A stretch of 36,882 nt of DNA, from positions 1-36,882 of IMG/VR virus record IMGVR_UViG_3300037225_000063; one strand, written 5' to 3'. Below are positions 1 to 36,882 of the stretch, in pieces (the first letter of the stretch is position 1; each line of letters begins with the position of its first letter). The stretch is from a virus. The notes below the pieces were generated by a model. That model made no database searches, was not told where the DNA came from, and saw only the letters and a list, made by a program, of their open reading frames with translations. The translations under genes and the position numbers were made by a program.

Positions 1-695
1 AACTTCGTCCCGCCGAAATTGATGTTCGATCCTGCTGCTGGTGCGCCACCTCCCGCCGCCCCCATGAGTGCCATCGGATTTCCAGCCGCCGCGCCCATTG
101 CCATTCCGGCGTACTTCGCGAGGCTTGACCAGATTGCGCTAGAATTGGCCGAGTCGATGGCCGCATTGTTCTGGGCAATCTGGTTCTGCTGCGCGTTCTG
201 CTGGGCAAACATCCCTGCAACGGAATTCGGGTCCATCGCGTGAGAGATCGAAAGCGAGGTTCCAGTCGGATTCTGAGAGGTCACCCAGTTGGCCGCGTTC
301 TGCTGCCTCTGGTTCTGGAGCTGGAGTCCGGTCAGTCCCAGATCCCGCGCCACCATGCCCCTGCCGCCCGGCCCCAGATTAAATCCAGAGCTTACATTCC
401 CTGCTAGCGCACCCTGCATGACCTGCTGCTTCACATCCTGCGGAAGATTCCCACCCAGTCCCAGCTCGTCTGCGATTGATTTCGTGGTCGCGCTCTGGAG
501 ATTACCCATCCCGGGATAGAGTATGTCCTCCACGCTTCGGGCCGTGTTCGCGGTCCCGGTCCCGAACTGCTGGTTGATGTTGTTGATGGCCGGAACTTGT
601 CCCGAAACCCCCGAGAGAACCTGCGAGGGGTCAAGAGTAGTCAGATTGGGCTTCTGCTGCTGGCCGAGTAATCCGCCGAATATATCGAGTGCCAT
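1..695 (-). CDS. Putative internal virion / DNA-ejection-type protein (C-terminus outside window)
   Basis: The reading frame opens with an ATG at 695-693 (MALDIFGGLLGQQQKP) and stays open to the left window edge, giving at least 231 residues. The product is rich in Gln, Asn, Ala and Gly, with Q/N-rich stretches (QNAQQNQIAQNN) and a small-residue, Gly/Ala/Met-rich segment near the cut end that could contact membrane. It follows the tail genes as the last visible gene of the late minus-strand operon, where podoviruses usually keep internal core or ejection proteins. I do not recognise a named family. The role is inferred from position and composition; an alternative is a tail-needle or assembly protein. 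Confidence 0.6.
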   Translation of the reverse strand, partial: MALDIFGGLLGQQQKPNLTTLDPSQVLSGVSGQVPAINNINQQFGTGTANTARSVEDILYPGMGNLQSATTKSIADELGLGGNLPQDVKQQVMQGALAGNVSSGFNLGPGGRGMVARDLGLTGLQLQNQRQQNAANWVTSQNPTGTSLSISHAMDPNSVAGMFAQQNAQQNQIAQNNAAIDSANSSAIWSSLAKYAGMAMGAAAGNPMALMGAAGGGAPAAGSNINFGGTK

Positions 696-701
696 AGTTT
701 T

Positions 702-902
702 TTAGGGCAACGCAAGGATCAATGCGATAACACCTTGGATGTCGCCGGTTAAGAGCTTGTTCCAGATTTCGGTTGCGGTTGCTCCCGAGCAAGACTTCGA
801 CATCGCCCAAGTTTTCCCGTCAATAGTCTGGGTGATGGTCGCGCTAACAACGGGAGTACCGTAATCCTGATAACTGATGAACTGAATTGTGTAGGTAGGC
901 AT
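702..902 (-). CDS. Small hypothetical protein of the tail-fibre region
   Basis: This is a 66-residue product starting MPTYTIQFISYQDYG. I chose the ATG at 902 because it falls just after the stop of the tail-collar gene at 907, while longer frames run far into that gene. The N-terminal half looks like a short beta-rich domain and the C-terminus is a hydrophobic helix (GVIALILALP). Its place between the collar fibre and the ejection-type gene suggests a minor tail component or assembly factor. No family is recognised and no strong ribosome binding site is visible, so it may depend on read-through from the gene upstream. Confidence 0.5.
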   Translation of the reverse strand: MPTYTIQFISYQDYGTPVVSATITQTIDGKTWAMSKSCSGATATEIWNKLLTGDIQGVIALILALP

Positions 903-906
903 AATT

Positions 907-1605
907 TTAGGTTTTGATGATGTAGGCGAGGGCCACGAAAGGAGGAATTGCTCTCGGAGTTTCGCCGGTTGTGCTGATGCCGTTATGGATGAACCACGCT
1001 TGCGCGTGTGCGCCATCCAGACCCTGCGTGTCAGCATTGAGAGTGTGAGTGTGGGCCGTGTAATCCCGATTCTTGAGAAGGGTCGCTCCATCGGAGACGT
1101 TCGATTTTGCAGTTCCAGCATCATCCTGTCGTGCGCCGACAATGAAATGATCGCGTAGGTCGGGAAGATTGAATGATCCCGCGCATCCCCCGCCGGTCCC
1201 GTACTGCGTCCCAATGATCCCGTAAAGAGCCGGATAATCCGATGCTAGAACCGCGCTTCCATCGCAAAGCAAGTATCCCTGCGGGATATTGGCAATCGTC
1301 CCTGCCCACGCCTGAACCATTCCAGTCTCTACCGCAGCGATGGTCGGAAAAGGCATCGGCACATAGGAGCCGGTGTTGTCGTCCCAAACGTAGAGGGTTT
1401 GACAATCCTTGAACCAGATTCCCACGTTGCTCTGCGGGGCGTCCGCGCCAGCCACGATATTCGCGCTAGCTTGGTTGCTGGAGATGACCAGCCGGGCGGC
1501 GATTGCGTTCGCCAGTTCCTGCGCGGTTCCGCAGAAGTTTTCCGGAAGGTTTCCCATCGTCACGATGAGTCTCTGGGGCTGGGTTTGTTGGCTTGAGCAT
1601 GACAT
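907..1605 (-). CDS. Phage tail-collar domain fibre protein
   Basis: This 232-residue protein probably forms a tail fibre tip or collar. From about residue 105 to the end it carries the signature of the phage tail collar (MdpB/microcystin-dependent protein) domain: IPQGYLLCDGSAV, then YPALYGIIGTQYG, FNLPDLRDHFIVGA, a His-rich turn (TAHTHTL) and the ending IPPFVALAYIIKT. In this family the His cluster can bind metal in trimeric fibres. The N-terminus (MSCSSQQTQPQ) resembles the Cys-containing start of the tailspike-like protein at 9486-10727, which may mean a shared virion attachment segment. It lies directly downstream of the large tail protein at 1617-3389. The domain call is firm; the exact position in the virion is inferred. 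Confidence 0.88.
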   Translation of the reverse strand: MSCSSQQTQPQRLIVTMGNLPENFCGTAQELANAIAARLVISSNQASANIVAGADAPQSNVGIWFKDCQTLYVWDDNTGSYVPMPFPTIAAVETGMVQAWAGTIANIPQGYLLCDGSAVLASDYPALYGIIGTQYGTGGGCAGSFNLPDLRDHFIVGARQDDAGTAKSNVSDGATLLKNRDYTAHTHTLNADTQGLDGAHAQAWFIHNGISTTGETPRAIPPFVALAYIIKT

Positions 1606-1616
1606 AAATTTTTCTC

Positions 1617-3389
1617 CTAAATGCTTCCATCAGAGTTATTGCTTGATCCATATCTGTACCCCCTATCGTGCGGAGTGCAAACATAATTCGGTTCCTGATC
1701 GCAGCAGATGAATTCCTTGCAGTTCTTATCGCCTTGGGTGCATTGCCCCGAGCTAGCTTCCTCCCGGAGCTGGGCGAAGGCCCGGATCTTGAGCAGGCCA
1801 GCGATTCCAGTCCACCGGATCCGGTTCTGGACGTAGGTGCAGATGTCCTCGGTGAAGGGGTTATACCCGTTGATCGTGTTGCACGGAGGACGGAATTCCT
1901 GCGTCTTGAGAAAGCGATTTTGCGGGAGCGGGTCCGTGATCGGGTTCACGGAGCAGTCCAGCGTCCGGCAGGCAAGAGCGCATAGGGCCAGATCCATGTT
2001 CTTTTTCCAGCAGCCATAGTCCCCGCGCCATTCGCAGGTCATCTTGATGTTCCCAAGGACGCCGGTGAGGTGAAATTCGGTGTATTTGTAGGAGTGCCAA
2101 GAGAGCGGTTCCTTGAAGGAATAGCCACGGGTCTCCACGGAGCAGAGGATGTCTGTCTCCACGTTGCGATCCGCCACGAAAGCCTCCCAGATACGAACTC
2201 CAGTCGGGTCTTGCGAGAGGTGGAAGCAGCGATTTTTACCCGCGATGACCGCCGAATCCCATTCCACCGGGAAAGTTCCGGTCCAGACGCCCTGCCACGC
2301 GGGGGGCGAGTCGGACTCGTTCTGGGTCTGGGTCGAGTAGTCCATGACCCAAGTGTGCCGATTCAGGACATCTCCGGAAGGCACGGAAAAGCCACAGTAA
2401 ATGTCGAACCCAAATCCGCAGGCACGGGAGGCCACCGGTGACATATTCTCAAATGAACGGTGCATTTCGATGGAGGAAACGAGGTTTTTTGCGCTCTGCA
2501 ACTCCGCCGCAACCTGCGCGAAACGCCGCGCACCCTCTCGGGAGTACCAATGCAGCTCTCCGAAGGAGTAGCAGGGAGATTTCATCGCCACGCACCCCAC
2601 ACCCGGGAACAAAATCGAGAGAAATCCGCTGGTGGTTTTCCATTGAGTCCGATCCGTCACGCTAGCAGCTACGATTGTCGTGTTCTCCTCGGTGAAAACA
2701 ATCAGGGATTTATTGTCTCCCGTTCGGGCCATTGCCGTCACCGGCTTCCCGTCAAGAGTCTGGAGCGAGCCTCCCTCGGCCAGATAAAGGGTTTCCGTGA
2801 ACAGGAGCGGGTTCCAGATGTCGGAGGCGAAAATCTGGTTTCCTCTGGCCACCCAGAGCCTGCCGCCAATCCATTCCATTTGGAATCCTAGCACGGTCTC
2901 GTTCGTGTTGCCCCCCGGGATCAGGTGACGGGCTGTCGCTCCGTCCCAGTACGCAGGCCGGGACAGGCCATCCTGCATCATCAGGACCGCCACTGGATCA
3001 ATCGTGTTCTGGTTCTGGTCAACCCCCTGAACCGCTTCCTTGAACATGATATGATCCACGAAGGGATTGAACTGGATGCCGGTGAGCATCGAGTAATCAT
3101 TGAACGGATATTGGGAAACGTAGATCCGCCCAGAGACCGCCGCAACAAGATAGGGCAGCGAGCCGGTGGGCGTGAAAATCTTGAATCCCTGCGCCCGGCC
3201 GTCCGGCAGCCGGATAAGATCGAAATACCGAGGCCGAGTCCCGACCTGCTTCCCCGAGGTGACGATATTGAATCCCCATGCTAGAAAGCCGGGATCAACC
3301 ATCGAAACGTGAGAGTCAGAATCCACCCCCAAGGAGAAATCAATATCTCCATCGGGAAGCCGGTTCTGTCTGACGGGTGAGAGTGCCAT
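1617..3389 (-). CDS. Large tail hub / nozzle-type structural protein, Cys-rich C-terminus
   Basis: This 590-residue protein sits between the tail adaptor gene and the collar fibre. Its repeated beta-strand segments with aromatic and Gly-Arg turns (GGRLWVARGNQIFASD, RIYVSQYPF, SLIVFTEENTTIV) suggest a propeller-like fold of the kind found in podovirus nozzle proteins such as P22 gp10 or T7 gp12. The last 150 or so residues contain about 12 cysteines, including CCDQ, which is unusual for a cytoplasmically assembled tail protein and could mean metal binding or late disulfides. The assignment rests on size, fold style and order, not on a recognised signature. Confidence 0.7.
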   Translation of the reverse strand: MALSPVRQNRLPDGDIDFSLGVDSDSHVSMVDPGFLAWGFNIVTSGKQVGTRPRYFDLIRLPDGRAQGFKIFTPTGSLPYLVAAVSGRIYVSQYPFNDYSMLTGIQFNPFVDHIMFKEAVQGVDQNQNTIDPVAVLMMQDGLSRPAYWDGATARHLIPGGNTNETVLGFQMEWIGGRLWVARGNQIFASDIWNPLLFTETLYLAEGGSLQTLDGKPVTAMARTGDNKSLIVFTEENTTIVAASVTDRTQWKTTSGFLSILFPGVGCVAMKSPCYSFGELHWYSREGARRFAQVAAELQSAKNLVSSIEMHRSFENMSPVASRACGFGFDIYCGFSVPSGDVLNRHTWVMDYSTQTQNESDSPPAWQGVWTGTFPVEWDSAVIAGKNRCFHLSQDPTGVRIWEAFVADRNVETDILCSVETRGYSFKEPLSWHSYKYTEFHLTGVLGNIKMTCEWRGDYGCWKKNMDLALCALACRTLDCSVNPITDPLPQNRFLKTQEFRPPCNTINGYNPFTEDICTYVQNRIRWTGIAGLLKIRAFAQLREEASSGQCTQGDKNCKEFICCDQEPNYVCTPHDRGYRYGSSNNSDGSI

Positions 3390-3390
3390 G

Positions 3391-4419
3391 CTAGATCATG
3401 TTTTCTTCGATCATTGATCCGACCACTCCGCGCTCAAACTGGATACGGATCTGGTTCGGGCCAGAGTTCATTTTCTGTTTTTTGTTGAGGGCGTTGACGG
3501 CCATCTTGGTGTACTTCTCGTACTGGTCTGCGAGATCGTCCTCGTAAAACTTGATCGCCTTGAGAGCCATTTTTAGGGCCGTGGTGGACTCCAAGAAAAT
3601 TAGATCCATCGGGTCGTTGATCGGTTTCGCCTTTTTGCGGAACCTCATGCGGACCCAGTTGGAGAGCGTGTCGCACTCGCAGAGCCGGTTGGCTCCAACT
3701 CCCGAAATGCTGATCCTGCGGTACTGCGGCTCGGTGTCCGTGGGCTTGTAATACCCGATCAAGGTCTGGCCGGGAGCCGTCCCGCTGGAGAAGGCGCAGT
3801 TTCCAGCCGCAGAGCAGCCGCTCGCACCGGGATCAAGTGCTAGCAGCCTGATAAATCCTCGGGACACGGGCTTGCTTACCCTCGTGATCCGCTTGACCCT
3901 GATCGTGGTCGGGACCGGGGTCGGGTACAGGACGGGGACATCGAATCCCTCCGTCAGCACCCCGTAGCAGTCGGGAGTCCAGATTTCCTTGTTGTTCTGG
4001 TCGTAGCCGTACACTCGGATCGAGAAGCTGGAACCCTCGTCCGTGTCGGGGATCGCCATGAGCGTTGACGGGAGGCGCGGGTCTCGGAAGGTCGGGAATC
4101 TCCCGTCATCCACCCAAGCGAAGTTGGTCATGTCCTCCCCGCACTCCGTCCCGGGGCCGTTCAGGTGGAACTCGAACCACTTGTTTCGGAAATCGGTTGG
4201 CATCCCGCCCACGTTTACCGCCAACGGAACATCGACATCATCGGGAAGGGTGATCGCGCATCCTTGGGTGCAGATATCCACCAGACCAACATTGGCGTCC
4301 CAATGACCTTCATTTTGAAGCAGCTCGACTGCCTCATTGAGCTTGTCATAAACCATGTCGTCATCGCACCCGCCAAGCATGGCGCGGGTTGACTCAAGGA
4401 TGTCTTTAACGAGGATCAT
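3391..4419 (-). CDS. Head-tail adaptor / tail tube (gp11/gp4-type) protein
   Basis: The 342-residue product begins MILVKDILESTRAMLGG and its first 45 residues look helical, like the N-terminus of podovirus adaptor proteins that dock on the portal (T7 gp11, P22 gp4). The middle is beta-rich. The C-terminal part returns to long helices (LIFLESTTALKMALKAIKFYEDDLADQYEKY...). That layout, the length and the position just before the nozzle-like protein support an adaptor or tail tubular role. Its stop overlaps the start of the nozzle gene's leader by almost nothing, so the two are probably co-translated. The family is not certain. Confidence 0.65.
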   Translation of the reverse strand: MILVKDILESTRAMLGGCDDDMVYDKLNEAVELLQNEGHWDANVGLVDICTQGCAITLPDDVDVPLAVNVGGMPTDFRNKWFEFHLNGPGTECGEDMTNFAWVDDGRFPTFRDPRLPSTLMAIPDTDEGSSFSIRVYGYDQNNKEIWTPDCYGVLTEGFDVPVLYPTPVPTTIRVKRITRVSKPVSRGFIRLLALDPGASGCSAAGNCAFSSGTAPGQTLIGYYKPTDTEPQYRRISISGVGANRLCECDTLSNWVRMRFRKKAKPINDPMDLIFLESTTALKMALKAIKFYEDDLADQYEKYTKMAVNALNKKQKMNSGPNQIRIQFERGVVGSMIEENMI

Positions 4420-4847
4420 TATTGTTGGAGTTTGAGGACGTTTTCAGCGGTTTTCTCTGCGCCTTGGGCCAAAGCCTCCAAAATGTCTAATGCAAGCTTG
4501 GGATCGCCCTGTACGCTCGGGAAATAGGCACTCCAGAGGCTTCCGACTGCGCTGATAACCCCGTCCATCTGGGAATCATGTCCCGTGAAGGATTTGAGCG
4601 CGGCGTTGAAGCTGGCAGGATCCGGTCCAGCTCCAGACGACAGACTCCGAATCGCCACGGCAACGGCATACATCTGGTTGGCGATGGACTGACGCTGGGC
4701 GGCGTCCTTGACGCCCAGATTCAGGGCGATGGTTCCAGCCACGGAAACGGCTGTCGGGACGGCCGGGAGGGCATCCTGAACAAGCTGCTGCTGGGTCGTA
4801 ACGCAGGAGGTGAGCAGGATCGGGATGAGGAGGAGGAGTTTTTTCAT
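4419..4847 (-). CDS. Phage-encoded lipoprotein of the lysis-type cluster
   Basis: The 142-residue product has a clear type II signal peptide: positive start MKK, hydrophobic core LLLLIPILL and lipobox LTSC, with Cys15 as the lipidated residue. The mature part is mostly helical and Ala-rich, with no catalytic motif. It overlaps the holin-like gene by 4 bases (ATGA), so it probably belongs to the lysis group. An outer-membrane spanin subunit is possible, but it is longer than most o-spanins and not Pro-rich. Superinfection exclusion, a common role of phage lipoproteins, is the alternative. The export signal is seen; the function is inferred. Confidence 0.7.
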   Translation of the reverse strand: MKKLLLLIPILLTSCVTTQQQLVQDALPAVPTAVSVAGTIALNLGVKDAAQRQSIANQMYAVAVAIRSLSSGAGPDPASFNAALKSFTGHDSQMDGVISAVGSLWSAYFPSVQGDPKLALDILEALAQGAEKTAENVLKLQQ

Positions 4848-5107
4848 GGTTTTTGTTGGGGTCGGTTGCAGAGTTCGTTGATTTTATCAATCAGCTCCTG
4901 AACTGTCGAAATATGCAGCTTGCGCTTCACTATGGACCAGAGCAGGCCAGAAAGAATCGCGATAAGGCCCGGCAGGATGGCAATTCCCTTCGTGATGAGA
5001 TCCGAGGCATCTGGCTGGGTGGCGTATCCCTTGACCACAAGCCAAGTTCCGAAGATCGTCAGGAAATGCCGCGCTAGAATGAACAGGAGCTGGAGGATGA
5101 ATTGCAT
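4844..5107 (-). CDS. Holin-like small membrane protein
   Basis: This 87-residue protein has two predicted membrane helices, about residues 3-25 (ILQLLFILARHFLTIFGTWL) and 42-60 (GIAILPGLIAILSGLLWSIV), followed by a charged cytoplasmic tail (KRKLHISTVQELIDKINEL). Two helices, small size, a charged tail and position between an XhlA-like gene and a lipoprotein gene fit a class II holin. No endolysin gene adjoins it, so the function is inferred from topology and neighbours. The neighbour upstream ends 10 bases away, and the downstream lipoprotein overlaps by 4 bases. Confidence 0.65.
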   Translation of the reverse strand: MQFILQLLFILARHFLTIFGTWLVVKGYATQPDASDLITKGIAILPGLIAILSGLLWSIVKRKLHISTVQELIDKINELCNRPQQKP

Positions 5108-5117
5108 TGGATTCCTT

Positions 5118-5354
5118 TCATGGATGGAGAAGTTTCAGGAACTCTACTCCCTTTGTGGCGAGGATGCTGGAAATCATTGGAAGGACGATAAGAAGAATCC
5201 ACCATGCCCCTTTCAGCTTATTGATGAGGGCTTTGATGGTCTCTAGGGTCTCCTTAATCTCCTTGAGATCGGATTTGATCGTGGAGTATTGGTTTTCGAG
5301 CGTTGCGACCCTCTCGCAAGTGTCGGTGTGGTCGGGGCATTGGTTCATAATCAT
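5118..5354 (-). CDS. XhlA-like coiled-coil/membrane protein
   Basis: The 78-residue protein has a heptad-type helix (VATLENQYSTIKSDLKEIKE, continuing to about residue 48) followed by one membrane helix near the C-terminus (AWWILLIVLPMISSILA). This soluble coiled coil plus C-terminal anchor is the layout of the haemolysin XhlA family, which works with holins, and is also seen in some inner-membrane spanins in reverse order. The start overlaps the stop of the secreted protein upstream by one base (TAATG), a classic termination-reinitiation arrangement. The fold is supported by sequence; a role in lysis is inferred from the holin-like neighbour. Confidence 0.62.
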   Translation of the reverse strand: MIMNQCPDHTDTCERVATLENQYSTIKSDLKEIKETLETIKALINKLKGAWWILLIVLPMISSILATKGVEFLKLLHP

Positions 5355-7117
5355 TATCGTAAAAAGAAGAAGAAAAAGTCTCCATCGGTGTCTGGGGTTG
5401 ATCCGCCATTTGATAGCGGAACAATCTCACCAGACCCCAGACGTTGAGCCTGATTCGGGAATCCGGCGAAATTAACATTGGAAAGAGTGGTGGCACTGGG
5501 AGCGTTGATCGAGAAAATCTTTTGCGCCGTACCTCCCGCCGTAGTTCCCGTCCAGTTGGAAATGGTGAGGTTTCCGGCGTTTCGGATCAGATTGGTGCAG
5601 GTATAGTTTCCTGTTCCTCCTGATGCTAGACTAAACACCGAAGCAGACTCAATGCTGGTGGTTCCGTTGGTGATCGTCACACCGGTCAGCATTTGAAGCG
5701 TTCCTCCGGCCATTGCGTTTGTGCTGGCACGGGACTGTGATGCTCCGTAAATAATTGTACCGGCAGAGTTCGTGGTGTTGCCCGTGTATCGAAGATTACC
5801 GGTAAACTTCTGGGTGAATGTCCCAGCCTTGAGCAGGGAAATGCTTCCAGAGATGTCGCCATTATAGGTGATCGTCTGATTGGTTGAACTGGAAAGCGTT
5901 AGGAGTGCCAACGCCCCCGAATTTGTCAGGAAATTTCCGTAATAGATGTTCGTTGAAGCGGTTGACGATCCAAGGTCAGAAACGCTTCCAAACGTCACGG
6001 GAAACCCGTTCATTTCTAAAGCGCATCCGTACCCCTGATTGGTCATGGAGAGCGGCGATCCAGACGGGATACATCCAAGGCTCCCAAGCGTTAATTGTCC
6101 AAGCGAAACCCTTGTCTCCCCGGTGTAGCCGTTTGTCCCATAAAGGATCAAGGTGTTCTTGCCAAACCCTGTATACCCTTGTGGATAGGCCTGAAACTCG
6201 CATGATCCAGCAGAGACTCCATTTGAAATTGTTCCATAAATTGACATAGTTCCCTCGTCATTACCCGCCACAAACGATGCCAAGCCTCCATCAGTAATAA
6301 ATCGACAATACGAATTAACTGACCCGAATCGAGGAGTCATTCTATTGAAAATCCCAGAACCGTTTCGCATCCGGTAAGAATTATTTGATGCCGTCAAAGT
6401 ACCGCTGAATGAAGCAGAGTAGATAACGAACGCATCATCCAAAATATCAATAGTATTTGTTCCGATGAGTCCTGACGCCCCAACTGCGATGGTTCCATTA
6501 CTCAAAACTGTCACCGCCCCAAGTCCGAGGCAGTTATTCGTCCACGCATAGATTCCCTGCTGTGAACAATTAGCCACAACGCAGTTTGAAATAATCGTTC
6601 CACCGGTATAGGTTGCGTTGGTGCTGATAAGGTAGATTCCGCATTGAGACTCTAGTACTCCTCCACCTTGAACCGCATTTAGTGAATACACTACTTTCCC
6701 GGCACCAGACTTTGCTCCCGCATGGACAAAGGCCACGGAATCGAGATTGTCCTGAAACCATGCTGTTGCGCCAGATTGGATATTGTAATTGAAAAAATTT
6801 GAACACCATTGATGTCCTCCCTGATTGGCGTAAAAATAACAAAGACCCTGAACGGTGATATTGTTTGTTGACGCTTGCCCCAAGTGATTGCAGTTCAGAG
6901 AAGCGTTGGTGATTATTATGGTTGGATAACCTGCGAGAGTGTTGTCTGTTGCGGGAGTTCCATTGGTGATAACCCCAACATCTCCAGCACCCGGCAACCC
7001 CGGCGACCAATGCCCAGCGGTAGTCCAATTACCCGAAGAACCATCCCAATAGTTCGTTGTCCCGAAAACCGTTGACGCCAGAAACATCAACGGAAGAATG
7101 TATTTGAGAATTTTCAT
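5354..7117 (-). CDS. Secreted autotransporter-associated beta-strand repeat protein
   Basis: This 587-residue protein starts with a Sec signal peptide (MKILKYILPLMFLASTVFG, probable cleavage after about residue 19). It then has the opening YWDGSSGNWTTAGHWSPG, common at the start of secreted repeat proteins of Verrucomicrobiota. The body is Asn/Thr/Gly/Ser-rich beta-helix sequence. Two segments closely follow the autotransporter-associated beta-strand repeat pattern (NTLILYGTNGYTGETRVSLG and KFTGNLRYTGNTTNSAGTII). There is no C-terminal barrel; the end is an odd DGDFFFFFLR. Its place among fibre-type genes suggests a receptor-binding or surface role, but a signal peptide is unexpected for a virion part. 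Capture of a host gene is likely. Domain and export calls are solid; function is unknown. Confidence 0.82.
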   Translation of the reverse strand: MKILKYILPLMFLASTVFGTTNYWDGSSGNWTTAGHWSPGLPGAGDVGVITNGTPATDNTLAGYPTIIITNASLNCNHLGQASTNNITVQGLCYFYANQGGHQWCSNFFNYNIQSGATAWFQDNLDSVAFVHAGAKSGAGKVVYSLNAVQGGGVLESQCGIYLISTNATYTGGTIISNCVVANCSQQGIYAWTNNCLGLGAVTVLSNGTIAVGASGLIGTNTIDILDDAFVIYSASFSGTLTASNNSYRMRNGSGIFNRMTPRFGSVNSYCRFITDGGLASFVAGNDEGTMSIYGTISNGVSAGSCEFQAYPQGYTGFGKNTLILYGTNGYTGETRVSLGQLTLGSLGCIPSGSPLSMTNQGYGCALEMNGFPVTFGSVSDLGSSTASTNIYYGNFLTNSGALALLTLSSSTNQTITYNGDISGSISLLKAGTFTQKFTGNLRYTGNTTNSAGTIIYGASQSRASTNAMAGGTLQMLTGVTITNGTTSIESASVFSLASGGTGNYTCTNLIRNAGNLTISNWTGTTAGGTAQKIFSINAPSATTLSNVNFAGFPNQAQRLGSGEIVPLSNGGSTPDTDGDFFFFFLR

Positions 7118-7308
7118 CGTCCAAGGAGTCTATCCAAGCGGGATTTTGCTTCTTCCAGAAATGAAAAGTCATCCGAATTTAGAACTGAATCACGGATCGC
7201 GTTGAACGCAACGGGATGATCTATATCAGTATTGGCATCAAGGTCTGCCAAAAAATCTCTCAACTCTTGGCTTTGCTCGTCTGTCAGGAATGGATCGTCA
7301 GGGGTCAA
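7114..7308 (-). CDS. Small acidic hypothetical protein
   Basis: The 64-residue product is strongly acidic and helical (MTPDDPFLTDEQSQELRDFL), ending in a basic amphipathic helix (EEAKSRLDRLLGR). It overlaps the signal-peptide gene upstream and the secreted repeat protein downstream by 4 bases each, so it is translated as part of the same chain. It has no signal peptide, unlike both neighbours. I do not recognise the family. A small cytoplasmic chaperone or adaptor for the flanking exported proteins would fit the position, but nothing in the sequence proves it. Confidence 0.6.
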   Translation of the reverse strand: MTPDDPFLTDEQSQELRDFLADLDANTDIDHPVAFNAIRDSVLNSDDFSFLEEAKSRLDRLLGR

Positions 7309-8270
7309 TTATAACCGCCTTTCCACGCCACCAAATTATAGTTGGTGCTAGGGCCGTTGAACAGGAAACCGTAGTACCCGATCTTTCCGGGTGAAAGGTT
7401 CGTGTAGGCCACAACATTCGTGTTGCACATCGGGAGGAAGAAGGTGTTGACGTTCGTGGTCGCCGACTGCCGGATCGAAAGCAAAATCCTCTGTCTGGTG
7501 TAGCCGTAGCCGGGGACTGCCGTGTTTGTGAATCCGATGTAAAGATTCGTCCCGGTTAAGTTGATATGGAAGTCCTCTCCACCAGCCACGTCAATGATAT
7601 TGGTCGTGGATGCTGATGGTACTACTTGGTATAGGGTGGGAATCACCGCTCCTTGTCGAGTGAGGTTGGAAACCGTGGTCATTCCGGCTACCGCCAAGGT
7701 ATTGCTCAACGTCAAAGACGATCCGAAGGTAGATCCGTCCAAATGTGTGCTTCCAAGGACTTGCAGGAACCCGCTTGTAACAGGATACAGGAGGATATTT
7801 GCCCCTCCCCTGCCATCCATTAAAATCTGACCATTGGCCGTCACCTGCCATCCACCATAACCATTATTATTGACGTAGGTAGTTGACCCTTGGCTCATGG
7901 TCATCAACTCGCCGTTCGGACCTGAAAATTGCCATTGTGGAACGCTGGTATTGCGAAGCTGGATATACGCCCCCGCCCCGTTCGTTGATCCGAACGAAAT
8001 CCTTGGCCCCCCCTCTGCCACGTCATAAGGACGTATTGAAATCCCGGAGCCGATTGAATTGGTGCAAATAATCGCCCCATTGGTGGAGACGAGAAATTGA
8101 TTTGTCCCGTTGAATCCTCCGCCAGAGTTAGTCGCGCTGATCGTGACAATCCCAACCCCGTTTGACGGGGAAACGGTAATGCCCGTTCCAGCCCGAATGA
8201 CTGTCGGGTTCTGCGCCATGCTAGCGCAAGCAAAGAGCAGGAGCGTGATGAATGTTAGGATTCTTTTCAT
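7305..8270 (-). CDS. Signal-peptide-bearing fibre-like protein A
   Basis: The 321-residue product begins with a Sec signal peptide (MKRILTFITLLLFACASMAQ). The body is Gly/Asn/Thr/Ser-rich with repeated beta-strand patterns (IRAGTGITVSPSNGVGIVTI) typical of trimeric fibre shafts. Residues about 46-64 contain ATNSGGGFNGTNQFLVSTN, which recurs almost unchanged in the protein at 8707-9489, so the two share a module. The start has a good ribosome binding site (AAGGA about 5 bases before the ATG). It lies between the tailspike-like genes and the beta-strand repeat protein, in the tail-fibre position of the late operon. Whether it is a virion fibre exported before assembly or a host-surface modifier cannot be told from sequence. 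Confidence 0.72.
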   Translation of the reverse strand: MKRILTFITLLLFACASMAQNPTVIRAGTGITVSPSNGVGIVTISATNSGGGFNGTNQFLVSTNGAIICTNSIGSGISIRPYDVAEGGPRISFGSTNGAGAYIQLRNTSVPQWQFSGPNGELMTMSQGSTTYVNNNGYGGWQVTANGQILMDGRGGANILLYPVTSGFLQVLGSTHLDGSTFGSSLTLSNTLAVAGMTTVSNLTRQGAVIPTLYQVVPSASTTNIIDVAGGEDFHINLTGTNLYIGFTNTAVPGYGYTRQRILLSIRQSATTNVNTFFLPMCNTNVVAYTNLSPGKIGYYGFLFNGPSTNYNLVAWKGGYN

Positions 8271-8278
8271 GGGTGTCC

Positions 8279-8695
8279 TTATAGAACGGTGATTGATGCT
8301 TTGTCGCCAATGGTGTCACCAGCGATCCAGATTTGGCTGGCATCGGCCACGGTCAGCAAGATCGAGGTCATGCCCTGTGGATTGAGCGGGATGCCGGGGC
8401 TAGATCCGCTGGCATTGGTCACACTCCCTTCGCCGACAAAGATCATGCCGGAGTTGGTTGGGACTGCCGCAACCAGCACTCCGCGAGGCGAGGCTTTAGC
8501 GGGTGTCTGGACTCGGCCTGTCGGACCAGTCGCCGCAACCGCAACCGCCGGGAGAGTCTTGAAGGTCGCTCCCGTGCTGGGCAGGACGGAGATCGGTGTT
8601 CCGCCGGTTCCGCCAGAGCCAGTCATCTCGTTCTGGTTGTCCAGAATCTTGCGGAGAAGGGTGTTGTTGTTATCGCCAACTTGATAGGTTTCCAT
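8279..8695 (-). CDS. Hypothetical protein between two exported fibre-like proteins
   Basis: I placed the start at the ATG at 8695 (METYQVGDNNNTLLRKI), which follows the upstream gene's stop at 8707 by 11 bases; a longer frame would run into that gene. The 138-residue product has a helical N-terminus, a Gly/Thr linker (TGSGGTGGTP) and a compact beta-rich C-terminal domain (GMTSILLTVADASQIWIAGD) resembling small phage decoration or fibre-head domains. It lacks a signal peptide although the genes on both sides have one. No family recognised; a minor structural protein is the likeliest role. Confidence 0.6.
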   Translation of the reverse strand: METYQVGDNNNTLLRKILDNQNEMTGSGGTGGTPISVLPSTGATFKTLPAVAVAATGPTGRVQTPAKASPRGVLVAAVPTNSGMIFVGEGSVTNASGSSPGIPLNPQGMTSILLTVADASQIWIAGDTIGDKASITVL

Positions 8696-8706
8696 AATGA
8701 TTTTGG

Positions 8707-9489
8707 TTAAGGTGCAACGCGCAGAACCCCGTTGGAGTTCCAAAGTGATCCGGTGGCCAGTCCCGCCGCCGAGGTCGGAAGTCCGGGAAGGGATACCTTT
8801 CCCGAGACGTAAAGGGTGTTATTGCTCTCTGCAATCTTGCATGAGGTATTGTCGAAAAGGTTGGTGAGCGTGATATTGAAATTCGGGTAATAGGTTGCAT
8901 CCGCCCCTAATGTGATGACGTAATTTCCCGGACTCCACAAGGTCATGGTTGGATTGGTGAAATTGAAGAATGAAGAAGAACCGCTTCCGCCATCACGAAA
9001 TGTAAGTTGATTTCCGGACAGGCGAGCGTAAGTTCCGATCAAAATGCTTCCCAAGCTAGAAGCAGAGTAAATGCCATTATTGGTAGAGACCAGAAATGTG
9101 TTGGTCCCATTGAAAAGACCGGCCGAGTTCGTGGCCATCATCTGCGCGAGGTTGACGACATCGGCGGGGCTGACGCCGGGTGCCACGGCATTGATCCGAA
9201 GGAAATTGGCGTTGAATCCTGACGCGCTACCAAGTTCGATTGGGCGATAGAATTTGAAAACTCCTCCGTCTGCTTGGGAATATCCGATCAGTCCAGACTG
9301 ATTCGGGAAGCTAGAATCAAAAATCGTGATACCGGCAACCGCCAGAAACGAGAAGCTGTTCGTGTTTGCCGATGAGATGATCGGGCTGTTCGCATCATAC
9401 TTGGTGGCGACATTATTCACCGAGTTGGTGGACTGTCCCGCCAGAAGCGCGGAGCAAGCTAGCATGAGTGGGATGAGGATTTTTTTCAT
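8707..9489 (-). CDS. Signal-peptide-bearing fibre-like protein B
   Basis: This 260-residue product has a Sec-type N-terminus (MKKILIPLMLACSALLAGQS). The Cys inside the hydrophobic core is not in a convincing lipobox, so type I cleavage is more likely. The mature protein is Asn/Ser/Gly-rich and beta-structured. Residues about 119-137 (ATNSAGLFNGTNTFLVSTN) match the block in protein A at 7305-8270, which argues for duplication or domain swapping between the two. Its stop is 11 bases before the next gene and its start overlaps the tailspike-like gene by 4 bases. The role is inferred to be fibre or surface binding; no catalytic motif seen. Confidence 0.7.
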   Translation of the reverse strand: MKKILIPLMLACSALLAGQSTNSVNNVATKYDANSPIISSANTNSFSFLAVAGITIFDSSFPNQSGLIGYSQADGGVFKFYRPIELGSASGFNANFLRINAVAPGVSPADVVNLAQMMATNSAGLFNGTNTFLVSTNNGIYSASSLGSILIGTYARLSGNQLTFRDGGSGSSSFFNFTNPTMTLWSPGNYVITLGADATYYPNFNITLTNLFDNTSCKIAESNNTLYVSGKVSLPGLPTSAAGLATGSLWNSNGVLRVAP

Positions 9490-10727
9490 AAAGGTGTCAC
9501 AAGGGTTGCTTCCACCATTTTAGTCCCAGAGTAATTGATCCCAGCCCCGACATCGTTTTTCATCAGGTTGTTGAAGCCAAGAATGTTCCCAGCCCCATTG
9601 ATCGCGGATCCAGTACCGTTCGGGATGAATAGACTGTTCGTGATCTGGCCCGTGCCAGCCCCGTACAGGGTCTCGATGCAGTCCTGATTCCCTGCCAAGG
9701 TGTTGAAGATCACGTTCTGGCACAGGATCTTGCTGGCAATCGCCTTGTCGATCTGGCCCGTGACCCGGCAATCGGTCAGGTGCAGGAGGCCAGCGATTCC
9801 AGCCCCATTCGTGATGCTTCCGATCTCAAAACCCTTGATCTGGACATCCCCGCAGGCATTGGTTGCGATATCATGGGAACAGTCAATGTTCCCAATGGTT
9901 CCCTTGCCGGTTATGGAGATATTTCCAGCGCGCCCCACGGGAGGCATATTCCCCATGTGCGTATTGATCGAGCCAATATCAGTTCGGGTGCAGGTGATGC
10001 TGACATCTCCGAGACCTCCGTTGCTGTCCAAGATCCCGATGTCGATGATGTCTCCGTTCACGTTGATCGTTCCAGCGTACCGGCCATTGAAGGCCGAGGA
10101 GATCAGGCTTCCAACGCCCACGTTTCCATAGCAGGTCAGGTTGATCGGCCCACCGTCAAAAGTGATCGTTGCATCGAGGGTGTGGGTGTCGATGGTGGTG
10201 ATGGTGCAGTTTGAAATCGTCAGGTTGACAGAGTATCCAGTCCCCATGTTCTGACCGTGGAGCGTCCCCAAAACCGAGACGCCGCGCCCGAATCCCGCTA
10301 TGAAGATGTTGCTGTTATAATTGGCCGCTAGCACCAGATCCCCGTAGTTCACTCCCGGCCCAACCAGCATGACAATAGGAACTCCGAGCGTGTTGGCGTA
10401 ATCGTAGGCTTCCTGCCAAGTCGCAAAACACAGTCCGTTGACGAAAATCTTGTCGTTCAGGTTCAGGCAGGCATGAAGCTGCTCGTAGTGGAGCTGGTCG
10501 TAGATCCGGAGGAAGTAGCAAGCCAAGCCCTCGCCGGGCTGGCGCGGGACGTACTGGCTCCCAGAGTCAAGATTGCAGGGCAGAACCCATTGAACCTGAT
10601 CGTCCACGCAGATCTTCGTTACCGTTCCGTAAAACGAGCCGATGAAGTTCTGGAGAGCCGATGCTAGCGGCTCATTGTTCGGATCACAGGAGGGTTGTGG
10701 GGAGCAAATTGGAGGTGGGCAGGACAT
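9486..10727 (-). CDS. Beta-helix tailspike-like protein with Cys/Pro-rich N-terminus
   Basis: The 413-residue protein starts with a short Cys/Pro-rich tract (MSCPPPICSPQPSCDP) and an N-terminal globular part of about 130 residues. From about residue 130 on it has regularly spaced hydrophobic/Asn/Gly rungs (NLTISNCTITTIDTHTLD, GDVSITCTRTDIGSINTH, GNISITGKGTIGNID) typical of a right-handed parallel beta-helix, as in tailspikes and polysaccharide-binding fibres. There is no signal peptide. It is the first of the receptor-type genes after the capsid group. I infer a tailspike or adhesin role; active-site acids of a depolymerase cannot be pointed out with confidence. Confidence 0.7.
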   Translation of the reverse strand: MSCPPPICSPQPSCDPNNEPLASALQNFIGSFYGTVTKICVDDQVQWVLPCNLDSGSQYVPRQPGEGLACYFLRIYDQLHYEQLHACLNLNDKIFVNGLCFATWQEAYDYANTLGVPIVMLVGPGVNYGDLVLAANYNSNIFIAGFGRGVSVLGTLHGQNMGTGYSVNLTISNCTITTIDTHTLDATITFDGGPINLTCYGNVGVGSLISSAFNGRYAGTINVNGDIIDIGILDSNGGLGDVSITCTRTDIGSINTHMGNMPPVGRAGNISITGKGTIGNIDCSHDIATNACGDVQIKGFEIGSITNGAGIAGLLHLTDCRVTGQIDKAIASKILCQNVIFNTLAGNQDCIETLYGAGTGQITNSLFIPNGTGSAINGAGNILGFNNLMKNDVGAGINYSGTKMVEATLVTPL

Positions 10728-10734
10728 GGTGGGG

Positions 10735-11061
10735 CTATTGGGTTGCGGGAATCATCTTTCCGCCCTTCTTGGCCTTTTTCATGTAGGATTCCAGAGATTC
10801 TCCTGCGTCATCGTCTGTTGACGGCTTGAAATCGTTTTCGCCCTCCTTCTCCTCGCCCTCGGGCTTCGGTTCCTTCATCTGCTCGCCGGGCATGGGGTGA
10901 TCCATCGCGCTCATCTCAACGGGCTGATCGTTGACCGTGTTGGGAGTCAGGTAAACCTCCCCGTCCTGTTCGCTCACGGTCCCCTTCACGGTTACCTCGA
11001 CCTCTTGGCCGGGCTTCATGTTCGGGATCAGTCCTTTGGGTAGCGGGATGCAGTTTTCCAT
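10735..11061 (-). CDS. Small acidic head-region protein
   Basis: The 108-residue product has a short beta-rich N-terminal domain (PNMKPGQEVEVTVKGTVSEQ) followed by a highly charged, probably disordered tail rich in Glu, Lys and Asp (KPEGEEKEGENDFKPSTDDD), ending in a basic patch (KKAKKGGKM). It lies two genes downstream of the major capsid gene and 7 bases upstream of the tailspike-like gene. Small proteins with an OB-like or beta-sandwich core in this spot may be head completion or decoration proteins. I do not recognise a family; the role is a guess from position. Confidence 0.6.
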   Translation of the reverse strand: MENCIPLPKGLIPNMKPGQEVEVTVKGTVSEQDGEVYLTPNTVNDQPVEMSAMDHPMPGEQMKEPKPEGEEKEGENDFKPSTDDDAGESLESYMKKAKKGGKMIPATQ

Positions 11062-11062
11062 A

Positions 11063-11401
11063 TTATTTCGGGTTGCTGATTTTTTGAAAAGCCTTGTTAA
11101 AAAGCTGTCTCTCTGAAATTAGGGTGATTGCGGCGAGGAGTGATGCGTGAATAAATTCCCGTCTGCCGGTGTCAGCGTCCCCGGTGGGAGTGATGGGGAT
11201 GTTTGCGCCGTTGAACAACTGGTCAACAAAAAGGCGGAAAGCATCGCTATCCAAATCGTTGTTAGCAAAGAAATTTTGCAGCTTGACGATGTTTTCATTT
11301 TTCTCCTTTTCGATTGAATCGCGGTCAGACCGATCTAGGATTCCAGCCACGAGATCGCTGATCGAAGTAACCGCGCCAGCTACGAGTCCAACGTCACTCA
11401 T
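11063..11401 (-). CDS. Hypothetical protein downstream of the major capsid gene
   Basis: The chosen start is the ATG at 11401 (MSDVGLVAGAVTSISD), which has AAGGA a few bases upstream. A longer frame would run into the terminator hairpin that follows the capsid gene. The 112-residue product is mainly helical: a hydrophobic N-terminal segment (VGLVAGAVTSISDLVAGIL) that could be membrane-active, a charged linker, and a helical C-terminal half. It is the first gene after the capsid terminator, so its expression likely depends on read-through. No family recognised. Confidence 0.62.
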   Translation of the reverse strand: MSDVGLVAGAVTSISDLVAGILDRSDRDSIEKEKNENIVKLQNFFANNDLDSDAFRLFVDQLFNGANIPITPTGDADTGRREFIHASLLAAITLISERQLFNKAFQKISNPK

Positions 11402-11421
11402 GGATTCCTTTCTAGCACAAA

Positions 11422-11450
11422 CCCCTCCCCCGGGCAATCCGGAGGAGGGG
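11422..11450 (-). terminator. Stem-loop terminator after the major capsid gene
   Basis: On the minus strand the RNA can form a 12-bp, GC-rich stem (CCCCTCCTCCGG paired with CCGGGGGAGGGG, one G-U pair) around a 5-base loop, followed by a short U-rich tail (TTTGT). It starts 15 bases after the capsid stop codon and ends before the next gene's start at 11401. The tail is weak, so it probably acts as a partial terminator or 3' stabiliser that lets some transcripts continue. Confidence 0.65.
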
Positions 11451-11465
11451 AGAGTGGCACATCAA

Positions 11466-12686
11466 TTAGATGCTGTTGCTGTAATAGCCTTGAGGAGTGC
11501 AGGCCACCAGATTGTAGTTCGGAGTGCAACGGGCATGGATGATCGGGATCACAAACTCCGGACGCTCGGGCCGCATGGCTGCGGCGAGGTCGTAGTAGTG
11601 GAACCCGGTGTCACCCTTGATGTTGCAGTCGTTGTCTTTCTGGTTGTGCCAGATGACTTTTCCGCCCCAGAACTGCTTGTCGAAGCGGGTCATGCCTTCG
11701 CCCAAGAATTCCTCGGGAATCTCGCGCACGAATGAGCTGGAAGCCATCAGGAACGAGATTTGGTACGGTGCATTGAGCCAGCTCGGATTCACGGCCCGTT
11801 TCGTCCCCTTGGTGGTCGCCACCGGGATGAACGGTTCGATGAAGTTCGGCAGGCCGGTTGCGGTGTGGATGCCGGAGCAGCGCATGATGCTCTGGTCAAC
11901 ACCGAACCCGATGCCCTGATACGGTCCTTCCCAAGAATACTTGAGGAGGGCGTCTTGGGCTTCCTTCTTCGCGCCAGCCGCCAGATAGCGGATGTCGGAG
12001 CGGACGTTGGCCTCATCGCGCAGGGCATCAATCGTGTCCTGATCGGAGATGAATCGGAAGTGCTTGCTCATTCCAGAACCCCATTGGAACTCGTTTCCAG
12101 CGAGGTTGACATGGGTGAGATGGTTCGCGACCGCCTTGAGCAACTGGAAGTTGATCGGGGCGTTCGGGGTCAGGCCCAGAGGGAACGGGGTCTGATAACC
12201 CTGCGCGATCATCTGTTCCACGGTGAGACCCGCAACCACGGTCATCTTCTGGCCGGAGTTCGCGTACATCATGTACCGAATCCAAGAATTCCAGAGGGTC
12301 TGAACGTGATCGGTGATGGCCATTTCAGCCATGCGGATCGAATTGCGGAACGAGGAGAAGGCTTGCGTGACGCAAATCTTCGGGCCGCGCTCGAAGTATG
12401 CAACGGGGGTGTATTGGTACTCGGTAGTGCCAGTAACCACGTTGCCCGGGGTGCGAGTGCAGGAGAAGCCAGCCCAGTTCGGTGTCGCTTGAGACAGAAC
12501 GGGGGCGATTGCTTCTTGCACGATGGAACGCTGAATGTCCGACACGCCCGACTCGAAGGTAGAGGTGTCAATGACGTTGAGCCAAGGGCTGTTGATTGCC
12601 AATGATCGAGCGATGCGGCCGGTGATGCGATTGCTATCCTTGGAAAGGAAATCATTCGCTTGGAGAACCGAGATACAATCAGACAT
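11466..12686 (-). CDS. Major capsid protein (probable)
   Basis: The 406-residue protein is the first gene after the scaffold/glycosyltransferase block. It has its own promoter-like sequence upstream and a terminator downstream, the arrangement expected for the most heavily expressed virion protein. The sequence has an N-terminal arm, a long helix region (FRNSIRMAEMAITDHVQTLW) resembling an HK97-type spine helix, and extended beta segments. About 7 cysteines are present, several near the C-terminus (IIHARCTPNYNLVACTPQGY). Size and order fit an HK97-fold capsid protein of a podovirus. I could not name the family from sequence alone, so a different major head protein is not ruled out. Confidence 0.78.
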   Translation of the reverse strand: MSDCISVLQANDFLSKDSNRITGRIARSLAINSPWLNVIDTSTFESGVSDIQRSIVQEAIAPVLSQATPNWAGFSCTRTPGNVVTGTTEYQYTPVAYFERGPKICVTQAFSSFRNSIRMAEMAITDHVQTLWNSWIRYMMYANSGQKMTVVAGLTVEQMIAQGYQTPFPLGLTPNAPINFQLLKAVANHLTHVNLAGNEFQWGSGMSKHFRFISDQDTIDALRDEANVRSDIRYLAAGAKKEAQDALLKYSWEGPYQGIGFGVDQSIMRCSGIHTATGLPNFIEPFIPVATTKGTKRAVNPSWLNAPYQISFLMASSSFVREIPEEFLGEGMTRFDKQFWGGKVIWHNQKDNDCNIKGDTGFHYYDLAAAMRPERPEFVIPIIHARCTPNYNLVACTPQGYYSNSI

Positions 12687-12763
12687 AGGTGATTCTTTCT
12701 TTTTTAATTTAGAGATGGTTTTTCTGCTCGGACGCAGACCACATCCAAATTAAAAGTCTGACT

Positions 12764-12780
12764 GCGGGTTGCCACCCCGC
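12764..12780 (-). other. Small hairpin in the capsid mRNA leader
   Basis: GCGGG and CCCGC flank a 7-base loop within the stretch between the capsid promoter and the capsid ATG. On the minus-strand transcript this sits about 75-95 bases before the start codon. It could stabilise the 5' end of the capsid mRNA or be a leftover terminator of the upstream operon, though no U-tract follows. Confidence 0.4.
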
Positions 12781-12795
12781 TGAAAAGCTAGAGTC

Positions 12796-12823
12796 AAGAT
12801 AACACGGAAAGGAAATCTGTCAA
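12796..12823 (-). promoter_or_regulatory. Sigma70-like promoter for the major capsid gene
   Basis: Reading the minus strand, a perfect -35 box TTGACA (12823-12818) is followed after 16 bases by TATCTT (12801-12796) as -10 box. It lies in the only sizeable gap (143 bases) of the late operon, between the ATP-grasp gene and the capsid gene, and would give a leader of about 100 bases. The same -10 box, TATCTT, occurs in the early promoter at 26298. That this is a promoter is inferred from the consensus match and spacing. Confidence 0.65.
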
Positions 12824-12829
12824 CTGATT

Positions 12830-14158
12830 TTAAATGAACCCCAAATCTTCTAGCTTCGGAAGTTCCTCGTTCTGAAATTTTTCACCGATGTCAGTCCTGT
12901 ATTGCGGCGCACGGACCACGATCTCCCTCATGTCATCAACGCATTGCTCATTGGCGTCCTCGATGTCATCCTCGCAATGGGTCGAGGCAATTACATATTC
13001 GTAATAGTCTGCCACTCGGAAAAGCTTCTCCTCCTCATCCCATCGGATGTAGAGCGGGTGAAGATGGCCGTCAAAGAGCTTCTCGTGCTGGGGGATCTCC
13101 ACCGGCTGATCCTTGAATGACCCCTCATGGTTATCGCTGGTCGTTTCCTGCGGGTATTGGCCAGCTCCTAGCACGGTCACCACACCCCAAGCATCCTTCG
13201 TCTCGACCCCGCCCTGCTTGCCATCAATCAGGTCGGCAAAAAACTTTCCAGTCTCGGTCTCGAGCAGGTGAATTATCAGGCTCTGGGCCGGATAACCCTC
13301 CCGAGGCGTGAACTCGAACAGGTACGGATCGCCCGTTTCCTCAATAATGCCACAGTTCGCGTCAATGTTGATTACTACGTCTTTCGCCTCTTTCTTGAGA
13401 ATTGGAGTTAGCTTTTCGAGGGTCTGCTGGAACAGCTTGAGGTTGTCGGGGAACCGCATGACTGTCCCCATCTCGCCGGTGGTCAGGCCAGCGTCATCGT
13501 TGAGCTGCTTTTTATGCTCCCGGTTGACCTCTACGAGGATCGAGCCGTCATCCCGCCGCTTCCAGTCGTTCCCCATCCACCAGCCACTTGTGGCGAACTC
13601 CAGCCCCTGCACGGCCTCCTGTAACATGAAAGGGCAGTCGCCTTTGAGCTTGGCATATTCCTCGGCATCCTTCATCCATTCGAGTTGGCGGATGACATCG
13701 GATCCATCGTCCTCTTTCCCGCAAAAATTCCATGTTTTCGGCGCGTGGCCCATCTGCTTGAGAACCCATTGATCGGGATTTTCTTGGATGAACTTGATGG
13801 CTTCGTCCACATTCTTGACATGATGCGCGTTGGGGACTTTGATTCCCGCATCCTTCGCGACCTGATGCTGGAAATTCCTGTCGGTCTCGATCTTCTGCAT
13901 GAACGGATTGTTCCCGTAGCACTTGTACCCCATGCTCCGCAGCGCGGCCACGGACATCTCGTCCCCGCAGATGATGTACCCGTCCTTGCCGACCCACGAG
14001 ACCCCCGACATGATGTCAGGTGCTAGCTCGACCATGCCGAGCAGGTGTTCCTTGCCTTCTGGTTTCAGGGACAGGAACTGGACTTCGTTTCCTTCGAGCC
14101 GGAGACGCCATGCTAGAGCAGTCGCCATTCCCTCCGAGTCAAAGACGAGGAATCTCAT
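12830..14158 (-). CDS. PurD-like ATP-grasp ligase
   Basis: This 442-residue protein resembles phosphoribosylamine-glycine ligase in overall order: an N-terminal pre-ATP-grasp domain (MRFLVFDSEGMATALAWRLR), a linker with the Lys-containing nucleotide segment (DQWVLKQMGHAPKTWNF), then the ATP-grasp metal-binding core (VVINIDANCGIIEETGDPYL followed by FEFTPREGYPAQ), which parallels the EFN-R-GDPE motif of PurD. ATP-grasp enzymes join a carboxylate to an amine or thiol using ATP. It is the last gene of the glycosyltransferase block (4-base overlap upstream) and the nearest neighbour of the capsid gene. A role in building or attaching a modified sugar or amino acid on the virion, rather than purine synthesis, is inferred. 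No other purine gene is present. Confidence 0.78.
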   Translation of the reverse strand: MRFLVFDSEGMATALAWRLRLEGNEVQFLSLKPEGKEHLLGMVELAPDIMSGVSWVGKDGYIICGDEMSVAALRSMGYKCYGNNPFMQKIETDRNFQHQVAKDAGIKVPNAHHVKNVDEAIKFIQENPDQWVLKQMGHAPKTWNFCGKEDDGSDVIRQLEWMKDAEEYAKLKGDCPFMLQEAVQGLEFATSGWWMGNDWKRRDDGSILVEVNREHKKQLNDDAGLTTGEMGTVMRFPDNLKLFQQTLEKLTPILKKEAKDVVINIDANCGIIEETGDPYLFEFTPREGYPAQSLIIHLLETETGKFFADLIDGKQGGVETKDAWGVVTVLGAGQYPQETTSDNHEGSFKDQPVEIPQHEKLFDGHLHPLYIRWDEEEKLFRVADYYEYVIASTHCEDDIEDANEQCVDDMREIVVRAPQYRTDIGEKFQNEELPKLEDLGFI

Positions 14159-14901
14159 TTCGGCAATCTATGCTTACGGACCAGATTTATCAAGCTCTGA
14201 TCTTTGAATCCGTGGACGATTGCTGCCGGGCAGTCGAGGATGGACGGTTCCGCATCCTTTCCTTGATGACGGTAGGCGATGGAGTTGGTGTGCTGCCCCA
14301 TCGAGATAATTTTGAACCTCCAGATCCAATCCCACGCCACGGTGTCGCATCCGGTGATTTCCGGGAAGATCCGGGAAATCTGGTTGTCGTACATGGCCAC
14401 CCCATTGATGTGCATCCCGCTCTGCTCTCCATTCACGGAGAATTTATGTCCTACGATATTCACCTTCGGCGGCCGGTTTTTCCAGTCGTTAGCCAGATCC
14501 TTGAACCAGTCCTTTTTCATGGGAACGCAGTCGGCCTCCATCCAAAAGACGCATTTCGCGTGAGGCATGGTGTTCCCAACATGGATCATCGTGCTTCCGA
14601 ACATCCCGTTCGGGCCTGACGGCCATCCCTTGAATGGGGAGGTGCATCGGAATTCCTTCACGGAAAATTTCGGTGCTAGAATCTGGAGCATTTCCTTGTC
14701 CAGAGCGCAGTCCTGACGGTAGCAGAGCATGACCTGCGCGGCGGAGCCGACTGGATCGGTCTGGAGATCGGCCATCAGGCGGCAGACATCCTTTGCCATC
14801 GCCTTGTCCCCCTCCCAGAACCCGAGACAGATCAGGATGTCCCTGTCGGGACCGCCCGCGTAAAATGTCGTCCCATGAACCGGCGGAAGTCCTCTGTTCA
14901 T
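14155..14901 (-). CDS. Glycosyltransferase-like protein (GT-A type)
   Basis: The 248-residue protein has a Rossmann-like start (DRDILICLGFWEGDKAMAKD) and, in the middle, a hydrophobic strand running into WMEADCVPMKKDW, where EAD takes the place of the DxD metal-binding motif of GT-A enzymes. Later comes CDTVAWDWIWRFK, similar to the acceptor-side segment seen in other phage sugar transferases. It overlaps its neighbours on both sides by 4 bases, so it is part of a five-gene cassette with three more transferase-like genes and the ATP-grasp ligase. The sugar donor and the target are unknown. The variant DxD lowers certainty. Confidence 0.65.
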   Translation of the reverse strand: MNRGLPPVHGTTFYAGGPDRDILICLGFWEGDKAMAKDVCRLMADLQTDPVGSAAQVMLCYRQDCALDKEMLQILAPKFSVKEFRCTSPFKGWPSGPNGMFGSTMIHVGNTMPHAKCVFWMEADCVPMKKDWFKDLANDWKNRPPKVNIVGHKFSVNGEQSGMHINGVAMYDNQISRIFPEITGCDTVAWDWIWRFKIISMGQHTNSIAYRHQGKDAEPSILDCPAAIVHGFKDQSLINLVRKHRLPK

Positions 14902-15653
14902 TTTAGTTTCTCCACGAATTCACGGAATTTATTCTCCATCGGCCCCCAGCTCCAAGACTGGTGGATGATCTTGCCCTCCTGACCGATCTCGCCCTGCCAT
15001 GTCGGGCCTTCGGTGTCTGTGTTCTTGACGGTGAATCGGTTTGGAAAGTTGTCGATCTCGTAGCAGCCTATCACGCAGAACTCGGAAAAACGCGAGTCCC
15101 CGATTTTCAGGTGCTGGAAACAGGTTTTCCATAGCTGGGTTTTCTCGGCCTCTGCTAGAACCTTGCCATCAAGGGGGAGAGGCATACACCTCATGCACTC
15201 CCATCCGGGATCTTTCCCGAAAAGTTCCATGAGCAACTGTTTTCGGTATGACGGGTATCCGGATAAAATGAGAGTGTTAAGGTCGGTCCTCCAAAGGACG
15301 GGTCTATTGGCTGAAAAGAAATTCTTTTCGGAAAAGTCCTTCATGGCGATGCAATCGGAGTCCCAATTCCATGCTAGCTCCTCACCGAAGAATTTGTGAG
15401 CGTTCATCTTCACCCATTGCTGGCGCATATAGGGATTTGTGATAGCCATCGCTCCGGGCATCTTTTCCTCCACGGATACTAGCTCGAATCCGATCTTTTC
15501 GGTGTCCTTGCAGATGTCCTTGAAGGCAGGAATCTCTCCAGCCTCGGCCACCACGGTCCAGAAAACGTCCTCTTGGACGAAGTGGTTCACGGTTTTCACC
15601 GCGCAGCGCATCAGCTCCGCATCTTTAATGTAGGTTTTTGTAAAAAGATTCAT
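14898..15653 (-). CDS. Putative glycosyltransferase with DSD motif
   Basis: I set the start at the ATG at 15653 (MNLFTKTYIKDAELM), which has a strong ribosome binding site (GGAAGGAG, about 5 bases upstream). The frame is open further upstream, but that part only shadows the previous gene. The start lies 29 bases inside that gene. The 251-residue protein has strand-helix alternation and the metal-binding-type motif WNWDSDCIAM, resembling DUF6492-like GT-A proteins. A Cys pair (CMRCMP) follows in the middle. Its place between a clear family-2 transferase and another transferase-like gene supports a sugar-transfer role; donor and acceptor are unknown. Confidence 0.65.
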   Translation of the reverse strand: MNLFTKTYIKDAELMRCAVKTVNHFVQEDVFWTVVAEAGEIPAFKDICKDTEKIGFELVSVEEKMPGAMAITNPYMRQQWVKMNAHKFFGEELAWNWDSDCIAMKDFSEKNFFSANRPVLWRTDLNTLILSGYPSYRKQLLMELFGKDPGWECMRCMPLPLDGKVLAEAEKTQLWKTCFQHLKIGDSRFSEFCVIGCYEIDNFPNRFTVKNTDTEGPTWQGEIGQEGKIIHQSWSWGPMENKFREFVEKLK

Positions 15654-16467
15654 AACGCTCCTTCCATTTCTCGAAATCTTTGCCTCCGCACAAGTCGAAA
15701 ATAAGTTTCGACCTCCATTCATCCGCCAATTTCTCATCATCTACCGAAACGTAATCCCTGTACTTTTTCTCGAATCTGGCGTGTCTTTGGATTTTTTCTT
15801 CGGTGGTTGCCCTCGAAGCATAATTCCTTCCGTCACGATAGCATCGGGATTTTCCTACAACCCTCCCGATAAAACAGCATCCCCAGATGGACGGTATGGC
15901 GTGGTTGATAAAATAATCATGCTGCGGCCCGAGTTCCTCGGGATACCCTCTCAAATAATCCACGCAAGACCTTTTCCAGATAGCGGAAAATCCCGGAACA
16001 AAGCTTTTCCCCATGAAAAACATCTTTTGGAAATGAACCGGACCAATAATCCCCTGCTCTGGAGAGCATCCAATCATGGAATGATGGCTTCCATCATCCC
16101 AGATTCTCTCACAAATCGCATACGCTCCCCCGCAGTCAGTCCGCTGTATTTCCTGAATTGCCATTTTGAAGAAATCCAATTCCGTAAGGTAATCGTCAGA
16201 GGCGCATCCGATAATGAGGTCTCCCTTGCTCTTGGAATACCCCAAGTTAAAAGCTTCCGTCACTCCAATGTTTTTTTCCAAGAAAACGGGGGTGATTCTT
16301 TTGTCATTACCGCAAAAATCGCTGATAATTTCTTGGCTTCCATCAGTCGATCCATCGTCAACAATGATAAGTTCAAGATCCTGAAAGGATTGCCCAATAA
16401 CTCCGTTGATTGCCCCGGATATAAATTCTCCGTGATTGAAATTGGGCATGATTGCGGAGATTTTCAT
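15625..16467 (-). CDS. Family 2 glycosyltransferase
   Basis: The 280-residue protein is a textbook GT2: nucleotide-binding start MKISAIMPNFNHGEFI, the signature IIVDDGSTDGS at about 34-44, the NIGVTEAFNLGYSKSKGD helix, and the metal site CASDDYL at about 88-94. The catalytic-side segment near YLRGYPEELGPQHDYF follows. GT2 enzymes transfer a sugar from a nucleotide-sugar to a carbohydrate, lipid or protein. Without membrane helices it is cytoplasmic. It overlaps the upstream HTH-fusion gene by 4 bases and contains the start of the next gene. Its location in the head operon points to glycosylation of a virion protein, which is inferred. Confidence 0.92.
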   Translation of the reverse strand: MKISAIMPNFNHGEFISGAINGVIGQSFQDLELIIVDDGSTDGSQEIISDFCGNDKRITPVFLEKNIGVTEAFNLGYSKSKGDLIIGCASDDYLTELDFFKMAIQEIQRTDCGGAYAICERIWDDGSHHSMIGCSPEQGIIGPVHFQKMFFMGKSFVPGFSAIWKRSCVDYLRGYPEELGPQHDYFINHAIPSIWGCCFIGRVVGKSRCYRDGRNYASRATTEEKIQRHARFEKKYRDYVSVDDEKLADEWRSKLIFDLCGGKDFEKWKERYESFYKNLH

Positions 16468-17474
16468 ATTTTACTGCCCTTCTCCGGTAAACCACGGATC
16501 GCGGTCCCGACATGGCCGCATATCACACCAAGGTCTAAATATGATGGGTGTCCAGATTGAGCAGCTCGATAAGCAAAGCTCTCGTCCTCTCCCAACATTC
16601 GACCTTTCTGGATTGGAGTGAAAAATCCTGTTTCGTTTCCCGGTGCATCCGAAGACATCGTGTCAGGGAAAGTTTTAGCGACATCAATGAACACCTGACG
16701 ATGCACCGCAAGACAACCCGTTCCAACGAAATCAACAGCCGCAAGATTATCCGAAGGAATGGTGTGCAGAATCGGTTGAGAACCTCCAGCAATAAGCCTC
16801 CCGCCACCCCTTCGATCCCAGTAACATCCTCCGACAATGGTTTTTCCATGAGAGATCAACCTTTCGATGGTGTGGAGATTACCAAATTGGTTCGGAATGT
16901 CCATCCCCGTCTGGGTCGCGAAGATTCCCGAGTTTCCAAACGGGAAAATCATGTCCGAGTCCAGCCATATCGACCAAGTTGCTCCCGTTGCCAGAAACCG
17001 CTTCGCCAACTGGTTCCTAGAACGTGCGATCATGCTATCCGAGTGTCGATGCTCCAGCCGGATTCCCTGACGGTATTTCATGGCGAGAGCCATAAAGCAG
17101 GTGAAACACTCCCCCGGGAAAAACTGGTATGACGCAATGCACAGACAGACATCTCGCCCCTTCCATAATTCCTTCTTTTCATTCCACTCGGGAGGACAGT
17201 AGCTTACCTCTATAGCCCCATTCTCATCCTGCATGGCCCTGAATTGCTCCACGCTGGCCGCTGGAGCTTCGGAAGGAGCCGATGCTTGCTCTGGAGCTGG
17301 TGCTGGCGCAGGATCGCTCCAGATGTCGAGCATCTTCTGGCAGGTGACAAGGCCGGGCTTGGTCTTTCCGGCCTCGAATGACTTGATTGAGGCGACCGGA
17401 ACATCAAGCTGCTTCGCGACCTCGATGGGTCCAAGCTCTTTTAGCTTCTGCTGGAGTGTTTCGAGGAGGTTCAT
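16464..17474 (-). CDS. HTH domain fused to a glycosyltransferase
   Basis: The 336-residue protein has two parts. Residues 1-50 form a Cro/C1-like helix-turn-helix (GPIEVAKQLDVPVASIKSFE, then GKTKPG). An Ala/Pro linker follows (about 52-75). Residues about 105-336 are a GT-A-type transferase of the phage kind: SRNQLAKRFL before IWLDSDMIFP (DxD-like DSD at 172-174), GGCYWDRRGGG, FVGTGCLAVHR, and LGEDESFAYRA with a final GHVG. A DNA-binding domain on a sugar transferase is unusual and could mean an autoregulator, a nucleic-acid target or a recruitment domain. It overlaps the scaffold gene and the GT2 gene by 4 bases each. Confidence 0.8.
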   Translation of the reverse strand: MNLLETLQQKLKELGPIEVAKQLDVPVASIKSFEAGKTKPGLVTCQKMLDIWSDPAPAPAPEQASAPSEAPAASVEQFRAMQDENGAIEVSYCPPEWNEKKELWKGRDVCLCIASYQFFPGECFTCFMALAMKYRQGIRLEHRHSDSMIARSRNQLAKRFLATGATWSIWLDSDMIFPFGNSGIFATQTGMDIPNQFGNLHTIERLISHGKTIVGGCYWDRRGGGRLIAGGSQPILHTIPSDNLAAVDFVGTGCLAVHRQVFIDVAKTFPDTMSSDAPGNETGFFTPIQKGRMLGEDESFAYRAAQSGHPSYLDLGVICGHVGTAIRGLPEKGSKI

Positions 17475-18718
17475 CGCATATTGGGAAATGCGGTTGCCAG
17501 AGCGTCATCCAATTCCAGCGATTCTGGAACCTTGTAGTCAGACCCGCCCTCTGGATTCAGGTTCCGACCCCGGCCTTCGGGGACTTCGGTGGTTTTGGCT
17601 ATCTTCTTGATCTCGTCCTGCAAAGCCTTGATCTGCTGGTGAGCCGCAACCAGCTCATTCCTGAACTGGATGGCTGCAACGGACGCCACGGCCATCTCTG
17701 CCTTGTGTTCGGGCGAGTTGTCGTTCAGGTAGGACAGGGCTTTTGTCCGTAAAACATCAACCTGCTCATTGTGACGGGAAACCTGCTCGGATTCTGCCCT
17801 GCTAGCACCCGGACGTATCTCTTTTTTCAGGAAAAACGGGAAGATCGGGTTCCCGTCCTGCGCCTTCCCTTCGGCGAAGGTCTCCGCGTGTGTTTTTGAA
17901 CGGGCCTGATCCTCCACGGAGCGGGTTGACTGGGCTTTTTCCCGCTTGGAGAAGTATTCGGCGGCGTTTGCCTTGTTCGAGGCGATGGCTTTCTGCCGTT
18001 CACGGTCCAATTTCAGGTATTCGCTGGCTTTTTCCTTGAAAAGACCGGCGTTGAACTCATCGGAGTGCTTTTCAATCGAAGCCTTGATATGGGCCAGAAG
18101 TTTCGGGTCGGTATAGTCGATCCGAGCGCGTAATTCCGGCGAGACTTCAAGGCTTTCCAATAGTCCATCCATTTCCTTTTCGATTTCGGACAGAGGTGTT
18201 GCGTACTTTTCGAGATATTCAGGATCGTTCTGGTAATCGAGGATTACACGGTAGCCGCGCAGCTCCTCAACCTCCTTTTTCGTCTTTTCCAGTTCGCCGG
18301 TAACGTCCGCCCGGCGGGAGGCTACAACCTGTTCTAACTCCTTGACCTTTCCTTGGAGTTTTTGGTTTTCCTGATAGGAGGCTTTGTACTTTTTGTGGAG
18401 GGTTTGCCAACCGGCTTGGTTGTTTTTGTTGAGGTTGGTCGGCATGGTGATCTTTTCTGGATCAACCAAGGACTCTGGTTTTTCAGCAGGCTCCTCAACT
18501 TTTTCCTTTGCCTCTGGAGGTCTCTGCTGACCATCCTTTCCACTTGGCTTGGGGTCACCAATCGGAGGGGTTTCCGGTTTTTCCGGTGGATTTTCGACAG
18601 GAGGAGAGTCGTCATTCTCCACAGGTCTTTCAAAAAGTTCAGCAAGACTCTTATCGAGGTCCGGCTGCTGTGATGGAAGGTTTTGATCTGGGTCTTGAGG
18701 GATGTTTTCATCGGGCAT
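17471..18718 (-). CDS. Head scaffolding protein (probable)
   Basis: The 415-residue product is highly charged. It has a disordered N-terminal 90 residues rich in Pro, Glu, Asp and Lys, a long coiled coil (about 105-180, NQKLQGKVKELEQVV), more helical segments, and a second coiled-coil stretch (FRNELVAAHQQIKALQDEIK) before a flexible end. This composition, size and position downstream of the portal gene and upstream of the capsid gene are typical of podovirus scaffolds, which guide procapsid assembly and leave or are cut. I see no protease domain. It starts 2 bases after the previous gene. Confidence 0.8.
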   Translation of the reverse strand: MPDENIPQDPDQNLPSQQPDLDKSLAELFERPVENDDSPPVENPPEKPETPPIGDPKPSGKDGQQRPPEAKEKVEEPAEKPESLVDPEKITMPTNLNKNNQAGWQTLHKKYKASYQENQKLQGKVKELEQVVASRRADVTGELEKTKKEVEELRGYRVILDYQNDPEYLEKYATPLSEIEKEMDGLLESLEVSPELRARIDYTDPKLLAHIKASIEKHSDEFNAGLFKEKASEYLKLDRERQKAIASNKANAAEYFSKREKAQSTRSVEDQARSKTHAETFAEGKAQDGNPIFPFFLKKEIRPGASRAESEQVSRHNEQVDVLRTKALSYLNDNSPEHKAEMAVASVAAIQFRNELVAAHQQIKALQDEIKKIAKTTEVPEGRGRNLNPEGGSDYKVPESLELDDALATAFPNMR

Positions 18719-18720
18719 AA

Positions 18721-19017
18721 TTACTCCTTGGGTTTATCTGACTCCTGTTTATCCTCGATCTTTTTTGTGACACCATAATCCGCCTCGGGATCTGGCTTCT
18801 TCGGTGGGATCGGTGATGCTAGCAGTAGAATGTTCCCGATGCACACCTCGTAACCTGATGCTTGGCCGAAACGAACCGCCGTTTCATGCTCGCTTGTCTG
18901 GGCAATCAGTCTGGGTCGCAATCCGGAAAGTGTCGCAATCATCGACTTTCCGGCATCGGTCTCCAGAAAGTTCTTGAGTTCGGTTGAATACCTTTTTTGG
19001 AAGTCTGAAAAGTTCAT
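18721..19017 (-). CDS. Small head-region protein between portal and scaffold
   Basis: The 98-residue product has a helical N-terminal half (MNFSDFQKRYSTELKNFLET), a central beta-prone stretch (GNILLLASPIPP) and a lysine/glutamate-rich disordered tail (KKIEDKQESDKPKE). It overlaps the portal stop by 4 bases and is followed by the scaffold gene after 2 bases, so it is translated together with them. No family recognised. Its place suggests a minor head or portal-associated protein. Confidence 0.62.
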   Translation of the reverse strand: MNFSDFQKRYSTELKNFLETDAGKSMIATLSGLRPRLIAQTSEHETAVRFGQASGYEVCIGNILLLASPIPPKKPDPEADYGVTKKIEDKQESDKPKE

Positions 19018-21143
19018 GCTGTTGGTTCTACCACTTCCGTCCCTTGTGGGGCAACTGGTCCAGCGGCCGGTACGCTAGCACCAGCGGCTTTCGCCTTCGC
19101 GGAATTGGCCTGCGACTTGGCTGCGTGTCCCTGCATTACCGCCTGCGCGATCTCCTTCATCTTCATTTTTAGCGCGGCAACCAACTGCTTCTTTGATTCA
19201 TCCGACTCCATGACCTTGATGTGCTGCTCAAGATGCTGGAGCAGGACCGTGACCTGCTGCGGAGGCGGGACGTTCCCGCTCTGGGCCTGATTCTTGACCA
19301 TCGACTCCAGCATATCTGCTAGAACGCTTGCATGTACCTCGTGGTTATCCCGTGGCGAGACCGGCATCGGGACTCCCTGCATCATCATCATGGTTTCAAT
19401 GGTCTGCTGGCGAGCGGCCTCGACTTGGATGGTTTTGTCCTCGTCCTCGATGATGAGACCTTCCATTTCCTTCGGGCCAACAATCGCTGCCCCGGCCCGG
19501 CGGTCCAGCTCCTTTTGGTTGAAGTTCGGATCGCCTCGGAACATCTGGAGCATTTTCTGGTATTTAGTCTCCTCGTTCCCGAGGACAGCATCCACACGGC
19601 CGGTGGACTTCGCATGGCGGACTTTCTTCATGTCGTCTGCGGTGATTCCGTGCCGTGCTAGATTCTTCTGGAACTCCTGCGCGTAGGGATCGGGGGAGTT
19701 TTCCCGCATGAGGCGGCGAAGGATGATCGAGATGGACTTGGATAGGGGATCGAGAAAACGCATGATATTCCCCTTCGAGATCATGGCCTGACGGGAGGCG
19801 GCGATATTGGCTTCCGAAGCCGTTTTGCGCGTCCCACGGACGAAGGAGGGAGCCTGCGGCATGATGTCGCCCGTCCTCTGTTCCATTGCATTGCTGACCA
19901 AGGCATCCACTTGGAAGGCCGTGGTTGCGATTGCGGGGAGCGAGGTCGCCTGCACGTTGATCCCGGGCGGGATGACGCAGAACGGCCCCATGACGGAAAG
20001 AGTGAAATCCTCCTGATTGGACTGATCGTCCGCTTGCAGGATGGTCATCCCGCTGGTGACGGCCTGATCCATGAGCTGACACCGCAGCTTGTCGAGTGCG
20101 CGGTGGGTGTTGAAGGCGCGTTTGCCAAGACCGCGAGATCCGTGCCACTTCCCGTCACCCGGGTCGATGTCGAAGTAAACGAGAAACTCCTCCATCTCGG
20201 GAAATTGTTTCTCCTTAACGAAAAGCTCCGCGTTGGGACCGGATATGTCGGACGGCCCGACCTTCCCGCCATAGACGATATAGTGCGTGACCTGACCATT
20301 CTCCTCGGTTGCGAAAACATGGAAGGTGTTGATCTGCTTTCCTCCGACCACGGAGGAGAACAGGGTTCCACCACGGATGGCAGACTCCACGGCAGTCCAT
20401 CCTCCGCCACGGTGACGCTGAAAAACATCGGACTGGGTTGCGTTTTCAATGGCCTTTCGGACGTTCGGGACGTTCCAGCCTGCCTTGCGAGCAACCTCCT
20501 CATCGGCGATGAAATTGTAAAGCTCATGCACGAGATAGGCTTTCTTCCAGACGAACACCTCAAGGTCGGAGACATCGTTCTGCTGGAGTTCATGCACAAA
20601 CCCCTCGGTCTGCGGGACGAAGTTGGGCCACGGATTGTAATAAGTCGGCCAGATCAGGTTGTTCCAGCCATGCAGGAGCAAGTCCTCGCAGAGACGGGAT
20701 GCTAGCTTCGGCCACTTGCCCCACCGGCGCAGGGTCTCGGCAAACTCATCACGGATGATCCGGAGTTTTTCCTCCTCCAGATCGCCCTCCACGTTGCAGA
20801 TGTACTGGGTATCGGACATCAATTCATAGAACGGGACGACTGCTCTGCCAATAACCCCTTCCATATACCCGAAAGAAACATTGAATCGGTACGACTGACC
20901 GGCGGAAAGAATGTCCCTCTCATCATAGGGAGGATTTCCATTGAAGGCGGCGACAACTCTAGCGCGGTTGAAGTCACGCTTGTCATCGTCTCGTTCGAGC
21001 CGCCGGGCAATTTGAAGGGCTTGGTCTGCATCCTGAATGGCTTTCTTGGTGTTCTTTCCCTTCGAGTCGAATTTCGGGTTATTGACATCGGTGGGGTCGC
21101 GATTTACGTCTGACGCTGATGTGAGGAGATTGGCTTCTGGCAT
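19014..21143 (-). CDS. Portal (head-tail connector) protein
   Basis: This 709-residue protein is the best candidate for the podovirus portal, which forms the dodecameric ring where DNA enters and leaves. It has a disordered N-terminus, a helix-rich clip/stem body (FGYMEGVIGRAVVPFYELMS), the segment RCQLMDQAVTSGMTILQADD, a wing region with PFCVIPPGINVQATSLP, and the VDALVSNAMEQRTGDIMPQA stretch typical of P22-like and related podovirus portals. The C-terminus is Ala/Lys-rich helix (barrel-like). The size of about 700 residues fits this group. It comes before the scaffold and capsid genes in the same operon, with terminase just across the divergent gap. Confidence 0.88.
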   Translation of the reverse strand: MPEANLLTSASDVNRDPTDVNNPKFDSKGKNTKKAIQDADQALQIARRLERDDDKRDFNRARVVAAFNGNPPYDERDILSAGQSYRFNVSFGYMEGVIGRAVVPFYELMSDTQYICNVEGDLEEEKLRIIRDEFAETLRRWGKWPKLASRLCEDLLLHGWNNLIWPTYYNPWPNFVPQTEGFVHELQQNDVSDLEVFVWKKAYLVHELYNFIADEEVARKAGWNVPNVRKAIENATQSDVFQRHRGGGWTAVESAIRGGTLFSSVVGGKQINTFHVFATEENGQVTHYIVYGGKVGPSDISGPNAELFVKEKQFPEMEEFLVYFDIDPGDGKWHGSRGLGKRAFNTHRALDKLRCQLMDQAVTSGMTILQADDQSNQEDFTLSVMGPFCVIPPGINVQATSLPAIATTAFQVDALVSNAMEQRTGDIMPQAPSFVRGTRKTASEANIAASRQAMISKGNIMRFLDPLSKSISIILRRLMRENSPDPYAQEFQKNLARHGITADDMKKVRHAKSTGRVDAVLGNEETKYQKMLQMFRGDPNFNQKELDRRAGAAIVGPKEMEGLIIEDEDKTIQVEAARQQTIETMMMMQGVPMPVSPRDNHEVHASVLADMLESMVKNQAQSGNVPPPQQVTVLLQHLEQHIKVMESDESKKQLVAALKMKMKEIAQAVMQGHAAKSQANSAKAKAAGASVPAAGPVAPQGTEVVEPTA

Positions 21144-21152
21144 AGGAATCCT

Positions 21153-21347
21153 TTATTGAATACCGAGTTTGAACTTGAGATCGCGGAGTGCTTTCTTTTT
21201 GTCCCTGAAATCCAGCAGCTCTTTTTCGGAGTACCGCAGGCTGCGCTTGTCGTTGAGAAAGGCTTTCATTCCGTAATTGTAGAGGACGCTTTTATCCATT
21301 GAAACTTTTCCAATCGGAGTCCTTCTCATAAGTTTTTCAGCCAGCAA
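21153..21347 (-). CDS. Small basic hypothetical protein before portal
   Basis: This 64-residue basic helical product (about 15 Lys/Arg) ends 9 bases before the portal gene. Its start overlaps the end of the upstream zinc-knuckle gene by 22 bases. An internal Met at residue 7 (MRRTPIGKV) would reduce the overlap to 4 bases and may be the real start. The C-terminal half (ELLDFRDKKKALRDLKFKL) is a charged helix. No family recognised; a packaging or connector accessory role is only a guess from position. Confidence 0.5.
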   Translation of the reverse strand: MLAEKLMRRTPIGKVSMDKSVLYNYGMKAFLNDKRSLRYSEKELLDFRDKKKALRDLKFKLGIQ

Positions 21348-21940
21348 TAGGTAGGATATGCGTTTTTATTCTGCTCGGAGACCCCCAGCGCAGCGGCCGG
21401 GAACCAGACCTTGAGCTTGAGATCGCACCCGCAGATGGCGCAGGCTTTCAGGTGACCATCGAACATGGTCGCCTTCTGGCCGATGATCTTGCTGCGGAGC
21501 ATCTCGATGGCCTTGTCCTCCACCGAGCGGCATGACGAGCAGCCTCCAGCTCTGGCCTGACCCGGGGACACGTTGTTATGGCACTTGACGCAGATGCTGG
21601 CTCGGACATTCGCGGTATTCTGATCGACAAGCTGCGCTCCACCAGTAGCGAAGCGGAGCATGGACTCGGAAAAATTCTTCACCCTCTGGAACATGGTGCT
21701 CATGGGATAAGTCGGCATCTGACGGGGCGTGAAATTCTGGCAGATGTCGGGATAGTTTTTGCAGTAGAACTCGGAAATTTCCTCCTCGATTTTCTCTTGG
21801 TAGGCATCGGGAAGCTTGTTGCTTATTCGGTGGTTTAGGACATTGGAGACGAGCTGGTTGAAGGTATCGCCGGTGATCGTGGTCGGACCCTGCGGAAACC
21901 TCCATCCACCCGGCGGGATAAGCCCTGTTGAGATTTTCAT
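21326..21940 (-). CDS. Zinc-knuckle protein of the portal/terminase region
   Basis: The 204-residue protein has three Cys clusters in its second half: CVKCHNN, CSSC and CAICGCD. Together they provide enough ligands for one or two zinc ribbons. The first half (about 1-110) is helical and contains no known catalytic motif. The gene overlaps the tiny basic protein upstream by 3 bases. Similar Cys-rich proteins occur near packaging genes in environmental phages, but I know no established function. DNA or protein binding through zinc is inferred. Confidence 0.68.
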   Translation of the reverse strand: MKISTGLIPPGGWRFPQGPTTITGDTFNQLVSNVLNHRISNKLPDAYQEKIEEEISEFYCKNYPDICQNFTPRQMPTYPMSTMFQRVKNFSESMLRFATGGAQLVDQNTANVRASICVKCHNNVSPGQARAGGCSSCRSVEDKAIEMLRSKIIGQKATMFDGHLKACAICGCDLKLKVWFPAAALGVSEQNKNAYPTYCWLKNL

Positions 21941-22077
21941 TTCTTTTTCTTGAGCTTCGCCCTGCGCTGATTATTGAGGGCGGCGGCGATGGACTGGTTG
22001 AGCGGATGGCCCGCCTTACGCATTTCGCTGATGTTCTTTGAGACGGCTTCCTTGCTGGCGGACTTTATGAGAGGCAT
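21937..22077 (-). CDS. Tiny basic protein at the head of the late operon
   Basis: A 46-residue frame reads MPLIKSASKEAVSKNISEMR and continues to a poly-Lys end. This is the pattern of a widespread small phage protein whose members read roughly MPL-KGKS...SKNI..E..AGKP..QAIAIAL. It has a ribosome binding site (AAAAGGAAAACC) just upstream and its stop overlaps the next gene's ATG. It is the first gene of the minus-strand late operon, 53 bases from the divergent terminase start. The function of the family is unknown; a nucleic-acid-binding role is likely from its charge. Confidence 0.8.
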   Translation of the reverse strand: MPLIKSASKEAVSKNISEMRKAGHPLNQSIAAALNNQRRAKLKKKK

Positions 22078-22130
22078 TGGTTTTCCTTTTTATGGTCGCA
22101 TGAGATCAACTTCTATCATATAGTGGGCCG
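22078..22130. promoter_or_regulatory. Divergent gap between late operon and terminase
   Basis: This 53-base gap must carry at least one promoter unless the late genes are read from elsewhere. On the minus strand a TTGACA (spanning the terminase start) and a TATGAT are visible but only 11 bases apart, so they do not form a normal pair. A perfect TGCTAGCA palindrome overlaps the first codons of terminase at 22139-22146. I see no convincing sigma70 promoter here; a phage-specific or activator-dependent promoter is possible. Confidence 0.35.
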
Positions 22131-23861
22131 ATGTCAACTGCTAGCATAGAAACGCCGGGCATGGCAACTCTCCTTGTTACCCCCGATCAACTCCGCGTCT
22201 ATGTTGCGATGGCGATGGCCGAAAAGAAATATCGGGTCGCCGCAAAACTCATCTGGCCCTTCCTGAAACAGAACGCTTGGACCGATAAAATATGGGATAA
22301 CTTGGAAAAGTATCAGTACAACTGCATCATGGGTCATGCTAGCGCGTCCAAGACCTTCACCTGCGCTGCTTTCTATCTCCTGAAATGGTGGGAAAGTCCT
22401 CACAACACGGCATTTATCGTCACCTCCGACACCATCGCCTCCATGAATCGCCGTATCTGGTCGGACATCAAGACCCTCTGGGGCAAGAGCCGCATACCGA
22501 TGCCGGGCGAGCTGATCGACTCCCGCCACATTATTCGGATCTCCAATCTGGATGACAAAAACGCAATCGCCGCAGTCGCCGCCGAATCCGATGACGCCCA
22601 GTCGAAGATCCAAGGCGTCCACACGGAGAACATCATCGTCCTGATTGACGAGGCCGACAACAAGTTTTCCAGATCCGTATGGGGAGCCATCTCCAACCTC
22701 GGTGCTAGCGGCAATCTCCATGTGACCGCGCTGGCGAATCCCGTGGATCGGAACGGGGATTTCGGTTCCCGCTGCGAGCCGGAGGACGGCTGGTCCTCCA
22801 TCGACCCAGAGAATGACATGGAGTGGGAGGGCTGCACGGGCTGGCACGTTCTGAGGCTGGACGGAATGAAGTCCCCGAATCTGGTGGCTGGCGAGGACTT
22901 GTACCCGTTCCTGCTCACGAACAAGGGCGTGGCCGACATCCGGCGCGAGAAAGGCGAGAATTCGCTGGAATGGTGGTGTTATGTGAGGGCATGGTATCCG
23001 CCCGAGGGAACTTCCAACTGCATCTTCACTCCCGACATTCTAGCACGGACCTCAAAGAAACTGGTTTGGAACACCGTCACAGAAAAGATCGCAGCGTGTG
23101 ATCCCGCCTTTGAGGGTGGTGATGATTGCGCTCTTGTGATTGGTTGCATGGGAAGGCTTGCGGATGACCCATCCAAGCTCGGCGTCCGAGTGGAGAAGCT
23201 CGTCAAGATCAAGCGACAGAAGCCGTCCGTGCCGATCACATTTGATTTCGGCTCCCAGATCGTCAACATCCTGCGTGAAGAAAAGATAAAGCCCGCTCAT
23301 TTCGGTATTGATAGCACAGGCAACGCGCTCGGGCTATCGGATTATATCAAGCACACCTTTTCCCCCGCGATCCACGCGATTTCATTCGGCGGGAAGCCCT
23401 CCCGGATGAAGCTGACCGCAGAGGACACCCAGATTGCATCCAGCAGGTTCGACAGATTTGTTTCCGAGCTTTGGTACTCGGCGCGCGAATGGATGCGGCT
23501 TGGGCTGATTGAGATGGCAGTCCAGAGCCGTGAACTCCAGCGTCAGCTCGAAGCTCGGACTTATGAGCTGCTGCCAAATTCCGCAAAGATTCGCATCGAA
23601 ACAAAAACGGAAATGAAAGACCGTGGATTGCCAAGTCCGGATTTTGGTGACGCGGTTTCGATCCTGATTCATGTCGCAAAGATTTCACTCAACTCGTCCC
23701 TTCCCTCGATTGGGACGGCGAAGGCCCGGATAAAGGACCGTCTGTCCGCTCTACGGAAGAAGGAATTTTCATATCGGGCTGATTATCAAGCGAAACATCA
23801 GTCTCCAGCAGACGATCAAGATTACCAAGTGAGCCAGCCTTATCGCGACATTGGGAGATGA
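22131..23861 (+). CDS. terL: Terminase large subunit
   Basis: The 576-residue protein is the DNA-packaging motor. Its N-terminal ATPase has the Walker A variant GHASASKT at 68-75 and Walker B IIVLIDEAD at 168-176. The C-terminal RNase H-like nuclease has its acidic residues in ACDPAFEGGDD (about 322-332), FGIDSTG (Asp394) and the late SPDFGDA motif. The start lacks a good ribosome binding site; Met11 is an alternative. It is the only late-type gene on the plus strand, divergent from the head operon. Its last 173 bases are also covered, antisense, by the gene at 23689-24456. No small subunit is fused. Confidence 0.95.
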   Translation: MSTASIETPGMATLLVTPDQLRVYVAMAMAEKKYRVAAKLIWPFLKQNAWTDKIWDNLEKYQYNCIMGHASASKTFTCAAFYLLKWWESPHNTAFIVTSDTIASMNRRIWSDIKTLWGKSRIPMPGELIDSRHIIRISNLDDKNAIAAVAAESDDAQSKIQGVHTENIIVLIDEADNKFSRSVWGAISNLGASGNLHVTALANPVDRNGDFGSRCEPEDGWSSIDPENDMEWEGCTGWHVLRLDGMKSPNLVAGEDLYPFLLTNKGVADIRREKGENSLEWWCYVRAWYPPEGTSNCIFTPDILARTSKKLVWNTVTEKIAACDPAFEGGDDCALVIGCMGRLADDPSKLGVRVEKLVKIKRQKPSVPITFDFGSQIVNILREEKIKPAHFGIDSTGNALGLSDYIKHTFSPAIHAISFGGKPSRMKLTAEDTQIASSRFDRFVSELWYSAREWMRLGLIEMAVQSRELQRQLEARTYELLPNSAKIRIETKTEMKDRGLPSPDFGDAVSILIHVAKISLNSSLPSIGTAKARIKDRLSALRKKEFSYRADYQAKHQSPADDQDYQVSQPYRDIGR

Positions 23862-24456
23862 GGATCGCCATCTGGTTCACGAGCGGCTGGCCTCCGCTGG
23901 TGACATCCAGTTTTTGCTGGTCCTTCTCGAAGGCCCGTCTGGTCATCTGGTCGAGCCGGTCCTCCGTTCTGACCACGACCTCCATCGTCTCGGGATCGGT
24001 TACCTTCTCGGCCATCTTGTCCAGCTTCTCGAAACGGTCCCGAATCTTTTTCTTGAGCGCGTCAATGTGGACCTTGAATTCGTCCTCCATCGCCCCCTCC
24101 ATTCTGGTCGCGAGACGTTCCGAAGCCTTCTGGACTGCGGTATCGGCGATAATGGTCCTGATGTCCAGCCCTGCGGCCTTCTCCTTGTTCCATCCAACCG
24201 AAAAATCACGCAGGCTTTTGTGGTTGATGCGGTACTTGACTGAAATCATCTTCAACTTCCCCTGATACATCTTCCCGAGCAGATACTCCGACTTGGCCAT
24301 CCGCTTCCGCTCCTCCCTGTCATCCATTGTTCTGGTCGCCCATTCATCCTTGAACAGCTTCTGGTCCTCCTCCCATTTCTGCTTTTTCTCCCGCCCCTCA
24401 CGGGCCTGACGAGTCCTGATATTCTGGTCGGCAGGTTTTTCGTGGCCGTAACTCAT
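23689..24456 (-). CDS. Coiled-coil protein, possible terminase small subunit, antisense-overlapping terL
   Basis: I chose the ATG at 24456 (MSYGHEKPADQNIRTR). An upstream extension would be low-complexity Gly/Ala sequence that shadows the opposite-strand gene at 24517. The 255-residue product is charged and helical. An HTH-like segment (YRINHKSLRDFSVGWNKEKA) is followed by a long coiled coil (about 105-190) and a disordered Ser/Pro-rich end. A DNA-binding segment plus oligomerising helices next to terL fits a terminase small subunit. However, the gene converges on terL and the two overlap by 173 bases. The function is inferred. Confidence 0.6.
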   Translation of the reverse strand: MSYGHEKPADQNIRTRQAREGREKKQKWEEDQKLFKDEWATRTMDDREERKRMAKSEYLLGKMYQGKLKMISVKYRINHKSLRDFSVGWNKEKAAGLDIRTIIADTAVQKASERLATRMEGAMEDEFKVHIDALKKKIRDRFEKLDKMAEKVTDPETMEVVVRTEDRLDQMTRRAFEKDQQKLDVTSGGQPLVNQMAILISQCRDKAGSLGNLDRLLETDVSLDNQPDMKIPSSVERTDGPLSGPSPSQSREGTS

Positions 24457-24516
24457 GCCCAATAATCTACCACTTCCCCCTTTTGTCAGGCAACCATCCC
24501 GTGCTAGATTCCTGCC

Positions 24517-24789
24517 ATGCAAAACCAGCCTTCTCCCGCCCCAAGCAAATCCAAGCCCCACCTTGCCCCGAACAAGCTCTGCCGTTCCAGCAAGGGCCAG
24601 CTCTCCTGCCCATGCAAACTCAAGACCAAGTCCTTCTCCGTCCACATCGTCCAAGGCAAGGAAATGGTCTCTCTGGTCATCGAGTGCCGCAACTGCCGCT
24701 CCCTCTACATCCTCGAATCCCGCCGCACAGACCGCCGCCCCGATAACCTCATCGAACTCCCCGAAACACCCAAAATCATCATCCCATGA
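24517..24789 (+). CDS. Small Cys-containing hypothetical protein
   Basis: The 90-residue product has a Ser/Pro/Lys N-terminus and two short Cys motifs (CPCKLKTKSFSVHIV and CRNCRSLY) that could hold one zinc. Its stop overlaps the start of the next gene by 4 bases, a sign that both are real. No ribosome binding site precedes the ATG. A promoter-like TTGTCA with TAGATT 16 bases on ends only a few bases before it, so a leaderless transcript is possible. Family not recognised. Confidence 0.58.
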   Translation: MQNQPSPAPSKSKPHLAPNKLCRSSKGQLSCPCKLKTKSFSVHIVQGKEMVSLVIECRNCRSLYILESRRTDRRPDNLIELPETPKIIIP

Positions 24790-25007
24790 ATGACCAACGC
24801 AACGAGGCTCTAGCACACCTCAAGCACGGGGCCGACCACCTCAACGCCGCCATCCTCTACTTCCAAAACAACCCCGACAAATCCCCAGACCGCTCCGACT
24901 ACTCCTTCCTCCTCAACAAACTCGGCGAAATGTTCCGCGAAACCAATTCAGCCCTCCACTACGCCCACCCCCTCATCTTCCAGATCCTCTCAAACACACC
25001 AGAATAA
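24786..25007 (+). CDS. Small helical hypothetical protein
   Basis: The 73-residue protein is helical (MNDQRNEALAHLKHGADHLN), with two predicted amphipathic helices around a short charged loop (DKSPDRSD). It overlaps the previous gene by 4 bases and is the last gene before the 1.4-kb stretch without genes. It has no membrane segment, cysteine or catalytic motif. Its Leu-Ala codon pair CTA-GCA at 24810 is one of the genome's CTAGC sites. Function unknown. Confidence 0.58.
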   Translation: MNDQRNEALAHLKHGADHLNAAILYFQNNPDKSPDRSDYSFLLNKLGEMFRETNSALHYAHPLIFQILSNTPE

Positions 25008-25548
25008 AACTCCTCCTCCTCCCCAATTCTAATGCAGATGACGAATAGCCCTTGACATCTGAAACAGCAATCCAGTTGTCTGGGCCAGCTATCCGGCCAA
25101 TCAAGATGTTTCCCTGATCCTGTACCTGCTCATGGGGGGGGGCAAGTTTCTGGCAGGTTCCAGAAAGGCAAGCCTTGACAAGAGGAAAGAGGGATGTGCG
25201 GGTCGGGAGCGGGTGTGAGGCGGGGTCAAGTATCCGTGTAAAGCTGCCCGATCCAGAGTACTGCCTGGTACGGGGGTCAAAAACCCCAGCCACTCGCCGC
25301 CAGCTCCCCGCACCAGCCCTCCTCTTGACTTTGCTCCGCAAAGCTCTTGACATGCGCCAGCACCAGCGGAGGAGGTCTTGCTCAGGTTCTGGGGCAGGCT
25401 GTCAAGGGAAGATTGTCAATAAGTGCTAGAACGGCGTTTCTTAAAACCCGCGTTTTCGGACACTTTGAACCAAAAGCAAATGTCAAATTTACCCCAGAAA
25501 CGCCATTCCACCCCGTTTTTGCCAGCTTATCAAGGCATGAAACAGGCT
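25008..25548. other. Gene-free stretch with clustered CTTGAC boxes
   Basis: I see no convincing gene here; open frames are short and have poor composition. Instead CTTGAC occurs at 25051, 25174, 25324 and 25346 on the plus strand and at 25225 and 25401 on the minus strand, far more often than chance would give in about 360 bases. Between the third and fourth boxes is a small perfect hairpin (CTTTGC-TCC-GCAAAG, 25329-25343). None of the boxes has a good -10 partner, so they look like protein-binding sites rather than promoters. Confidence 0.5.
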
Positions 25549-25669
25549 GCTAGAAAGGTAACCGATACCTTACCGATACCTTTGGCTAAGGTAACCGATA
25601 CCTTACGGTAAGGTAACCGATACGTTAGCCTAAGGTAACCGATACCTTACCGATACGTTACCGTAACGT
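25549..25669. repeat. Tandem array of 11-bp units (iteron-like)
   Basis: Eleven consecutive 11-bp units run without a gap. The main unit is AACCGATACCT or its variant TACCGATACGT. It is interleaved with units ending in AAGGT, such as TTGGCTAAGGT and TAGCCTAAGGT. The core ACCGATA appears six times, at 25561, 25572, 25594, 25616, 25638 and 25649, always 11 or 22 bases apart, so every copy faces the same side of the helix. No gene covers it convincingly. This is the form expected of a replication origin, partition site or operator bound by a cooperative protein. Confidence 0.8.
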
Positions 25670-25688
25670 ACAAGAACCGGACTGGATA

Positions 25689-25740
25689 AGGATAAGGACA
25701 GGATAAGGACTAGATAAGGACAAGGCTAGAGCTAGAGCTA
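25689..25740. repeat. Second 11-bp tandem block and GAGCTA repeats
   Basis: Three adjoining 11-mers (AGGATAAGGAC twice, then TAGATAAGGAC) fill 25689-25721. They are followed by AGGCTA and two overlapping GAGCTA hexamers ending in GCTAGC at 25737. The unit differs from the array just upstream but keeps the same 11-bp step, so the two blocks probably form one locus. The purine-rich strand bias (GGATAAGGA) could ease local melting. Confidence 0.7.
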
Positions 25741-26274
25741 GCGCAAGGGCTTGCAGGGCAGGGCTTGAGAGGGCAGGCTGCTAGTGCTGGATGACGAGGC
25801 GGGGGGCGAGGCCGGGCCGACCTCCCCCAACTCCGGCCTGCCAACCTTGCCCTTGCCGTCTCGACAAGACCCGCCCAACTTGCCCTGCCGGATTACAGGA
25901 GCTTGACCAGACAGAAGCCTGATTGGATCAAGCCGGAGGATATTGCGCTGCGCTGACTGAATATTACCATCCCGTGAAATCGCCGAGGTGCTCGCCCGAC
26001 CAACCCGCCTCCCAGTTTGTAGGGTTTCCCCGCCGAGGGCTTGTGCTCTGGTTTGGCATGGGACTTGAATGACAGCTTTCGCGCTAGGATGACTTATAGC
26101 GCGTTTTGATTGAGTGAAGTTTTTGGTTCAAGCCGCCTCCCCGCTATCCCGATATCCCCGAAACGGTTTTAGGGTATTTAAAGAGCTTTTCCAGTCTTTC
26201 GTCTCTCTCTTATATAGTCAACTTTGTCAATTTTTATCACGTTTATTTATTTTTAATTTTCTTTCACTTTTCTC
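25741..26274. other. Gene-free stretch: GC-rich repeats then T-rich leader
   Basis: No gene is convincing here. The left part has direct repeats of AGGGCTTG and GGCAGG and an inverted repeat AGGCCGG/CCGGCCT around 25812-25843, giving strong possible secondary structure. The right part from about 26185 becomes T-rich (TTTATTTATTTTTAATTTTC), the lowest-stability DNA in the window, directly before the early promoter. Together with the 11-bp arrays this resembles an origin with a melting region, which is inferred. Confidence 0.45.
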
Positions 26275-26303
26275 TTGCATTGTTTGCTCTTTGCGCTTAT
26301 CTT
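26275..26303 (+). promoter_or_regulatory. Early promoter (TTGCAT-17-TATCTT)
   Basis: A -35 box TTGCAT (26275-26280) and a -10 box TATCTT (26298-26303) are 17 bases apart, upstream of the duplicated leader and the Ala-rich protein gene. The same -35 box is used at 30363 and the same -10 box at the capsid promoter. It lies at the border between the gene-free locus and the rightward early operon. Promoter activity is inferred from the consensus match and position. Confidence 0.6.
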
Positions 26304-26343
26304 GCGTGTACAAGATCAATTTCCCCTCTGTAGCATGAGGGGT

Positions 26344-26387
26344 ACAACACAACCAACATAACCCACAGGAACCCGAAAAATTATGAA
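26344..26387 (+). repeat. 44-bp direct repeat, copy 1 (gene leader and start codon)
   Basis: A 44-base sequence beginning ACAACACAACCAACATAACC and ending in ATGAA is present here and again, base for base, at 27053-27096. Each copy contains the ribosome binding region (CACAGGAACC) and the ATG of the following gene. The two genes therefore have identical translation leaders, here for the Ala-rich protein. Confidence 0.9.
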
Positions 26388-26985
26388 GATCACACTGAAG
26401 GCTTTGCAGAAACTCGGAGCGTGCACGGACGGCATTGCTTGGTTCGCCGCGCAATCCGAAAACAACGGCCGGAAGGTCGTCGAAAAACTCCTCGCGGAGG
26501 GCCGGGCGAATTGGGCCAACTGGTTGGTGGCCCGGCTGCTGGGGAAGTCGGGGAAAATTGCTTATGCACGGTTCGCTGCCTCCCGCGCCGCCGCCAACGC
26601 CTCCTCCGACTATGCCTCCGCCGCCAACGCCGCCGCCGCCGCCGCCGCCAACGCCGCCGCCGCCGCCAACGCCGCCTCCGCCGCCAACGCCGCCGCCGCC
26701 AACGCCGCCAACGCCGCCCGTGCCTCCTATGCCGCCGCCAATGCCGCCCGTGCCTCCTATTCCGCCGCCGCCGCCGCCGCCGCCGCCCATGCCGCCGCCC
26801 ATGCCGCCCGTGCCTCCTATGCCGCCGCCGATGCCGCCGATGCCTCCTATGCCGCCAACGCCGCCGCCTACGCCGCCAACGCCGCCGCCGTCTACGCCGC
26901 CTACGCCGCCCCCTACGCCAAAGGCGCTTACGAAACAGCCCTCGAAAGGATCGTGCGTCACGGTCTGGGGCTGCTGAAAGCCTAA
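26383..26985 (+). CDS. Ala-rich repeat protein
   Basis: The 200-residue protein has a folded N-terminal domain (about 1-70) with LQKLGACTDGIAWF and ANWANWLVARLLGK. This pattern resembles small phage proteins with a GAC..G..WF start that are often annotated only as putative immunity protein. Residues about 71-175 are an almost pure Ala helix broken by Asn, Ser, Tyr, Arg and His, with a recurring ARASYAA unit. The C-terminus is an amphipathic helix (YETALERIVRHGLGLLKA). The DNA is a GCC-rich repeat that can slip. It is the first early gene and shares its leader with the AAA+ gene. Function unknown. Confidence 0.75.
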   Translation: MKITLKALQKLGACTDGIAWFAAQSENNGRKVVEKLLAEGRANWANWLVARLLGKSGKIAYARFAASRAAANASSDYASAANAAAAAAANAAAAANAASAANAAAANAANAARASYAAANAARASYSAAAAAAAAHAAAHAARASYAAADAADASYAANAAAYAANAAAVYAAYAAPYAKGAYETALERIVRHGLGLLKA

Positions 26986-26994
26986 CCCCCGCCG

Positions 26995-27023
26995 CTCCCC
27001 ATCCATTACCGGTGGGTGGGGAG
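26995..27023 (+). other. Stem-loop between Ala-rich gene and AAA+ gene
   Basis: CTCCCCATCC pairs with GGGTGGGGAG (10 bp, one G-T) around a 9-base loop, just after the stop of the Ala-rich gene. No U-tract follows, so it is probably not a simple terminator. It could stabilise the upstream message, act as a processing site, or reduce read-through into the AAA+ gene. Confidence 0.5.
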
Positions 27024-27052
27024 AACGGGTGCCAGAACAAGCCCCAAAAAAC

Positions 27053-27096
27053 ACAACACAACCAACATAACCCACAGGAACCCGAAAAATTATGAA
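27053..27096 (+). repeat. 44-bp direct repeat, copy 2 (gene leader and start codon)
   Basis: This is an exact second copy of the leader at 26344-26387, placed before the AAA+ ATPase gene and including its ATG. No copy of the TTGCAT promoter precedes it, so only the translation leader was duplicated. The perfect match suggests a recent duplication, gene conversion, or strong selection on the leader. Confidence 0.9.
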
Positions 27097-28165
27097 CTAC
27101 AACGAAATGACGGTGAGCGAGCTCCGCAAGCTTGTCACCGAACGCAAGCTCGGTGCTGGCGTCTGGCGTGTGAGCGCGAGCAAGGCAGACTTGATTCTCG
27201 CGCTTGAAACCGGCAATGTCCCCGATGCCGAACCCACCCCGCCCCGCACCGGCAATCTTGCCGAAACGCTGGCAACCGCAATCCGCGAATTCCTCCCCGA
27301 GGGCACCGTGAACGAGGAGAAGGTCCGGGAGATTGTATCCGATGAATTAGGACGCCGTGGAGCGTTGAAAATTGAACTTCAGATTGCCGAACTTCCCCCC
27401 GTTGACGTTTCAGAGGATCATTTCCTCCTTCCCTTGGTGCTAGCTTGTGTCCATAACAAAATCCCCGTTTACCTCGTTGGCCCGGCCGGATCCGGCAAGA
27501 CGCACTTGGCAAAGCGCATTGCGAAAATGCTCCAGATGGAATACTCCGACATTTCAGTTTGTGGACAGACGAGCGAGTACAGCCTGCGCGGTTACATGGA
27601 CGCCCAAGGACGTTATGTCTCCACTGGTTTCCGCACCCGCTACGAGCAAGGCGGGGTTTTTTTGCTGGACGAAGCCGATGCAGGAAATCCAAACGTGTTG
27701 GCCGTCCTGAATTCCGGCACCGCAAACGGACATATGAGCTTCCCCGATGGACTCATTGCCAAGCACGACAACTTCCGCTTGATTGCTGCTGGCAACACCT
27801 ACGGCACCGGCGCAAACGCGCAGTATGTCGGAAGGAATCCACTGGACGCTGCAACCCTTGACCGCTTTGCGTTTATCCAGTTTCCGATTGACCCGAGCCT
27901 TGAGGGCCGGTTAATCGGTGTTGACGTTCCCAAACCCGACTTTGACATATCCGAAGGCGGAACGATGGACGGCAAAGCATGGATCGAGCGGGTTCAGGCT
28001 CTCCGGGAAAACGCGCAACGTCATGGTGTGAAAGCGATTTTCTCACCCCGCGCCACAATCTACGGAACCCTCCTATTGTCGTCTGGTGTTGGAATCCGGC
28101 ACGTTGAAAATATGCTTCTACGCAAGGGACTGGATGAATCGACTTGGACCAAGTTGCAATCTTAA
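27092..28165 (+). CDS. MoxR/CobS-type AAA+ ATPase with SAP-like N-terminus
   Basis: The 357-residue protein begins with a SAP/Rho-N-like helix pair (MTVSELRKLVTERKL, then SKADLILALE). From about residue 100 it is an AAA+ ATPase of the MoxR/CobS/CbbQ type: Walker A GPAGSGKT at 130-137, the YSLRGYMD and GRYVSTGF loops, Walker B VFLLDEADAG at 189-198, sensor segment AAGNTYGTGA, and an Arg-containing LDAATLDRFAF. Such ATPases remodel or insert cofactors into partner proteins and usually pair with a vWA-domain protein. The next gene, 15 bases on, looks like such a partner. The SAP-like part may bind DNA. Confidence 0.88.
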   Translation: MNYNEMTVSELRKLVTERKLGAGVWRVSASKADLILALETGNVPDAEPTPPRTGNLAETLATAIREFLPEGTVNEEKVREIVSDELGRRGALKIELQIAELPPVDVSEDHFLLPLVLACVHNKIPVYLVGPAGSGKTHLAKRIAKMLQMEYSDISVCGQTSEYSLRGYMDAQGRYVSTGFRTRYEQGGVFLLDEADAGNPNVLAVLNSGTANGHMSFPDGLIAKHDNFRLIAAGNTYGTGANAQYVGRNPLDAATLDRFAFIQFPIDPSLEGRLIGVDVPKPDFDISEGGTMDGKAWIERVQALRENAQRHGVKAIFSPRATIYGTLLLSSGVGIRHVENMLLRKGLDESTWTKLQS

Positions 28166-28180
28166 ACCCGAGGATTTTAT

Positions 28181-29317
28181 ATGGCATGGAAAACCACCAA
28201 ACCCAAGCAGAATCAACAGTGTTGTAAATGCGGTTGCGTTATTGTCGCCCACCAACCGGCTTGGTATGCAACCAGATCGAAGCTATATATCTGCACGTCT
28301 TGCTCACCCCAACGCACCCCCGCCCCGGATGCCCCGCAACCGTCCCCGGATGGCTCTCCGGCACGCCCGGAGAAGGTTCCCCACTACGCGGGAAGCAAGG
28401 AGTATCAGCAGCTTGAAAACGTCCCAAACTCGGCTTGGAACTGGAAAGAATATCCCAGACCAAGCAACCCGGCGAAGCCCTTCAAAATCGCTGAATCATA
28501 CGTTGACTTTGACACCTTTGCCCGTATCGTGCAAGGCCGTCCCGCCCACTACACCGGCGCAAGCCGATCCCGGCGGATCGCCGGGGCCGACTGGGACTTG
28601 CTTGCCGGTTTTGGCGGAGCGGTCAACATGATGTTGCATGGCTGGCCCGAGGGCCGAGAGTTTGCATCCCGCATGGCTGGCAAGCTTGGAGACATATCCG
28701 GGCGGGTTGTCCGGTTTAAGACGGTGATGGACGTTGCCGGTTTTGCTCCGGACGTAGGAGTGTTTTGCGCCGGAGCGCCGGATTGTATGTTTCATTACGA
28801 GACCCACGAAGCCGAGGCGAAAGCACAAGCTAGCATTGTCAGGGTTTGCGTGAACATTTCCGCAAGTGGCGGTGTTCCAGCGGAAGCCCTTGCAGTAAAA
28901 GGCTTGGCCGTCTCAACCCTCGTTGAAGCCCTCCAGACCGCCGGAAAATCGGTAGAATTGACAGTTTGTGAAGGATGTTTATCCTCTCGAGATGGAGACG
29001 GTTACCAATGGTTTTTAACATTGAAAGAAGCGGATGCCGTCATGGAATCAGACCGACTAGCCTACTTTCTTGGGCATCCCGCTGTACTCCGCCGTCTTGG
29101 ATTTGCCTACACCGAGAACGCTCCGAAAGCTTTCGGGGGCGTCTTGGAGGTTCATTCCTCTTACGGAACCCCGCGCGAAACCTGGGGAGGAAAGCCCGGG
29201 GACATCCATGTCGGACACAACCACTTGCTCGAAACCAACTGGAAAAACATGGACGTTGTTCGAAAGTGGATCACAGACCAGCTTACAGCCCAAGGAGTGA
29301 CACTTGAGGGGGTTTGA
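28181..29317 (+). CDS. Zinc-ribbon plus vWA-like protein, probable AAA+ partner
   Basis: The 378-residue protein opens with a zinc ribbon (CCKCGC at 14-19, CTSC at 38-41) and a Pro-rich linker. The rest resembles the DUF7192/vWA-like partners of phage MoxR ATPases. Most telling is the strand-helix RVCVNISASGG followed by KGLAVSTLVEALQTAGKSVE, the vWA layout, with NISAS at 225-229 in place of the metal-binding DxSxS. The first Asp is thus replaced and metal binding may be lost. It follows the ATPase by 15 bases. Family and pairing are known; the substrate is unknown. Confidence 0.72.
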   Translation: MAWKTTKPKQNQQCCKCGCVIVAHQPAWYATRSKLYICTSCSPQRTPAPDAPQPSPDGSPARPEKVPHYAGSKEYQQLENVPNSAWNWKEYPRPSNPAKPFKIAESYVDFDTFARIVQGRPAHYTGASRSRRIAGADWDLLAGFGGAVNMMLHGWPEGREFASRMAGKLGDISGRVVRFKTVMDVAGFAPDVGVFCAGAPDCMFHYETHEAEAKAQASIVRVCVNISASGGVPAEALAVKGLAVSTLVEALQTAGKSVELTVCEGCLSSRDGDGYQWFLTLKEADAVMESDRLAYFLGHPAVLRRLGFAYTENAPKAFGGVLEVHSSYGTPRETWGGKPGDIHVGHNHLLETNWKNMDVVRKWITDQLTAQGVTLEGV

Positions 29318-29394
29318 TACCCCCGAGGCCGAAAAACCCGCCAGAACCCGTTTAAACGCCAACCAAACCCATTCCAGAAAGGAATCACAAGCCC

Positions 29395-29619
29395 ATGAAC
29401 GCAAAGAAACGCCGATCCATCCGAATTGAGCGAACCGCCCGAATCCACGAACGCCGAACCCACCACGCCTACCCCGGCCCCGTACACGCCGAAACCCCTT
29501 GCCCATGCTCTTGCGCCTTTTGCGGGAACCCGCGCAGGTTTGCCAAGGGCCGGGACCGGCTCACCGTACAAGAGGCCCGGCTTGCCGAGACCTTGAAGCT
29601 TGACCTTAACGCATACTGA
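29395..29619 (+). CDS. Small CxCxxCGNPR zinc-type protein
   Basis: The 74-residue basic protein ends its first half with CPCSCAFCGNPRRFAK and then has LTVQEARLAETL. This CxCxxCGNPRR...T.QE pattern is found in many small phage and bacterial proteins of unknown role. The ribosome binding site (AAAGGAATC) lies in a small hairpin 12-15 bases upstream. It stands alone between gaps of 77 and 95 bases. Confidence 0.75.
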   Translation: MNAKKRRSIRIERTARIHERRTHHAYPGPVHAETPCPCSCAFCGNPRRFAKGRDRLTVQEARLAETLKLDLNAY

Positions 29620-29624
29620 TATCC

Positions 29625-29680
29625 TACTCACTCCCGGGACGCTGGGAGCCCGAGGGTGAAAGGATGCCAGAACGTCATCC
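29625..29680 (+). other. Paired small stem-loops in the gap after the CGNPR gene
   Basis: Two short inverted repeats follow the gene: CTCCC/GGGAG (with loop GGGACGCT) and GGATG/CATCC around CCAGAACGT. The second loop carries GCCAGAAC, a motif also present in the leaders at 27031 and 29340. No clear U-tract follows, so an RNA-processing or attenuation role is only possible. Confidence 0.35.
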
Positions 29681-29714
29681 GAAAAACATATAAACCAAAA
29701 CAGAAAAAATCAAA

Positions 29715-29816
29715 ATGGAAACCTATAAAATCAAAATTAAAATCGCCGGAGCTTTTGCTTTTGGCTCAACGGTCAGCTTTTTCATGTACCTACTTTGCCT
29801 GATTTTTAACGTCTGA
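29715..29816 (+). CDS. Tiny membrane protein (33 residues)
   Basis: The frame starts METYKIKIKIAGAFAFGS and ends in a hydrophobic segment (FFMYLLCLIFNV). A basic N-terminus and about 22 apolar residues suggest a single membrane helix. It fills an otherwise empty 220-base gap in the early operon. The leader is A-rich without a clear ribosome binding site, so translation is uncertain. Confidence 0.4.
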   Translation: METYKIKIKIAGAFAFGSTVSFFMYLLCLIFNV

Positions 29817-29839
29817 AAAACAAAAAAGGAAAATCCAAA

Positions 29840-30130
29840 ATGAAAACCAAGAAAGCCAAAAAGAAAAAAACCAAGACCGTTAGTTTTGTCCTTCGACCCG
29901 ATGGAACCCGCTCCGTCATCGAGGGAAAGCCCGACCTACAAACGCTACAAGCTCTCGTTGGAGGGTACATTGAGAGAGTGGGAAGGCTATCGCACTACGA
30001 AGTCTTTTGCAATGAGGACGGGAAGCCAAAAGGTCTCCCGGTGAATTACTCCGCAACCCTGCTCTGCTATTCGCTGGGCTGGCCTGTCGGGGATCATCTG
30101 GTGGGGGACATTGTTTTTATCGTGAAATAA
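29840..30130 (+). CDS. DUF3846-like protein
   Basis: After a very basic start (MKTKKAKKKKTKT), the 96-residue protein shows the DUF3846 pattern: LQTLQALVGGYIERV, then VFCNEDGKPKGLPVN, then a final VGDHLVGDIVFIV. This family is common in early regions of phages and in conjugative elements; its function is not known. A ribosome binding site (AAAGGAAAAT) precedes the ATG, and the next gene begins 4 bases after its stop. Confidence 0.82.
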   Translation: MKTKKAKKKKTKTVSFVLRPDGTRSVIEGKPDLQTLQALVGGYIERVGRLSHYEVFCNEDGKPKGLPVNYSATLLCYSLGWPVGDHLVGDIVFIVK

Positions 30131-30134
30131 AAAT

Positions 30135-30362
30135 ATGAAAAATCAAAAAATCCCTCTGGAACGGTGCTGCCTCTGTGGTTGCGCCCTCGTGGACTTTGGA
30201 CATAACCCGCGCCCCCTCGCCGAGGGCAGATGCTGCACCGAGTGCAACGGAGCGAAGGTAATCCCGGCGAGAATCGCGCCCGTTTACGGAGGTAAATTCC
30301 TCTCAAAGAAAAGCGAAAAACCACAAAAAGCACAAAACCCAAAAAGAAAAGAAAAAAAGTAG
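30135..30362 (+). CDS. Small Cys-rich zinc-finger protein
   Basis: The 75-residue protein carries CCLCGCALVDFGHNPRPL followed by GRCCTECN and then VIPARI. This pattern of two Cys knuckles around GHNPxPL is shared by many small phage and bacterial proteins of unknown function and surely binds zinc. The C-terminus is Lys-rich and probably disordered. It begins 4 bases after the DUF3846-like gene. Its stop lies right before the promoter at 30363. Confidence 0.75.
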   Translation: MKNQKIPLERCCLCGCALVDFGHNPRPLAEGRCCTECNGAKVIPARIAPVYGGKFLSKKSEKPQKAQNPKRKEKK

Positions 30363-30390
30363 TTGCATTACTTGGGAGAAGTGTTATATA
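30363..30390 (+). promoter_or_regulatory. Promoter TTGCAT-16-TATATA
   Basis: A TTGCAT box (30363-30368) is followed after 16 bases by TATATA (30385-30390), 13 bases before the ATG of the HTH gene. The -35 box is identical to the early promoter at 26275. The short distance leaves a leader of only a few bases, with no clear ribosome binding site. The call is inferred from the consensus match. Confidence 0.6.
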
Positions 30391-30403
30391 GCATAAAGGC
30401 ACT

Positions 30404-30643
30404 ATGGAAAACATAACTGAAAATTCAAACTGGTTGACCTTCTACCAATTCAACAAGATGCCGGAATTCCACGGACGACTTACCCCTGCGCAATTCCGTT
30501 ATGCCATCGAGAAAGGTTGGATCAAGGCCAAGAAAAGTTGCCTGTCGGACTCTGCGCGTTGGGTTGTGCGCGAGAGCGACCTGCGGGAATACTTTAACAA
30601 ACTCGAACCGCAACCCCAGCCCGCTGAAAACGCAAAAGCGTAA
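30404..30643 (+). CDS. Small HTH (excisionase-like) DNA-binding protein
   Basis: The 79-residue protein has the layout of MerR/excisionase-type winged helix proteins: NWLTFYQFNKMP, then RLTPAQFRYAIEKGWIKAKK (helix-turn and wing) and WVVRESDLREYFNKL. The C-terminus is a flexible Gln/Pro tail. As the first gene after its own promoter it is a good candidate for an early regulator or origin-binding adaptor. No integrase accompanies it, so a true excisionase role is unlikely. Confidence 0.68.
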   Translation: MENITENSNWLTFYQFNKMPEFHGRLTPAQFRYAIEKGWIKAKKSCLSDSARWVVRESDLREYFNKLEPQPQPAENAKA

Positions 30644-30678
30644 AAAGCGCATATAAACAAGAAAGCCAAAAAAGCAAA

Positions 30679-31359
30679 ATGAAAACCTGCACAATCGCCG
30701 AATGTCTGGAAATGGAGGGGATGCCCATTCCCCGCGTCACAGGAACGCTCAAAATCCTTTGGGAGGTCAAGAGCGGTAAAGACTGGACGGTTCAATCCGG
30801 ACTGCTGGAGGACGGCACCGGGAAGCTCCGGGTGTCCTTCTGGAACAGGAGCGAAGTACCGGCGCAAGGAAGCCGGATCGTGATCCGGTCAGTACCGAGC
30901 AAGAAGGACGGCAAGCCCTGCGGTGTCCACATGGACAAGGACAAGTCCGACAAGCCCTGCCTGTCGGTCAAGGAGACGGCCTTGGTTTGCACGAAGGAGG
31001 ACGAGCCTCCCGAGCAAGCACCGGCCGCCGCAGCGCGCCCCGCCTACCCCGCCGCTGGAGCTGGACGGCCTGCGCCCGATGCTAGCACCGGACCCCGGCC
31101 ATCGCTGGCGGTACGGGTGACGGAAATGACCGAGATGCTGACCTTGTGCTATCAGGCTGCACAGGTGGTGACCGCCGGTGACAAGGAGAAGGCTCAGCCC
31201 TTCGCCTCTCTCATGGCCATCCAGCTTTTCCGGGAAGGCTACAAGCCCGAGAAGCTGCCCACGGTGAAGCCGAAACCCGAGGAAGAACCGCCCGAAATGG
31301 ATGGTCCACCGACAACGGAGGAGACTTTAGAATACGAATCGAAAGACGCGGAATTTTAA
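30679..31359 (+). CDS. OB-fold single-strand-DNA-binding-like protein
   Basis: The 226-residue protein has an N-terminal OB-fold pattern (about 15-105): VTGTLKILWEVKSGKDWTVQ, GLLEDGTGKLRVSFWN, GSRIVIRSV. This is followed by an Ala/Pro-rich linker (about 110-145), a helical domain, and an acidic tail ending ETLEYESKDAEF. The OB core plus acidic tip is the plan of phage and bacterial SSB proteins, although the helical domain is extra. It sits upstream of a RecB-type nuclease, a usual pairing in recombination modules. The alternative is a nucleic-acid-binding OB protein of another kind. Confidence 0.7.
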   Translation: MKTCTIAECLEMEGMPIPRVTGTLKILWEVKSGKDWTVQSGLLEDGTGKLRVSFWNRSEVPAQGSRIVIRSVPSKKDGKPCGVHMDKDKSDKPCLSVKETALVCTKEDEPPEQAPAAAARPAYPAAGAGRPAPDASTGPRPSLAVRVTEMTEMLTLCYQAAQVVTAGDKEKAQPFASLMAIQLFREGYKPEKLPTVKPKPEEEPPEMDGPPTTEETLEYESKDAEF

Positions 31360-31360
31360 C

Positions 31361-31597
31361 ATGAACCAATTTTGGAAAATGCTTGAGGAGATTGAAAATG
31401 CACACCTTTCCGACTGCGAACGGGTGCAACTCGCCTTTGCGTTGCTTGGAGAAATCCACGACAACCACAAGGACGAGGAGAGCTACGACATGGCTCTCCG
31501 CGCTCTGACGGCTTTCCAAAAAAAACTCAAAGAGAAGGAAGAAAAAAATGCAAGCATTAACAAAAAGACAGACCGCCTCGCATTGGTATCTCGCTGA
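31361..31597 (+). CDS. Small helical hypothetical protein
   Basis: The 78-residue protein is wholly helical and charged (MNQFWKMLEEIENAHLSD; LKEKEEKNASINKKTD). It starts one base after the OB-fold gene and overlaps the nuclease gene by 50 bases in another frame. The nuclease has its own ribosome binding site inside this gene. No family recognised; position suggests an accessory of the recombination module. Confidence 0.55.
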   Translation: MNQFWKMLEEIENAHLSDCERVQLAFALLGEIHDNHKDEESYDMALRALTAFQKKLKEKEEKNASINKKTDRLALVSR

Positions 31598-32366
31598 CGG
31601 ATCGCCGTTTTACGAGGTTCCAAGCAAGTCCAAGCCCGGCCAGATGCGTAAGGCCACGCTAGCCGATGCCCGGATAGTGGGCGCGTTGCCCTCCGTGGGA
31701 GGAATCAAGGGAGTGATCGACAAGCCCGGCCTGCGCGGGTGGTTTGCGGATACGATCATCCATTCCGCGCTCACCCTTCCAAGAAACGCCGGGGAGGTAG
31801 ATGATGACTTCGCCGTTCGGATCGCTGCGGACGCCGACACGGTTCGAGAGAACGCGATGGAAACTGGGATCGCCCTGCACGACCTAGCTCAGCAATATCT
31901 CCAAAACGAAAAGATCGGTCAGGCGGATGACAGGATTCTAGCTTTGTTCGCCCCTCTCAAAAAGTGGATTGACGAAAATGTAGAGCAGTCAATCCTCGTG
32001 GAAAAGAGCATGGGTTCAAGAGTGCTGGGATATGGTGGCCGCATGGATGCCATCCTGCGCCTGCGCGGTCAAGACCTGCTGCTCGTGTCGGACTTCAAGT
32101 CCCAAGGAGTCAAGCCCGGCAAGAAGGCCACGTTCTACGAGGACGACTGGCCCTTGCAGCTTGTCGCCTATCGCGAGCTTGCCAAACTCCAGCATGATGT
32201 TGAGGGTCAAGAGTTGGGCCTGATGTCGGTGGTGGTGAACACAACCAGCCCCACTCCGATTGAAACGAAAATCTGGAGCGAGCCTGAAAAATATCTGGAA
32301 GCGTTCAATCACGCTTTCGGCCTCTGGCGGTACATCAACAACTTTGACCCAAGGTCAAACGCTTGA
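31548..32366 (+). CDS. PD-(D/E)XK nuclease (RecB/Cas4-type)
   Basis: The 272-residue protein contains the ordered motifs of RecB-family exonucleases: a His in GIALHDLAQQY (His111), an Asp in GYGGRMDAIL (Asp167), the catalytic pair LLVSDFKSQG (Asp182 and Lys184), and the QxxxY motif LQLVAYRE (Gln204, Tyr208). Such enzymes resect or process DNA ends in phage recombination and replication. The start at 31548 has a strong AAGGAAG ribosome binding site 8 bases before it. No Cys cluster is present, so it lacks the Cas4 iron-sulphur site. It is followed by the HNH-like gene with a stop/start overlap. Confidence 0.88.
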   Translation: MQALTKRQTASHWYLADGSPFYEVPSKSKPGQMRKATLADARIVGALPSVGGIKGVIDKPGLRGWFADTIIHSALTLPRNAGEVDDDFAVRIAADADTVRENAMETGIALHDLAQQYLQNEKIGQADDRILALFAPLKKWIDENVEQSILVEKSMGSRVLGYGGRMDAILRLRGQDLLLVSDFKSQGVKPGKKATFYEDDWPLQLVAYRELAKLQHDVEGQELGLMSVVVNTTSPTPIETKIWSEPEKYLEAFNHAFGLWRYINNFDPRSNA

Positions 32367-32650
32367 GAAAATCCCCGCTCCAGCGCAAGACGCCTCTGCG
32401 AAAACGGAGTCTGAAAAAGATTGCGCTGGACCGGGTTTATTTTGAAAAGAGGACAGCGTTCCTCGCCGGAAAGACTTGCTTCTTTCCGGGGTGCTGGAAG
32501 GATGCCACGACAGTCAGCCACACGAAGGGGAGAGGGAAATACTATCTGGTGGTATCGACATGGCTCCCGTCCTGCGCCGAGCATGAGCAGTTTATCCATG
32601 CAAACCCGGCATGGAGTTATCAAAAAGGGTATATGAAAAACAGAAATTAA
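32363..32650 (+). CDS. HNH-like small nuclease or zinc protein (TTG start)
   Basis: The 95-residue basic protein has CFFPGCWKDATTVSHTKGRG and later WLPSCAEHEQFIHANPAW. Two Cys pairs, a central His and the ending EH...IH..P.W...KGY match small HNH-type phage nucleases. The likely start is TTG at 32363, which overlaps the stop of the RecB-type gene (TTGA), a coupled non-ATG start. The N-terminus is very basic (LQRKTPLRKRSLKK). Nuclease activity is inferred; the key residues are partly divergent. Confidence 0.68.
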   Translation: MRKSPLQRKTPLRKRSLKKIALDRVYFEKRTAFLAGKTCFFPGCWKDATTVSHTKGRGKYYLVVSTWLPSCAEHEQFIHANPAWSYQKGYMKNRN

Positions 32651-32664
32651 CGAGAAGGACAATT

Positions 32665-32889
32665 ATGTTATCAGAGGAAATCACCAAAAGAGTAAACGAG
32701 ATCCGGGCCATGCCCAAGGAAGTCCGCGACCTTATGTTGATCGCACAAATCAAGAACCTGCACATCGCTGCGGTGAATCTGGAAAGCGAGTTCGAGTCTT
32801 TCACCAAGGAAATGAACGTGTTCCGGATGCTTGTCATGGGCTGCATGAGCAATGACGAAACAAAGGAGAACGAAAACCATGAGGGCTAG
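32665..32889 (+). CDS. Small helical hypothetical protein
   Basis: I chose the ATG at 32665 (MLSEEITKRVNEIRAM), which has GAGAAGGA a few bases upstream; a longer frame would overlap the previous gene. The 74-residue product is almost entirely helix, with a central hydrophobic stretch (DLMLIAQIKNLHIAAVNL) that looks like a dimerising coil. Its end overlaps the next gene by 11 bases. No family recognised. Confidence 0.6.
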   Translation: MLSEEITKRVNEIRAMPKEVRDLMLIAQIKNLHIAAVNLESEFESFTKEMNVFRMLVMGCMSNDETKENENHEG

Positions 32890-33142
32890 GTTTTTCACCG
32901 TGGAAGGATTCGATGGGGATTGTCACGGGACGCTCTGCGCCCGGTGCGCTACAATAATGAATCCCGGCGAAATCGTAGAGCTGACTGACCGCTCGATCAT
33001 GCGCGTCTGCAACGGATGCGGATTCTGCGGGTATGTTGGCCAGTTCGACACCAAGATCACCAACCTCATATTTGGCAGCGTTGCCATTCTAGCAGCAATC
33101 GGATTCTGCTACGAAATGCTTTGCTGCTTTTTCAATCTGTAA
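32879..33142 (+). CDS. Small Cys-rich protein with C-terminal membrane helix
   Basis: The start at 32879 (MRARFFTVEGFDGD) is favoured by an AGGAG site 10 bases upstream. The 87-residue product has CARC and CNGCGFC, enough for one zinc site, and a C-terminal hydrophobic helix (FGSVAILAAIGFCYEMLCCF). A zinc knuckle tethered to the membrane in an early region is unusual. No family recognised. Confidence 0.62.
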   Translation: MRARFFTVEGFDGDCHGTLCARCATIMNPGEIVELTDRSIMRVCNGCGFCGYVGQFDTKITNLIFGSVAILAAIGFCYEMLCCFFNL

Positions 33143-33146
33143 AATT

Positions 33147-33509
33147 ATGGAAGTACAAACAGACCTGTTCGAGAAGTCTCCCGAACCCATCAAGGTGACA
33201 GGGGAAACCCTCAAAGACGAGGGAATGAAAAGGGTTGCCGAAAACAATACGCTTTGGCTCGCGAGGATGCGGGAGCGTTTCACCGCGTTCCTGAAAACAA
33301 TCCCGGAGAAAACCGTATTCACTTCTGACGAGTGGAACCAATGGCTCGACAACCACAACATCAAGGACGAGCCTTGCTCCAACAAGGCATGGGGGTGTCT
33401 CTGGCGGGTTGCCCGGGACGAGAAACGGATCTTCTGGACTGGCAATGTCAAGAAGGCGGTCCATCCACGGTCTCGCGCCGGACTTGTCCGGGAATGGAGG
33501 AAAGCATGA
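33147..33509 (+). CDS. Winged-helix-like early protein
   Basis: The 120-residue protein has the pattern of a widespread phage family near replication genes: LKDEGMKRVAENNTLWLARM, a central helix (FTSDEWNQWLDNHNI), then CSNKAWGCLWRVARDEKRIF and a Trp-containing end (RAGLVREWRKA). I infer a winged-helix DNA-binding role from the helix-helix-strand order. It begins 5 bases after the previous gene and its stop overlaps the next start (ATGA). Confidence 0.65.
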   Translation: MEVQTDLFEKSPEPIKVTGETLKDEGMKRVAENNTLWLARMRERFTAFLKTIPEKTVFTSDEWNQWLDNHNIKDEPCSNKAWGCLWRVARDEKRIFWTGNVKKAVHPRSRAGLVREWRKA

Positions 33510-33724
33510 TCCCGGAAATGAAGGAGTGGATGCTCAAGAAAGCAAAGGAAACCGGAGTGCCTCCGATGGTGATTGCATACGGGGAGCGTAAAAGTTCTTC
33601 CTGCGGTTCCTGCGCTCATTTCTGGGTCACAAAAGATTCTCGGTGCTGCGGTCTTTGGGGTTCGGAGAATGGAATCTTTTCGGACATAACTCCCGCTTGC
33701 TCTAAATGGAAGATAAATTTCTAG
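33506..33724 (+). CDS. Small Cys-rich hypothetical protein
   Basis: The start at 33506 (MIPEMKEWMLKKAKET) has GGAGG 9 bases upstream and overlaps the previous stop. The 72-residue product contains five Cys in CGSC, CCG and a late C, an arrangement that could bind zinc or an iron-sulphur cluster. The end (DITPACSKWKINF) is typical of small phage Cys proteins with a -ACxxW ending. No function known. Confidence 0.62.
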   Translation: MIPEMKEWMLKKAKETGVPPMVIAYGERKSSSCGSCAHFWVTKDSRCCGLWGSENGIFSDITPACSKWKINF

Positions 33725-33733
33725 GAGGATTTT

Positions 33734-34045
33734 ATGAGAAAATACTTCATCCTTGATGGCGATAACGCGGTTCACGAGACGGAGGACGTTCTAGCTTGGG
33801 CAAAATGGTTTGAAAAAGATTGCCGCAAGGTTGCCCGAACAAAGATCGGAGCCTCAACGGTCTCCACCGTTTTCCTCGGTCTGGATCACAACTTTTCCGG
33901 CGAGGGCAGGCCGGTCCTATGGGAGACAATGGTGTTTGGCGGGAAGTTGAACCGTAATCAAGATCGGTGCGCTGGGACATGGGCTGACGCTCATGCCATG
34001 CACGACAAGATGGTTCGGAAGGTGAGGGAGGCGAAAAATGATTAA
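33734..34045 (+). CDS. Conserved early phage protein (YFILDG family)
   Basis: The 103-residue protein follows a well-spread phage pattern: YFILDGDNAVHETEDVLAWA, then WFEKDCRKVARTKI, VSTVFLGLDHNF and LWETMVFGG. Many phages and integrated elements carry such a protein, which has no assigned function. It has an excellent ribosome binding site (TAGGAGGATTTT). The next gene starts 8 bases before its stop. Confidence 0.82.
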   Translation: MRKYFILDGDNAVHETEDVLAWAKWFEKDCRKVARTKIGASTVSTVFLGLDHNFSGEGRPVLWETMVFGGKLNRNQDRCAGTWADAHAMHDKMVRKVREAKND

Positions 34046-34379
34046 CCGCGTTTTCAAATGCGAGTTTTCGGACGGTTGCGTTTGCACGATCACCGCTTCC
34101 GAAACCCCTCCCAAGAGGCAGCGGGTCAACTGGAAGCCGTTCGAGTGCAAGTTTTCCAAGAAGCCCACACCCGTCATCTTCCCCGACTACATGAAGTGGG
34201 TTCTAGGTGTCAACAAGGTGCTAGCGGACTGGTGGAAGGCGCAGTACATCTACGGAATCGTTGCGCCCGGCGGTACCGTCCACATCTGGGGCTTTGCCCC
34301 CGGCATTGAACCAACCGAACTTGGGTTGATCGAGGCAACCATCGAAACCGAAAAGCCACAGGGAGGACAAGATGCGTGA
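34038..34379 (+). CDS. Hypothetical early protein
   Basis: The 113-residue protein starts within the previous gene's last 8 bases and has a GGGAGG ribosome binding site. It shows a beta-rich N-terminus (VFKCEFSDGCVCTITASE), a helix (YMKWVLGVNKVLADWWKAQY) and a strand-turn end (IVAPGGTVHIWGFAPGIEP). No catalytic motif seen and no family recognised. Its Leu-Ala pair CTA-GCG at 34221 is one of the genome's GCTAGC sites. Confidence 0.6.
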   Translation: MINRVFKCEFSDGCVCTITASETPPKRQRVNWKPFECKFSKKPTPVIFPDYMKWVLGVNKVLADWWKAQYIYGIVAPGGTVHIWGFAPGIEPTELGLIEATIETEKPQGGQDA

Positions 34380-34419
34380 GATCATCTGGGAAATAATTAA
34401 AATCATCCTGCGCCGATGA
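34372..34419 (+). CDS. Possible 15-residue leader ORF
   Basis: An ATG at 34372, preceded by GGGAGGACAAG, opens a 15-codon frame (MREIIWEIIKIILRR). Its stop overlaps the ATG of the frame at 34416 (ATGA). The product would be a short amphipathic helix. It may be a real micropeptide or only a translational coupler that carries ribosomes to the next start. Evidence is its strong ribosome binding site and the overlaps at both ends. Confidence 0.35.
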   Translation: MREIIWEIIKIILRR

Positions 34420-34757
34420 ACTGGACTCGGGAACAATATGAAACCCTTCTCCGTGATCGTGCAGTTAAAAGGGCTGGGTCACGTTCCATCGTTCAAGAAC
34501 AAAAAAATGCTTTCCCGGGGGAGACTCATTACGAACCCGGCAAAGCAGCGATGGATGGAGAAGGCGATCAATTCTATCGCGTTACAGTTACGCTCCTCGT
34601 TAGCGACCTACAAGATCGAGACGCGGACGGGGCAATCTCCACAATCCTTGACTGTATCAATGCTGCCGTTGGACGACTCCTTGGATTGGATCGGAGTGCC
34701 TTGCGGAAACTGGCAACGAGTGAAAAAAGGAGAAGAAGGTGCAATCGTAAAAATTGA
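34416..34757 (+). CDS. Resolvase-like protein, frame overlapping the RusA-like gene
   Basis: This 113-residue frame begins MNWTREQYETLLRDRAV, a start common in phage nuclease-type genes. It contains FYRVTVTLLVSDLQDRDADG followed by AISTILDCINAAVGRLLG. This recalls the conserved R-RD-DN...ILD-L core of RusA-type resolvases and related phage families. The frame is coupled to the 15-codon ORF by ATGA. It shares 320 bases with the frame at 34438 in another register, which also looks real. Either it is one partner of an overprinted pair or its likeness is accidental. Confidence 0.5.
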   Translation: MNWTREQYETLLRDRAVKRAGSRSIVQEQKNAFPGETHYEPGKAAMDGEGDQFYRVTVTLLVSDLQDRDADGAISTILDCINAAVGRLLGLDRSALRKLATSEKRRRRCNRKN

Positions 34758-34767
34758 AAAATTATGA
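34438..34767 (+). CDS. RusA-like Holliday junction resolvase-type protein
   Basis: The 109-residue product fits small RusA-like phage proteins: FSVIVQLKGLGHVPSFKNKK, then LITNPAKQRWMEKAINSI, then MLPLDDSLDWIG and KGEEGAIVKIEKL at the end. The acidic pair in PLDDS would be part of the metal site that cuts four-way junctions. Its stop overlaps the next gene's ATG (ATGA), which supports translation of this frame. No strong ribosome binding site precedes its ATG. The overlapping frame at 34416 starts 22 bases earlier. Confidence 0.68.
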   Translation: MKPFSVIVQLKGLGHVPSFKNKKMLSRGRLITNPAKQRWMEKAINSIALQLRSSLATYKIETRTGQSPQSLTVSMLPLDDSLDWIGVPCGNWQRVKKGEEGAIVKIEKL

Positions 34768-34979
34768 AAAGACTCAATCGAAAAGACTTATCAAGCGGAA
34801 TCATGGCTTCCTGCCTCTGTGGGAATCCTGCTAGAAGGTGGAAATGGGGCGGATGGGTTTGTCCTCGCTGCGCCAAAATCGAGAACAAGCTCTCCCATGA
34901 CTGGAGCTTTCACAAGCAAATCTATGGCGACCTCCGTCACGAGGCCGGTCAGGCCAGTCAGGCCGGGAGGTTGGCATGA
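34764..34979 (+). CDS. Small zinc-ribbon protein
   Basis: The 71-residue protein contains CLCGNPARRWKWGGWVCPRC, a typical four-Cys zinc ribbon (CxC and CxxC). It overlaps the resolvase-like gene upstream and the initiator gene downstream by 4 bases each, so it belongs to the replication operon. The C-terminus is a Gln/Ala-rich tail. The ribbon may bind DNA or a replication partner. No named family. Confidence 0.68.
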   Translation: MKRLNRKDLSSGIMASCLCGNPARRWKWGGWVCPRCAKIENKLSHDWSFHKQIYGDLRHEAGQASQAGRLA

Positions 34980-35722
34980 AACGATTCACCGAAGCTGAAA
35001 AATGGCGTGATGGCTGGTTCTCCGAGCTAGAAGCGCATCACAAGCTTCTCTGGCTCTGGCTCTGCGACAGGTGCGACCCGGCCGGGGTGGTGGACATTTC
35101 ATGGAAGGTCGCCTCATTCGAGACCGGCATGAAGCTGGCTGCGGAGGATCTTGTTGCCCTCAAAAGCAAGGTGGAACCGCTTCCCTCTGGAAAGGTGCTG
35201 ATCCCGGGATTCATTCCGTTCCAGTATCCAAACCTCTCCATCGACTGCAAGCCCCATAAAGCCGTGTTTGCGGCATTGGAAAAGCATGGCCTTCTGGAAA
35301 GGTTTGCCAAAGGTAAGCCAAAGGCAACCGAAACCCTTGAGGAAGGTAACGGTAACCTTCCAGAACCAGAAAAGAATAAGGGAAATCCAAAAAAGGGAAA
35401 GGTCCATGCTTGGCCTCCAGCCCAACTCCCAGAGGAAATCTGGGATGCCATCCAGAGGCTTAACGCTCCATTCCATCGGCGGGAGGAGACGCCTTGGACC
35501 GAGAAGGAACTCAAGGCGATCAAACTGCTCTCCGAGCGTCCTAGCTTCGCCGAGGAGCTGGCCTTGATCGAGACCCGCTACAAGACGGGAGGCCAGTACC
35601 TGCGTCAGGACATCCAGACCCTGCTCAACAACTGGTGTGGAGAAGTGGACCGCGCAAGAAACACCAAGAACGGACCCGCTCCAGCATCGGAATGGGCAGA
35701 CCCTGAACCAATCAGAATGTAA
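34976..35722 (+). CDS. Replication initiator / replisome organiser protein
   Basis: The 248-residue protein begins with a winged-helix segment (KRFTEAEKWRDGWFSELEAH and HKLLWLWLCDRCDPAGVVDI), the style of phage replisome organisers and DnaD/O-type initiators. A Lys/Glu/Asn-rich flexible linker follows (about 108-145), then a helical C-terminal domain (WTEKELKAIKLLSERPSFAE) that would recruit the helicase loader encoded next, 6 bases on. The linker's DNA carries 11-bp-phased repeats (35298-35362), like the origin inside lambda O. The function is inferred from fold style and neighbour. Confidence 0.75.
   Translation: MKRFTEAEKWRDGWFSELEAHHKLLWLWLCDRCDPAGVVDISWKVASFETGMKLAAEDLVALKSKVEPLPSGKVLIPGFIPFQYPNLSIDCKPHKAVFAALEKHGLLERFAKGKPKATETLEEGNGNLPEPEKNKGNPKKGKVHAWPPAQLPEEIWDAIQRLNAPFHRREETPWTEKELKAIKLLSERPSFAEELALIETRYKTGGQYLRQDIQTLLNNWCGEVDRARNTKNGPAPASEWADPEPIRM
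35298..35362 (+). repeat. 11-bp-phased repeats inside the initiator gene (candidate origin)
   Basis: Consecutive 11-mers AAAGGTTTGCC (35298), AAAGGTAAGCC (35309) and AAAGGCAACCG (35320) are followed in register by AAACCCTTGAG (35331) and GAAGGTAACGG (35342). GGAAGGT and ACCTTCC form an inverted repeat at 35341-35361. A purine-rich, A-tract segment follows (to about 35400). Iterons plus an A-rich stretch within the initiator gene is the plan of the lambda origin. The words AAGGTAA and CAACCG recall the intergenic array at 25549. Confidence 0.6.
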
Positions 35723-35728
35723 AAATTT

Positions 35729-36514
35729 ATGAACGAAAACCCGCAAATTGACGATACCGTTACCGAGCCTGTGTACGACCTCGGACCGACCCCCGCGCCG
35801 GTGCAGGCTCAAGCACCAGCTCCACCTCCAGAGCCTGAACCCGTGAAGTGCAGGATCTGCGAAGCTAGCATACCGCCATACCAGCTCAAGCTCTACAACG
35901 AGGCTCTCTGTTCGGCGCATCTGTCGATCAAGCTGATGAGAGAGAGCGCGGCGAGGGACGGGGACCGAAGCTGGGAGGAACGGAGGATTCGATGGAAAGA
36001 ACTCTGCCCGGAACAATACCGTGACAATGACGTTAAGCGGATTCAGTTGGCGAGGTACGAGGCCGTGACATCATGGAAGGTGAACCCGCAGGGTCTGCTC
36101 TGTATGGGGGCGTCCCAACTCGGAAAGACCACGAGCTGCTGGAAACTGCTGGAGAGTCTTTACATCAATGAAGGGATCAAGTTTGAGGCGGTAACGGAAG
36201 CGGAGTTTTCCAATCGACTCTCTCGGTCATTTCGGGATTCATCGGCGGGAGCTTGGCTATCGAGGCTCTGTAAGGTGCCGGTGCTTTTCTTTGACGACAT
36301 TGGACATTCGGCCTCCACGAGCAAGCATCTGGAGGATCTGTTTTTTATCGTGGAGACGAGGACGGCATGGAAAAGGCCCATCATCGCCACGACCCAATAC
36401 ACCCCCAATGAGCTGATTGACGCTAGCGGGATGGGTGGGAAGAAAACCATTCTAGCAATCCTGAACCGACTGAAACGTTCATGCAAAATCGTTCAATTCT
36501 ATGAGTATAAATGA
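35729..36514 (+). CDS. DnaC/IstB-like helicase loader
   Basis: The 261-residue protein has a Pro/Ala/Gln-rich N-terminus (about 1-38), a zinc knuckle (CRIC at 41-44 and CSAH at 61-64), and an AAA+ core with Walker A GASQLGKTT at 127-135 and Walker B VLFFDDIGH at 185-193. Sensor segment PIIATTQYTPNEL and a final Arg-containing LNRLKRS follow. Loaders of this type place the replicative helicase at the origin with help from an initiator. The initiator-like gene lies directly upstream. The zinc knuckle is also seen in other phage loaders. Confidence 0.88.
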   Translation: MNENPQIDDTVTEPVYDLGPTPAPVQAQAPAPPPEPEPVKCRICEASIPPYQLKLYNEALCSAHLSIKLMRESAARDGDRSWEERRIRWKELCPEQYRDNDVKRIQLARYEAVTSWKVNPQGLLCMGASQLGKTTSCWKLLESLYINEGIKFEAVTEAEFSNRLSRSFRDSSAGAWLSRLCKVPVLFFDDIGHSASTSKHLEDLFFIVETRTAWKRPIIATTQYTPNELIDASGMGGKKTILAILNRLKRSCKIVQFYEYK

Positions 36515-36624
36515 AAACATTCCTGATCGGATTCATTATCGGCCTGACGGCAATCGCAATCCTTATGGTTGCGGTGTGGCTGTCTGGAAACAACATGGCA
36601 CTTTTACCATTGGAGGGGATATGA
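36511..36624 (+). CDS. Tiny single-span membrane protein
   Basis: The 37-residue frame (MKTFLIGFIIGLTAIAILMV) is nearly all membrane helix with a short polar end. Its ATG overlaps the stop of the loader gene, and its stop overlaps the next gene's ATG. Such coupling at both ends supports translation. The GGAGG that serves the next gene lies in its last codons. Function unknown. Confidence 0.6.
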   Translation: MKTFLIGFIIGLTAIAILMVAVWLSGNNMALLPLEGI

Positions 36625-36882
36625 CACCACAAAACGCAATGAACATACTGGCTTTGACGCCGGAGACAATCTTCGAGCGGATCAAGGAAGATTTGGGTCG
36701 TGGCTTGGAGAATGAAGCGAAGGGTCACTTGAACATCATCACCGTTCTGTGCAACCGCATCGCCACGCTTGAGGCCGGGCTAAACGCCAAGCTCGGAGTG
36801 GAGCACAATAGAACCGTGGAAGCGGAACGAAAGAACAAGCGACTCCTCGCCGAGGTGGAACGGCTGACAATGGAACTAAACG
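36621..36882 (+). CDS. Coiled-coil protein, cut by window end
   Basis: The frame starts at the ATG at 36621 with a strong GGAGGGG site, overlaps the preceding stop (ATGA) and is open to the window edge (87 codons). The visible part is helical (MTPQNAMNILALTPETIFER) and turns into a charged coiled coil (NRTVEAERKNKRLLAEVERL). The remainder is outside the window, so the family cannot be judged. Confidence 0.65.
   Translation, partial: MTPQNAMNILALTPETIFERIKEDLGRGLENEAKGHLNIITVLCNRIATLEAGLNAKLGVEHNRTVEAERKNKRLLAEVERLTMELN

Follow-up and report, generated by a model that had tools for sequence, protein, structure and literature searches.

An array of eleven short hexamers, spaced at exactly 11 bp in a locus without genes, is probably (we put the chance at about 78%) a cluster of origin-type binding sites, or iterons, of the replication initiator that the phage itself encodes, the predicted product of gene 34976. 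The array lies in a window of 36,882 nucleotides, by which we mean the whole stretch of viral DNA analysed (IMG/VR record IMGVR_UViG_3300037225_000063), and the contig may be incomplete. As the same word at the same 11-bp spacing is found inside the initiator gene, both here and in dozens of distant phages, the array is very probably a landing site of the initiator, and judged from its sequence this phage appears to have two sites with its replication-origin signal. The array, its twin, the register and word kept in relatives, and the initiator family are all read from the sequences themselves.

An 11-bp array in a gene-free locus

The following features define the locus.

25008..26382, no strand: locus without genes, bounded by the last ORF on the terminase side and the first of the early ORFs
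25555..25670, no strand: main array; eleven AAGGTA/TACCTT hexamers, each starting exactly 11 bp after the one before and separated by 5 bp, usually ACCGA
25671..25724, + strand: purine-rich AGGATAAGGAC repeats, 3 copies of 11 bp, directly after the main array
25725..25741, no strand: short GCTAGA repeat after the AGGATAAGGAC units
26200..26262, no strand: least stable and most A+T-rich DNA of the window, with 84% A+T in 50 bp at 26210; the array is some 540 bp away

A preliminary description of this DNA had reported a strict 11-bp repeat array in a locus without genes, and both observations are borne out. The hexamers start at 25555, 25566, 25577, 25588, 25599, 25610, 25621, 25632, 25643, 25654, and 25665 with no slip, and five of the six reading frames across them are open for only 8-38 amino acids, the sixth for 62. 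Self-similarity of the array at 11 and 22 bp is far above chance, with scores of 57 at lag 11 (maximum of 300 shuffles, 40) and 64 at lag 22 over 88 bp (maximum of 300 shuffles, 43). The core ACCGATA, said to recur every 11 or 22 bases, indeed occurs six times in the array, at 25561, 25572, 25594, 25616, 25638, and 25649 (intervals of 11, 22, 22, 22, and 11), and once elsewhere in the window, at 22281, and the three 11-mers of a different word that were said to follow are the AGGATAAGGAC units (3.1 copies with period 11 at 25689-25722).

The order of the hexamers is AAGGTA, TACCTT, TACCTT, AAGGTA, TACCTT, AAGGTA, TACGTT, AAGGTA, TACCTT, TACGTT, and AACGTA. Read in this single register, as hexamers with 5-bp spacers, what had been taken for two alternating unit types is one word in two orientations (AAGGTA/TACCTT, with the variants TACGTT and AACGTA), and the idea of two binding proteins is not supported. 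The further proposal that all binding faces lie on one side of the helix holds only approximately, since 11 bp is close to one turn but, at 10.5 bp per turn, each step drifts by about 17 degrees. Because the hexamers alternate in orientation, the array strand also folds well (z -6.2), and with the fold explained in this way we set aside a hairpin or cruciform role. No nucleotide match was found in phage records, and an Rfam search returned sub-threshold matches only.

The gene-free array has no A+T-rich DNA immediately beside it, which counts against a working origin at this place. The A+T-rich DNA at 26200..26262 is a possible unwinding element or promoter region, and within it there is one promoter-like site, at 26224-26253, which scores at chance level. 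This surrounding bears on an unlikely alternative, that the array is no origin but a regulatory operator, whose main use would be control of early transcription or titration of the initiator, with the initiator itself or a different regulator bound to it. Plasmid initiators commonly autoregulate, and the position upstream of the early operon and the lack of an abutting A+T-rich element would suit an operator. The array is, however, some 550-700 bp away from where the early promoter probably lies, a region whose sole promoter-like site is the chance-level one, and dozens of relatives carry the same repeats in the middle of the initiator gene, followed by A+T-rich or purine-rich DNA, an arrangement that fits an origin and does not fit an operator.

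A twin array inside the initiator gene

Elsewhere in the window, further features are of interest.

31548..32366, + strand: PD-(D/E)XK exonuclease gene
34976..35722, + strand: gene for the replication initiator or replisome organizer, with a winged-helix-like N-domain (residues 1-112), a disordered linker (114-144), and a helical C-domain
35299..35359, + strand: second, in-gene array of six hexamers (AAGGTT, AAGGTA, AAGGCA, AACCCT, AAGGTA, AACCTT) in the same 11-bp register
35360..35400, + strand: A/G-rich DNA that follows the in-gene array, contains AGAACC..ATAAGG, and aligns with the gene-free locus
35729..36514, + strand: gene for a DnaC-like helicase loader (phrog_50, 2.8e-14), the next gene after 34976

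A scan for six-unit chains shows the stretch at 35299-35359 to be the sole other 11-bp hexamer chain in the 36.9-kb window; it scores 39.6 against a window mean of -31.6 (sd 4.8), with the next unrelated place at -1.0, and among all periods from 8 to 31 the period of 11 scores best there. Its spacers include ACCGA and ACGGT, and the linker of the gene holds 8 matching pairs at 11 bp. With the window's own hexamer, none of 5000 synonymous-codon shuffles of gene 34976 reached the score of this stretch. The two arrays, which are 9.7 kb apart, align over 92 bp, past the repeats and including AGAACC and ATAAGG, with a score of 59 versus at most 26 in 338 other comparisons. When the window is searched instead with the heptamer AAGGGTA, a word taken from relatives and not from the window, 35299 and 25555 are tied as its two best places; against synonymous shuffles, AAGGGTA alone is marginal for the in-gene copy (0.064), so that a strong score for this copy depends on the window's own word, and of the 28 genes scored with AAGGGTA eight others fall at or below 0.014. 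The A+T content after the in-gene site is moderate (60%). A turning point of GC skew had been proposed as a check, but the cumulative minimum lies near 30 kb, and cumulative skew over the window has no turn at either the 25555 or the 35299 array.

The preliminary description had named the product of 34976 as a protein to suspect, and its own gene does hold the same word in the same register. The main array had also been offered as an origin, a partition site, or a master operator, and of these three roles the evidence favours origin-type initiator-binding sites over the other two. A parC-type centromere, with 11-bp direct repeats bound by a ParR-like protein to segregate a plasmid-like prophage, is the least probable of the alternatives considered. 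The parC of R1 consists of 11-bp repeats in helical register, a likeness in its favour, but Pfam scans of the early proteins found no ParM, ParR, or ParA family (divergent small repressors may escape such scans), and the twin array is inside a replication initiator gene and not beside a par operon. Together with its conservation in other initiators, the in-gene twin argues against operator and centromere, and equally against the array being a relic, to each of which we give low weight.

The initiator and its family

An AlphaFold2 model of the 34976 product has a confident N-domain of winged-helix type (1-112), in which the KRFT-TEKW pattern is present, and its disordered linker (114-144) lies over the in-gene repeats. 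Neither Pfam nor PHROG models matched this product itself, and a Foldseek search of the model against the PDB gave no significant match; among the predicted viral structures closest to it are DnaD-like and replisome organizer proteins. Scans with the terminase, AAA+, initiator, and loader as single proteins found no relatives, whereas alignment-based scans succeeded. One relative is in a named phage, the cyanophage Pan5, and a search with an alignment that includes it recovered 341 relatives in IMG/VR, the detection of which relies on peptide patterns and one HMM built in this analysis. Among members of the family there are PHROG matches to replication initiation, replisome organizer, O-like, and DnaD-like proteins, and the neighbouring gene in relatives encodes a DnaC-like loader (L228) or a DnaB-like helicase (G018).

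The 11-bp register is a property of this family. Matching 7-mers spaced by 11 bp occur in the linker of 34 of 38 distinct initiator genes, where synonymous shuffles predict 10.7, and those spaced by 22 bp in 19 (5.7 expected); the 12- and 18-bp spacings to which Lys-Asp repeats give rise are about as common as expected (29 vs 28.0 and 28 vs 25.1). The commonest family word, AAGGGTA/TACCCTT, is one base longer than the AAGGTA/TACCTT of the window, and in most of the family contigs tested a whole-contig scan with AAGGGTA ranks the initiator-gene site first. In the linker of L146, four copies of AAGGGTA and one of TACCCTT keep the register. The linker of L228, which comes from an Elusimicrobiaceae genome, holds AAGGGTA and TACCCTT in alternation, eight units in all and in register, with A+T-rich DNA and then the DnaC-like gene after them; the alternation is the same as in the main array of the window. 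The preliminary description had looked to relatives for an array that keeps its register, and the 11-bp register is indeed kept, but in most relatives the array is found inside the initiator gene only, with an intergenic copy in few lineages.

Arrays outside the initiator gene

To find arrays by DNA alone, a pattern of three alternating units was searched in 2.9 million viral contigs. Of the 54 viral loci that it gave, 24 lie inside initiator ORFs and about 19 in a single unrelated, conserved gene of 487 aa; the others lie elsewhere. The 487-aa gene (L240, L241, L243, L244, and about 15 more), which has no PHROG match, carries AGGGTA-N4-TACCCT-N6-AGGGTA at its start; this is probably a coding coincidence in one lineage, and these loci were set aside as such. 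A direct search of viral contigs for AAGGTAN5TACCTTN5AAGGTA gave four hits that were judged on reading to be chance. Among contigs longer than 20 kb with an array outside an initiator ORF, five of six carry the initiator family elsewhere, compared with 0 of 88 control loci (800 kb); three of the five belong to one lineage, so these amount to about three independent cases.

One relative, G018 (a 44.7-kb contig), has both an in-gene array, at 41180, and an intergenic one near 5108-5168, upstream of the terminase, flanked by small ORFs, and with the same word in the same register; its initiator is 37% identical to the 34976 product over its length. In G031, G032, G037, and G035 the initiator linker is without repeats and the array is found only outside the gene, and within the lineage of the first three the length of the array differs by exactly one 11-bp unit. 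From the in-gene, outside-only, and double cases we conclude that the element can occupy the gene, a non-gene locus, or both, with its register kept. In another contig, G034, an intergenic alternating AGGGTA/TACCCT array (L270, positions 1-260) is followed directly by strongly A+T-rich DNA and lies 33 kb from a distant initiator homologue, and it is a good candidate for a stand-alone origin.

These cases form a series, in which the repeats usually occupy linker codons of the initiator gene, are at both places in the window and G018, and are outside only in the G031/G032/G037 lineage and G035. We tentatively suggest, at somewhat less than even odds, that the gene-free array of the window is a second copy of the origin segment that no longer has to code for protein, an origin in transit, in which the (GATAAG)n stretch is functional origin DNA. 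After the in-gene repeats of L147, L134, and L140 there is a (GATAAG)n stretch with the same words as the AGGATAAGGAC stretch of the window; what looks there like a coded KDKDK linker would be functional origin DNA, because here it is non-coding and beside the same repeats. The gene-free purine repeats match L147 with a score of 38 (shuffles, at most 28), and the in-gene DNA of L134 aligns with the gene-free array through the repeats into GGATAAGGATAAGGA with a score of 40 (shuffled mean 17.9, maximum 38). A frame just upstream of the array gives PVFASLSRH, which resembles the last part of the initiator N-domain; its profile match, which was noticed after the fact, ranks about sixth among distinct places of the window outside the gene, and is no more than suggestive of a remnant of the initiator gene. 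With the trace this weak, a strong claim that the locus is a pseudogene was dropped.

The same traces could be explained if the array had no function, being either a decayed duplicate of the origin segment of the initiator gene or a spontaneous minisatellite, and both the PVFASLSRH-like residues and the (GATAAG)n repeats, which code for the KDKDK linker in relatives, are in keeping with this. We consider it very improbable, as the gene-free copy is longer and cleaner than the in-gene one, its exact register across 11 units with varied spacers is not what a recent tandem duplication or a relic in decay would show, and intergenic arrays recur in unrelated lineages, in one of which a difference in length amounts to exactly one 11-bp unit.

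Comparison with known systems

Initiator-type arrays both in the gene and in gene-free DNA are an arrangement known from the Bacillus phage SPP1, which has two origins of similar make-up, oriL in the initiator gene 38 and oriR in an intergenic part of the late region, about 12-13 kb apart; gp38 (G38P) binds direct repeats of both, gp39 is the loader, and a fork stalled by gp38 bound at oriR is the proposed trigger of a switch to concatemer synthesis (PMC6316719, PMC3485210). The window likewise has repeats inside the initiator gene (35299-35359), a second cluster of the same repeats in distant non-coding DNA (25555-25670, 9.7 kb away here as against 12-13 kb), and a helicase loader gene (35729-36514) that adjoins the initiator gene. 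The likeness is one of layout, and the repeat word, the 11-bp alternating inverted register, and the sequence of the initiator may be unrelated to those of SPP1; unlike SPP1, the gene-free copy here is the fuller one and has no abutting A+T-rich element. It is this reproduced layout of in-gene repeats, distant gene-free repeats, neighbouring loader, and an exonuclease gene that leads us to read the array as initiator-binding origin DNA.

Phage lambda has iterons and then A+T-rich DNA inside its O initiator gene, between the initiator domains, and L228 and L146 share this order; lambda has four longer iterons at one site, whereas the arrays here have 6-8 hexamers at 11 bp and are joined by an intergenic array. 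Iterons of plasmids are usually direct repeats of 17-22 bp outside the gene. The repeated, predicted initiator-binding sites near the initiator gene are like iteron plasmid origins, but here a single hexamer is used in both orientations at 11 bp. Unlike at R1 parC, no par genes were found among the early proteins scanned, and the same word lies within a replication initiator gene.

Other features of the window

An AAA+ (phrog_249) and DUF7192 gene pair, at 27092-29317 in the window, is common to many unrelated phages, in which it is just downstream of a gene-free region rich in phage-specific repeated words (z 4-15); no such regions were seen at 44 control loci of other AAA+ genes. These regions are as follows.

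L008: 1626-3608
L009: 1-1900 and 4198-4942
L011: 2779-3666
L015: 961-1649
L018: 1516-2265
L029: 2662-3319
L038: 3528-4181
L040: 4385-4724
L045: 3116-4367

In L011 the words are 16-bp palindromes of the type TAGGA..TCCTA, spaced mostly by 29-31 bp. That these repeats belong to the same system as the array was rejected, as those phages are without an initiator of the 34976 type, and their words have no second cluster elsewhere save in one nearby case.

An exact 44-bp duplicate leader, ACAACACAACCAACATAACCCACAGGAACCCGAAAAATTATGAA, which includes the start codon context, is present at 26344-26387 and 27053-27096, where it precedes an Ala-rich ORF and the AAA+ gene 27092, respectively. The former, 26383-26985, is the first early ORF and encodes an Ala/Asn/Tyr-rich repeat protein (AAYAANAAA type) with 9-, 30-, and 60-bp tandem repeats and no Pfam match. 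Among the structural genes, 12830-17474 holds glycosyltransferase-like and ATP-grasp-like genes as judged by eye from the translations, with a weak glycosyltransferase PHROG for 16464 only.

A model for the doubled element

We infer the binding, the unwinding, and the role of the gene-free copy, be it second origin, fork barrier, or regulator, along the following lines. The initiator would bind AAGGTA/TACCTT pairs via its winged-helix-like N-domain, and the 11-bp spacing would stack its protomers along the DNA into one nucleoprotein complex, which may open the DNA and, by way of the DnaC-like loader 35729, bring in the replicative helicase. The element would thus be doubled, with a degenerate copy inside the initiator gene and a fuller, gene-free copy 9.7 kb away, and by analogy with SPP1 the latter might act as a second origin, as a barrier with bound protein that turns theta replication into concatemer synthesis, or as both. 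The exonuclease 31548 is a possible partner for recombination-dependent replication.

On this account, the array gains a predicted binder in the form of a named protein and a consensus of AAGG(G)TA / TACC(C)TT every 11 bp. The family-wide rule, as seen in 34 of 38 initiator genes, could be used to locate origins in uncultured phages by sequence alone. The natural series of phages with the repeats in the gene only, at both places, or outside only could be used to probe the function of a second origin like SPP1 oriR, and also to ask whether the low-complexity linkers of initiators serve the protein or the origin DNA that they encode.
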